From Pteria penguin (taxonomy: Eukaryota > Mollusca > Bivalvia > Pterioida > Pteriidae): a stretch of DNA of 64,000 nt. Positions within the stretch are counted from its first letter, which is position 1. The number at the start of each line of letters is the position of its first letter. Shown here piece by piece: positions 1 to 64,000 of this stretch. The translations under genes were made by a program, and so were the position numbers. A model generated the notes under the pieces. The model worked only from the letters and a program-made list of their open reading frames with translations, searched no databases and had not been told where the DNA came from. The stretch is from contig CM068585.1 of the NCBI GenBank assembly GCA_035048485.1, positions 13,807,501 through 13,871,500 of the forward strand. The letters are read 5' to 3'.

Positions 1-51
1 TCGCGAGGTAGGGGTCCTCGTGTTAAAGTCAGCACAACATAATTACTTCCT

Positions 52-2594
52 TTGTTGCAGGATCAGGCACACTCTGTGTCGACAATTAAACATGCCATAG
101 ATAAAATACGAGGGGTCACTAATTTCCTAAATCCCACTCAAACTCCAGTTATGACAGCATACCAACCATTGAATGTTCTTGCAAAACAGATACAATGGCA
201 GTGGCCAGACATCTATGGTGAAGATAAATTTGTGATAATGTTTGGAGGTTTGCACATAGAAACGGCTGCTTTGAAACTATTGGGTGATTGACTGAAGGGA
301 TCTGGTTGGGTACCAGCTTTGACTGAGGCGGAAATTGCATCTTCAGGATCTGCTGAATCTTTCCTAACAGTTTCAAACGTTGCAAAGACGAGACAAATTC
401 ATCAGATAACGGTTTGTAGTCTTTATGAATTGATGAAGCTAGCATTTAAGAATGCTACCGGGGGTCAAATAAATATAGAAGACATTGCTGTCAATGAAAT
501 GTTAGAATGTTAGAAAGAATTTCCTCAATTTCAATTTTGGGGTTTGATATCAAATTTGGAATTACTAGTCCTTTCGTTTATACGATCATATCAGGAAAGT
601 GATTTTCGTCTCCATATTGAAAGTCTTTCAGCTCTCATTCCCTATTTTTATTTGCCCTTGATCATATGAACTATGCCAGATGGCTGCCTATTCACATTCG
701 GGACATGTTATCTCTTGAAAAACTACATCCTGATGTCTATGACGAATTTCAAAAAGGTAACTTTTCCGTAAAGAAAACAGAGAGAAGGTTTTCATGCATT
801 GCTATTGATCAAGCACATGAGCAGAACAATGCACTTGTAAAAGGTGATGGTGGCGCAATCGGCTTGACAGAAGATGCTTCAGCTCTTAGGAGGAGATCAG
901 CAGATTGGTTGAAGAGTTTTCAAACGCAAATGGTAATGTAAAAGTGAGACATTTAAAGCACCATGAAGAAACTCATTCTGCTCAAAATCAATTCTTTGAA
1001 AAAGTCCGTAAGCTTGTGGCAGTATTTGAGGAAATGGGAAATCCATTTGATGAAGAGTCAAAAGATCTGTATGCTATTGATTCCAAAGATGTTGCAGAAC
1101 GCAATGTTTCCGAATCGCTTCAGAAACTATTAGAAGTTGGTCTACACCAGTATGATCTTTTCATAAAACGTATTAACGATACTGAAATGTCTGGATTCTA
1201 TGACCCCATCACGAAGAATAAATTTCCTTTTTTTGGTTCCAAATCGAAGTTAAACTCTATTGCCACAAAGACAAAGGTAGCTAGTTTGAAAGATGAAGGC
1301 AGCTTGTTCTCAAGATTATTCATTTCCTGAAGTCACAACTTATGCCAATATTAGAAACAAATGTACAAATTCCCGTAGCTGCACTACCTGCAGACACTCT
1401 CATAATCGATGGAGCTGCTTTGGTTTACTCGAAGCAACCAGGAGTGTGTAAAACATTTGATGATTATGCCAATGATGTGATTCTGCCTTATGTAGTACAC
1501 TGTGGACATCATCACCGGAAGATTGATATTGTTTTTGACGAATACCATGAGGATATTTTGAAAGGCGAAACTAGACGCAAACGAGGATCGGGTAAAAGAA
1601 GAAAAGTAACTTCCAACAGTAGACCACCAAAGTCTTGGAACACATTCTTTAGATGTGATGAAAATAAAAGTGAACTTTTTCGTTTCCTTGCTGAAAAACT
1701 GTCCGGGCTGAAGTGTGAAACAGACATAATTGCGACTCGAGAGGACCATGTTGTAACAAACAGCGATGTTGATGTTTCACATATATCACAGTGTAATCAC
1801 GAAGAAGCAGACACCAGACACCAGTTTCTCCATGCAAAAGATGCAGCGGATAAAGGAGGTGAGTGTGTTATGTTGGTGAGTTCGGATACAGATGTTCTTG
1901 TCCTAGGTGTCTCAATGTTTGATCAATTAAATATTGACAGATTCTGGGTTACATTTGGCAAAGGAAAGGACCTAAGATGGATCCCTTTACTCGACATATC
2001 AAACTCTGTGGGACCAAGAACTAGATCACTGCCATTTTTTCACGCTTTTTCCGATTGTGATACAGTCTCTGCATTTGTCGGTAAAGGGAAGAAATCATGT
2101 TTGCAGGCTTGGAATGTATATCAGGAGGCAACGGAGGTTTTAGTATGTTAAGCGTCCCTATAGAAAAAATATCTTCTGAAAACATGACGATCATTTAACA
2201 ATTTGTTATTGTGATGTATGATCGGTCAAGTTTAACTAGCAAACTTGACGAAGCAAGACTTGATTTGTTCGCAAGAAAACAAAAACCATACAATGCCATA
2301 CCACCATCCCGGGCAGCTTTAGTTGAACATGTAAAACGACCTGTTCTGCAAGCAGGTCATATTTGGGGTCAATGCCTTAATCGGATGGTGAAATTACCAT
2401 CACCAGATGCATGGGGTTGGGTGAAAAAGGATGGTGTATGGGTACCGTTTTGGACTAGCTTGCAACCTATAGCGGCATCCTGTCAAGAACTTGCAAAATG
2501 CGGATGCAAAAAGAATTGTTCTGGGAACTGCAAGTGCTATAGATCAGGTTTACCATGCACAGCACTTTGTAGTTGTACTTGTGACGGGATTTGA
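52..2594 (+). pseudogene. Decayed PIN-like / CXC-tail protein of a multi-copy invertebrate family
   Basis: Consecutive open segments in three frames (52-291, 319-513, about 590-941, 905-1330, 1342-2151, 2211-2594) read as one protein broken by in-frame stops (TGA near 289, TAG near 511) and by frameshifts near 590, 905, 1335 and 2150. Recognisable pieces in order: a region with NYARWLPIHIRDM and AIDQAHEQNNALVKGDGG; then IIDGAALVYS, IVFDEY, HEEADTR and SSDTDVLVLG, whose spaced acidic residues resemble a PIN/FEN-type nuclease fold; then a C-terminal cysteine cluster (CGCKKNCSGNCKCYRSGL) like TSO1/CXC. I recognise the family as an abundant uncharacterised set in molluscs and other marine invertebrates, possibly mobile-element related. 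The biochemical role is unknown and the nuclease assignment is inference. With this many breaks the copy is very probably non-functional, although splicing could in principle bypass some of them. Confidence 0.6.
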
Positions 2595-3097
2595 GTTGAT
2601 AAACTGTCAAAATAAGCAATTAAATGCAAAGCTTGCACATGCACAGACCATAATTTACTCCAAATGTAGTTTAAAGTATTTACAGGTTGATTTTCCATCA
2701 GATCTTAACCCCTAACCGTTCCAGATATGTTTCAATATAACCATTAGGCCATACTATGTATACGGGCAAGCGAAAATTCGCCGCCATTTTCAGAATTTGG
2801 CGGCCATCTTGAAAATACCAAAATTTGCGTGGTACACGGTGTAATATGAACAAGTACATACTAAAGAAGTATCATGCCAAGTTTGTTGCTTGTATCATCA
2901 AAAAAACTATTTTCTCAGGTTCCCGCCCCACTAATAAACCGCATATACTAAGTTCTCTTCTTTTATTCTCAATGACGATATACATGTATATAATATATAT
3001 TCTTCAGTACAAATCAAAGATATTGTTCCGAAATCCACAACTCGAAGTCGAAGAAATACGATAATACATATGTAAATATAATATAAACAATCACGAA

Positions 3098-3172
3098 CCT
3101 CTGTCAAAACAGAGGTGGGATGAAGTGCCATGGAGGAGTAAGCATTCCTGACGACCGGTCACACCCGTCGTG
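3098..3172 (-). promoter_or_regulatory. Conserved 3' UTR motif of the PLE (hairpin plus GGAATGCTTACTCC)
   Basis: On the minus strand, downstream of the reverse transcriptase relic, lie a GACGGGTGTGACCGGTC segment, then GCTTACTCCTCCATGGCAC, then a CCTCTG/CAGAGG hairpin. The same core is downstream of the PLE relic at 53.34-53.40 kb, and fragments occur at 36.71 and 39.65 kb. The recurrence beside RT relics makes it a 3' UTR hallmark of this element type. Its function is not shown. Confidence 0.5.
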
Positions 3173-4690
3173 ATGTCATCAGTATAAGCAAAATAGTATT
3201 ATTCGCTGTCACAGAATTAGGAAACGGCACAGCCGTAGTCAAAATAGGTATATGTCATAAGCAATAACAATACTGTTATATAGTATAGGTAACGCAGATG
3301 TTTAGTTACTGTGAAATACGGAAGTCAACATGTCAGACAACGATACATCATATGAGCAAATAAGGCCTTTATAACGACCGTAAAATTTGCGGAATGTTGA
3401 CATAAGTCGTGATATCTCATATCCTTGTTTAAGTAACTTCTCTCCTAGTAATTGACTTCGATAAATGAAAGAGCGATACTCAGATGACGCTCGCGCATAT
3501 CGAATCAATTGGGTATACATAAACACCGTACGCAGGTGATAAAGGAATGTTGCTACAAGTATATGGAAAGTTAACAATGGGGAAACTAAAGTCACCACGT
3601 TTGTCATAAATTGAAGTAGTAAGTTTACCATCTCGGTCGACATCAATAAGTGGATCTAAATATGAAGCACATGAATTGAATATTGTAGTGTCCTTAATTT
3701 CAAGTTCCTTTGGATATATTGTATGTATGTATGTATCAAAGTTTTTGTTATTTATAGATAGTACATCATCAATATATCTGAATGTAAAATTAAAGGACAA
3801 GGCCAATTGCTTCTTATTTTGACTTATAAGATTTTGTATGAAGTCAATTTCGTACGACGAAAGGAACAAATCGGCTAGCAAAGGAGCACAGTTAGTCCCC
3901 ATAGGGATTCCTATGGTTTGTTGGAAGACCTGGTCACTGAACACAACATATATATTGTTTTTTTATGTTTTTAATGTCATCTTCAGAGTACTTATATTCA
4001 GATTCAGAGTGGTTTTTCACAAAATATATATTTGGATATCCTAAAACAATGAATTTATATCTGCGTGAACCCTCTCTGTTGAAGACACAGTTATCAATAA
4101 TTCTAAAGAGCGGAGCCTGTTTTTCAATTTATCATGAGGTAGGGTGGTATAAATTGTAGAAAAATCATAAGCCTTAATGAATTTAATAGTTGTCAGATTT
4201 TGAGATTTTAAGTTTTCCAATAATCCTTTGGAGTTTTTGTTTAGTATCCAAAACTGATTAATACCACTTCGAGAGTAAATCACATCTGAGCACGTCTGAA
4301 GTTTCTCCTTAATTGCAGATAATATTTTGGCAAGGAGGGCTGATAGAGGTTTGGTGGAACATTTACTTGATCCTGCAATGAACCTATGTTTATATGGATC
4401 TTTGAGTAATTTAGGGATCCAATATAAATAGGGTAACTCGAACTCACTATCCTCAGTACATAAGGTAAAGGTACTCAACACTGACTTATGGTTATTAATA
4501 ATTGCATGTAGTGAGAGTGTAGATCGAGTGTAAGTGGGATTTCCAGTAGATTTGTTAATGCCAAGTTCCTCTAAAAGACAATTTATACAAAACGTCTTGC
4601 AAATAAAAACGATATTGTTCGAGGCTTTATCAGCTGGTACTAACACATATTTGTCATGTATTATTTCGAGTTCTTCTCTGACTATAAATT
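3173..4690 (-). pseudogene. Penelope-like element reverse transcriptase, frameshifted
   Basis: Translated on the minus strand, 4690-4041 gives DKYVLVPADKASNNIVFICK, PYLYWIPKL, RFIAGSSKCSTKPLS and the motif A region YDFSTIYTTLPHDKLK. 3944-3480 gives IGIPMGTNCAPLLADLFL, the catalytic FRYIDDVLSINN, SIYDKRGDFSFPIVNFPY and SPAYGVYV. 3560-3302 gives RYARASSEYRSF and FRKFYGRYKGL. These are hallmark blocks of PLE reverse transcriptases, which are related to telomerase RT. YIDD is intact, but the reading frame breaks near 3.95-4.04 kb and again near 3.5 kb. No endonuclease domain is visible next to it, so the clade is unresolved. It gives an in-window reference for the second PLE: the residue after VFI is an ordinary Cys codon. 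Confidence 0.85.
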
Positions 4691-4708
4691 TTCTCGCATA
4701 AACCCTGC

Positions 4709-4835
4709 CACTATTACTGCGGGACTGATGTTTTGCTTATGCCGTGAAAATTTTGACGTCATAATAAAAATCGACGTTATTTGTTGGGAAAAGTTATCAT
4801 TTTGTCAAATTAATACCAGTCCCGCGACAATAGTG
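4709..4835. mobile_element. 127-bp MITE-like element with about 19-bp inverted termini
   Basis: The left end CACTATTACTGCGGGACTG matches the inverted right end CACTATTGTCGCGGGACTG at 17 of 19 positions. The interior is AT-rich and non-coding. No clear target-site duplication was seen. Confidence 0.55.
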
Positions 4836-5029
4836 AAAGCTAGGGCTCAATGTGCTTATGGTATAGCAAAGTGGAATTGTATCAAACAAATTACAACAAC
4901 AATGCTGATAGAATATATAACTAACCTATAAATAACAATACACACTTTAAAATATATGTATGTACACCACTCATTGAATTTGTTTAAACATCATTAAGAT
5001 TAAATATAATATAACAAACGGTGTAGTAG

Positions 5030-5460
5030 ATGTGCTGGTATATATGTATAGCAAACAATGTGGGAGATGTTCTGGTATACAGCAAACCATCTGGGATGTT
5101 CTGGTAAGAAACAGACCATCTGGGATGCTCTAGTATAAGGCAGGCCATCTGGGGATATTTGTATAAAGCAAAGCAGAACATCTGGAAATATTCTGGTATA
5201 TAGAAGACTTTCCGTGATGTACTGGTTAAAAGCAGAAGGTTTTGCTTTGGTATATAGAGGACCTTCCAGGATGTTATAGTAAGTAATATTTTTCTGGGTT
5301 TAGTTCGGGTATACAATTCACATAGCGTGAAAATTTCTGTCATAAAGCAGACCTTCCGCGATATTCTCATAATAGAGAACACCATCATTTCTTTTAGTAT
5401 AAAGCCTCCCTCTTGGATATGTTCTTCAGCAGGATGTTCGTCTACATAGCAAACATTCTA
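5030..5460. repeat. Degenerate tandem repeat flanking the large satellite
   Basis: Loosely repeated segments around ATCTGGGATGTTCTGGTATA with AGCAGACC spacers recur about every 30-40 bp and become less alike toward 5400. This may be an older array next to the 45-bp satellite. Confidence 0.45.
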
Positions 5461-5484
5461 GGTGCAGCGTTTGTTCTGGTATGT

Positions 5485-8400
5485 ATGAGAAACGATCGAG
5501 GGTACAATCTGTAAAATACAGTTATATACATGTATGACAGACGAGGGTACAATCTGTAAAGTACAGGTATATACATGTATGACAGACGAGGGTACAATCT
5601 GTAAAGTACAGGTATATACATGTATGATTGACGAGGGTACAATCTGTAAAGTACAAGTATATACATGTATGAGAGGGTACAATCTGTAAAGTACAGGTAT
5701 ATACATGTATGAGAGGGTTTAATCTGTAAAGTACAGGTATATACATGTATGATTGACGAGGGTACAATCTGTAAAGTACAGGTATATACATGTATGATTG
5801 ACGAGGGTACAATCTGTAAAGTACAGTTATATACATGTATGAGAGGGTACAATCTGTAAAGTACAGGTATATACATGTATGATTGACGAGGGTACAATCT
5901 GTAAAGTACAGGTATATACATGTATGAGAGGGTACAATCTGTAAAGTACAGGTATATACATGTATGATTGACGAGGGTACAATCTGTAAAGTACAGGTAT
6001 ATACATGTATGATTGACGAGGGTACAATCTGTAAAGTACAGGTATATACATGTATGATTGACGAGGGTACAATCTGTAAAGTACAGGTATATACATGTAT
6101 GAGAGGGTACAATCTGTAAAGTACAGGTATATACATGTATGATTGACGAGGGTACAATCTGTAAAGTACAGGTATATACATGTATGGTTGACAAGGGTAC
6201 AATCTGTAAAGTACAGGTATATACATGTATGGATGACGAGGGTACAATCTGTAAAGTACAAGTATATTCATGTATGATTGACGAGGGTACAATCTGTAAA
6301 GTACAGGTATATACATGTATGACAGACGAGGGTACAATCTGTAAAGTACAGGTATATACATGTATGATTGACGAGGGTACAATTTGTATAGTACAGATAT
6401 ATACATGTATGATTGACGAGGGTATAATCTGTAAAGTACAGGTATATACATGTATGACAGACGAGGGTACAATCTGTAAAGTACAGGTATATACATGTAT
6501 GATTGACGAGGGTACAATCTGTATAGTACAGGTATATACATGTATGATTGAAGAGGGTATAACCTGTAAAGTACAGGTAGATACATGTATGACTGACGTG
6601 GGTACAATCTGTAAAGTACAGGTATATAAATGTATAAGAGACGAGGGTACAATCTGTAAAGTACAGGTATATACATGTATGATTGACGAGGGTACAATCT
6701 GTAAAGTACAGGTATATACATGTATGATGGACGAGGGTACAATCTGTAAAGTACAGGTATATACATGTATGAGAGGGTACAATCTGTAAAGTACAGGTAT
6801 ATACATGTATGATTGACGAGGGTACAATCTGTAAAGTACAGGTATATACATGTATGGTTGACAAGGGTACAATCTGTAAAGTACAGGTATATACATGTAT
6901 GGATGACGAGGGTACAATCTGTAAAGTACAAGTATATTCATGTATGATTGACGAGGGTACAATCTGTAAAGTACAGGTATATACATGTATGACAGACGAG
7001 GGTACAATCTGTAAAGTACAGGTATATACATGTATGATTCACGAGGGTACAATCTGTATAGTACAGGTATATACATGTATGATTGACGAGGGTACAATCT
7101 GTAAAATACAGGTATATACATGTATGACAGACGAGGGTACAATCTGTAAAGTACAGGTATATACATGTATGATTGACGAGGGTACAATCTGTATAGTACA
7201 GGTATATACATGTATGATTGAAGAGGGTACAATCTGTAAAGTACAGGTATATACATGTATGACTGACGTGGGTACAATCTGTAAAGTACAGGTATATACA
7301 TGTATAAGAGACGAGGGTACAATCTGTAAAGTACAGGTATATACATGTATGATTGACGAGGGTACAATCTGTAAAGTACAGGTATATACATGTATGATTG
7401 ACAAGGGTACAATCTGTACAGTACAGGTATATACATGTATGAGAGGGTACAATCTGTAAAGTACAGGTATATACCTGTATGATTGACGAGGGTACAATCT
7501 GTAAAGTACAGGTATATACATGTATGAGAGACGAGGGTACAATCTGTAAAGTACAGGTATATACATGTATGAGAGGCGAGGGTACAATTTGTAAAGTACA
7601 GGTTTATACACGTATGAGAGGGTACAATATGTAAAGTACAGGTATATACATATATGATTGACGAGGGTACAATCTGTAAAGTACAGGTATATACATGTAT
7701 GAGAGACTAGGTACAATCTGTAAAGTACAGGTATATGCATGTATGAGAGAGTACAATCTGTAAAGTACAGGTATATACATGTATGATTGACGAGGGTACA
7801 ATCTGTTAAATACAGGTATATACATGTATGATTGACGAGGGTACAATCTGTAAAGTACAGGTATATACATGTATGATTGACGAGGGTACAATCTGTAAAG
7901 TACAGGTATATACATGTATGATTGACGAGGGTACAATCTGTAAAGTACAGGTACATACATGTATGAGAGACGAGGGTACAATCTGTAAAGTTCAGGTATA
8001 TACGTATATGATTGACGAGGGTACAATCTGTAAAGTACAGGTATATACATGTATGAGAGACTAGGGTACAATCTGTAAAGTACAGGTATATACATGTATG
8101 AGAGACGAGGGTACAATCTGTAAAGTACAGGTATATACATGTATGATTGAGACGGTACAATCTGTAAAGTACAGGTATATACATGTATGAGAGACGAGGG
8201 TACAATCTGTAAAGTACAGGTATATACATGTATGATTGACGAGGGTACAATCTGTAAAGTACAGGTATATACATGTATGAGAGACGAGGGTACAGTCTGT
8301 AAAGTACAGGTATATACATGTATGAGAGACGAGGGTACTATCTGTAAAGTACAGGTATATACATGTATGATTGACGAGGGTACAGTCTGTGAAGTACAGG

Positions 8401-9965
8401 TATATACATGTATGATTGAAAAGAGTACAATCTGTAAAGTACAGGTATATACATGTATGAGAGGGTACAATCTGTATAGTACAGGTATATACATGTATGA
8501 GAGGGTACAATCTGTAAAGTACAGGTATATACATGTATCATTGACGAGAATACAATCTGTAAAGTACAGGTATATACATGTATGAGAGACGAGGGTACAA
8601 TCTGTAAAGTACAGGTATATACATGTATAATTGACGAGGGTACAATCTGCAAAGTACAGGTATATACATGTATGAGAGACGAGGGTACAATCTGTAAAGT
8701 ACAGGTATATACATGTATGATTGACGAGGGTACAATCTGTAAAGTACAGGTATATACATGTATAAGAGACGAGGGTACAATCTGTAAAGTACAGGTATAT
8801 ACATGTATGAGAGACGAGGGTACAATCTGTTAAGTACAGGTATATACATGTATGATTGACGAGGGTACAATCTGTAAAGTACAGGTATATACATGTATGA
8901 TTGACGAGGGTACAATCTGTAAAGTACAGCTATATACATGTATGATTGACGAGGGTACAATCTGTAAAGTACAGGTATATACATGTATGAGAGACGAGGG
9001 TACAATCTGTAAAGTACAGGTATATACATGTATGATTGACGAGGGTACAATCTTTAAAGTACAGGTATATACATGTATGATTGAAGAGGGTACAATCTGT
9101 TAAGTACAGGTATATACATGTATGAGAGTGTACAATCTGTATAGTACAGGTATATACATGTATGAGAGGGTACAATCTGTAAAGTACAGGTATATACATG
9201 TATGATGGACGAGGGTACAATCTGTAAAGTACAGGTATATACATGTATGATTGACGAGGGTACAATCTGTAAAGTACAGGTATATACATGTATAATTGAC
9301 GTGGGTACAATCTGCAAAGTACAGGTATATACATGTATGAGAGACGAGGGTACAATCTGTAAAGTACAGGTATATACATGTATGATTGACGAGGGTACAA
9401 TCTGTAAAGTACAGGTATATACATGTATGATTGACGAGGGTACTATCTGTAAAGTACAAGTATATACATGTATGAAAGACTAGGGTACAATCTGTAAAGT
9501 ACAGGTATATACATGTATGATTGACGAGGGTATAATCTGTAAAGTACAGGTAGATACATGTATGAGAGACTAGGGTACAGTCTGTAAAGTACAGGTATAT
9601 ACATGTATGATTGAAAAGGGTACAATCTGTAAAGTACAGGTATAAACGTGTATGATTGACGAGGGTACTATCTGTAAAGTACAGGTATATACATGTATGA
9701 GAGGGTACAATCTGTATAGTACAGGTATATACATGTATGAGAGGGTACAATCTGTAAAGTACAGGTATATACATGTATGATTGACGAGGGTACAATCTGT
9801 AAAGTACAGGTATATACATGTATGAGAGGGTACAATCTGTAAAGTACAGGTATATACATGTATGAGAAACGAGGGTACAATCTGTAAAGTACAGGTATAT
9901 ACATGTATGAGAGGGTACAATCTGTAAAGTACAGGTATATACATGTATGAGAGACGAGCGTACGA
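5485..9965. repeat. 45/40-bp minisatellite array with higher-order structure
   Basis: About 100 copies of GGTACAATCTGTAAAGTACA followed by GGTATATACATGTATG and a variable 4- or 9-bp linker (ATTGACGAG, AGAGACGAG or AGAG). Unit length is 45 bp, or 40 bp where five linker bases are missing. 6139-6789 and 6809-7459 are nearly identical and offset by 670 bp, which equals fourteen 45-bp units plus one 40-bp unit. That is a higher-order duplication. 45 is divisible by three, so very long ORFs remain open on both strands. These are artefacts of periodicity, not genes. Confidence 0.95.
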
Positions 9966-11237
9966 TCTGTTGAGCACAGGTATAGAGGCATCAGTACACA
10001 TCTGTCGGTGAGACTTGATGATACAGCATGATCGAGCGTAATGTCTTTCATTCATCCCCCATGATCTGTTATTATCTTCTTCCGATCTTATATAATCCAT
10101 CTGCTGTAAACAGTCCGCTTTTAACTGGTAAATAAATCATTATCCCTAAACCTCTATTATTAATTAAAACCGAGTCCCTGGAAAAGTTCAATGAACCATT
10201 TAACAAAACTTCCATACATGAAATACAACCAAAACTCTTTAATAGAATGTTCTGACCTTTTATTTGTAATTGATTTGTCGTCACTCTTATTCAATGATCA
10301 ATATAGGCACAGCCGGCTTTGAGTTTTTAATCCATACAAAACTCCTCAAAATGCTTACAGTTTATATGTAGCCAAGTATGTTCAAACCTAACAGGAAACA
10401 CGTCAGGAAATTAAGGTATTAACGATTGTAGAACTCGTTTGACTGATTTTCTTACTATACAAGATGACAATTCAAGCTTCTCTTGTTGCTTCATATTTTT
10501 TCACCTATGAAAATTTTCCACATTATAAGAGTACTTTATACAGGCTCTTGGCTGGAATGAAGCACCGCTTGGGTATTAATCTAATGAATGAATGTATCAA
10601 TAGGTGTAACGTAGGTGTTTATCAAAGAAGGTGACATATTTGCACTTGAATCCAGAACGGCAGACTTTGAACATGAGCCTGAAGTTTACATATATCTGTG
10701 CTTTGCCTTGCACTATATCAAGTATATGGTTTAACACTTTGTACAATGTATAGATGGGTAGGTTGCTATCGACTCCAGCCGCATGTCTGTACCTAAAATC
10801 ACTGCATGGTCTGGAGAGGGGGGGGGGGTTAGGTTGCAACCCTAAATATGGTCGAAAATGGCATTTTTGGTAAAATTTTACGACCAGAGGTGGGGGTGGG
10901 GGTTGCAACCTCCTCCCCCCTCTAAATCCGCAAATACATTTATTTTCTATACACATATATATTTAGCTTGCGTAAATTTCAAACTGTAGATCTAGTATCC
11001 ATCGCTCTTTAAAAACCTCTATCATTACAAGACATTGCACTGTGAAGGAATTCCTTTTTCATCACTCACTCGGGATGTAGACAACAATTTTTACAATATG
11101 TTTACCTAAATTTTTATACATAACAAATATGTCAGCGCTGAACAACTGCAAGTACATGTAATTCTAGCGTTTCAAATCTGGGTTGTCTGCAGGAACTGAT
11201 TGTCGATTGGGAAATTTCACGCGCGAGCTGGCACATA
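9966..11237. other. Non-coding AT-rich interval with one G-rich inverted repeat
   Basis: No supported gene. At about 10,805-10,920, a G-tract followed by AGGTTGCAACC faces GGTTGCAACC followed by a C-tract, forming an imperfect inverted repeat. Its right end CTCTAAATCCGC resembles the GGCGGATCC-type dispersed repeat found elsewhere in the window. Confidence 0.4.
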
Positions 11238-12602
11238 TCATTGCTTGACACACTTACATAACAGTCTCTTAATCTCGTGACGAAATTTACTGTCAAAAAA
11301 ACCATAGATAAAAGGATTGGCAATATGGTTAACAATGTATAATCTCCTTATCACCGAAAACGCCTGCACCTCGAAAAAAGTCAAATTATTCCAGAAGTTG
11401 CCGTCCTTGGATTCCAGTAAAATGAGAACCCATGGCGGGATATAGCAGAGAATGGCGACCAGCGATATGACCATGAACATGATAGAGTATCTCCTGGCAC
11501 TGAAGGTGGAATGATTAGACGAGCCGTCTGCAGACGAACGCGATGAATCGAGCCTTCCTCTCCCAAAGTATGACGTAGTACTCGTACTCGAAAAATTTCT
11601 TCTTGGTAACTTTCCCGGAATTGTGGGTACTTTTACCGGAATCTCTGGTAAATTAGTCGGAGTCTCTTGAGCTTCCGAACCGTTAGAATTAAGTTCTACT
11701 ACTTCAACCGAGTTACTTCCGCTATTCTCGTTCGATGTAGATTTATCAGTAGTTCTATTACCTCCACGTTCTGAGACACTAGTCATGCCGCCGTTGGCGT
11801 GTTCCGAAGGATTTATCATGGCCCCATCGATATTTTCCGTGGGATTATTATTCAGTATTTCCAGAGGTGTTTCAAACACACGAGAGGGTGCCTTCAGCTG
11901 TCTCGTGACGCTGAACTGACGATACAATCTATGACCAACCAGTGAATACAACATACTCATACCAAGCACAGCTAGAACTTCAGCAAATATAACTATACCT
12001 CTGTAGATGTCGCCGAACCTCTCCGTCCCTGGTGTTGTCCCACACACATATCCTGTCTCGTTGTATAAAGTACTTTTTATGCCGATTTTCTTGTACAGAA
12101 AAGCAAATGGAATGGATAGAGCAAAGGCAATGGCAAATGTTAAAACCACTGCTGATCTTTTGAAGAAAAGAGACATTTGAAATCCAAACGGTTTACATAT
12201 CTTTTGATATCGTTGTATAGAAATGATGAGCAGTAGAAGCAATGAGGCCATAATGAAAGTCGATGTCCCTAGGTTGAGGATTCTGCACACACCCATTCCT
12301 GGGAACATGACGGGTAGTACGTTCTGTATAAGCGATAGAGAAGACGAGAAAATGCTCCCGAATAAATCCACGATTGCTAGGGCCGGAATGAAGTAGCGGT
12401 CATCTTTCTTGGATTTCATACGTTTGTTATATATTCCTAACACGAGGACATTGCCAAACAATCCCACTGCCAGAAACATACTCACCAGAACAGTACTCAA
12501 AGTATACAGGCCTGCCTGTTCACCGTTCCACGTGTCTATCAAACTAACATGTTTCGGTACTAAGTTCGCCTCGAAAATATTATATTGTGTTTCGTTCATC
12601 AT
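11238..12602 (-). CDS. Class A (rhodopsin-family) G protein-coupled receptor, single exon
   Basis: A 454-residue uninterrupted ORF with an ATG start (MMNETQ). Hallmarks in order: extracellular N-terminus with an N-glycosylation site (NET, 3-5); TM1 GNVLVLGIY (50-58); TM2 ALAIVDLFGS with the conserved Asp near 79; Cys106 before TM3 and Cys187 in loop 2 for the usual disulfide; QRYQ (130-133) in place of DRY; a very long Ser/Asn-rich third intracellular loop of about 150 residues (230-380); TM6 CYIPPWVL (396-403), a CWxP variant; TM7 NPFIYGFF (429-436); and Cys449/Cys451 as possible palmitoylation sites. It should act at the plasma membrane through G proteins. The layout suggests a peptide or amine receptor, but the ligand cannot be read from the sequence. 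It is intronless, as are many expanded molluscan GPCRs. It has no nearby functional partner. Confidence 0.9.
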   Translation of the reverse strand: MMNETQYNIFEANLVPKHVSLIDTWNGEQAGLYTLSTVLVSMFLAVGLFGNVLVLGIYNKRMKSKKDDRYFIPALAIVDLFGSIFSSSLSLIQNVLPVMFPGMGVCRILNLGTSTFIMASLLLLLIISIQRYQKICKPFGFQMSLFFKRSAVVLTFAIAFALSIPFAFLYKKIGIKSTLYNETGYVCGTTPGTERFGDIYRGIVIFAEVLAVLGMSMLYSLVGHRLYRQFSVTRQLKAPSRVFETPLEILNNNPTENIDGAMINPSEHANGGMTSVSERGGNRTTDKSTSNENSGSNSVEVVELNSNGSEAQETPTNLPEIPVKVPTIPGKLPRRNFSSTSTTSYFGRGRLDSSRSSADGSSNHSTFSARRYSIMFMVISLVAILCYIPPWVLILLESKDGNFWNNLTFFEVQAFSVIRRLYIVNHIANPFIYGFFDSKFRHEIKRLLCKCVKQ

Positions 12603-13100
12603 TTTTACACACTATATACACATGCATAAAACATGTAGCAAATGATATCAAGCTTTATAAAAATTGCGCACATTTTAGAAAATTCATGGTTCTAGTATAT
12701 TTTCTCTTGCGCTGAACAGTATATTAATTTTACTTGCGTTCAGAAGTATATATATATATCTAGTAAAATTCAATCAATTATCCGCATATTCTAATTTTGA
12801 AATCGTAGTATAGCATGCGAACTTTCTTGGAACCGACGTCATTCTGACAATTAGCCAATCAAAGCATACATTTCTCGTCTCTGCATTAAACAATTTATGA
12901 TATATAGACTTACACTGATTTGAACACGATAGAACGTACACTCCAATGCTGACAGTTTAACTTTCCACACACATATATATATATCAGTTATCACTTACAG
13001 AAAAACTACCTGGTAGTATAATGTAGTTTCAATTCCGATACCGATTCCCAATAAAGCACGTGAAAGGTCGGCAACCACGGCATCAGGCGGGGCTTATACA
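12603..13100. other. Upstream region of the GPCR, no gene seen
   Basis: AT-rich, with short TA-rich runs at 12.74 and 12.97 kb. It could contain the receptor promoter (minus strand), but no specific element can be supported. Confidence 0.3.
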
Positions 13101-13215
13101 ATGGATTGCCAATACTGGACGACTTATAGTTTACTAACATTGTTATATTACATTGCAGCGATCTCTATACAAAATGCTAACGATCAAGAGATCTATAAAA
13201 CGAGTAAAGTATACC
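13101..13215 (+). CDS. Possible first exon encoding a signal peptide
   Basis: The ATG at 13,101 begins a hydrophobic stretch (YSLLTLLYYIAAISI) typical of a secretion signal. It continues to a plausible splice donor (AAAG/GTAACA at about 13,215). The rest of the 94-codon ORF (to 13,385) looks like intron. No downstream exon was found, so this is weak. Confidence 0.2.
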
Positions 13216-13737
13216 CAGCATATCACTGTGTAAAAGGTAACATTTTATCCGAGAGTCTCCTGCGTAACATTTTAATGTCTGGTAAGCTGTCCAATTCAAT
13301 GTCCTTTACAATGTTCTATATTCAATGTTCAAAATTCTATAGAGCTTACAAAATTCCATACAGAATATCTGAACGATGTATATAACTTGTAGAGACGTCC
13401 ACACAAATTATTTCTCACAGAGAAGTCCATCAAACGCTCTTAATTCCGTGTTCCTACGAAAAGAAAAGTCCAGATAAACGGTGTTAGCTCTATACAGCTT
13501 ACTAGGAAATAATACCATAAAACGATCTTGGCACTATGTATCTCACGAATTCCTTAAAATAGAACATTCTTAGATCTGTGTACCTCATGAGGAAAGAAAT
13601 CCGTTAAAACGCTTTTAGCTCTGCGTGCCTCACGAGGAGAAAACTTCATATAAAATGTTATAGGTCTGTACAACTCACGTCTGCAGTCCATGCAATCACT
13701 CTTAGCTCTAACAGTCCATTCAATCATTTTAGCTGCT

Positions 13738-13997
13738 ACAAGAGATCACTCTACACTAAACAGTCTACGTTGTTGAACTCGCGGAATATCCACATCAAAC
13801 TTACGAGAGATCACTCTACACTAAACGGTCTACGTTGTTTAACTCGTGGATGACCCACATCAAACTTATGAGAGATCACTCCACACTAAAGGGTCTATGC
13901 TGTTTAACTCGGGGAATATCCACATCAAACTTACGAGAAATCACTCCACACTAAACTGTTTACATTGTTTAACTCGCGGATGACCTACATCAAACTT
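13738..13997. repeat. 65-bp tandem repeat, four copies
   Basis: Four head-to-tail copies of a 65-bp unit, each starting A(C/T)(A/G)AGA(G/A)ATCACTC and ending CACATCAAACTT, roughly 85-90 percent alike. Confidence 0.85.
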
Positions 13998-15035
13998 GCT
14001 CAGCTCTGTATTACCCGTGGAAGAGAAAAGTCCATACCTTAACAGCTCTGTGGGACTTGGAATAATTTAATATATGTAATATATCTAAACTTTGTAGTAT
14101 GGAGAGAGTCCATAAAATTCAAAAAGCTCTTGCTTCTGTGGTATTCACGAAGAACGAATCTCCGTCTTTTCGTTTACTTCATCAGTACTTGTATGATAAG
14201 TAAAATTTCCTATGTGTGTGTAGGCTGTAGATAGTCCGCGTGCGACAGTCGATTTTCGTGTTGTATGCAGAGCTAGGTACTTACGGCAAGTATTTACCTG
14301 TAATGAATGCTGACTGTACGATAATCGGCAATTACGTTATCCAGGTCTCAACAATGCCCTCTAATTGTACATCCCCTGACACATGAATCAACAGAAAATG
14401 TGTCAATAACACGGGACAGCTGTTCGTTAGAAGGTCTTATCTTTAATTTTGTGTACCTTGATTTCCTGGCCGTTCATCATGGAATTATTTTCCTAGATTT
14501 CCTGTTTGTTCATTTGGAAAATGTTATTAATTCCTACAATATTGAGATATAATAAACTCACTAAAGTATTATAGTCACAAAAGCAAGATCGGTAGTCAGA
14601 TGCAATGGCGTGGGAAGAAAATTTAAAGGAAAGGGGGAGGGGCATATTTCAAATTTAAAGAATAATATTAAAACGCTCATAATATTTGCTATCGAAATCT
14701 ACTTTGGAACTTGTTAATTGAGAATCCGGGAGCACAGGTAAGGTCAGGTGTACAACACTATAAAACAACTCATCCTAATGAGATTGATAGATTACATCGA
14801 TTGATGTACGGACGGATAGCGGAGGGACGGATGGAGGGGATACAGACTGACGGACGGGCAGACAGATATTTAGTGGCGGATTTCGGAGCAGAGATGGACC
14901 ACACCAACTCCGCTCTCCCCGATAAAATACAAAACACAAAAAAACAAAAAACAAAAACAAAAAAAGAAAACCCCAAAAAACAAACAAAAAAAAACCCCCA
15001 CACAAACAAAAAACCCCCAAACAAACAAAAACAAA
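13998..15035. other. No gene seen; A/C-rich low-complexity tract near the end
   Basis: Mostly unique AT-rich DNA. 14,935-15,035 is an A-rich tract with C interruptions (AAAACAAAAAAC type). The ORFs crossing it are compositional. Confidence 0.6.
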
Positions 15036-15115
15036 ACACCAAGAGGTCCAAGTGGGCCTGTATCGCTCTCCTGGGCACAATTTGCTCATTCACAAGCAAG
15101 TGACTGCTTGAAAAA
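15036..15115 (+). mobile_element. Truncated copy of the hairpin-ended repeat (family A)
   Basis: Starts with AAGAGGTCCAAGTGGGCC and TATCGCTC, matching the terminus seen in full copies at 22,596 (same orientation) and 17,219 (reverse). Confidence 0.5.
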
Positions 15116-15285
15116 AATCGCAGATACATATATTCTCTTGTTTTTTGTTTTTTGGGGGTTTTTTTTGACAACTGTGTGTTTTGACAACTGATAGAAAAAA
15201 ATCTTCTCTACGTTAAGTAAATCAAGACAATGATACAAAATTATGTGAAAAAGATTAAATCAGAATTCTTTTATCCGTTTCTTTT

Positions 15286-17219
15286 TAGCTCACCTGAGCG
15301 TAGCTCAAGTGAGCTATTGTCATAGTGCAGCGTCCCTCGTCCGTCGTCCGTCCGTCGTCCGTGGTTAACTTTTCTACATTTTCGACTTCTTCTCTAGAAC
15401 CGCTGCACAGAATTTCACCAAACTTCATAGGAAGTAAGTACTCAAGGTCCTCTACAAAGTTTGTGTTTTTTATGCCGATCCTTGATCCAAGATGGCCGCC
15501 ATTGGCTCTGATTGGTTGACACATTTTCGACTTCTCCTCCAGAAATGCTACACAGAATTTCACTAAACTTCATAGGAAGTAAGTACTCAAAGTCCTCTAC
15601 CAAGTTTGTGTTTTTTATGCCGATCCTTGATCCAAGATGACCGCCATTGGCTCTGATTGGTTGACACATTTTCGACTTCTTCTCCAGAACTGCTGCACAG
15701 AATTTCACCAAACATCATAGGAAGTAAGTACTCAAGGTCCTCTACCAAGTTTGTGTTTTTTATGCCGATCCTTGATCCAAGATGGCCGCCATTGACTCTG
15801 ATTGGTTGACACATTTTCGACTTCTCCTCCAGAACCGCTGCACAGAATTTCACCAAACTTCATAGGAAGTAAGTACTCAAGGTCCTATACAAAGTTTGTG
15901 TTTTTTATGCCGATCCGTGATCCAAGATGGCCGCCATTGGCTCTGATTGGTTGACACATTTTCGACTTCTCCTCCAGAAATGCTACACAGAATTTCACTA
16001 AACTTCATAGGAAGTAAGTACTCAAAGTCCTCTACAAAGTTTGTGTTTTTAATGCCGATCCTTGATCCAATATGGCCGCCATTGGCTCTGATTGGTTGAC
16101 ACATTTTCGACTTCTTCTCCAGAACTGCTGAACAAAATTTCACCAAACTTCATAGGAAGTAAGTACTCAAGGTCCTCTACAAAGTTTGTGTTTTTTATGC
16201 CGATCCTTGATCCAAGATGGCCGCCATTGGCTCTGATTGGTTGACACATTTTCGACTTCTCCAGAACCGCTGCACAGAATTTCACCAAACTTCATAGGAA
16301 GTAAGTACTCAAGGTCCTCTACAAAGTTTGTGTTTTTTATGCCGATCCTTGATCCAAGATGACCGCCATTGGCTCTGATTGGTTGACACATTTTCGACTT
16401 CTTCTCCAGAACTGCTGCACAGAATTTCACCAAACATCATAGGAAGTAAGTACTCAAGGTCCTCTACCAAGTTTGTGTTTTTTATGCCGATCCTTGATCC
16501 AAGATGGCCGCCATTGACTCTGATTGGTTGACACATTTTCGACTTCTCCTCCAGAACCGCTGCACAGAATTTCACCAAACTTCATAGGAAGTAAGTACTC
16601 AAGGTCCTCTACCAAGTTTGTGTTTTTTATGCCGATCCGGGATCCAAGATGGTCACCATTGGCTCTGATTGGTTGACACATTTTCGACTTCTCCTCCAGA
16701 ACTGCTGCACAGAATTTCACCAAACTTCATAGGAAGTAAGTACTCAAGGTTATCTACCAAGTTTGTGTTTTTATGCCGATCCGTGATCCAAGATGGCCGC
16801 CATTGGCTCTGATTGGTTGACACATTTTCGACTTCATCTCCAGAATCACTGCACAGAAATTCATCAAACTGCATAGAAAGTAAGTACTCAAGGTCCTCAA
16901 CCAAGTTTGGTGTTTTTTATGCCGATCCGTGATCCAAGATGGCCGCCATTGACTCTGATTGGTTGACACATTTTCAACTTCTTCTCCAGAACCACTGCAC
17001 AAAATTTCACCAAACTGCATAGAAAGTAAGTACTCAAGGTCCTCTACTAAGTATAGGTTTTTCATGCCGATCTGTAATCCAAGATGGCCGCCATTGGCTC
17101 TGTTTGATTGACACATTTTCATCTTCCTCTCCAGAACCCCTGCACAGAATTTCTTGCTTGCTTGTAAATATGCACTTTGTGCTCAGGTGAGCGATATAGG
17201 CCCACTTGGGCCTCTTGTT
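15286..17219 (-). mobile_element. Family A interspersed element carrying a 145-bp tandem array
   Basis: The left end is TAGCTCACCTGAGC followed by a GAGCTATTGTCATAG segment. The right end is GCTCAGGTGAGCGATATAGG, then the palindrome AGGCCCACTTGGGCCT and CTTGTT. Between them lie about 13 tandem units of 145 bp (one of 142 bp). A second copy at 22,596-23,397 has the same two ends with essentially one unit. Hairpin termini, no long terminal inverted repeats and internal tandem units resemble the Helitron-derived non-autonomous elements of bivalves. The class is inference. Short ORFs (repeats of MVKFCAAVLEEKSKMCQPIR) are by-products of the repeat. Confidence 0.7.
15380..17150. repeat. 145-bp tandem array with a repeated CAAGATGGCCGCCATTG motif
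   Basis: Each unit runs from CTTCTCCAGAACCGCTGCAC through TTCATAGGAAGTAAGTACTC and GATCCAAGATGGCCGCCATT to GATTGGTTGACACATTTTCG. Units are about 90-97 percent alike. Blocks of about five units recur (15.68 versus 16.40 kb). The motif contains the inverted pair ATGGC/GCCAT and resembles a YY1 site. Confidence 0.9.
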
Positions 17220-17394
17220 TTCTTTTACAATGGATTAAAAAATACACAAAAATGTATGAAAATAAAATTAAGTCCGTCCTTTTCTCATGACTAATCTGAC
17301 TTTTTGAGTTCTGCTAAACACTTAAAATTTTGTTTTGATGTAAAATTAAACGAAGGTAGGTTTGGTCTCTTGTGGGGGTTTGGACCACTAACAT

Positions 17395-18138
17395 TCAGTA
17401 TGCCAGAAATGGCCTAAATTATAAATAAACAAGACTTGTTAGAGTACAACCGATGGCAAACCAAATTAAAATAGCAAAAGTTTTTTGTAAGTTGGTCAGT
17501 CTTCAAGGTTAAGGTCAAAACGTGTAAATTTTTGATACGTATTGGAAGGTATTGTCAGAGGGAATACACACATGAAATATTTAAGCCGCATCTCTTACTG
17601 TTCATAAGTTATGATCATTTTAAAAGGTTTTTTTTTAAGTAGGTCAAACTTCAAGGTCAAAAATGGTGGTACCCTATGAAAGGTCTTGGCACAAGGAATA
17701 CACACACGTGAAATATAAAAACCCTACGTCTAATGGTTCTAAAGTTATGATCCAGGTTAAAGTTTTTGTCTAAGTAGATCAGTCTTAATGGTCAATGTCA
17801 AAACGTGATTTTTTTTTTTTACACGTAATTAAAGATCTTGTTACAAGGAATAGACACCTGAAATATTTAACCCCTATCTCTTACTGTTCATAAGTTGAGA
17901 CCAAGGTTTAAGGGATTTTTTTTTCAGGTAAGTCAAACTTGAAGGTCAAATCTGTAGGTACCCAGTAAAAGGTCTTGGCACAACCTTTTTAAGGAAAACA
18001 CAGGTGAAATGTGAATAAGTTTTGTCTTTGATGATTCTAAACTTATGATCCAGGTTAAAGTTTTTGTCTGCGGATGACAACGAAAACGATGCCGGGGTAT
18101 GACAATAGCTCTCCGGACATTCGTCCCGGTGGGCTAAA
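17395..18138. mobile_element. Family B tandem-unit interspersed element
   Basis: Four to five degenerate units of about 150-165 bp. Each has AAGGTCAAAA, a GG(A/T)ATACACAC(A/G)TGAAAT block and GTTATGATCCAGGTTAAAG. It ends with TATGACAATAGCTC, a CCGGAC/GTCCCGG hairpin region and GGGCTAAA. A shorter relative lies at 41.83-42.17 kb. Confidence 0.6.
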
Positions 18139-19279
18139 ATTATTTCCAGAATAAAATAATTTCATATCCACCCTAAGATCCACAACTCGGCGAATCTGGT
18201 CGAAAATAGCATCATTCGTAAAATACATTGAATTCATCATCCCTCCCGAGTATAACAAAATCATTCCATTAGTCTATCAAAATGCATCATTACATGCTAA
18301 TAGTATATACTCCCTTTTTATCTTAAAACATTTGCAAAAATGCCACAAAATCCTTTTGTGTTCCATCGCTTTCCAGTGATATTCATTACAATAAAATCAG
18401 TTAAAATACACAAACTCAAAGCAATATAAACCACCTACAATGAGAAAACTATGTGATTACCTTAAATTAGACAAAAGAAAAAAAAACGAAAAGAAAAGAA
18501 AAAAGAAAACCAGCCCCCACTCCCGAAAATTTAATATCGGTATAGAACCAAACACGACTGAAAAAGACTCTTTACGACACAAGGACTTAAACAGTCTGAT
18601 GATCTGTGCAGCCGGTCCGAGGAAGAGATTTGTCAAAGGAGGATACCCTCTGGGACATAATATGTTTGATCCCTGATCCAAATGTGTACCTAGTTTTGTT
18701 GTTCTAGCTCATATGGTTTGTTCTGTATCATGTTTACAAATTAAGTAGACAGACAGTCGCAAAGATACTGACATACAGGTATTTCGTGGCGTGCCATCAT
18801 GTCACAATATACATGTATCCGTCTACGACAAGCGTACGAAAACTGAACACAAATATAGTATGTCTTTAAAGGCTGTAAGTTGCAAACACTCTGTAATCAT
18901 TATGCAGGTTGATTGTTGAATGAAAATACCTGGTACTGGCCGCAATGATGTAGTTACCATGTCTATTTGCATGCTCCAGAATACATCAAGCATTTAACAT
19001 TGAAAGCATCTAAACTCATTCAGTTTTGTAGCCGGGTGTTTATAACGTGAAAGACAGAACCCAAATGTAGATTGTGGCAACTGCACTGTAAGGTCTATTT
19101 CATTATATTATATGCTTTCAGTGTGTATATGGGCACAATATGTTACAATCAGGATACAGGGGTCACGGTACAAAACTACATGTAATCATTGGGGCATCTG
19201 GATACCATATTATCAACAAAAGCAACGCTTAGCGTGGTTTAATACGCCCGTGGCTTACTTTTGACAGGATCAATGTAAA
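18139..19279. other. No gene seen
   Basis: AT-rich DNA. A short segment at 18.62-18.66 kb (TTTGTCAAAGGAGGATACCC) recurs at 23.15 kb inside a family A element, so part of it is an older repeat. Confidence 0.5.
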
Positions 19280-19519
19280 CGTATGGTTTTATTACCCCCA
19301 AACATGGGTCTCCTTGGTAATACTTTTATGAAATACTGAAATCCAAAAAAGAGTGATCTAAGTCCCATATCTCTGTAACAAAAAAAAAATGAAATTTGCT
19401 CAAAACTGAAAAGTGGCTTCCCATACACTATTTAAGCATTCAGTATAAGTTTCATGAAAAACAACCGAGGTTTACTTAAGTTATCGCGTTACATAGCATC
19501 TCCATAGCATCTTATCATA

Positions 19520-20105
19520 GTAACAAGGTTTTATTCACTTTGCATGTTGTGACCTTGACATTTGACCTTGGGCACAGGGCAAGAAGTAATGGCCTTGAAA
19601 AGGTTTTATTCATTTTGCATATTGTAACCTTGACTTTTGATGGTTAAAGTCAAAACGCACCCTTGGGTCCTAAGTAACAATTCTGTGAAATATTATTGAA
19701 ATCCATGCACATGGGAAGAAGTTATAGCCTGAACAAGGTTCTACTCACTTTGCATGTTGTGACTTTGACCTTTGACCTAGGTTCAAGTGTAACAATTCTG
19801 TGAAATATTATTACAAAACCATGCACAGGGGAAGAAGTTATGGCCTGAACAAGGTTCTACTCACTTTGCATGTTGTGACTTTGACCTTTGACCTAGGTTC
19901 AAGTGTAACAATTCTGTGAAATATTATTAAAATCCATGCACAAGGGAAGAAGTTATGGCCTGAACAAGGTTTTATTCACTTTGCATGCTGTGACCTTGAC
20001 TTCTGACCTATGACCTTGGGTCAAGGTCATAACACACTCTTGGGTCCTAAGTAACAATTCTGTGAAATATTATTGAAATCCATCTACAGGGCAAGCAGTT
20101 ACTGT
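19520..20105. repeat. About 115-135-bp tandem repeat rich in TGACCT half-sites (family D)
   Basis: Four to five units containing TTTGCATGTTGTGACTTTGA, TGACCTAGGTTCAAGTG, AACAATTCTGTGAAATATTA and GAAGAAGTTATGGCCTGAAC. A related array is at 31.39-31.73 kb. Confidence 0.75.
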
Positions 20106-21352
20106 ATCCAGTTTTTACATCATGAAATTCTTATATACACTTAGCAATCCTTAGAATGCATTTATTATTCAGAGTTTTACATAAATCATTCGACCGCACT
20201 TAGCAAAGGCATCCATCTTTGATAGGTTTATGTTTTAATGGATGTCAAAATGGATAATCATGAAGATTTTTAAGTCAGACTTGCAGACAAACAGCATGGG
20301 CAACAGATCGATGCACTCATATTTATTCAAATGAGAAAAGAAACATATTCTTTCTTATATTTTAATTAGATTGTTTAAAACATACATTCTGTAAAAAAAA
20401 CAATCCATACAGTACAATTAATTAAAACTATGGTAGAAGTTTATTTATTTTTCTCCAAAAGATATAATCATTTATTTGATTCAATAGCAAAAAGGGACAA
20501 AATGCTTTAAAAAATCTGTCAATTTAAACCTAATGAAAAAAATTTTCATAATTAAAAAAATTCACAATATACACAGCAATTCATGCGGATTTCCTGAGAG
20601 GAATAAAGTGTCTGGCTTTTTGCATTCATCATTGTTGTAACTTGTCAAATGAACAAAAATGTTTAATTTAGGATGCAATTTTATAAAATCATATTTCAAA
20701 TGTCATATTCTGACATCCATAATTTTTATAAAGTAAGTAATAATATACTTAAGACAAATACATTAATTGCGTAGTTTTTTTTTTTTTAAATTACACTTCA
20801 AAATGCCAGATATGAAGTCTAACATATTACAATACCCTCTTTGAGAAATTTAACAGTCTTTAAACTCTACAAGACAAAATGTTTTGAATTGCATATGCAT
20901 TAACATAGAAGCTATCAAGAAACATAGCTAACCTTCATAGTTGATCTGCAGGGCCCTTAGTATGTGTATACATGCAATTTTCACAAAAAAGGGTACAACA
21001 AGCAGCATTCTGGGTTGCATTTTGTTGACCCAGTTAAATGTATATATTTATATATATGTATATGAAAACAATTTCAATGCAATATAGTCTAACTTTCATC
21101 ATTAAAAAGTATTTTAGAAAGTGAAAAAACAGTGAAAAAAAAATCTAGAACATGTACCAGCTACTTTTTATTAACTCAAGATGGTACATGTAAGCTCTAC
21201 ATGGAGTGTTTTCTTAATCTTTTAAACTTTCAATTCGTATTTTGACCTTTTTTTCCTGGCATGACTGGACTAAATGGTTGAAATGTTATATCCCTATGAA
21301 ACACTGATCAAAAATAAGTTTGATGTTATACCCTAAATGTAAGAAATATCAA
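20106..21352. other. AT-rich 3' flank of the HSPA12-like gene
   Basis: No coding signal. It probably includes the 3' UTR of the minus-strand gene ending at 21,353. The polyadenylation site could not be placed with confidence. Confidence 0.4.
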
Positions 21353-22488
21353 TCAGTCATCACTATCATTGTTGTTACCACCTCCTCCAACATTGTCCTG
21401 ATTGTCATTTGCTGTAGGAGGTGGGTCTTCCCCAAGAAGGTTCAAGGTCACTTCAACTCGTTCGTTTGTACAAATATCTCTAGCTGTAACCCTTAGCTCT
21501 GTCTCACCGAAAATCATTGTTTCTTCAATTTCTACTGGTGACATTGGACTTTGTGTGCCTGTAAGAGGAATGCTTAATTTTCCTAGCAGTCTGCAATCAG
21601 GTTCATCCACAAACCTTGGATTCACATTTTCTGAGATATAAATAGCACACTCAAGGCAGCTCTCGTTGGGTTTCAGCGCTTGAAATATTTGAGACCGACG
21701 ATAACCGGGTACCAATAGCTCTCCTTTAGCTACATAACGGAAGAAAACATCACGACATCTGTATTCACCATTTATAAATACTCTTTTATCCATGGGATAT
21801 TTATCTGGATTAAATTCTGGCCAGCTTTGTATTCCATAAGAATATCGTGCCATTCTTCGTCCAATGGTATTGGGCACATGTCCATAATATACTGCACCTT
21901 TTAAGACTGCTAGACCAGGATCCTCTGGAATTATTATTTTCTTATACCTAAATTTCTCCTTTATTGCTGCTTGAACAAGTTCACACTCCGAAAATCCACC
22001 AACCATTAAAATCATTCTAACATCTCTCACTGTCTCTTCCTCAAACACTTTCTTCAAGTGATCAAGAATAGATTCTATTGTAGGTTGGAACAAGTCTTTG
22101 AACGTATTTGTTGACATATGTATTTTCATGTTAGCAAAGTGAACAGTTTCTGCGAACTCTGAGTCTTTCAGAGCCTCCAGAAGAGTTTTACTCATCTGTT
22201 TTTTTGTCAAACTTTGCAAAACAAGAGGAATTTTCATATGAACTTTTCCAGTCGATGTCGTTAAAATGCTTCGTTTTTTACTTTCAAACTCACGAAAAAG
22301 ATCTAGGTAATCCTCCATGCACTCTGTTCTGAGTTTATCCATGACAGTGTTGCCTACAACCTTGTTAAGAAATTTAATGAAATTATCATCCACAGATTTA
22401 CCTCCCCATGGCCCACCACTAGCAGGTCTCACTTCATCAAGAGTTCCTTCCCCTGATCTTAAATGAACAGTAATATCTGCAGTACCAC
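21353..22488 (-). CDS. HSPA12-like Hsp70 protein, exon 4 (C-terminal part)
   Basis: This is the last coding exon of a gene whose other coding exons are 23,710-23,866, 24,846-25,064 and 30,867-31,175. All junctions are GT/AG and phase-consistent, giving 606 residues (vertebrate HSPA12 proteins are about 675). The exon starts after TTCTTCCTCTAG and completes DLGGGTAD (226-233), the second phosphate motif. It contains GGPWGG, the long insert region and the adenosine motif MVGGFSECE (about 390-398), and ends in an acidic Asn/Asp tail. HSPA12 proteins are distant cytosolic Hsp70-type ATPases that lack a typical substrate-binding domain. The family is strongly expanded in bivalves and linked to stress and immunity. 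The client is unknown. The ORF is intact, so the gene is probably functional. Confidence 0.88.
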
Positions 22489-22595
22489 CTAGAGGAAGAA
22501 ATTATGAAAATATATTAAAGAAAGCGTCAATATATGGTACTTGATATTCCCAGAAGAATGAAATCCCACTGTTGGATTGTACTATTAAATGTGAA

Positions 22596-23397
22596 ACAAG
22601 AGGCCCAAGTGGGCCTATATTGCTCAGTTGACCTTAATTTGCTTATTCTACAGACAGCTTAAAAAATTTACAGATAAAAATATATATTCCTAACCCTTAA
22701 ATCTATAAAGACCTCTAGACAAAAACCACAAAATTTGACGGGGAGTATAAGTTATTCATTTCTACCAAGTTTTATTAAAATCCTTGCAACAGAAAAAGTT
22801 GAAAATGTGAAAAATTGCACACTCAACCCCCCCCCCCCTTCCTTTTTGTTTTGGAAGTCTTAACAAATTAAAAAAAATCCAAAAAATAAGATATCGACAA
22901 AATTCTTTCCCAATAATATTCCTAACCATAATCATGATCAAATTAGTTCATAAGAAATCATCATTATTAATTACCTGAAAAACATGACACTTTTCCGCAT
23001 TGAAATTACTAAGTCCAAAAAAAGTTGCAAAAATGTCAGAAATTTGATTTAAGAACAGAACCCAAAATAACAACACTTCTTCACACATCCATCTAGATCA
23101 TTCCTATGCATTCAGTTTGTCTCTGTATGCACCCCATCTGAAGAAGTTTGTCAAAGAAGGATACCCTCTGTGACCTACTTTTGCCTGTGGTGGCACAACC
23201 TGTTGACGGATAGCGACAAAAAACAAAAACACTTACAGGTGACCATGAGTATTTTATTCCTATCACTTTTCATAGAAATCTGTTCAGCGGTTCTTGAGAA
23301 GAAGTCAAAAATGTGACAAGTTTATGACGTACGGATAAACAGACGGACAACACGCTATGACTATAGCTCAATTGAGCCTATGGCTCAGGTGAGCTAA
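22596..23397 (+). mobile_element. Family A interspersed element, near-complete single-unit copy, in an HSPA12-like intron
   Basis: Begins AACAAGAGGCCCAAGTGGGC and ends CTATAGCTCAATTGAGCC, ATGGCTCAGGTGAGCTAAA. Orientation is opposite to the 15.3-17.2 kb copy. It contains one unit remnant (CAGCGGTTCTTGAGAAGAAG). It inserted in the intron between exons 3 and 4. Confidence 0.65.
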
Positions 23398-23709
23398 ACA
23401 AAGCATGAAAGAGATGTATCATAGATGATACGAATATCCATAATATAAGAAAGGAATCATAGTACTGTGCTGCTTTGGATGTTATAAGTATGACCTTTGT
23501 AAATATCAAGTAAGACCATAATATTCTTGATCAATTTGAAATAAATGTTATTCAAGATGAGCTTGAGCAGTTAAGTAGTGATCCAAAAGCAAAAGAGAAA
23601 TACATCTACAGTTGGTCATTGGCCACCATAGGATTTCAAAGACAATTAATCTTAAGTTGATGAAATAATCAGATATAAAGGTAAGCAACAGAAGGATTTT
23701 CAAACCTAC

Positions 23710-23866
23710 CTCCCAAATCAATGATCATATACTTGGTACCAGAATGTGCCTTACGTAGGAAAGAGGAACCACCATCAAAGTCAACTTCAGTAGGAATGTG
23801 TTGACAGTAGATAGAAGCCGCCTCTGGTTCTAGAGAGATTGACAGTTGTTGGGCATTGATGCCAGC
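23710..23866 (-). CDS. HSPA12-like protein, exon 3
   Basis: 157 bp encoding AGINAQQLSISLEPEAASIY through KYMIIDLG plus one base. Acceptor TTGTTTTAG, donor GGGAG/GTAGGT. EPEAAS and the IIDLG start of phosphate motif 2 are typical of HSPA12. Confidence 0.88.
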
Positions 23867-24845
23867 CTAAAACAAAACCAGATGATCACCTATTCATGTG
23901 AAGAAATCTGATCAACTACACTTACCTTCCATAAACATGTTAATATTACTTTTGGTCTTTTGCACCACTGGGCTTAATTCTTTTAGAAGATAAATGTCAT
24001 AAATTTACAAAAATAATGAAAGTGAAATAGACAGAGACCGTATTTTGAGCAACTGATTTACTTTTGACTAAAACATATGTCTCATTAACTCCCTTTACTT
24101 AAATGAGTCATAACTCCATAACGTCTATAATACAGAAAATCTAATACTCAAGTCTTCTGTGTGTTCAAACTAATTCAGATATGCAAGTTTCAAAGAAATG
24201 TTCTATTGCAGGATGATGATGTCAAAATCAAATCAAGACACATGCAATTTTTCTGTACATTACATCTATATATTCATATGTTAACATTTTCTGAAATTTT
24301 ATGAAAAATGTTTACCTTTTTCTTATGTACCTATTTAAAACTGCATATACAGTAACTGTATTGTTATAGGTCATTTCAACTTTTTATAAATCTATATAAA
24401 TTGTAATATTTTCAAAATCTAATTTGGATGTGTCCTCACAGTAATAAGAAAATCCAATGCTTGTAGAATATGCATACTTCTTTTTGTTTTATTACTCAGT
24501 TCAATTATTCCCCCCACCCACCCCCACCCATCCCCTTTCCCCTTAATTCTCAGTGAATATGAATTTGTAAAAATATTTACAGGACATTCGGTCTGGTAAA
24601 TTCATGGACAATTCACCACACCAAAGCAATTTTTACAAGACTGAAAGCAAAATTCACATCAAGATGACATTAGAAATAAGTTTGAAACTGAAATGGGTTC
24701 TGGGAAACACCAGACAATCGGTCAAGAGATTTAAGATTATTTAGCAGACTGGCGTGAACATAACAAGTCATGTCCGTCCGTCCGACAGTATTTCATTTTC
24801 ATTGAAATCTTTAAAGTTTAGATGCAAGGTAAAACCCAAACTTAC

Positions 24846-25064
24846 TGCAGTTGCTGCCTCTCTCATGAACTGCTTGGAAGCGTCTTCCCATATAGCCGGG
24901 ACAGTCAAAACAAAGTGTATATCATCCAGAGTTGTGTCTGATACAGCATTCTTTAGCCGCTGATACAAATGGTCAACTAGATACTTAATGGACAGTGTAA
25001 AAACACGATGTGCTTCAAGTTCCTTACCTGTCTCATCTTTGATCTTAATACTCCTGTAGAGTCT
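24846..25064 (-). CDS. HSPA12-like protein, exon 2
   Basis: 219 bp, 73 codons, phase 0 at both ends. Encodes IKDETGKELEAHRVFTLSIK and the connecting motif VLTVPAIW...KQFMREAA. Acceptor TTATTTCTACCAG, donor CTGCA/GTAAGT. The sequence just upstream of the acceptor is duplicated. Confidence 0.88.
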
Positions 25065-25067
25065 CTG

Positions 25068-25123
25068 GTAGAAATAACACAAACAGGTAAAAGATTAGAA
25101 ATAACACAAACAGGTAAAAGATT
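25068..25123 (-). repeat. 28-bp direct duplication at the 3' splice site of exon 2
   Basis: AGAAATAACACAAACAGG followed by TAAAAGATTA occurs twice in tandem. In transcript sense this duplicates the pyrimidine-rich TTTACCTGTTTGTGTTATTT tract just before the CCAG acceptor. Confidence 0.8.
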
Positions 25124-25455
25124 AAATTTACACACACTATAATGATAATTCAAATGTTCTTCCATACAAAAGCAGCATACAATGTACATCCTATAGTACA
25201 ATTAATCATAAGGCTATAATAACAATAAACTTGACCATCCTAAAGAGGGATTTGTAACTCCAGCACATGATGTCATTTGCATGATAATGATGACCGACAA
25301 ACCTCCAGCGGTACTCATACCCCTGGCCTCTAGGCTGTAAACCAAACATCTAACTGAGATACAAATCTTGTTTTCAAGTGACAGTACATAGTAAACTTTT
25401 GACATATCTGTTACAGTATACATTAGTTGTTACATTCAAGTTATACCAATTACCT

Positions 25456-25560
25456 TTAAAAGTCCATTCACTATCTCTGCAACCATTGATTTCAAATCAT
25501 CCTTTTTTTATCATCTCATCCCTGATTTCACCTAATTCTGCCAATATGAGAGTCTTTTAA
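25456..25560 (-). mobile_element. Inverted 5' segment of the LINE (twin-priming signature)
   Basis: The reverse complement reads ILAELGEIRDEMIKK and then DLKSMVAEIVNGLLK (one indel in an A-run). It joins directly to VQKDEFEERLSDVEKK at the start of the forward part of ORF1. The segment is therefore ORF1 sequence that belongs immediately upstream but is flipped. Confidence 0.75.
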
Positions 25561-26211
25561 AGGTTCAGAAAGATGAGTTTGAAGAGAGGCTGAGTGATGT
25601 CGAAAAGAAGTATGGTGATGAGATCGGGAAATTAAAGGATGAAATGGGAGGTTTGCGTTTGGAGAACGAGAGTTTGAAGGAGAAACTAGCTGAGAGGGCT
25701 ACGGAGATGCGGAAACTGGAGGGCGTGGTAAAGACAATCAGGGATGTTGCAATGGATGCACAGATACGCTCAAATTACAACGAGCAATACTCGAGGAAAA
25801 CTAACATTAAAATATTTGGGATGAGGGAATCGGATAGAGAAAATTCGGCAGAGGTGGTGATCAAGATGCTAAAGGAGGTGGCGAAAGTAGATTTGAAAAA
25901 TGAGGAAATAGTGGCCGCTCACAGGATCCCGGGCAAAGGACAGGACCGTCCAATATTATTGAAAGTGAAGATCACGTATAATGAAGAAAAGGGCGGTAAT
26001 TAAGAAATCGAATAAAGGCTACCGTTTAGCGGACGATGTGACCCATTTAAATTCGAAGTTAATAGACGCGTTGAACAAACACGACCTTATTGACCAAGCC
26101 TGGTATTTCAATGGGAGTGTATACGGTAAACCAAAGATGAGTGACAGACGTATCCGTTTTGATATATGCGACATTGATGATATAACCAAAAAGGTGAAAA
26201 GTTCCAGATAG
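25561..26211 (+). pseudogene. LINE ORF1 (coiled coil plus RNA-binding region), frameshifted
   Basis: A long coiled coil (EERLSDVEKK...ENESLKEKLAERATE) leads into RKTNIKIFGMRE and AAHRIPGKGQDRPILLKV, the L1-ORF1p-type RRM. After a frameshift near 25,985-26,000 it continues YRLADDVTHLNSKLIDALNK and AWYFNGSVYGK to SSR-stop. ORF1 proteins package LINE RNA as trimers. This copy lacks its true N-terminus because of the 5' inversion. Confidence 0.8.
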
Positions 26212-26528
26212 ACAATAGAGTATCAGGATGCTTGTATACTATGACGCTGAGTTCACTATTTTGAAAACTATTTTTTCATATTTTTGCATTGTTTAAACTT
26301 TCTCCCCTTCGGACAATTATTTTACTTTATTATTTCTGCTTTCTACGTGTAATATTATAGTCTCTATTGAATCTGGCCAGTCATCTGGCTATCTTGAGAT
26401 TTCAAATGTTGTTTTTAAGTGTGACACATGTTTATGTATGTCTTGAGTTGTGTTTTGTGATCATGTATGTATGTGTGAATGCCTGTTTTTGTGTTAGGAG
26501 TTATCTAATATTCTGTTCAATAGCGTGT

Positions 26529-29500
26529 AAATACATAAAACTATAGGTTCGATAAAAATAGCATCCCTCAATTGTAGAGGTTTAAGAGACACTAAGAAAA
26601 GAAAAGATGTTTTCAAATTTTTAAGAGAGAAGAAATCATGTATATATTGTCTGCAGGATACACACTTACTAGAAAGAGATAACAATGTTATACACTCACA
26701 GTGGGGTTTTGAGCATGTTCTTACACAGGGTAGATCGAATGCACGGGGTGTCTTAAATCTCTTTAAAAATAACTTTGAATATGAGCTTCATAGAGTTAAG
26801 AAGGATGATGTAGGAAATTTACTTGTATCAGATATTAAGTTATGTAACAAATTTTCTATTACCTTAATTAATTTATATGGTCCAAACCAAGACTCACCTG
26901 AATTTTACGATAAGATATACGATTTAATTAGAGATTTTGATAATGAATTTATAATTATCTGTGGTGATTGGAATTTGGTCCAAGACAGTGATAAAGATAC
27001 ATATAACTACGTGGCCCAGAATAACAGGAGAAGTGTGAAAGTTGTAGAAAAAATTAAAAATGATTATAATTTAGTTGACCCTTGGCGAGTCTACAATCCA
27101 AATACATTAGGATATACATGGCACAAAACGAATCCTATTAAGCAAGCTAGGCTTGATTTCTTTTTAATTTCAGAAGAGGTTCTATCTCTTGTTAAAAGTG
27201 TTAATATTTTGCCAGGATATAGGACAGATCACTCATATATTGAAATAGAATTGCAAGTTACTGATTTTGTAAAGGGGAAAGAGTTTTGGCATTTTAATAA
27301 CTCACTTTTGAAAGACACAGATTATATTAAGAAGGTTAAGGAAATTATACTAAAGACAAAGGAAGAATATGTACCTTTACCAGTATTGAGAAACAGTATC
27401 CCTGATATTCCGAATGATTTAATACAATTTACGATTGATGATAGTTTGTTTCTGGAAGTATTGTTGATGAATATTCGTGGAATTACTATATCCTATGGTT
27501 CATGGAAAAATAAAATTAGAAATGAAGTAAAGGTAAACACTGAAAGAGAGATAAAACTGCTTCAAGAACGTTTTAACAATACTCATGATGAACAGGTTAA
27601 TATTCAGTTGAATGACTTAAAAATTCAATTACAAGAGATTCGACAATATGAATTACAAGGATTAATTTTAAGGGCGGGGGCTAGATGGATAGAGGATGGA
27701 GAAAAACCTACTAAGTACTTCTGTAATCTTGAGAAAAGAAACTACGTTAATAAAACTGTATCTAAACTTATTAGTGATGATGGGAAAGAGATAACAGAAC
27801 AAAATCAGATTTTAAATGAAATAAGTAATTTCTATCAAGATTTGTATAGAAGTAGGGATCATTTGTTGGAAGATGCTAACTTACATGACCTTCTTAAAGA
27901 TTATAATATACCTAAATTGTCGGAAGAGGATAAAACTATACTAGAAAGTGATATTAAGAAATCTGAAATTCATGAAGTTCTGAAACAGTGTAAGAATAAC
28001 AAAAGCCCGGGAAGTGATGGCTTTACAGCAGAGTTCTTTAAGTTTTTCTGGTTGGACATAGGTGACTTTCTTCATAGATCATATTTACATTCATTTTTAT
28101 CGGGGGAATTATCACAGTCACAAAAATTAGGTATTATTTCTATTTTACCTAAGGGGAATAAGCCCAGGGAATTTCTAAAAAATTGGCGCCCGATATCACT
28201 ACTAAATGTTACATATAAGATTCTCTCAGGTATTATAGCAAAAAGATTAAAATCAGTTCTTAGTTACTTAATTCATGAAAATCAAAAAGGTTTTATAGCG
28301 GGTAGATACATTGGGGAGAACACAAGACTTCTATATGACATTATTCATAACTGTAACAAACTAGATATTCCAGGTATCCTACTTATGATAGATTTTGAAA
28401 AGGCATTTGATTCGGTTTCTTGGAAGTTCATAAGAAAGGCACTTAATTTTTTTAATTTTGGAAAAAACATTTTGCATTGGATAAATATCTTTTTCAATGA
28501 CTTCAAATTATGTGTTATCCAGAATGGTATTTACTCTGAATTCTTTCGTATAGGGCGTTGCTGTAGACAGGGGGACCCGGTTTCACCATATATATTTCTT
28601 TTCTGTGTAGAAATCATGGGAGCTATGTTCAGGAAAAATAAAGATATTAAGGGGATACATATTATGCATAATGAATATAGATTGTTACAATATGCAGACG
28701 ATACTGTTATTCTTCTAGGTGGCAGTGGGAAGTCACTTAAAAATGCACTATCTTTAATTGGGCAATTTGCTAAGTATTCAGGCCTTAAGCCAAACTATCA
28801 AAAAACTTCATGTATAAAAATAGGAACTCTTAAAGAAACAATTGTAAATTATTGTAATGAATATAATCTGACCTGGACTCAAGAACCATTCACTTTTTTA
28901 GGAATTAAGTTTTCAGTTGACCTAGAAAATGTGATTAACTTAAATTTTGAGAGTAAACTTAATGAGATTAAGAAACTGATTCAGTCCTGGAATAGACTTT
29001 ATATAAGTACAGCTGGTAAAATTACTGTTGTTAAATCTATTTTATTACCAAAATTGACACATTTATTTATAGCATTACCGAATCCATCTGAAAATTGGAT
29101 AAAGGAGGTGGAAAAATTATTTTTTAATTTCATTTGGAAAGGTAAAAGAGACAGGATTGCCAGAAAAAACAATTATTCAGGATTTTTCCTATGGGGGGCT
29201 AAGAATGATTTGTTTACCATCATTTATTAAAGGATTAAAAACCACACGGATGCGAAGAATTTTGTCAAGTAATGAAAATGTGTCATGGAAAAAACTATTA
29301 GTGGATACATTGCCTGAATCTTTCAGATATCATTTACACTTTGGTGGACAATATTACAAAACATTAGCAGGGAAAATAACTAATCCTTTCTGGCAAGATG
29401 TCTTTTTAACTTTTCATCATTACCGAAATATTATTGAAAAGGATGAACATTATATATTTAAGAATATATGGTATAGTTGTGATTTTAAAATTAATGGTAA

Positions 29501-30355
29501 GCCAATATTTTATGAAAACTGGTTTAAAAAAGGTATTATATATGTATATGATTTCTTGGATAGCGTTGGAAGGGTTTTGACATATGAAATGTTTTGTGAT
29601 AAGTTCAGTTTTAGACCTCCATTTACACTTTATTATGGGTTTGCCTCTATTATTATACAAAATATTGATTTGATAGAATATGACTTTTTTGTTGAAAATC
29701 AACCATATAGACCATATTTTGCTAATGCATTGCTGAGAAATGTTAAAGGTGCTAGAGTTTTTTATGATAAGTTTATATATTGTAAGTATGAAAGACCAAA
29801 AAGTGAAGCTAAGTGGGAGGAGGAGTTGAACTTTAACCCAGGGTCTGAATGGTGGAAAAAACAAAATGATTGTGTTAGGTCTTTTACGAATGATATTGCT
29901 TTAAGATGGTTCCATTTTCGTATGATTCATAGAATAATTGGCACTAGGTTACTACTAAACAAAATTGGTTTGTCAAACACAAATTTATGTACCTTTTGTA
30001 ATGAATATCCTGAAAGTATAAATCATATTTTCTATACTTGTAGAATAAGTGCCCAAATATGGTCGAATGTATTTCTTTGGATAAATAACACTCTTGATAC
30101 TTATATTGATCTAAACGATGTGGATGTACTTTTTGGAAAACTCTGAAAGAACAATAGGCCATTAAACTTAATAGTTTGTTTAGTAAAACGATATTTATAC
30201 AAGCAAAAACTCATTAATCACTTGCCGACTATTACTGAGACAAAGAAATACATTCAACATTATATAAAAACAGACTTGTACATTATGAAAAAGAATTTAA
30301 GATTTGAAGATTTTGAGAAAAAGTGGAAACAGTTTACTGCTATAATGTATAATTA
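26529..30355 (+). pseudogene. LINE ORF2: endonuclease, reverse transcriptase, C-terminal zinc knuckle
   Basis: Open from 26,529 to 29,230, then a frameshift near 29,190 into 29,157-30,146, then a UGA at 30,144, after which the same frame runs to TAA at 30,353. APE endonuclease: ASLNCRGLRD, QDTHLL, YGPN, CGDWN, RLDFFLIS, RTDHSYIEIEL. RT: KSPGSDGFTAEFFK, NWRPISLLNVTYKILSGIIA, GFIAGRYIGENTR, LLMIDFEKAFDSVSW, GRCCRQGDPVSPYIF, catalytic QYADDTVIL, FLGIKFS. The C-terminal CTFCNEYPESINHIFYTC is a CCHC knuckle. The protein would nick target DNA and copy the RNA in place. No in-frame ATG precedes the endonuclease, so translation initiation is unclear. Confidence 0.92.
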
Positions 30356-30866
30356 ATATTTAAAAAATTATAACCTCTTTTGCATACGAATATTGTAATT
30401 AATTGATATGAATGCAAGTGTGAGTGCAAGTTGTCTATGTGACTGTGATTGTATCGTTGTGATTTGTGTTGTTTATACATGTTCTATATATATGTGAAAA
30501 TTCCAATAAAAAAAAAAAAAAAAAAAAAAAAAAGTTATACCAATTACCTATTGTGTTTATTATACGCAAAAGGATAACAATCAACCTGTGTTTCGCCCTT
30601 GACATATATGTTACGTTAATGACATCTCCTCATAATTAAGTAATTTGTGCTTGTAAAACTTTAAATATAAATTCAGAGTTTACAAAAGATCACCCAGTTT
30701 GACTTCAGCCTGAAGGACCTTACTTCTGGAGCAGATGTTTCAAATATATACCATTCATTATTCACATTCAGATATAGCAGTCAAAGTCCAAGTTGGAAAC
30801 AGACAAAATAGTCACAAAAACAGGGAGATTGAATGAAAACAAAACTAATAAAGTTGTAAATCTTAC

Positions 30867-31175
30867 TTTACAGTTATGCAGCAACATTTTAAATCTGTGG
30901 AAATAATAGTAATCCATGTGTTCATCATCCTCTGCTAGTTCTGTAAATCTGTTCTCAGCTTCATATCCAAAGGAGTTAAAAGTCTGATCTGGATTTAGTA
31001 AGAGAGCTGTAGGGGTCTTGGCAGACATCTGATTAGAGCCAGACCATACATTAGTTTGGACTTTAGTCCAATCAGCTTTCGCAGAAAAGGCATATCCTGA
31101 GTAAGTTGTACCAAAATCTATAGCAGCTACAAACAGTCTTCTGCAGGTAGATGGCATTGGTTTTTCTGTAGCCAT
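30867..31175 (-). CDS. HSPA12-like protein, exon 1 (coding start)
   Basis: 103 codons from ATG at 31,175 (MATEKPMPSTCRRLFVAA), containing phosphate motif 1 DFGTTYSG (20-27), ENRFTEL and FHRFKMLL. Donor TGTAAA/GTAAGA. The upstream ATGCAG at about 31,195 is a plausible acceptor, implying a non-coding first exon farther up that I could not place. The next in-frame upstream ATG would lie beyond that acceptor. Confidence 0.87.
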
Positions 31176-31389
31176 AGCTACCAAAATACTTATCTGCATA
31201 AATAATGAAATATGTCAAAGCTTTGATTAAAAAGAACTACAGCTGCCCTAATGGAACAAATTCTCCCCCCCCCAGGCCAACAAAAAATGCAATACTAGTA
31301 ATTCATGATCCAAAATACATAACTGGTATCAGTGTAATGGATTTTCCACTTGTATATTCATATGTATAATCAATGAAAACATGAATTCT

Positions 31390-31735
31390 GGTATGTGTGC
31401 ACTCTGACCTTGACCTTGTATATATGATCTTGGTTGAAAGTCATGATACACCCTTGAACCCTGGAGAGCAGTTGTTTGAAATCTCCTTACAACATACAAC
31501 AAAGGAGCTATGGCCCGAACATAAATTCTGGTTTTTTGTGCACTCTGACCTTGACCTTGGAGATATGACCTTGATTCAAGGTCATGACATATCCTTGGGT
31601 GTCACAGATAACAATTGTGTGAAATATAATCTCCCTCCAATGTAACAGAAAGAAGTTATGACCCAGACAAGAATTCTGGCTGTGTGCACTGTGACCTTGA
31701 CCATGTAGATATGACCTTTGTTCAAAGTAGGCTAT
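31390..31735. repeat. About 140-bp tandem repeat, family D relative
   Basis: Two and a half units containing GTGCACTCTGACCTTGACCT, GATATGACCTTG(A/G)TTCAA and AACA(A/T)TTGTGTGAAAT. Confidence 0.7.
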
Positions 31736-31848
31736 TTCCGAGTCTTAGCTCTCATTTTAAATTTTTAAATAATACTAGATCTATAAAAACCATGTGATTA
31801 TGGACAAACATTGATCTTTCAATTATAGAATTTCAAATACTACAAATT

Positions 31849-32042
31849 GACGATCTTCATATTTTACATGATATAAGGGGCCCAAGACCCGACATGGAAC
31901 TCTTTGCCGGTATTTCTATTTTGACGTTATTGCTTAAATTGTGACATCATTATCTAGTTCTTTACATCACAATGAAAACCCCAGCAAAAAGTAACATGTC
32001 GGGTCTTGGGCCGCTTATATCATGTAAAATATGAAGATCGTC
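31849..32042. mobile_element. 194-bp MITE with about 48-bp near-perfect terminal inverted repeats
   Basis: GACGATCTTCATATTTTACA...GACCCGACATG at the left is repeated in reverse complement at the right with one visible mismatch (GGGGCCC versus GCGGCCC). The interior is non-coding. No transposase and no clear TSD were seen. Confidence 0.85.
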
Positions 32043-32572
32043 TATTGAAGAGTAATTTTGTGTATTTGTATTCATTTGTGAACTTTCAATTTAAATTAAT
32101 CCTAAGAATTTTGTTCATATCAATCATGTGCTTAGTTATGGACAAATCCTTCCCCTTATATTTAATATTTTTTTAATCATAAGAAAAGATCGAAACTCAG
32201 CATTGCCAATGGCTTAAAGGTAGGAGAATCAAGGAAACTCAGCATTGGCTTAAAGGTAGGAAAATCAAGGAAAAGGTAGAAATCAAACTTATCTGTAGAA
32301 AGTAGAAAATGTTTGGGTCTTACATTTCAGACTAAGTTTCAACAAGGAAGTTTGGTAATCTTTTCTTCTTTTAAATCAATGAATAATTCCACAATAAATC
32401 TGTATATTGTAAAAAAAAAAACCACACACACACAAAAAAAAAAACAAAGAAAGACACAGTAAATCAGTACGACAGTTCCCAAATTAACTGGACGATTAAT
32501 TTGACAATAAACAATCAGAAAAGGGGAGGGTAGGGTTTGCATTTCATACTCGTAGATCTACTCGACTATAAG

Positions 32573-33083
32573 GGTGTACCTAATTGAAGACCTACGGGTA
32601 ATTGAAGACCTACAGAAGACCTACATTAATCTAGACATTATTATCAAAAAACAATTTCATGAACATATTTATCATGCTATAAAAACATATATATACTTCA
32701 CAAAAAATCATATGACTTTGTGTTTTTATGGCATGTTATTAATCAAATAATGTATAAGTCTTCTGAAATGGCCGCCAGTACACAATAGTCAGAACATATC
32801 TGATCTTATTGCTTTATATATGTATATTAATGTATAATTAAGCAAAAGTATCCGCTCTTATAGGATATCACAATTTATAAATGGCAATGATGAAAATTAC
32901 CTACACAATGTTTTGGTAAAAAATGCAGTATAAATTATCAATATTATTGAACTAAATATCTATATTGTCTTTTTCAATAATAAGGAACACATTTCTAATA
33001 ACAGTTTTTAATAATAAAGTCTAGATAAATGTAGGTCTTCCATAGGTCTTCAATTACCCCGTAGGTCTTCAATTAGGTACGCC
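32573..33083. mobile_element. 511-bp MITE with about 65-bp terminal inverted repeats
   Basis: The left end GGTGTACCTAATTGAAGACC and the inverted right end GGCGTACCTAATTGAAGACC continue alike to ATCTAGAC. Each arm contains the subrepeat AATTGAAGACCTAC twice. The interior is AT-rich and non-coding. Confidence 0.85.
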
Positions 33084-33567
33084 GGATTATAAACATAAAC
33101 TAATAAAGTTTAATCTGTTGATATTTTGTTTTGACCGAATGTCTTTCGTCGACTTGAACGACGTTTTATAGATCTTATTTATTGCACATATACAGTATGC
33201 TTTACATAAAACATAATGTCCGATAGAAATATACGTACTTTATCTTCGCACCACAACCTCGGCTGCTTTGCTAAGCTTAGGCATTTAGATACGAAGACAG
33301 GTTTACTTCCGGTTTGTGCACAAACATGACACGACGTGAACAAGAGTTATGGAACTTTGACCTCCAACCCCATCTTAAATGAGGTACCGCAAGGGTGTTT
33401 CACCGACGTATGCAGGCCTAGGACTATATGCAGTTCCCTGGGCGAATGCAGAAGAGCCAAGCGCGTAAATGGGGGAGGGGCCTATCAGACACCCTCTCAC
33501 GCGCTTAGCCCTTGTGGGTATGCGGATTTGTTTAGCAGATACATATAATCAGGGACGTACACATTTA
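33084..33567. other. Possible upstream region of the HSPA12-like gene
   Basis: No supported ORF. GC content rises at 33.24-33.31 kb, and a non-coding first exon of the minus-strand gene might lie there. I cannot confirm a donor. Confidence 0.2.
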
Positions 33568-33639
33568 TAGCCTGGTACCCGAGGCCTTCGTGCTTTGGCA
33601 CATCGGAAGGCCTCGGGTACCAGGCTAACACATTTATAG
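33561..33639. mobile_element. Tiny foldback element with perfect 22-bp arms and ACATTTATA(G) duplication
   Basis: TAGCCTGGTACCCGAGGCCTTC at 33,568-33,589 is exactly complementary to 33,606-33,627, with a 16-nt loop. The 10-bp ACATTTATAG occurs on both sides (33,561-33,570 and 33,630-33,639), like a target duplication. An outer AGGGACGTA / TACGTCCCT pair extends the palindrome. Confidence 0.75.
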
Positions 33640-33775
33640 ATCTATACGTCCCTGCTATGATAGTTGTTGTAATATAGGTATTCAGGTCAAATTGCACAGC
33701 CAGAGGAAGTTCCGGAGACACGCTTTCCCCTTTTTTTATTTCTAGATGTTCTTCATAATTGACTCTTATTGTATG

Positions 33776-33932
33776 CAGTGGCGGATTAAGAAAGGGGGGA
33801 GGGGCCCTTTTTCATCAGATATTTACTAGTAAAAATCCAGATTTGGCACCTAGATCGAATGGCCGAGTAGTATGACTAATATATATGTGCCCCCCCCCCC
33901 CACTTTTTGGGGGGATCCTAGATCCGCCACTG
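33776..33932. mobile_element. 157-bp CAGTGGCGGAT inverted-repeat element (hAT-like MITE)
   Basis: Begins CAGTGGCGGATTAAG and ends CTAGATCCGCCACTG, giving 11 bp of perfect inverted terminus, with long G and C runs inside. CAGTGGCG ends are hAT-like. No 8-bp TSD was recognised. Related but one-ended copies are at 38,577-38,706 and 50,494-50,612. Confidence 0.7.
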
Positions 33933-33942
33933 ATGTCACATC

Positions 33943-34062
33943 TAGGCGCTCGTTGCATAGATATTTTTCTATTCTGTCTACTTAATCAGAGACATATATA
34001 CACACATGTCTCTGCCTAAATACAGTGAAATATGAAAAACTTGTCTATACAACGAGCGCCTA
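33943..34062. mobile_element. 120-bp MITE with about 20-bp terminal inverted repeats
   Basis: TAGGCGCTCGTTGCATAGA at the left matches the inverted right end TAGGCGCTCGTTGTATAGA. It lies 10 bp from the preceding element. Confidence 0.75.
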
Positions 34063-35105
34063 TGATTTCACCGTGTAATGGTATAAATCCCGTGCCTTGA
34101 ATAACCGAATCCTGATAAATGATGGATGCGTTAAGTGATGGAAAGTTTAGTTGGACTGGAGATTTTTACGTGTCTTTGAAGAAACCAAAACCAAAATATT
34201 TTTACCGATATACATATGTTTCTGATAAATTTGACGTATGATACTGACTGTTTAAATGTTCTTTAATACCATTCTCATTCTATTATTGATTACAAACATT
34301 TATTTTCTTTAATATAACTGTATTAAACGATTATAATTATTGAAATATATGTTTATGTCGTATTTAATGATAATAGTTGTAATAATAATTGACAACAAAC
34401 ACATTATTCAAGAAATTTAATTTTTTTTCTTTTTTTTTTGGCCCATAAAGTACCGCGGTGACGTAGTTACATTCATTTGACACAGATTACACATGTCTGA
34501 CCCCGGATCGATTCAGACGCTTATCCAAGCACTGTGGTCGCCATTTGCTGCTAAAAAGGATGTGAAAATAAGCAAAAAGATTTGATTTATTGACTGATAT
34601 ATAGAAATAACCATGCACATTACCAAACGAAGAACGCTTCGTTGTAAAATGCTTATGGTGTCGCAGTTCGGGGTTTCGAGGATACATATGTTTCTGATGA
34701 ATTTGACGTATCATTATTATGAGCAGCGATGTTACAAAATATAAACTCACCTATTCCAGAAATACGTTGACACGATATCGAATAGATTTCCAACGTTCGA
34801 ATTGCTTCTTTGCGGACAAATTCCTGGGTTGATCAAGGCGACATCAACAACATTTGTAGGAGACATTAAGTTTTTTATTTGTGTCAACTTTCATCAAAAT
34901 CCTTCCGTAAATTCTAAAAAGAAAGATCATCATAGTTTAGTCCAAGAACATACCGACTCCTTTTTCGTGTTGGATTAGTTTGGCACGAGACACATCATCA
35001 AAGTGAAGAAAGTAATTGTGATTCCAAAGTAGTTAATTTGTGTGTTACTTTAAATTTAAAATGTTCAACTAGTCAAATCGATTAGTGTTGAATACCAAGC
35101 AATCT
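34063..35105. other. No gene seen
   Basis: AT-rich. A segment of about 30 bp, TACATATGTTTCTGAT(A/G)AAT followed by TTGACGTAT, occurs twice (about 34.21 and 34.68 kb). Confidence 0.5.
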
Positions 35106-35114
35106 GATTGTGCC

Positions 35115-36690
35115 ATGTGTGTGTCTTAGGCCGTCAGTGTCATGTGTGTGTTTAGGCCGTCAATGCCATGTGTGTGTTTAGGCCGTCAGTGTCATGTGTG
35201 TGTTTTAGGCCGTCAATGTCATGTGTGTTTAGGCCGTCAGTGTCATGTGTGTGTTAAGCCGTCAATGCCATGTGTGTGTTCTAGGCTGTCAGTGTCATGT
35301 GTATGGTTAGGCTGTCAATGTCATGTGTGTGTTTAGGCCGTCAATGTCATGTGTGTGTTTTAGGCCGTCAGTGTCCTGTGTGTGTTTAGGCCGTCAGTGT
35401 TATGTGTTTGTTTTAGGCCGTCAGCGTCATGTGTGTGTTTTAGGCCGTTAGTATTATATGTGTGTTTTACGCCGTCAGTGTCATGTGTGTGTTTAGGCCG
35501 TCAGTGTTATATATGTGTTTTAGGCCGTCAGTGTCATGTGTGTGTTTTAGGCCGTCAGTGTTATATGTGTGTTTTAGGCCGTCAGTGTCATGTGTGTGTT
35601 TAGGCCGTCAGTGTTATATGTGTGTTTTAAGCCGTCAGTGTCATGTGTGTTTTAGGCCGTCAGTGTCATTTGTGTGTTTTAGGCCGTCAGTGTCATGTGT
35701 GTTTTAGGCCGTCAGTGTTATATGTGTGTTTTAGGCCGTCAGTATCATGTATGTGTTTTAGGCCGCCAGTGTCATGTGTGTGTTTAGGCCGTCAGTGTCA
35801 TGTGTGTGTTTTAGGCCGTTAGTATTATATGTGTGTTTTACGCCGTCAGTGTCATGTGTGTGTTTAGGCCGTCAGTGTTATATGTGTGTTTTAGGCCGTC
35901 AGTGTCATGTGTGTGTTTTAGGCCGTCAGTGTTATATGTGTGTTTTAGGCCGTCAGTGTCATGTGTGTGTTTAGGCCGTCAGTGTTATATGTGTGTTTTA
36001 AGCCGTCAGTGTCATGTGTGTTTTAGGCCGTCAGTGTCATTTGTGTGTTTTAGGCCGTCAGTGTCATGTGTGTTTTAGGCCGTCAGTGTTATATGTGTGT
36101 TTTATGCCGTCAGTATCATGTATGTGTTTTAGGCCGTCAGTGTCATGTGTGTGTTTTAGGCCGTCAGTGTCTTGTGTGTGTTTTAGGCCGTCAGTATTAT
36201 ATGCGTGTTTTAGGCGGTCAGTGTCTTGTGTGTGTTTTAGGCCGTCAGTGTCATGTGTGTGTTTTAAGCCGTCAGTGTCATGTGTGTGTTTTAGGCCGCG
36301 TCATGTGTGTGTTTAGGCCGTCAGTGTTATATGTGTGTTTTAGGCCGTCAGTGTCATGTGTGAGTTTAGGCCGTCAGTGTTATATGTGTGTTTTAGGCCG
36401 TCAGTGTCATGTGTGTGTTTTAGGCCGTCAGTGACATGTGTGTGTTTTAGGCCGTCACTGACATGTGTGTGTTTTATGCCGTCAGTGTCTTGTGTGTGTT
36501 TTAGGCCGTCAGTGTCATGTGTTTGTTTAGGCCGTCAGTGTCATGTGTGTTTTAAGCCGTCAGTGTCATGTGTGTGTGTTAGGCCGTGTCATGTGTGTGT
36601 TTAGGCCGTCAGTGTTTTATGTGTGTTTTAGGCCGTCAGTGTCATGTGTGTGTTTAGACAGTGTCATGTGTGTGTTTTGAGCAGTCAGTG
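35115..36690. repeat. 26/27-bp minisatellite with a 371-bp higher-order repeat
   Basis: About 60 units of TTTTAGGCCGTCAGTGTCAT plus GTGTGTG. Shorter units lose one or two bases of the T-run or of the GT-run. 35,462-35,707 and 35,833-36,078 are nearly identical, offset by 371 bp. The Cys/Val-rich ORFs are periodicity artefacts. Confidence 0.93.
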
Positions 36691-36699
36691 TGGAAGTGA

Positions 36700-37765
36700 C
36701 TAGCAAACAGGAGATGCTTACTCCAACCCAAGTTCCTGGACCGGGTTGCTCGAAACCTTGGCTTAAGTGTTTTCAGTGGTTACAATTTGGCCACCGGATA
36801 AAATATGTTGTTCAAAAGTTTTCCATTGAACAAATGATTTTAGTATGTCACGCCGACATGACACAAACCTAATGTACATAAACAACTTTCTTTTTTTTTT
36901 TTTTTTTGATTTTATGTTTTTGTTTTGGGGATTTTTCTTGGGGTGTTTATATGATATTGTGTCTTTTTATGTGTGATTTTGTATGTGTGTGTATGTATGT
37001 GTGTGTATGCGTGTGTGTATGTGTGGAGGGAGGGAGGGGAAGGGCTTTTTTAAAAGAGTTTTTAGGTTTTTACAAGGCTTTTTATAAAGCTAATATCAAA
37101 TCGGTTGTATACTCACGGCAAGTGTCAACTTGCCAGAAGACAACTCTACATTGATACAGCCTCATACAATGAAAGTCTGTGTGGAAATGAATTCTGAATT
37201 AATTTCACATAATTCCATAGTACTGTACTACAAATATACATGTAGTATTGTACAAATGCATTCTTGTGGTGAGAATATTTTTCAGTTCAATCATGACATC
37301 CAGCTCATTGATTCATGATATATTGACTTATTGATATATCTATATATTTATTATTTATATATTTATTTATTCATTTCTTCAGTCATTTAGTAAATATCAC
37401 TAATTCTCCATCACAATGGTATGCAATAATATGCATGTGCAAGCATGTTTATATTGCAGATCGATATTTTACAAACACAAAATGCTAGTATGATCTCTGT
37501 ATTTACAAACACAAAATGCTAGTATGATCTCTGTATTTTATTCATGCACTGTCTATATTCTCTCCCTATAAGACAATACACATTTACACTTCAATATGCA
37601 ACAATATATTATTATGCATTATTTGGAAAACATAACATAATAATCAAACCATTGTTTTATGTTAACTGAAATCTAAATAGTGTATATCAAGATATGTAAA
37701 AAGCATGAAATTTACTATTTTGATTATTACTCTTCACTGTTTGGATTGTTGTAGACGAGGGTCAT
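36700..37765. other. No gene seen; PLE 3' motif fragment and GT-rich tract
   Basis: 36,709-36,735 (AGGAGATGCTTACTCC) matches the PLE 3' UTR motif. 36.98-37.03 kb is (GT)n-like. TTACAAACACAAAATGCTAG and the following 14 bases are directly duplicated at about 37.47-37.54 kb. Confidence 0.5.
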
Positions 37766-38080
37766 TTAACGTCCTTCCTCTTCTCCTGCTACTACTGGTA
37801 CGGGGAGGACATACCCTTTACTGATGACAGGACCGCCATTATAAAGCAACACAGCAGGCCATACACACTGCTTCACAATCTTCCCCTTCGTTTCGTAAAA
37901 ACGGTAGAAGTTTAGATCTACCGGTTCGCCATTCTGTTGCCATATTAACTGCATAGGAGGATCCTGCACGTGCATCAGCCACATACATCTCACACACTCG
38001 TCGATATACTTGTCTATACTTTCATATTTGTTGTAGTTTATCTTGCTGAACTCGCTTCTAAAAACAACGTCTTTGAAGAG
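37766..38080 (-). CDS. MIEAP/SPATA18-like protein, last exon (C-terminal MIEAP domain)
   Basis: Final exon of a gene with further exons at 39,117-39,230, 40,207-40,405, 42,217-42,470, 43,142-43,339 and 47,495-47,618. All are GT/AG and phase-consistent (about 400 residues; the start was not found). It encodes LFKDVVFRSEF, CVRCMWLMHVQDPPMQLIW, KQCVWPAVLLYNGGPVISKG and ends VVAGEEEGR-stop. WLM.QDPP and VWPA.LL..GGP..SKG are the signature blocks of the mitochondria-eating protein C-terminal domain, which in vertebrates binds cardiolipin and acts in p53-linked mitochondrial quality control. The family is expanded in molluscs. The molluscan function is inferred. Confidence 0.8.
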   Translation of the reverse strand, partial: LFKDVVFRSEFSKINYNKYESIDKYIDECVRCMWLMHVQDPPMQLIWQQNGEPVDLNFYRFYETKGKIVKQCVWPAVLLYNGGPVISKGYVLPVPVVAGEEEGR

Positions 38081-38149
38081 CTGCAAAACCGTTGACACAA
38101 AATGAATAAATCATATTCTGTCTATCATCTATTACACATCTTGTGAATC

Positions 38150-38495
38150 TTCCCATCTATAACATTGGTGCATCTTACCATCTATTACACTAGTTCATCT
38201 TCCCATCTAATAACACTAGTGCATCTTACCGTCTATTATTACACTGGTGCATCTTACCATCTATTATTACACTGGTGCATTTTACCATCTGTAACACTAG
38301 TGCATCTTACCATCTATTACACTAGCTGGTACACCTTATCATCTATAACAATGGTGCATCTTACCATCTATTATACTGATGCATATTACCATCTATTATA
38401 CTTGTGCATCTTACCATCTATTATACTTGTGCATCTTACTATCTCTTACCCTTATGCACCTTTCAATCTATTACAATGATGCGTCTTACCATTAT
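38150..38495. repeat. About 25-bp tandem repeat in a MIEAP-like intron
   Basis: About 13 degenerate units of CATCTTACCATCTATTACAC plus TAGTG. Confidence 0.85.
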
Positions 38496-38576
38496 GAAAC
38501 GTTTTCTCTTCTTTACATCATCGCAGATGAAATCAACAAATTACAACTGCAACGAACGGTTCATTTATCATTACTT

Positions 38577-38706
38577 AGTGGCGGATCCAGAATTTCCGAA
38601 AAGGGGGGCCCAAATAGGTATTAACCAAACTTCTCAGCCATTTTTGGTGCAAAATCTGGATTTTTACTTGTAAATATGTGACCAAAAGGGGGGGGGGGGC
38701 TCTACA
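38577..38706 (+). mobile_element. AGTGGCGGATCCAG dispersed element, one-ended copy
   Basis: Starts AGTGGCGGATCCAGAATTTC, has G-runs at both flanks and CTCTACATTCC at the far end. It resembles 50,494-50,612 closely and the element at 33,776 partly. Confidence 0.55.
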
Positions 38707-39116
38707 TTCCATGATATTATTATTATGTCAAGTGTTTAAAACTGGAATATGGCACAGTGAGAGGGTTTTCTTCTTATTTACATTTTACATAATTAACAAT
38801 TTTACAAACAATGTGACTTGTGCATTCATCTTTATAACTAACATTCTCCGTTTCAAATAATATGACAGCATATTAATCACTTTTATCATGAATAATCTAA
38901 GTCAATCCATTTATCTTCGGTAAACCGACTTCGAGCGGAAGGCACTTAATTCATCTAAAAATACATGTACTACATGTAAACATCTGTGAGCTCAATATAT
39001 AATACATGACATTTATACGAAATAAAACTGAAAAAGAAAACCAAAATTCAAAATTAGATTAAGGCTTACAATAAATAATGAATTAGACTCATGAGGACGT
39101 TACAGTTCATACCTAC

Positions 39117-39230
39117 CACGCATAGAGCTGGCACGGAAGCCAGTGCTGCCGTCTTGCGGAAATCTTTGGCAAATCTTGATACAGATGAGAGAGCAGTCGG
39201 ATGGTCTGAAGGACGTTCTACTTCGTAACT
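39117..39230 (-). CDS. MIEAP/SPATA18-like protein, exon
   Basis: 114 bp, 38 codons, phase 0 on both sides (SYEVERPSDH...VPALCV). Acceptor TCTTTACAG, donor GCGTG/GTAGGT. Confidence 0.72.
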
Positions 39231-40206
39231 CTGTAAAGAATATCATATAACAAGTCTTAGAGCAGCTTTACCTTTAGAATTCACTGTATTAATCGAGTTT
39301 GGCCAAAGATGTGATTTGTCAGCAGGAGATCTAGATGCACAGTCCTATATGACATCTGATCCAAGCCTTTGTTCTTCCCGGGTACGATTGTTTTTTGTTT
39401 TTTTTATTTTAGCTTTTGTTTGGCTGATTCCTAGGTGCTTGTACTTTAATGAATAGCTTACCTCATGTATATCTGGTACCCACCATTTTACGGTTACCAT
39501 TGATGCCTTCATTGTGGAGCTTAGTTGCTCGAGTTGTTGGTCCGAGACACTCTTGCAAAACCATTGGGATAACTTTTGGGGAAAAAAGATTGTATACTAC
39601 TTATGACATGCTTATTTGTTTTAATAGTATCACATTCGAACAGGAAATGCTTACCCCCCCCCCCCCCCCCCCTCCCCCCCAATACATCGATCTCATGTCT
39701 AATTAAGTACAAAATAAAAATAAATATATCTGTCAATTTTATCTCTGTTTGAAAACGAGCATAATGTTAACCACTATTGAAAAGCAACGTATGCAAAAGG
39801 AAAAAATATGTTAGACCAGATCACGTCTATGCCGATAACTTTATACAATATTATATTCGATTACATAGATCTATGCTTCTGAACGCGTTTAGAAATACTA
39901 ATCCTAAGTCAAACCTGCTTTATAGACCACCTGTATTAAGCAATCACCTGTCTTAAACAACAACTTTCCTCTATTCTTTACGGTTGTCTTGATACTAAAT
40001 CAACCTGTATCTGAAGACCACCTGTATTAAGTGGTCACTTTTCTACCTTCCCGTAGCTAGGTGTCCGCTTAACATATGCTTGACTCTCCTTTCATTGTCA
40101 ACGCAACTTGCATTTTAATGTTCATAAGTCAAAACAAGGAAAAAATACATGGTAATGGTAAAAATATGAAACCCACTATAGAGTAGAAATCAGTTAATAT
40201 GATTAC

Positions 40207-40405
40207 TTTAATGATGGTAAAAAGCGTGTGTAGAATATCCAGATCCTCCATTCCTAAATTGCGTAAGTCCTCATACGCGTCCGACCACTGATTGTCATAC
40301 AGTTCACCAATCCTCTCGCCAATTTTTGTGGGTCGGTTGGCGTCGCTGAGGTCAGCAAGATTGGGATTGTGGTCAGTCATTCGGTCGCTAGCAAACTTAC
40401 TAAGT
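40207..40405 (-). CDS. MIEAP/SPATA18-like protein, exon
   Basis: 199 bp. One base completes an Arg codon from the previous exon, then LSKFASDRMTD, DANRPTKIGERIGELYDNQW and HTLFTIIK. Donor ATTAAA/GTAATC. RPTKIGE..GELYDN.W.DA matches the region just before the MIEAP domain in family members. Confidence 0.75.
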
Positions 40406-40974
40406 CTACAAACAGAATTATATATGTATATAGTAATGGTATATATAAGCATATTACATGATGTATTGCGCTTTTCAATATATAGTTACAAGAGATATGC
40501 TACTTTAAAAAGCGATAAGAAGTTCACCATGGATACAAAATACCACTTATGATGAAGAGTTAAACATCTTATCTGACAAACGATTCCCTGACCTGTTTGT
40601 TTTTGATGACTTATTTTGGCTGATGAAAATAATAAATAGTCTATGCTTCTGCCACCTAACATAGATAATAAAGGTTTTGAGTGGCCTCCTTACGGCTCTG
40701 ATGATACCTAAATTTGTTAAAATTTCTAACATTTTAGGTTGCGCCACCACAGATATGTCTTGAACATTGAAGTTTGATTTTGATATGCTGATATAAATTC
40801 ATTTAAAACAAACCCATCCATCATGAAATTGAAAAAACACAAAATAAAACATAAAGCTATCACTTTGTCCGTCCGTATGTCTGCTATTCTGCCTGTTAAG
40901 AAACATAGATTCAATCACTCCTATATTAGTAGTGGAGGGTTCTGTTAACTACAATAGCTTTAAGTTAATGGTAA

Positions 40975-41080
<106 letters not shown>

Positions 41081-41173
41081 CAAATAGAATCAAGGAAACA
41101 CCTGGGAGTACTATGGACCTTGGATCTCCGAAGAAATACCTGTAGAAAATAAAGACAAATTAGACAAACATGT

Positions 41174-41393
41174 AAAGCACAAAGACACTACAGCTAACAA
41201 GGCGCCCTATATTTCACTTACATTCGTTCCCCGTCTGGGAATCGAACCCACGACCTATGGTACCGATTCACCCAGCTGTCATGCATTCGACCCTCTGACC
41301 GACTGAGCTACCCGAGCTCCACAAAAACAGAGCTTTAATAACCAATCATTAGAAACATAGGGCGCCTTGTTAGCTGTAATGTCTTTGTGCTTT
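41174..41393. mobile_element. Foldback element with 37-bp arms enclosing a tRNA-like sequence
   Basis: The left arm AAAGCACAAAGACACTACAG...GGCGCCCTAT (41,174-41,210) is the reverse complement of 41,357-41,393 with one mismatch. The interior includes a minus-strand tRNA-like segment. Confidence 0.75.
41229..41321 (-). other. tRNA-like / SINE-head sequence (not a functional tRNA)
   Basis: On the minus strand, TAGCTCAGTCGGTCAGAGG is a clear A box and GTGGGTTCGATTCCC a clear B box and T arm. The 5' and 3' ends do not form an acceptor stem. It is tRNA-derived, possibly with Pol III promoter potential. Confidence 0.65.
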
Positions 41394-41829
41394 ATATTTA
41401 TATAACATTGAAGCATTACCTGGAATAACTGGGATATGCATGTATTGTTCACATTATAGATATTGTTTAGCCACATGCCCCTAGAGTTTTTTTTATACTA
41501 TAACTTTTCTTTGTTTATCCACTTCGGCTTCTTTATCGATTATAGATATGAGTATCAATAGTGATGTACCATGGTAAATACATGTATTCAAGCCTGAAAA
41601 TATGGAGCCCGAAAGGTACAAGCTTCTCCATCGTAATACATCATGAAAAATTAATTATGTATTGTGATGTAAAACCCTCAACAGCAGCGCTTATCATCGA
41701 GTATCAAAAGATCAGATGAAGTCTTATCACTTGTAGAACGCCGACATGTTGGTGTCAGATACCTAGACGTTTTACGAGAAGTTTTCAAACCCACAGTGAT
41801 TTTCTACGTTGTCAGAAGACAACAGAACA

Positions 41830-42169
41830 ACAACCAAATTTAAATTTGAATTTTTGTAAGCTCAGTCTTCAGTCAAGGTCAAAACGTAAAATATTTTGGT
41901 ACGCAATACAAGGTCTTACCACAAAGGTGAAGTATCAAAGCCCCGTCTCTAATTGTTCTAAAGTTATGACCAAGGTTAAAGTTTTTTAAAGCTTCAAGGT
42001 CAAAATCACAAGTTCAAAAATGTTGGTAAGGTCCTGGCACACGGAATACACATGTGAAATTGTGAAATGATAAAGTCCTGGTTCTAAAGTTGTGATCCAG
42101 GTTCAAGCTTTTGTCTACGGAGAACAAAGCCGGGGGTATGACAATAGATCACCAAACATTCGAGCTAAA
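41830..42169. mobile_element. Family B element, short copy
   Basis: Two degenerate units (AAGGTCAAAACGTAAAAT, GTTATGACCAAGGTTAAAG) and the end GGGTATGACAATAG...CGAGCTAAA, like 17.4-18.14 kb. Confidence 0.6.
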
Positions 42170-42216
42170 AACCGACACAAATAACCAGTTGATGGTCTTT
42201 TCACATTAAACTTCAC

Positions 42217-42470
42217 CTGTTAGATAGTTCTTCCACCTTTGTCTTGAGGATTTCTTCCGAGTTCTGCAGTCTGGTATATTCTTCCTTGGGAATGCTAACA
42301 CGGTTTGTATCAGATGAGGACATATGATGCTGTATATCTATATCCGAGTTATCTTTAGCTTGGGGAGACCTTCTTAAAGTAAATATTTTCTTGACTAGAT
42401 CTTTTTCGTTTTCAATAGTAGTATGGGTATCATTATCTTTTAGGTATGGATGAATGGTCTGCGACAATTG
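42217..42470 (-). CDS. MIEAP/SPATA18-like protein, exon (coiled coil)
   Basis: 254 bp, 84 codons plus two bases (QLSQTIHPYLKDND...KVEELSN). Acceptor TTAATTGCAG, donor AACAG/GTGAAG. EEYTRLQNSEEILKTKVEEL looks like a coiled coil. Confidence 0.7.
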
Positions 42471-43141
42471 CTGCAATTAATATATTAAAGGTAAACATTT
42501 TATGGTAAAATGATGAATAACTTTATAGTACAATATACATTAATAGAATATATCGAATATTAAATGCATGAATGAAAAGTTCTGTTTGATATAGTACATA
42601 TGTCTAGCTTTGTCACTATAGTTGTATTATATAGTATGTTTTGCTGAACAATATTACATCCAGTTTTCTATAAAAACATGTGACAACTCCACCCTATATA
42701 CCTGATTTACATAGTGTCTGTGATATGAAAACTTTATACTCGGAAGCGGATCTAATACTTTTGAAAAAGTCACAAGGTGAGAAAAATAAGAAATGATTTG
42801 ATGATTGTGATGGATTTCACAAGTATAATGTATTGACATGCGGATAAAATATGGTGAAGAATGAGGAGGGTGTAATAGTGGCTTGGTCACCCCTGATATG
42901 TGTACATGTATGTGTGCGTGTCTGAGAGGGTGTGTTAAGGTGCGTGTGTGATCTCCATAAAATAAACAAAAATGAGAACGTTTTACACTATGTCCTTAAC
43001 ATCAGTATATTGATACTAAACTTTTCCGCGTGTGTATGTGTGTATGTGTGCGTGTGTGTGATATGTAGTATAACAAAGATCCCTAAAAAGTGAATGATAT
43101 GTCTATAAAAATGTGAATACAAAATTAAGGTATTATTTAAC

Positions 43142-43339
43142 CTGTTTGCGTTCATACAATGGACACCCTGCACTCCTGTATGCCATAATCAAGCGATCAA
43201 ATTCTACCCTGGCTTCTTTACTTCCAGCTATCTCTTCTGATTCTGCCCTCTGAACAAGAGTTTCCAATTCCTTAAAGCAGTCGAGTTCTCTACGCTGTAC
43301 AGTGGATTCAGCTGATACTAGTTTCGCATCTTTGGTTGC
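43142..43339 (-). CDS. MIEAP/SPATA18-like protein, exon (coiled coil)
   Basis: 198 bp, 66 codons, phase 0 (ATKDAKLVSAES...CPLYERKQ). Acceptor CCATTAAAG, donor AAACAG/GTTAAA. Charged heptad-like sequence. Confidence 0.7.
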
Positions 43340-43815
43340 CTTTAATGGTATTATTTTAATAAGAAAAAAGAGGAGTTACTGGCTCAGTTATGTGGCAGAA
43401 GTCACCATAGAGCTATACAGTACATGAATATAAATAATATACTAGAACATATATCACATTACAAAAATATTTGATTGTAGTGCAATTACGATACCGACTT
43501 AGGACGGTCATTTAATTTGACAAAAGCCAAACAAATGGTGTGGTTAACCGGTTTACGGGCCCACCTTCCCACTCACCGTAACAGCAGAACAATCAAAGGA
43601 CTTACATTTAAAAAATTTATAAATAATCCTCCATGTAAAGAACAAGGGTCAACAGGTATCGCATATTGAGAGGTCATAAAAATATAAACACGTAAGGTAT
43701 TGTAAAATACATAATGGTATAAAAATCTATGCGACATCAACATGATAAACCGTGCTCTGCCAGTCTGAAAGCGAGCTAAGACCCTAGATCTGTAGGAGTC
43801 CCGACTAACAGTCAG

Positions 43816-43883
43816 AGGGGACGAGGTTCAGGACCATGTCTCCTCTGAAAGAGGTTTGGACAAGGCCCGTCATATAGTCCCCC
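43816..43883 (-). promoter_or_regulatory. SECIS-like element (form II) at the 3' end of the PLE ORF
   Basis: Read on the minus strand. Helix I is GGGGGAC (43,883-43,877) with GUCCCCU (43,822-43,816), followed by an internal loop. The quartet is UGAC at 43,872-43,869 opposite UGAA at 43,830-43,827, which allows the tandem G-A/A-G pairs of a K-turn. Helix II pairs GGGCC.UGUC with GACA.GGUCC. An AAA bulge (43,857-43,855) starts 12 nt after AUGA. An apical mini-stem CCUCU/AGAGG closes on UUC. This meets the published SECIS form II layout, which recruits SBP2 and eEFSec for UGA recoding. The apparent ORF stop (UGA, 43,872-43,870) overlaps the quartet. Confidence 0.72.
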
Positions 43884-46800
43884 ACCGCCTGTTAGTCAGC
43901 GTGCAACGTTCAAGTAAAAGTCTGCATAAGGCTGTAGAGGGGCCAAATACAAGACCTATAGTCTTTTTGATGATCTCAATATCATATTGTCTATTTATAA
44001 GACGTTTGATTATTTTATTACATGATAAAATAACGTTATCGGAGCCTTTTACTTTCCTTAGTTTATATACGAGATCACCGTAAAATAAATGATGGGAAAT
44101 TCCATTGGATACATACTGTTGAAAGGAAATATTTCCAAATTTAGATAGAAGTTCTGAATAAGATCTGAAGAATTTGCCAAATGTTTTTCTTAGCTTGTGA
44201 TATCTGTAACCCTGAGTTAAAAGTTTAGTAGTAATTTGTAAATTTCGTTTATGAAAGTCCAAACATCGGTGCAGCCTCTGACAAATCGAACTAATTGAGA
44301 TATATAGATACCATATGATGGGAGTCGAGGGACATCGCCATCCAAGTAAGGAAAATTTACAATAAGAAATCCAAAGTCCTCACGTTTTATCATAAATATT
44401 AGTATATATCAGGTGGTTGATAATTTTGATGTTCAAATCTAAGAAAGGTGTATATTTATCTCAGGTATTAGCTTTATTCAATGTGAGCTCTGGTGGATAA
44501 AAATTTCTGATATAAATTGTTCGAATTCAGGGTTGTCGATAACCAAAAAAACATCCATATATCTACAAGTATTATTGAATTTGTCAATGAGGTCAAAACG
44601 TTTTGATTTTTGAAGAGAAACCATAAAAATCCTCTCATAACAATAAAGAAATAAATCTGCTATCAGAGGCGCGCAGTTAGTACCCATAGGAATCCCAACT
44701 ATTTGTTGATATATCTTGCCATCAAATTGCACAAAAATATTATTCATGAGAAAATCTAGTGCTTTACATAATTCCTTGCAAGTCCAGTATTTATATGAAG
44801 TATATTGTTTGTTGGAAAAGAATCCGGAGTTATTGGAAGTACATATGTACGTTTTAGATTCTCTGTGAAAACACCATTGTATAAGAGACAGCAACTTGCT
44901 TTTAATCAAATCATGAGGCAGAGATGTATAAAGTGTAGAAAAATCAAATGTAGAAATTTGAGTCGCTTTGAAATTTAGCGAAAGAAGTTTGTCTATAACT
45001 TCATGAGAATTTTTAATCGACCAAAAGTAATTGATGTTACTATTATGAAATGCGACATCACAATATTTGATAATATGATCTTTTATAGCAGTTAGAGCAG
45101 ACGTAATATGCTTCGATAGTACCGTAGTAGAGCAGTGGCTAGAATTACATATGAAACGTGATTTATATGGACTTTTATGTAGTTTTGGGAGCCAATATAT
45201 GGTTGGTAGATCAGATTTATCAGTTTTAATTTTGAAGTCGGACATGGTCATGAGGTGATCGTGCAAGGTGCTGTCTTTTGAGGTTTCCACATATGTATGA
45301 GTGCAGTTTTATTCGTTTTTAAGTACTTCAGTGTAATATAGTTTTCAAACAACTATTATGTTATTACCTGCTTTATCAGCAGGAACAAAGACATATTTAG
45401 CATGTAAGTCAGCTATCTTTTTTTAATAGAATTTGCCGTCAATGTATTAGGCTGTTGAAATAAATGCGGATTTTCCGTAAAGTTCTTAATACGGATATCG
45501 ACAATTCTTAAAATCTCGTATTTCCAATCATTAAGAGCATGAACATTTACCTGTTCTTTTTTACACCAACGTTTACAATATGTAGTTAAAGCATCTTCTA
45601 TAACGTCACGGCATTTATTGAAATCTATCCTGGACGGTAACCTATATTTAGGTCCTTTTCCAAAAAGGGTGCGCAATTTCTTGTCCGAAATACAGTTTAG
45701 GTCACCAGTAATAACATGACCTGCCGGTTTATAAACATATTTAGATTTATCACAAGAACACGACGAAGGAATAGAGTCTGAAACATCAGGGTTAGATGTA
45801 ACTTTATTATAATTTAGAATTAGATTTCTTATAGGCTTTTTGTACTGGTAACAAATAAGTGGAGGTTCTAAATTCTCAAAATATTGGGGGATTTTAGATG
45901 TGACTCTGTGATCACGGAAAATATTAGAAATGTTAAGTAGATCGAAGCCTTTATTAATAAATTTAATTTTTGAGAAATTGCTGCTTGGGTGGAAGAGACG
46001 GAATACGAGGAAAGAGTTTATTATATGAAAATAAAATAATCAAATTGAGTTTATATCAATCAGAATTGCGTAAACTTCGAAGATCAGCTTCGTCCAGGAT
46101 AGATTTCAATTTATTTACTGGAATAGAAGGATAGTGCATGCAAGAGTTCATGACGGCCATTATTTTTTGCGATAAATAGAAGATCGTTTAATGACCTATT
46201 TAAACGATTACGTTTTTTTGATGTTACGATTACGGCGACGACCATGTGACCTACGTTTTCTAATAGTTTTATGTCTTAATGTAAAAAATATTGATCTTAA
46301 TTCTGACGAGAAGAAATATTACCTTGTCGATATATTTGGTCGTTGAGACCGAGAGGATATGGGGTTTGGAGTTGTTTAATCCAGTAGAGCTCGGTTTCCA
46401 AAAGTCGTTTTTTAACATCTGATTTCGTATCACCTGGTAATTTAGAGATATTTTCTACTGGAGTTATTTTCACATTGTTAATATTATGTTGGTATTTATT
46501 AAAGTGGTTATAAAAAAAAATTCTGGTATTTACATCGTGAATTATTACGAATTTTATAGGAATGATTCCGAAAACGTTGTTTCAAAGTTTGAGAAGTTTC
46601 CCCGACATATTGAGCCCCACATCCTCTAGCTTCTCCAGTGATGACATATATAACATTGGCAGATTTTCAATCTATGTCTTTGTCTAATTTGGTGTTAAAT
46701 GTATTTCCATTAACCGAAGATTCAATATTGGACTTGCAGCTTAAATGATGGCAAGTAAGACATTTCTTGGCGTTGCACTTATTAATCTTAGAATACCCTC

Positions 46801-46905
46801 TGCGTATAGAATTGACAGCTCTGTAAGAATTTATAGGTGTGAATGTTTTTGAAAATGAGATAGAACGTTTAATAGGGAAACTACTTTTAAGTGGAGAAAT
46901 ATGAA
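43870..46905 (-). pseudogene. Naiad-type PLE protein: CCHH + GIY-YIG + CxC linker + reverse transcriptase, with in-frame UGAs
   Basis: Minus-strand domains in order: CNAKKCLTCHHLSC zinc-binding block (about 46,785-46,735); GIY-YIG nuclease NVIYVITG...QYVGETSQTLKQRF...ETELYWIKQLQTPYPLGLND (about 46,665-46,330); basic RRSHGRRRNRN; KIPQYFENLEPPLICYQY; the CxC motif CSC (45,760-45,752) followed by KPAGHVITGDLNCI and LRTLFGKGPKYRLPS; RT blocks FVPADKAGNNIIVV, IYWLPKLHKSPYKSRFI, FDFSTLYTSLPH, VGIPMGTNCAPLIADLFL and CRYMDVFLVIDN; and a C-terminal thumb. An N-terminal nuclease with a CxC linker is diagnostic of the Naiad/permuted clade. UGAs at 46,669-46,667 and 45,347-45,345 fall where Cys is expected. 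Frameshifts (45.42, 46.05, 46.2, 44.4 kb), a TAA near 45,317 and YMDV in place of YxDD show that the copy is inactive. Confidence 0.85.
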
Positions 46906-47494
46906 CTTTAGAATAATAAGAAGTAGATGAAAGTCTGACTTACCAAAATGGAAAGCAAGATGAAAGTTAAGCATGCACATGAAGGATGTATAAAAAGTTC
47001 AATTATTTGACAATAATGGTAAAGGCATAAGACGGTTAATTGTCGGCCACAGTCTGCAGTTAGTGCAATTAGCTAGGTTACGGACCATCGCCATGTAGCC
47101 AATGCCATTAATTTAAGGACACATATTAATCTCCTATATGGAGAAATAGGATCAAGAAGACAAAAGACATAGATCAGCCATGAAAATATGCGCATTTTAA
47201 AGTAAATCACGAAACCACTATTGACGTATATTATATTTCATTTATATTCAAATTTTTATATCAAGTAGTGTCTATCGACAGTCACCTGAATAGTTATGTT
47301 TTTCTAATGAATAATCATTCAAAATTTCACGAAAATATACAGGTAAACATGCAAATATCTAAAAACTGAAATGATTATCATACTGGCTTCAATAATCCAA
47401 CTCATTACTTTTAAGAAGGTGATGTAAAACTTCCATATAAGAATGACGTTTATAGATAGAAAAAAATCATACAATAGATGAGTATTTTAAGTAC

Positions 47495-47618
47495 CATTTG
47501 TAGAAATCTGAACTGATTCTCGGCTTCTTCTTTTGAGTCTGATTTAAAACTCGATTCTTTGGATATTCTATAAACCAAATCACTAAGATCACGTATTGCC
47601 ATTGCCATTTCTGTTGTA
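47495..47618 (-). CDS. MIEAP/SPATA18-like protein, upstream exon
   Basis: 124 bp encoding TTEMAMAIRDLSDLVYRISK through ENQFRFLQM. Acceptor TTATGTATAG, donor CAAATG/GTACTT. The phase fits the next exon (LQM then ATKDAK). Earlier exons and the start codon were not found. Confidence 0.6.
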
Positions 47619-48920
47619 CTATACATAAAACGAAAAAGGTACAAAAAGTGTATGATTGATAAGTTTGTATAATTAAATACACTCGCTGGGCTTACAAAAT
47701 AAACATAATAAACATTAGTTACATCAACATATCAAAGAAGGAAAACTTCATTATAAAATATTTTTCATATTGGTCTGTAACATAAAACTTAATCTGATAT
47801 CCGAATTTCTAATCCTTTCTGAATTGTCTACTTTCAAAATAAACAAGTTGCAATCAAATTGGTTGACCAATTTAGAGTTCACACTTTTTTCTTTTAAAAT
47901 TCAAATTAATTCAGTACAAATTATAAAAGAGTAGAACAGAATGTTTAATATTCATTTTATACAGAAACGTAGTTAAAACTTCGATGTTTCAGTATACATA
48001 TAAATATAGCTTTGATGTACATAAGTGAATGACCAAGCTGCCCACGTGAATGTCATTGTGGACAAACCAATATAAGCTTCAAAGTAATGACCAGTGTATT
48101 AAAACGCCGATACGTATACTTAAGGTACCCACATGTTTAAGAATTAGAGTAAATTTTGAAAATGGAAACGAATTGATACAGATCTATAACAATCTGAAAA
48201 CACATTGAAAAAAAAATTCTATATGTAATAAAAAATATCGTTAGAGGAAACAGTGTCAAATAATTTATGTTCCTGAGTCAGCTTCTAAATTAAGTACATC
48301 GAGTTGCTAATTACCCATGACATATCTAACATAGGAATATTTTAATCAGATAGTGTATTCAATAAATTAGAAGTATATTGGGAGGCAACATCTATATTAT
48401 CTATAGTCGGTCTAAAGGCAGAGCGAATGTCAATTTTTTCATGATATATTACATGATCAGTCAAAACAGTTGTAGAAGGTAGATGAGTTGACACTCGCTC
48501 CGTTTTCGACGTCTTTGTTGATAAAGGAATCCATAAAGATACCACAAGAACAGCATGTTGTGCAATATGTTGTCTATATATGAAGTGTGTACATGCTAAA
48601 AATGTTAATGAAGTTTTGACTTTTATAAAACTGTAAATTATGTGCTCTAGACCCAAAGTATCTAAAATCGGCCGAAATCTCGAACAAATTCGTGAATATC
48701 AAAGAAAGTAGCGCCCACACGGCCGCGGAATGTCTGTAATATGACGATGAGATAATAACTACCCAAGCAAAGTCTTCTGTATATACAGAAGGAAGTCCAC
48801 GTATTCAATAAAATACGCTCTTTTCACAAACTTTCGGTCATTTGGCTTTTATCAGGTGAAATAATAGATTTTAATGTTTCAGCTTAAATAAATCCATGAT
48901 AAGGTTATAAGAGTACACAA
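47619..48920. other. No supported gene
   Basis: AT-rich. A minus-strand ORF at 48,342-48,656 contains STKTSKTERVSTHLPSTTVL and could be an exon or relic, but I do not recognise it and its splice signals are not convincing. More 5' exons of the MIEAP-like gene may lie here. Confidence 0.35.
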
Positions 48921-49194
48921 AGCCGGTGTGGCTCATGATCAGTGGATGATGTGACCGATAGGTCCCGGGTTCGACTCCCGCCGTGGGCAAACCAGTGTCC
49001 TGTCTTCCGGATGAGACATTAAAACCAGAGGTCCCGCGTCACGGTAAGCTTGGCACTTGAAAAATCCCTCACTACTGCGGGTGGGTCCGTTGCAAAGGTA
49101 TAAATTTCTGTACAATGCATCATGCGGATGTCTACACCATATGCGTGAAATAATCGTCGTGGCGTAACGTAAAACAATAATCAATCAATCAATA
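48921..49194 (+). mobile_element. tRNA-derived SINE with conserved core
   Basis: The tRNA head has an A-box-like TGTGGCTCATGATCAGTGG and a clear B box GGGTTCGACTCCC. A central domain CTTCCGGATGAGACATTAAA, CCAGAGGTCCCG resembles a core shared by many animal SINEs. The element ends in an (AATC)n tail at 49,175-49,193. Confidence 0.8.
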
Positions 49195-50493
49195 CAAGAA
49201 TACACCCAACTATCGTGTGTTATATCAGTACAATGAAATGTAATTCTTCAATGTTATTAGTAATATTAACTTACACTATATATGAGAAAGACAGTCTATA
49301 TGGAATACAGCATACACTGACATATACCACAGTATTGTTACTCGCTAACAAACCGAAAGTAAAGTAGATTTTTACGCTTCAGTATAGGATTACAGAAACA
49401 CGTGTCAAGTACTCAACACTATACAAATAGGTACACGATAGATTCAGTAAGACTCTGGGTAGTAGACTGATTTTAAATGACTTAGTGTATTTGTATATCC
49501 ATGGACGTATGTACATATTTAAAGTGTGTACTTATATAAAATGTGTGCGTCTCGATCATAAAATCATGATTATGCAGTTTTGGAGAAAAGTCACAGAAAC
49601 ATAGAATTTATCCTAATTAACACTTACAAATACAGTTTGCAACTTCGTATAATATTGTACTTTTTGAAATTATATTGAGTAATTTTGAAAGTTAGCACTA
49701 TTCAAAATTAAAAGTAAGGAAAAGACAATATCATTAAGAGCGGTTCTTCATATTCAAAGAGGATGGTTGAATTACAAGATTTTTACGTATTTTATGTTGG
49801 GATTAAATAATACATAATTCATAGGACTCGATGCGATGTTCATGAAATACCCATCATTTCATCTACCATTTTCTATCATAATCAATGGTCTATTCGAACA
49901 CTCTTGTTTGTAATACCCGGTGTCGCCATTTAGCTTTGAAAATGGCCGCAGATGCAGGTGGATTTACGTCACGCTAACAGGGTGGCCGCGGACTCTTGAA
50001 ACAGGAAAAACGCTCAAATAAATCGCAGTCGGGAAAATCAAGGAATTTGAAGAATTTATGGAAATCAGAGAAAATCGTGGAATTTTATTGCTCATGTTCA
50101 CTCAAAGTTGACTATTGGTGGTGTATTTTCAATTACATTGTAAGATTAAATTAAGTAAGATATAAAATGTTAACAGAATGAAAAGTGTGATTATATATTT
50201 ATTATATCTTTAGAAAAATTATTCCATTTATGATATAAGTCATATTTAAGAAAGAAAAAAGAAAATCCCCTGAGAATTTGAAAAAAATTTACAGATGGAA
50301 ATTCATCTGAAAAAAGGTAACAAAGACATAGTGAAATATTTTGCGGTTTTATTTTTGTTCGTATTTCGCAAGGGAAAACCTACATTAATCAGGGAACATC
50401 AGGGAAATTTTAGGGAATTCCATTCATCAAAATCTGTGCCCGCCCTGGGTAAGTTTATGTTGATATTTATCTATGATGCATCACAGCCTACCT
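49195..50493. other. No supported gene; GC-richer spot near 49.9-50.0 kb
   Basis: The interval is AT-rich except about 49,915-50,000. There GAAAATGGCCGCAGATGCAG gives a well-placed ATG on the plus strand. It could be a first exon or promoter of the OCIA-like gene, but the donor phase does not match the first exon found, so I do not call it. Confidence 0.25.
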
Positions 50494-50612
50494 CAGTGGC
50501 GGATCCAGGATTTCCGAAAAGGGGGAGGGGAGCACATGTGTAATAGCCAAACTACTCGGCCGTTTTTACTGGTAAATATGTGGCGAAAAAGGGGGCACCC
50601 CTCTAAATCCAA
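50494..50612 (+). mobile_element. CAGTGGCGGATCCAG dispersed element
   Basis: CAGTGGCGGATCCAGGATTT with a G-run, then AACTACTCGGCCGTTTTTAC and a second G-run ending CCCCTCTAAATCC. It closely parallels 38,577-38,706. Confidence 0.55.
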
Positions 50613-50649
50613 TATGCGATATGTGTGCGATAAGCAATATAGCGAGTCC

Positions 50650-51300
50650 AATATGTTAATTTTTATTGCACTGAAACTTAATACACTTAATCACCATGAG
50701 TGGAAGATGTGCCCTATCATTTCTGGGGTCAAAAGGTCAAAGGTCAATGACAGAGGAGTGGAGTATCAAAAATTGGTTTCCAGACCGTAAGTCCAATAAC
50801 TTTAGTGCTACATTTACTCACCATGAGTAGATGTGCCCTATTGTTTCTGGGGTCAAAAGGTCAAAGGTCAAGGTCTTAGGAGTGGGGTATCAAAAATCGG
50901 TTTCCAGATCTTAAGTCCAATACGTTTAGTGATATTGCAGTGATACTTCATACACTTACTCATCATGAGTGGAAGATGTACCCTTTTGTTTCTGGGGTTT
51001 AAAGGCAAAGGTAAAAGGAGTGGGGTATCAAAAATTGGTTTCCGGACAATAAGTCCAATACGTTTAGTGCTATCAATACGTTTAGTGCTATGAAACTTCA
51101 TACACTTACTCATCATGGGTGGAAAGGTGCCCTATTGTTTGTGGGGTTAAAAGGTCAAGGTCATAGGAGTGGGGTATCAAATATTGGTTTCCGGACCATA
51201 AGTCCAATACGTTTAGTGCTATTGCAATGAAACTTCATACACTTACTCACCATGAGTGGAATATGTGCCCTATTGTTTCTGAGGTTTTGCAACTCGGCAC
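50650..51300. repeat. About 125-150-bp tandem repeat with AGGTCA direct repeats
   Basis: Five units of CACTTACTCACCATGAGTGG, GTGCCCTATTGTTTCTGGGG, AGGTCA repeats and GGAGTGGGGTATCAAAAAT. Perfect AGGTCA-A-AGGTCA occurs at 50,734-50,746 and 50,858-50,870. Confidence 0.85.
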
Positions 51301-51499
51301 ATTGCATCTGTGATGCAAATCTCTTGTGATAAATACTATTATGATGATACAAGATACTTTATTAGCCAATTCGGGCTCATTTAAAGGCATATATATGCAA
51401 ATATGTATTATATAATTGTCCAAATATTATGGAATAAATGCTGACTAGCATACAGAAGTACAGATTATAAGCTGTAGATATATATAATTACTATGAATA

Positions 51500-52130
51500 T
51501 AACAGCATACTATACTAATATTTCGGTAACTTTCATATTGTCGTATATAAATTTTCCAACACCATCAAGAATACATTCTGATCCAGAATTAAGAATATAT
51601 AACATTTTATTTTTATCATAAAGGTTAATAAATAATGGAACATCCCTCTTTATAATGGAACAAAAAGTTGAATTCAAGCTTTTAAGTGTTTATCACATTT
51701 CAACAAAAAGTGGTTATCATCCTCTTTTTCACTTTTATTACATTTATTTCAATATCTAAGTTCTCCAGGTATTTTCTGATATCTACCATTTCCAATTTCT
51801 AATCTCTGACATGATAATCTTAATTGTGTTACAAATTTTCTGGTATTAGTATCGTCCATTATTTGAAGATAAGGCTCAAAACCAAAATTTTGTTTTTATT
51901 TGTAGATATGTATCTAATTTTCCAGTGTTTGGAGATATTTCTTTATCATTATGCCAATTTTCTGTTACGTTATTTTTAATGAATTTTTAATAAATGATTT
52001 GAACCTAGATATAGTTAAGGATAATTTATCACTTGATATGTTGAGGGTTTTCTTAGGATATTGCACACTGCTAAACCAAGAGTTCTTATTGTTTTGATGA
52101 TGTATATTATTATGACGGTTTCCTATGCAG
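51500..52130 (-). pseudogene. LINE C-terminal fragment (zinc-knuckle tail), decayed
   Basis: On the minus strand: SWFSSVQYPKKTLNISSDKL, DTYLQ, GFEPYLQIMDD, LRLSCQRLEIGNGRY, then x-NKC-(8)-H-(4)-C, a C-terminal CCHC knuckle whose first Cys codon is now UGA, followed by further stops. This is typical of the 3' end of L1-superfamily LINEs in bivalves. No RT catalytic part is nearby. Confidence 0.5.
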
Positions 52131-52900
52131 CACTATCTCCAAATTAGTGCAGATACTAAGACCATTCATTACTTCACTCCAGAGATTGAACATATGCAAC
52201 TTGTCAAGTCACTAATATAGGCTCTTATATCATAGAAATATTGATATGTCAGTTTATATTCACATCACCGAGACAAATGACTGTTGTGCGTTAAGCTCAC
52301 TTTTCGTCAAACAAAAATTGTCAATTTATTTTATGATTCTTAAAAAATCACATTTAAAGAAAGGTGGTTATCACTTGTGTGTTATCACAACTGATTTATT
52401 AGACAATTTGTAAAACCTTAAGCTTTTTTTCAGGAAAAGATATCGTAGATTTTATTCGGAGATAGCATATTCCTTAAGTAAAAATAACAAAGACATATGT
52501 AAATTTCGATTCAATCCATCACATAAAAATGACATCTACTTAAGCTCCTTGGTATGGGTATTATAAAAACAACGGAATACTGTGTGTGCATTGTATTATT
52601 GCTGTTATAAATTTTGTGAATTTGCTGATATATACGAAGGAGTTTCATTCTCTGGGACTTTCTGTCTATTGACCTTGCGTATTTTCACATGCCATCCTTT
52701 ACTATGTTGGGAAGTGTAAAGGAGCGGAAACCCTTGACTTGTGAAGATGATCTCAGGTGACAAGTAGTACACTGTAGCTAGCCGGTAGGAGATGCTCTCT
52801 CAGCCTGCGCACCTCGTCTCATTATCTCTTGATGATCCGTGTTTTCACTTATCACTTTTAATTGTCTTAATTCTGTTACTTACTTTTTAACTCTAAGATT
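52131..52900. other. No gene seen
   Basis: AT-rich DNA without recognisable coding or repeat structure. Confidence 0.5.
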
Positions 52901-52949
52901 TATTGATAATGTATGTATTATCTATACATGATAACGTAGATACATATGT

Positions 52950-53400
52950 ATACGTGTTAGATTCAACAGAATCCAGATTTTGCGCTTCGTACTTAGATCT
53001 TCTGCTGATCATTGGCCAAAACGGTAAACTTACTGCTTCAATATATGATATACGTGACTATTTCAATTTTCCTACTGTTAACTTTCTACATGTATATACG
53101 TGTAGCAATACTGACTCTTTTATCACCTGCGTATGGTCTATATTTCTCAGCTGATCCGATATGCTAGAGCGCTTTAGTCTACAGGTTTTCATTTACCGAG
53201 GAAAGCTACTGAGTGAAAAGCTAATATCACAAGGATACCAAAAACCACTTTTATGTTATTCAATTATTGTGACTGCAGCATTACCGTTACCACCTTCATT
53301 TGTAAAATAACCAAGAATTATACTAACTTATAGCCTCACGACAGATGTGAACGGACAGCAGGGGATGCTTACTCCTCCATGGTACCTAGCCTCAGGTCTT
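52950..53400 (+). pseudogene. Third PLE reverse transcriptase fragment with 3' motif
   Basis: CASYLDLLLIIGQNGKLTAS, IYDIRDYFNFPTVNF, then after a break CVWSIFLS and QLIRYARAL match the C-terminal part of the PLE at 3.2-3.7 kb (CASYLDPLIDVDRDGKLTTS, IYDKRGDFSFPIVNF). GGGATGCTTACTCCTCCATG follows at about 53,359. The upstream RT part is missing. Confidence 0.75.
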
Positions 53401-54109
53401 GTTCTTTCATGGGTACGTGACAGCCTATAACTCGATTTTTCTAGTACTATAGTGGATGCTCCTTATCTACTCCCGCTCGGTATCTTGCACTTCACTCAAT
53501 ACTATAAGCATTGATAATGATGTCGTTCTGATACAGTATGTTATGTAAACTGTAATACCGGATTGGATTTTATCAGCTCCCGCATTTTGATAGAACTTTA
53601 CGAAAGTGACAGGTTTAGCGTGTCTGCATTTACAATACCGGAATGTAGGAAATCTTTTCAGTTTTAACAATTACTATCTACGAAAGGTATCCAGTCTTAA
53701 CTTACTGGAGTTTAATAACACTGACTCGGGTTTGGACAACATGAGTGGAAAAAATGTAAAAAGTAACAGGAAATCGGTAAATTGTGTAGACTGAATGATT
53801 AGACGTATTAAGTTATTTCTCTTTTAGTCTTTGCTTATCTAACTGATTGTGCAGTGACCACAACAAATCATTACCAAAGTGAGAGTTATAACCTATACTG
53901 TAGTTATATTAGTTTATTACAGTAGTAGGTTTTTACGTAATACAAGTTACATTCGTAGAACCCTCAGCAGGTAAGGAACAAACATTATATTTGACTTAGA
54001 GAAACGATCACTCAAATGTGTAGCACAAATCCTATAAATGCTATTTGAAATAGCCTTTTCTTAAAATGTGGCATACTGAGTAATGATTACAAATAATGCG
54101 ACCTTTCAT

Positions 54110-54535
54110 AACTTAATATTTGAGAATTGCATGCCACACAATGGTAGAAACTCAGACCACACATTTCAGAGCTGAATGGCTACACAATGGTAGAAATTCA
54201 GATCACACATTCTAGAGCTGCATGTTACACAATAGTAGAAACTCGGACCACACATTTTAGAGCTGCATGTTACACAATAGTAGAAAATCAGACCGCATGT
54301 TTTAGAGCTGCATGTTACACAGTAGTAGAAACTTGGACCACATGATTTAGAGCTGCATGCTATACAATAGTAGAAACTTGGACCACACATTTTAGAGCTA
54401 CATGTTACACAATAGTAGAAACTGGAACCACATGTTTTAGAGCTGTATGTTAGTAACAATAGTAGAAACTCTGACCACATGTTTTAGAGCTGCATGCTAC
54501 ACAAAAGTAGAAATTTGGACCACACAATTTTAAAT
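54110..54535. repeat. 45-bp tandem repeat, about nine units
   Basis: AGAGCTGCATGTTACACAAT, AGTAGAAACT(C/T)GGACCAC, ACATTTT. One more unit appears at about 55,022-55,055, so the AT-rich DNA at 54.54-55.02 kb may have been inserted into the array. Confidence 0.9.
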
Positions 54536-55862
54536 TGAGGTTCAAATACAGATCCACCAATCCAATTTTCTTGAGTTTTAGAAATAAAAGTAAAAATTAT
54601 GATTTTTGATTTCTTTTAATCCTGCCGACCAAACCAAAAATATATTCCTCATAATGAAAATAAAGGTGATTATTTTGCTGTGGTATAACTGCTCAGTGGT
54701 AATAATATTATTTTCAATAAAAAGCTGCATATACAACATATCTCATTTGTGTTTGTTTTGTCTCTTATGTAACATTCTATAATATTAAATCTGACAGTTG
54801 TATATATTTAATTAATGAATCCTTAAGTTTATTGCTTGTTGCTATTTCCAACAAGATTTTTGTTTTTTGACCAACCAACCCAATTTTCAGTACTATATAT
54901 CCACAAACCAACAAATTAAAAAAGTTTAGCCTCAAATATTTAAAACAAATAAAAAAAATAGCCTTTACTTGTAACATACTAAATGTTTGTAAACAAATAA
55001 TTTAACCTTTATAATTAACATGTTAGAGCTGCATGCTACATAATAGTAAAAAAGACCTGACCAAATACTCCACCTTTGAAAGTTATTAGAAGGTTTTGGG
55101 CTGGGGAATTGGTCAGTGTAAAACTGTTAAAAAAGAAAATGGAATTTACCTGATTCCTCAAAGGGAAATTAACATCAAAGATGAGGTTTTAGTCAGATCT
55201 TTTGGACAAGCTTAGCTGCACAATTTAATGGCTGTAGTTGCAATTTTCAAAATGATATATCTAAAATTAAGGTAAATTCTTCCATAAACATCATTGAATA
55301 TGTCACAAGTTGAAACCATTTCATAAATTTTGGTATACTGTAAAGATACATACATGTCCATTTGAATTTGAATCAAATTATGAAAATTTCATATTTTTAC
55401 AATAATGTTTTACCTCTGCTGAAACTAAACAGACATTTTGCTTTTAAAATGAAAAGTTGTACCATACTTATTCAGGCTCTGCCCTGATATAACCTCGATC
55501 TACTTTTACACATTGCTGCTCTCATGAATAATGAAATAATTTCCAGGGATGCTATTTTTAGATAATGTATATATAATTTCAGTGTATGTATAATGCTACT
55601 TTCAAGGTGTGATGCAGCATTTACTCTTATAAAGTTTAATATAAGGTTGTTAGATTTTTTTTAATAAGTTTATTTTAGGTTATTAGATTATTTTCTTTTT
55701 ATTAAATTAAAGATTATTACATTTTCATTAATAATTATACAGGCTGGGGGATCGACAGCCTCATATCATTTGAATGTGTTGTGAAAATAGTCTTTGTTTG
55801 AGCAATCCATATGAAAAACATGCTTGAATAAAACAAGTGCTAAAATACGGATTTATTTACAG

Positions 55863-55929
55863 GTGGTTTTAACTGAAGAAGAATACAAAATCCTCCGAAG
55901 ATACCAGAACAATGCCACATATTTTTATG
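55863..55929 (+). CDS. OCIA-domain-like protein, first exon found
   Basis: First recognised exon of a gene with exons 56,643-56,702, 58,598-58,648, 61,665-61,803, 62,853-62,944 and 63,969 to the window end. All junctions are GT/AG and the phases interlock without error over six exons. This exon encodes VVLTEEEYKILRRYQNNATY-FY. LTEEE..., then a hydrophobic PLA stretch, then GxxxG-rich membrane-like GMVGFGFMIGTR and CPEGNFAR, fit the OCIA domain layout (OCIAD1/2, asrij). Those proteins sit in endosomes and mitochondria and influence JAK/STAT signalling and complex III assembly. Similarity is moderate, so another small membrane protein is possible. The N-terminus lies upstream and was not found. 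Confidence 0.6.
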
Positions 55930-56099
55930 GTTAGTAATACAGAGTAAAAGTAATGTTTCTATGGTAATGGTAATGTTAACATTGAGTTAACATAATAAGT
56001 GTGTTGATATAGAAATCTGACAGGCACAGTGTAAACAAATATGGGTGTGCTTGTGTGAATGCTTGGATTAAAATATGAACAAATGTAAAAGTGAAGACA

Positions 56100-56215
56100 C
56101 TTTGTTATATTATAAACTTATGTGTTATTGTAGACACTTTGTTATATTATAAATTTATGTGTTTTTGTGGACACTTTGTTATATTATAAACTTATGTGAT
56201 TTTGTAGACACTTTG
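56100..56215. repeat. About 38-bp tandem repeat, three units
   Basis: GTAGACACTTTGTTATATTA plus TAAA(C/T)TTATGTGTTTTT repeated three times in an OCIA-like intron. Confidence 0.85.
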
Positions 56216-56642
56216 ACTAATTCATTTATAAATGGAGATGTAAGTTTGATTATCAGAGTTGTTAAGATCATGCAACACATAAACTGACACAAAGGAAAGA
56301 AATTACCCATCAATATAAAATAAATTAACACCTCTACAATTTTTGAACCAGCCATTTGTGTTATTTGATGGACTTTACTGTAGAATAACACACAGAACAG
56401 AGAAATAAGTATATGTTCATGATTTTGTGATACGGTGAGAGTTATTTCCCAATGGTGGTGATATCTGATGTCTTATCCATTGTGATGTCAAAGAATTAAG
56501 AAAAGTCTTTTGTGTCTTTTCATTCCCCATAATCTTACATTATGGTTACCATAGATTTGGTTTTTGTCAATTTTTCTGTCAGATACATATTCTAAGGTTA
56601 AGAAGAGACCAAATTATATTGACATGTTCTGTTATATTTCAG

Positions 56643-56702
56643 CTTATCCACTAGCAACTGTTTTGGGTGTTGTATATTATCAAATAGCCAAGAAGATATA
56701 CA
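56643..56702 (+). CDS. OCIA-domain-like protein, exon
   Basis: 60 bp encoding AYPLATVLGVVYYQIAKKIY. Acceptor TTATATTTCAG, donor ATACA/GTAAGT. A hydrophobic segment, probably a membrane hairpin. Confidence 0.62.
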
Positions 56703-57089
56703 GTAAGTTGTATGGGAGTATCAGGCAGCATATAGTCCAGTTGTAATTGGTCAGAATCTAGAGAACTAAATTTGTGATATTCCAGTAGAAATGGAAAATA
56801 CAGTGATAAAATAAGAAAAAGATTGATCTTTTTGACATCTGAACAAATTTCCGTAAAGCCAATATAGTTTTTGGGAAAGATTGCTATGTATGAAGAAATA
56901 TATTTATTTCTTGATTTCCTCACAAGCAGTTCTCGTAATTATTTGTCATCAAAATGAAAATGTTATTAATAATTGTAATGGTCTACTCAAAAATGGAAGG
57001 ACCAGAATCAGTATAGTGTGGGGATAGTGATATGATTTAGAGAAAAGGTGAATCAAACTCTACATTGAAGAGGTATAGTTATGAAGAAT

Positions 57090-57615
57090 AACCTTGGTCA
57101 AGCATATACTAGAGTTAGTGAGTATTACAATGCTCAAGCATATACTAGAGTAAGTGAGGATTACAATGGTCAAGCACATACTAGAGTTAGTTAGTATTAC
57201 AATGGTCAAGCACATACTAGAGTTAGTTAGTATTACAATGGTCAAGCATATACTAGAGTTAGTTAGTATTAGAATGGTCAAGCATATATTAGAGTTAGGG
57301 AGTATTACAATGGTCAAGCATATACTAGAGTTAGTTTAAGTATTACAATGGTCAAGCATATACTAGAGTTAGTGAGTATTACAATGGTCAAGCATATAAT
57401 AGAGTTAGTGAGTATTACAATGGTCAAGCATATACTAGAGTTAGTTAGTATTACAGTGGTCAAGCATATGTTAGAGTTAGGGAGTATTACAATGGACAAG
57501 CATATACTAGAGTTAGTTAGTATTACAATGGTCAAGCATATATAAGAGTTAGTGAGTATTACAATGGTCAAGCATATACTAGAGTTAGGAAGTACATGTA
57601 TTACAATGGTCAAGC
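57090..57615. repeat. 36-bp tandem repeat, about 14-15 units
   Basis: ATGGTCAAGCATATACTAGA plus GTTAGT(T/G)AGTATTACA. Divisible by three, hence the spurious ORFs on both strands. Confidence 0.93.
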
Positions 57616-58597
57616 CTGAGTCAGTTTATTACTATCCAGGCAATACAGAAGGACTTATTGTGTTAAGCTCACTTACTGTCATGGGCAATTCAAAAAATCT
57701 CATTAAAATGAGATATACTAAATCATAACACACATGAATGAATTCGACTTGTTTTGTCATCATAAAGCGTGGTCATTTATTGTAATTAGGTCTTCACAGT
57801 TCTGGATACTTGAACTGTTTTGATAGCCAGCTTCCTGTTTTAAAATTCTGTACAATTAAGTTAATTTGGTACTTAACTGTATCATTCTAGATTATCCTAT
57901 TGTTTGTTGGTGGAAAGAATCTAATAATCAATTTAAGAGCATCATTCCTTATCAGAACCTTTGACACAAAAACCAAACAGAATTGATGATTAGCCATTTG
58001 TCTTATTTTCGACCTTTAACCCTTACTTATATAAAATTTTGGTTCTGGATCCACTGTTGTGACATTAAACATCCTTTCAAACTTAAATGAACCATCACTG
58101 ATAACATCATATTACCGACCGGTTTTACTTTCAGTAAAATCATCAATACATTATATTTTGTGATCAAGTGAAATTCGTGAGAAAATTATGAATGAAGTTG
58201 TTATGGCAAAGCAAAAAAAACCTGATAACCATGTTTCTTCGTTTATAGATGTTTAGATTAAAAGTAAAATAATTGAAATTTTCCCAGACATAAATTCAGG
58301 TTAATACACAGTAGGTTTGATCATGCAGGCAAACAATACAATGGTCAATGGCTTGGATAATGTCAGGCAATATTGTGGTCCAAGACAAATTATTTTTGAT
58401 GAGGTTATGATATTGTGGCCTAGATGTGACAGGATATATAATGGTCAAATACAAAAGTGCTTATTCAGGGTCATAAGACATATTAATCAAGGAGATTTTG
58501 TCTAAGTCTAGTACATGTACCGGTACATAGATATTATGATATCTAATTATTTCTATACACTCAGCAATCATTGTATATTCTGTATGTATGTTTACAG

Positions 58598-58648
58598 AGG
58601 GACCTCCCCATCCTGTTATACGAGGAATTCAGATTCTTAGTACCTTTG
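58598..58648 (+). CDS. OCIA-domain-like protein, exon
   Basis: 51 bp encoding GPPHPVIRGIQILSTF. Acceptor ATGTTTACAG, donor CTTTG/GTAAGT. Confidence 0.62.
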
Positions 58649-58960
58649 GTAAGTTAATCTTTATTAAAATAACATAGACAAGGATAAGTAAATGTATTTG
58701 TGTCTTACATTGAGGTTTGCCTAATCCATGTGTATCAGTCTAAAACATACTACATGTCATATTTATATGCCAGGCATGATGGATGTATCTATGTGACAGA
58801 TATGATAGCTATATTTGTATTTCAGGTAGAATGGTCATTTTTAATTTACTGATAGAATGATAACATTGGTATTACACATATCATGGTTATACTTACCTTG
58901 CAGATGTGATGATTATATTTGTATCAGAAGTATGATTATATTTATATCACAGGTATGATG

Positions 58961-59117
58961 GTTATATTAGTATTACAAATATGGTTATATTAGTATTACA
59001 AATATGGTTATATTAGTATTACAAATATGGTTATATTAGTATTACAAATATGGTTATATTAGTATTACAAATATGGTTATATTAGTATTACAAATATGGT
59101 TATATTAGTATTAATAT
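58961..59117. repeat. 23-bp tandem repeat, about seven near-perfect units
   Basis: GGTTATATTAGTATTACAAA plus TAT. Units are almost identical, so expansion is recent. Confidence 0.95.
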
Positions 59118-59129
59118 TTTTTTTAGTTT

Positions 59130-59536
59130 TCATGAGTTTTTTAAGATGGCCTTAAAAGAAAGGAAAAGGGAGGCATTTTTCCACAATTTCACTGGAAGTA
59201 TTTTGATGAAACTTAGCAGAAATGAAGTACTCATGGTCTCTTGCAAGTGTTGATATTTTTCTTCTAGATATGTCTACAGACTTTTGAGCATTTATTTGTT
59301 GTAAATTATTATAGATTTAAGGTATCTGAATATTAATTTGGGCCGCTTGCATTAACAATTATTACTTAATGTCGATGATGATTTGAATTTTAGACTCGGT
59401 TTTCAATACAAAATGTAATCACAACACAATAAACATCAGGGAATATATATATTTATTTGCAAATTTTTCAAGCTGTCAATTGAATAAGCAAATTATGTTC
59501 AGATGACAGATATAGGCATACTTTGGCCTCTTGTTA
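59130..59536 (-). mobile_element. Family A element, truncated copy
   Basis: Ends AAGCTGTCAATTGAATAAGC, ATATAGGCATACTTTGGCCT, CTTGTT, the reverse complement of the start of the 22.6-kb copy. Confidence 0.5.
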
Positions 59537-59824
59537 TATTTATGGTATAAGCATTATGGTTATATTTATATAACAGGTGTGTTTATATCAGTATTTTTAA
59601 ATGTGAGGACTCGGATCATGAGATAACCGACTTGTTACATTTTTTTTCACTGCGTGCAATTAACAAACACTTATCATATAGTCGAAAGCCATGTGATAAC
59701 AGAATTGGAGGAACATTGGTTAACACAAATGTGATAATAAACTTCTGTAAAAATAACTGATTATTGTATAACTTCAACTTTATTTATTTTTCAATGATTA
59801 AGAAACAAGTTAAATTATAAATCT

Positions 59825-60005
59825 AGCTTGCTCGTTGGCAAAGATCTTGGCATAAGGTGTCATTTGTGTGGGAGGAAACCGAGAACCTGGAGAAAACCCA
59901 CAAAACCAGGTTGGTGACAGCCTCACCTCACGTATCATACCAGGAATCAAACCTGGTTGTCACTGGTGAGAAGCGAGCGCACTACCGACTGCGCTACCTG
60001 GCCCC
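59825..60005 (-). mobile_element. tRNA-derived SINE
   Basis: On the minus strand the head GGGGCCAGGTAGCGCAGTCG, GTAGTGCGC (A box) and CAGGTTTGATTCCTGG (B box) is followed by a core TTTTGTGGGTTTTCTCCAGG, TTCTCGGTTTCCTCCCAC, a domain seen in many animal SINEs. Confidence 0.78.
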
Positions 60006-60049
60006 CTCATTTTTTTTTTCTAAAATGTAAACTTTATTATTATGATTAT

Positions 60050-60999
60050 TATACGCCCGTCCAATAGACGGGACGTATTATGTTATGGTGCTGTCCGTCC
60101 GTCCGTTGTGCCGTGCGTCCGTCCGTCTGTCCGGGGTCATGTTTTCCGGACTTTTTTTTGACATCTTTCAAGATATTGCGATGAAATTTGGTATATAGCT
60201 TTATTTCAAGCGGCGTCAGTACCAGTTCGAGTTTTATTACGATGGACCTACTTTTGACAGATTTATAGCCCTTGGACTTATAAATTTCAAGATTTTTTCA
60301 GAAATTCATCAAAAATCTATTTTATGTCAAAACATTATGAAATTTATCATGAAACAAGTAAAATGTACCAACTATCTCATATGTTACGGGTTTTAATATC
60401 TTTTTCTTCATTTTTGAGAAATTTATGATTTTAGGGGGGGGGGGGCGGTTGACCATATGTCCTAGGTCATGTTTTCCGGACTTTTTTTGCCGTCTTTCAA
60501 GATATTGAGTTGAAATATGATATATAGGCTTATTCGAAGCGGCATCAGTACCAGTTCGAGTTTTGTTACGATTGACATGATTTTGACAGATTTATGGCCC
60601 TTGGATTTTGTTTTGAAAATTCATTAAAAATCTAATTTTTGTAAAAACATTATGAAATTTATCATGAAACAAGTAAAATGTACCAACCTCCACATATTTT
60701 ACAGGTATTGATATCTTTTTCTTCATTTTTGAGAAATTTATAATTTTAGAAGGGGGGGGGGGGCTAGTTCTAAAGAATTTCAAGGTTTTTTTTGCAGGTC
60801 AATTTCCAAGATGGGTTGCATAGGACTATTTCTGCAGGAGATATTGCCTTTGGACTTATTCCTATGATAAAATGCTATGAAACGCAATTAACTTCAGTAA
60901 ACGTCAGATGTTTTTCATGAAAATCATGCCAAATGCAAATTGATCCTGTCCCAATTAAGCGACGGGCGTATTATGCCACGCTAGGCGTTGCTCTTGTTG
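60050..60999. mobile_element. Family C element with duplicated 300-bp interior
   Basis: Starts TACGCCCGTCCAATAGACGG, ends CGACGGGCGTATTATGCC, ACGCTAGGCGTTGCTCTTGTT. Two diverged copies of a unit of about 320 bp (60,125-60,445 and 60,460-60,770) share GGTCATGTTTTCCGGACTTT, CAGTACCAGTTCGAGTTTT and a G-run. Confidence 0.7.
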
Positions 61000-61129
61000 T
61001 TTTTTAGAACAGAGGAAAAACACTGTAAATATGTGACAGTTATATATATATGTAACAGATATAATGGTTATATATATGTAACAGATATAATTGTTATATC
61101 CTTGGTACAGGTATAATGATTTTGTGTTA

Positions 61130-61664
61130 CAGGATAATGGTAGGATTTGGTTACCAGTATATCCTTGTTACAGGTATAATGATTTTGTGTTACAGGTTTT
61201 GTAGGATTTGGTTATATCCTTGTTACAGGTATAATGATTTTGTATTACAGGTATGGTAGAATTTGGTTATATATCCTTGTTCTTCTTCTTCTTCCATTAT
61301 GAAGTGTACTCGAAAGATGAGCATTGTACTTCATAACTTTTGTGTTACAGGTATGGTTGTTACAGGTATAATGATTTTGTGATACAGGTATGGTAGAATA
61401 TGGCTATATCCATGTTACAGATATAATGATTTTGTGTTACAGGATAATGGTAGAATTTGGTTATATCCTTGTTACAGGTATAATGATTTTGGGTTACAGG
61501 TATGGTAGAATTTGGTTATATCCTTGTTACAGGTATAATGATTTTGGGTTACAGGTATGGTAGGATTTGGTTATATCCTTGTTACAGGTATAATGATTTT
61601 GGGTTACAGGTATGGTAGGATTTGGTTATATCATTGTTACAGGTATAATGATTTTGGGTTACAG
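61130..61664 (+). repeat. 55-bp minisatellite built from a splice acceptor
   Basis: Units TTGTTACAGGTATAATGATT, TTGGGTTACAGGTATGGTAG, GATTTGGTTATATCC. ACAG/GTATGG junctions at 61,499, 61,554 and 61,609 are spaced exactly 55 bp from the true exon junction at 61,664. Older, less regular copies are at 61,250, 61,350 and 61,387. Confidence 0.9.
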
Positions 61665-61803
61665 GTATGGTAGGATTTGGTTTTATGATTGGAACTCGTA
61701 TAGGAATGAGAGGAATTCATGACAAACTACTTACTGAGTGTCCTGAAGGGAATTTTGCAAGACAAGTACATGCTGAGAGAAATGAACAGTTTTCAGATAA
61801 AAG
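61665..61803 (+). CDS. OCIA-domain-like protein, exon
   Basis: 139 bp encoding MVGFGFMIGTRIGMRGIHDK, LLTECPEGNFARQVHAE and RNEQFSDK. Acceptor GGGTTACAG, donor AAAAG/GTATTT. G-rich membrane-like start, then a CPEGNFAR block like the end of the OCIA domain. Confidence 0.68.
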
Positions 61804-62852
61804 GTATTTTGTATATAACATGGTAATAATTCTAAATCAATCATGTAACTAAGTGTAAACTGTTAAAATGTATATTCAGTATATGAACTAAGGAAAAGGT
61901 AACTTAAATTCTGATTCACTTCTTATTTTGTTCATTTTTATTGGCTGAGATATAGGCCAACATGTTGTCAGTTTTCATGGCATGGTCACAACTCCCTTGG
62001 TAAAGCGATGATTGTGTAAAAATGAATAGAAAAAAGATAAGTGAACAGTGTATGATAGATTCTAACAGGTTTATCACTGTTACCATTGGAAACCATAGTT
62101 TTCATGGCTCTAGTAATTACATCATGTGGAAAACTCTGTTTTCAATGATATTATTAAGGCATACGTATAAAAACCAATTAAACCCTGTAAGTTTATCTCC
62201 TTAGTATCTAATGTTTTTTTTCACATGAATGACAATACACAAGGTCTCCTTCACCATTAATTATAAAAAGTTATTGGAGTGACTATACATTTTACAATTA
62301 TACAATTTAACATGAATAAGCATTAGAATGAACAAACCTAAAATGTTAATTTCTCTATTGGGTAATAGTGCTTAATAAATCTACTTCATCTTGTAATGTC
62401 AAGCTGGTTAAAGAAAATCTCCTTGAAATATTAACTGTTTGTGGTTCAGTGATCAATTTGTGGTAATTCTGCATACATTGAAATATTGTCAAGTTTGGGG
62501 CCTTATGATGAAAAGCAACTTTATGTTAAATTTTATTTTGCTTTAGAAGAAGCTTATTGTCAGTTAGAAATCTTCTGTGTGTATCTGTGTCTGTAACACC
62601 TTCTCTTAAATCAGTCGTCTCAAATAGCACTCAAATATTTTGAACAATACAAACTAGTTTATTCTCAAGTGAGCAGTGCAGGCAGGCCTGCTTGATCTTT
62701 TGTTTATTTTTTATATGTTTAATCAAATTATAGAGGAGTGAAAGTAAATAGTAAAAAGAAGAATATATAAAATCGTATTGTATTTAACTAAAATAGAATT
62801 CTAAAAAGATGCAAATGTGATATTCTAAGATGTGTAATTGCTTTGTTGACAG

Positions 62853-62944
62853 TGATTCCTTGTTAGATAGTTCATGGCAACCAGAATACCAGACCTATGA
62901 GTCATCACATATACCTGAAGTGCAGCTTGAGTCACAAACTAGAG
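62853..62944 (+). CDS. OCIA-domain-like protein, exon
   Basis: 92 bp encoding DSLLDSSWQPEYQTYESSHI plus PEVQLESQTR. Acceptor GTTGACAG, donor AGAG/GTGAGA. A low-complexity acidic, probably unstructured tail. Confidence 0.62.
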
Positions 62945-63094
62945 GTGAGAAAAGTAACTGTGAATAGTGGTGAAAATCTTTACATGATGCAATATTTGAT
63001 CTATAGATTGACAATGCATATTGTATTTGTATTTTATATGATTGCATTTTGTCATCTATGCTTTTGGCACCATTTTACAATCAAAGCCATATCA

Positions 63095-63665
63095 GTGGAA
63101 GCATTTGATGGACACAGTATGTGCCACACCTCCTTACACTAATGCACTAATGGACAGTACAATATTTGTCCTACATCCTAACCTGGCACACTGATAGACA
63201 CAATATGTGCCACACCTCCTAATCCTTACACACTGATGGACACAGTATTTGTCATACATCCAAACTTGGCACACTGATAGACACAGTATGTGGCACACCT
63301 CCTAAACCTGGCACTCTGATGGACACAGTGTGTGCCACACATCTTAATCCTTACACACTGATGGACACATTATGTGCTACACCCCCTAACTCTGGTACAC
63401 TGATGGTCACTGTGTGTACCACACATCCAAATCCTTGCATACTGATGGACATATTATGTGCCACACATCCTGACCCTGACACACTGATGGGCACATTATG
63501 TGCTACACCTCCTAACCCTGACACAATGATGGACACATTATGTGCTTCATCTCCTAACTCTGGCACACTGATGGACACAGTGTGTGCCACACATCTTAAT
63601 CCTTACACGCTGATGGACATGTTATGTGCCACTCATCCTGACCCTGGCACTCAGAAAACCATACC
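63095..63665. repeat. 42-bp tandem repeat, about 13 units
   Basis: ACACTGATGGACACATTATG, TGCCACACATCCTGACCCTG, AC. Divisible by three, so both strands show spurious ORFs. Confidence 0.92.
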
Positions 63666-63968
63666 AAAGCAGTAGAGGTTGATTTAAAGGTCAGTGCATC
63701 AGAGAAGCATCTTGATGTAAAACATTGATCTCATTGTTAGTATCACTGTAGATGTTGGTACTTAGAAATCTCCCATGAACAGACAGTTTTGAATAGCAAA
63801 CATTCGTGTAATATTTTTTTCTTTTTGAGGCAATCTGCCCCTGCTTCAAGATACAACAATTACAAACCTTTATTTTTTAAAGTTACTTGCATTGACCTTC
63901 AACTGATTTGACACTTGTTGTAATATTATATTGATAATGATATATACATGTCAAATTTACTTTATCAG

Positions 63969-64000
63969 GAAAAAAGACCAATAAATATGGTGATGTATTG
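63969..64000 (+). CDS. OCIA-domain-like protein, exon running off the window
   Basis: Acceptor CTTTATCAG, then KKTNKYGDVL in the frame left by the previous exon. A basic NKYGD tail is seen in the C-terminus of related proteins. Truncated by the window edge. Confidence 0.55.

Follow-up and report, generated by a model that had tools for sequence, protein, structure and literature searches.

A Naiad-type Penelope-like element of Pteria penguin whose single protein is very probably a selenoprotein

A 64,000-nucleotide stretch of the Pteria penguin genome (GCA_035048485.1, contig CM068585.1, positions 13,807,501 to 13,871,500; hereafter the window, with positions counted from its first letter) holds a copy of a Naiad-type Penelope-like element (PLE). 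Judging from the sequences of its copies and relatives, the single protein of this retrotransposon, comprising a nuclease, a CxC linker and a reverse transcriptase (RT), is very probably a selenoprotein. According to the mechanism we propose, a SECIS at the mRNA's 3' end would recruit the host selenocysteine (Sec) machinery, Sec would be inserted at five internal UGAs, and a sixth UGA, located within the SECIS core, would terminate the frame. By alignment to relatives, UGA occupies Cys-homologous positions at the two sites named below as site 1 and site 2 and at the YVIT site (for which one Cys only is seen), but not at the sites labelled 46058 and 44463. An initial annotation of the window had read the element as a Sec-encoding PLE, and comparison with other copies supports that reading.

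All coordinates of the element refer to the minus strand. The copy in the window is 5'-truncated and decayed, and spans 43361..46911 as defined by the ends of its alignments to other copies; the initial annotation had the location right, with bounds (43870..46905) that these alignments revise. At the 3' boundary, 33 of 43 aligned pieces (from 39 copies) stop at 43360-43362, past which the flanks differ among the 20 copies printed. The five longest copies align to the window copy from 46911, its homology starting at approximately codon 42 of these longest copies.

The frame order in both the window copy and copy L030 is GIY-YIG nuclease, CxC linker and RT. A Cys-rich motif (CNAKKCLTCHH) and the GIY-YIG endonuclease (VIYVIT..YVGET) are located at 46312..46786, N-terminal to the RT, as placed by tblastn with the database protein P0179, a Cys-type relative. 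The Pfam GIY-YIG match in P0179 is just below the cut-off (21.1 vs 22.6 bits), and I-TevI takes the three top places among the PDB matches of its predicted model (E 0.008 to 0.034, probability 1.00). The CxC linker motif (SSCSC) at 45752..45760 is encoded by TGT..TGT, with TGT found in readable copies for the first Cys in 27 (plus one partly gapped) and for the second in 28. The RT core (PADKAGNN..GIPMGTNCAPL) at 44250..45422 was placed by tblastn with P0141 (63% identity), and is taken to be an RT from its motifs (YLDD). Pfam returned no RT match, and no domain at all in the L030 protein or P0121 (E 0.1), while profile A3 found no match among PDB sequences at E 0.01.

Naiads reportedly combine an N-terminal GIY-YIG, a CxC linker, an RT and several Sec codons with a high copy number in invertebrates. 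They are also said to carry an insertion-in-fingers domain, to form a pseudo-LTR (a tandem partial copy), to lack a hammerhead ribozyme and to show an insertion bias to microsatellites. On its order of N-terminal GIY-YIG, CxC and RT, the element is a Naiad-type PLE. No hammerhead ribozyme was detected by Rfam at the gathering score in the window or in 20 loci, nor in six further loci with the threshold relaxed to E 1. In L023 and L030, 128 bases of the 3' part of the element recur ahead of its 5' end, at the edge of the sequence examined.

Several other features were noted in the window. A 20-base perfect inverted repeat (46110-46091 / 45636-45617) lies within the coding region of the element, its arms being conserved in 10/11 and 17/18 readable copies. 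Two more PLE remnants occur at 3266-4736 (minus strand), of the Cys type at site 2, and at 52954-53241 (plus strand). A long tandem array with overlapping open frames in several frames occupies 5442-10136 (minus strand), and 26531-30146 (plus strand) contains a long LINE-like frame with endonuclease- and RT-like motifs recognised by eye.

Copies were collected from 838 Mb of genome sequence in 49 contigs using three pieces of the element, taking the best 40 of 3370, 1361 and 755 loose candidates, respectively. Codons were counted in 50 sampled copies, 39 from the first best-40 list and 11 other loci. The 39 copies differ on average by 0.33% over 703 bases, which indicates that the family multiplied very recently. 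The window copy differs by 1.65% from these 39 others and shows decay in the form of frameshifts and UAA stops, tblastn with relatives needing several frames to cover it. The initial annotation had taken it as probably a relic of a Sec-coding Naiad lineage; the lineage is borne out by the copies, while their closeness, and an otherwise open frame in four of them, speak against the lineage being a relic.

Both UGAs singled out by that annotation are present in the expected frame. The first (site 1, DKDID-UGA-KSANVIY, 46667..46669) is TGA in 14/14 readable copies and the second (site 2, NNIIVV-UGA-KLYY, 45345..45347) in 36/36, with neither TGT/TGC nor random codons seen; the other PLE in the window has Cys at the site 2 position, reading FI-C(TGC)-KTF. 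A further UGA at 44461..44463 (NKANT-UGA-DKS), which is a Ser site in kin, had been considered perhaps a plain mutation. It is TGA in 43 of 44 readable copies and hence not private to the window copy. The sole exception, a piece from L065 with 96.2% identity to the window, reads TCA (Ser), and an older piece in L061, of 71% identity, has TCT. The UGA at 46056..46058 (NSD-UGA-YKLN), overlooked previously, is TGA in all 23 readable copies. At the YVIT site (YVIT-x-EARGCG, 46634..46636), the window copy has GGA and all 15 readable copies TGA.

Four of the 46 copies checked (L019, L023, L030 and L049) contain one frame of 1054 codons that opens with MASNI and closes with GTI. All four have their UGAs at the same five codons, lack UAA and UAG, and keep the YLDD motif intact. 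As the young copies are near-identical, their agreement largely represents the state of one ancestor. Decay as the source of all UGAs was set aside, these being fixed or nearly so in the copies, and so was a purely Cys-to-Sec story, given that 46058 and 44463 are not Cys sites. A rough chance estimate for three of the four window UGAs falling at five marked columns (2.7e-7) assumed 960 codons and is not relied on.

Older copies were sampled through the ADKA[AS]NN pattern that precedes site 2, which has 2265 matches genome-wide vs 4 for a reversed control; the sample consists of 100 of the 2265 places, all on one contig. Sixteen of these belong to the Sec lineage (a script gave 19, from which L137, L139 and L140 were removed as Cys types by eye). 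Their site 2 codon is TGA in ten, two of which (L091 and L093) look identical, TAG in two (L158 and L161), TAT in one and displaced by indels in three. Relatives of the Cys type within this genome (YTFTCKKYY and IVFICKxFY types) share the motif before site 2 but differ at the site itself: in the 84 sampled places outside the Sec lineage, TGT/TGC is found in 76 and TGA in one. That one, L112, belongs to the IVF family, which is otherwise of the Cys type. A single scan of genome contigs gave two Cys-type loci, with TGT (L002) and TGC (L001) at site 2.

Six longer older stretches were read. In L130, which belongs to an older subfamily, TGA is present at site 1, the YVIT site and 46058. Site 2 is TGA in L126, L127 and L128 and TAT in L129. 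At the 44463 site L127 and L130 have TCC (Ser), and L129 holds an inverted copy with TGA there; an overlapping L130 piece has CCA, in a stretch that is out of frame. Across the older copies, stops at the Sec sites are TGA in 7/7 cases vs 20/63 elsewhere (p 0.0007, on overlapping pieces that are not all independent).

When L030 is compared to aligned pieces of 58-80% identity, 641 of 1197 differences fall on third codon positions. Each of the regions into which site 1, 46058, site 2 and 44463 divide the frame shows this excess (p 0.018 for the 28 codons ahead of site 1 and p < 1e-5 for the other four), indicating that the sequence following the UGAs was under protein constraint. Constraint around the UGAs, which the initial annotation had named as a check, is seen on both sides in a codon-position test. 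It bears on the possibility that the UGAs are ordinary stops and that the copies are defective ones mobilised by another element's enzyme, as might be imagined from the broken window copy and from the 34 of 39 copies that start further in than the five longest. Four copies are, however, open over 1054 codons except for UGA, the third-position excess continues downstream of the UGAs, and the two UGAs named initially are at Cys columns in an element with a SECIS; we consider this explanation very unlikely.

The SECIS (AUGA ... AAA ... UGA) is located at 43818..43881 and matches Rfam RF00031 (SECIS_1) with 36.6 bits, above the curated gathering score of 35, confirming the SECIS-like hairpin that had been reported at the 3' end. 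The E value is 0.0011 when the whole window is scanned and 7.9e-5 when only 43.0-47.5 kb is, and no other Rfam match reaches the gathering score within the 64 kb. It is embedded in a longer hairpin (43800..43900) with an MFE of -51.2 kcal/mol (z -5.4, 0/200 shuffles as low), the 5' arm of which is coding (CTLTNR). The terminal UGA (43870..43872), TGA in 45/45 readable copies, forms part of the AUGA core. Its place within the hairpin probably leaves it too near for recoding, so that it would act as the stop.

A SECIS at or above the Rfam cut-off is present in 17 of 20 other loci, the exceptions being L031 and two loci without the 3' end (L059 and L060). Among six loci with diverged copies, three score 40.0-40.7 bits and a fourth 34.5, just below the cut-off. 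The pairs are mostly kept, and no two-sided compensatory change was found among 32 pairs in six rows. As for the host machinery, five places in the genome score above the 47-bit cut-off for tRNA-Sec (77.8, 77.3 and three at 47.2), and the one locus read has the anticodon TCA (UCA).

Database proteins were gathered with an RT piece (best 120 of 3051 matches), a read-through piece from nuclease to RT (best 120 of 143) and an N-terminal piece (41 matches). At site 2, the 90 motif-bearing relatives (of 238 proteins) show 48 open-frame ends, 23 C, 17 W, 1 S and 1 Y. Site 1 is reached by 31 of 41 proteins, with 16 ends, 12 W and 3 C as counted by eye. Cys, an open-frame end or Trp is therefore found in 88/90 relatives at site 2 and in 31/31 reaching site 1. 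At the YVIT site, relatives have W in nine cases and C in one; P0240 has Leu there and P0261 Cys. The 46058 site is not a Cys site, with 41 L, 13 F, 13 E and 10 W among 96 relatives. The first Cys of CxC is C in 81 relatives, W in 13 and an end in nine. Aligned to the 477-residue query, 48 of the 120 relatives listed for the read-through piece stop before site 2 and 44 reach or pass the query end; for nine the end falls ahead of the first Cys of CxC, and every other column has at most two ends.

The Trp residues probably correspond to UGA called under genetic code table 4. Within a close family some members end where others have Trp, P0009 and P0141 have Trp at the terminal UGA as well, and 13 proteins are flagged as beginning just after site 2, all of which point to table 4. 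None of the 15 proteins recognised as covering at least two sites mixes Trp with an end. Table 4 alone does not explain five proteins (P0062, P0125, P0126, P0165 and P0181) that start just after the 46058 site yet have W at later sites.

Taken at face value, W at site 2 in 17 of the 90 proteins would favour UGA being read as Trp, or else Cys, through a changed code or plain read-through, without Sec. This is highly improbable: the Trp calls are most likely a product of table-4 gene calling, with close kin ending exactly at the site and two proteins carrying Trp even at the terminal UGA, while the element encodes its remaining Cys residues by TGT/TGC and both a SECIS and tRNA-Sec exist. A set of separate polypeptides (nuclease, RT), each ended by a UGA and followed by re-initiation, might be indicated by the 13 kin frames starting after site 2 but is barely plausible: such starts are gene-finder choices, and the five UGAs, of which three are at Cys columns, do not lie on obvious domain borders.

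Two trees were built, both of them quick and with long-branch warnings. In the linker tree (95 rows), the 80 rows labelled as Sec-like (end, Trp or UGA) or Cys need one change, a count that does not include the inner Cys rows of the RT tree. In the latter (127 rows), rows with Cys at site 2 form two groups, four outside a large clade and seven inside it, so that UGA and Cys were probably exchanged at least once. The seven nested rows are P0068, P0078, P0084, P0086, P0102, P0114 (standing for 1126 sequences) and P0115, and P0083 in the same clade has Trp at site 2. No relative was found in viral contigs scanned with three queries, nor did P0127 match phages or plasmids.

Selenoprotein Naiads have reportedly been found in clams and spiders, so an element of this kind is already known. 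Those Naiads reportedly share with the present family the N-terminal GIY-YIG, the CxC linker, the RT and several Sec codons. PMC11167929 has the Naiad paper (Craig, Yushenova, Rodriguez and Arkhipova 2021, Mol Biol Evol 38:5005) among its references, and no literature on selenocysteine in PLEs was found among the matches listed. The family described here has five UGAs, two of them at non-Cys sites, and a stop UGA inside the SECIS. UGA at non-Cys sites, with one gained from Ser within the family, and a stop inside the SECIS may be new. Selenoprotein P is a host gene rather than a retroelement, with its SECIS in the 3' UTR. It contains several Sec residues (PMC8230778). Several UGAs are recoded in its one mRNA, as we propose for this element.

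A broader reading, to which we give somewhat short of an even chance, is that in a SECIS-bearing element UGA spreads beyond Cys sites and the stop is captured by the SECIS core, with a Sec clade that is perhaps older and wider. With a SECIS aboard, mutation to UGA would no longer be lethal, and UGA could hence spread to other sites. The UGA at 46058, a site of Leu, Phe or Glu found as UGA in two diverged subfamilies, would be one such case. The UGA at 44463 would be another, gained from Ser before the recent burst of copies, with TCA persisting in the 96%-identical piece. The SECIS core would be the one place where UGA likely still means stop. The single change separating Sec-like from Cys rows in the linker tree suggests a Sec clade of possibly greater age and breadth than independent origins in clams and spiders would imply. 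If true, it would take in many metagenomic lineages.

Selenoproteins normally form a limited and stable set of host genes. A retrotransposon with several Sec residues, a recent burst and a new UGA would allow UGA reassignment to be watched inside one type of mRNA, and would tie transposition to selenium supply. It would also offer a natural setting in which to ask what favours Sec over Cys, and even over Ser, in a nuclease and an RT, and serves as a warning that genomes of this kind may be misread by SECIS scans and by gene finders.
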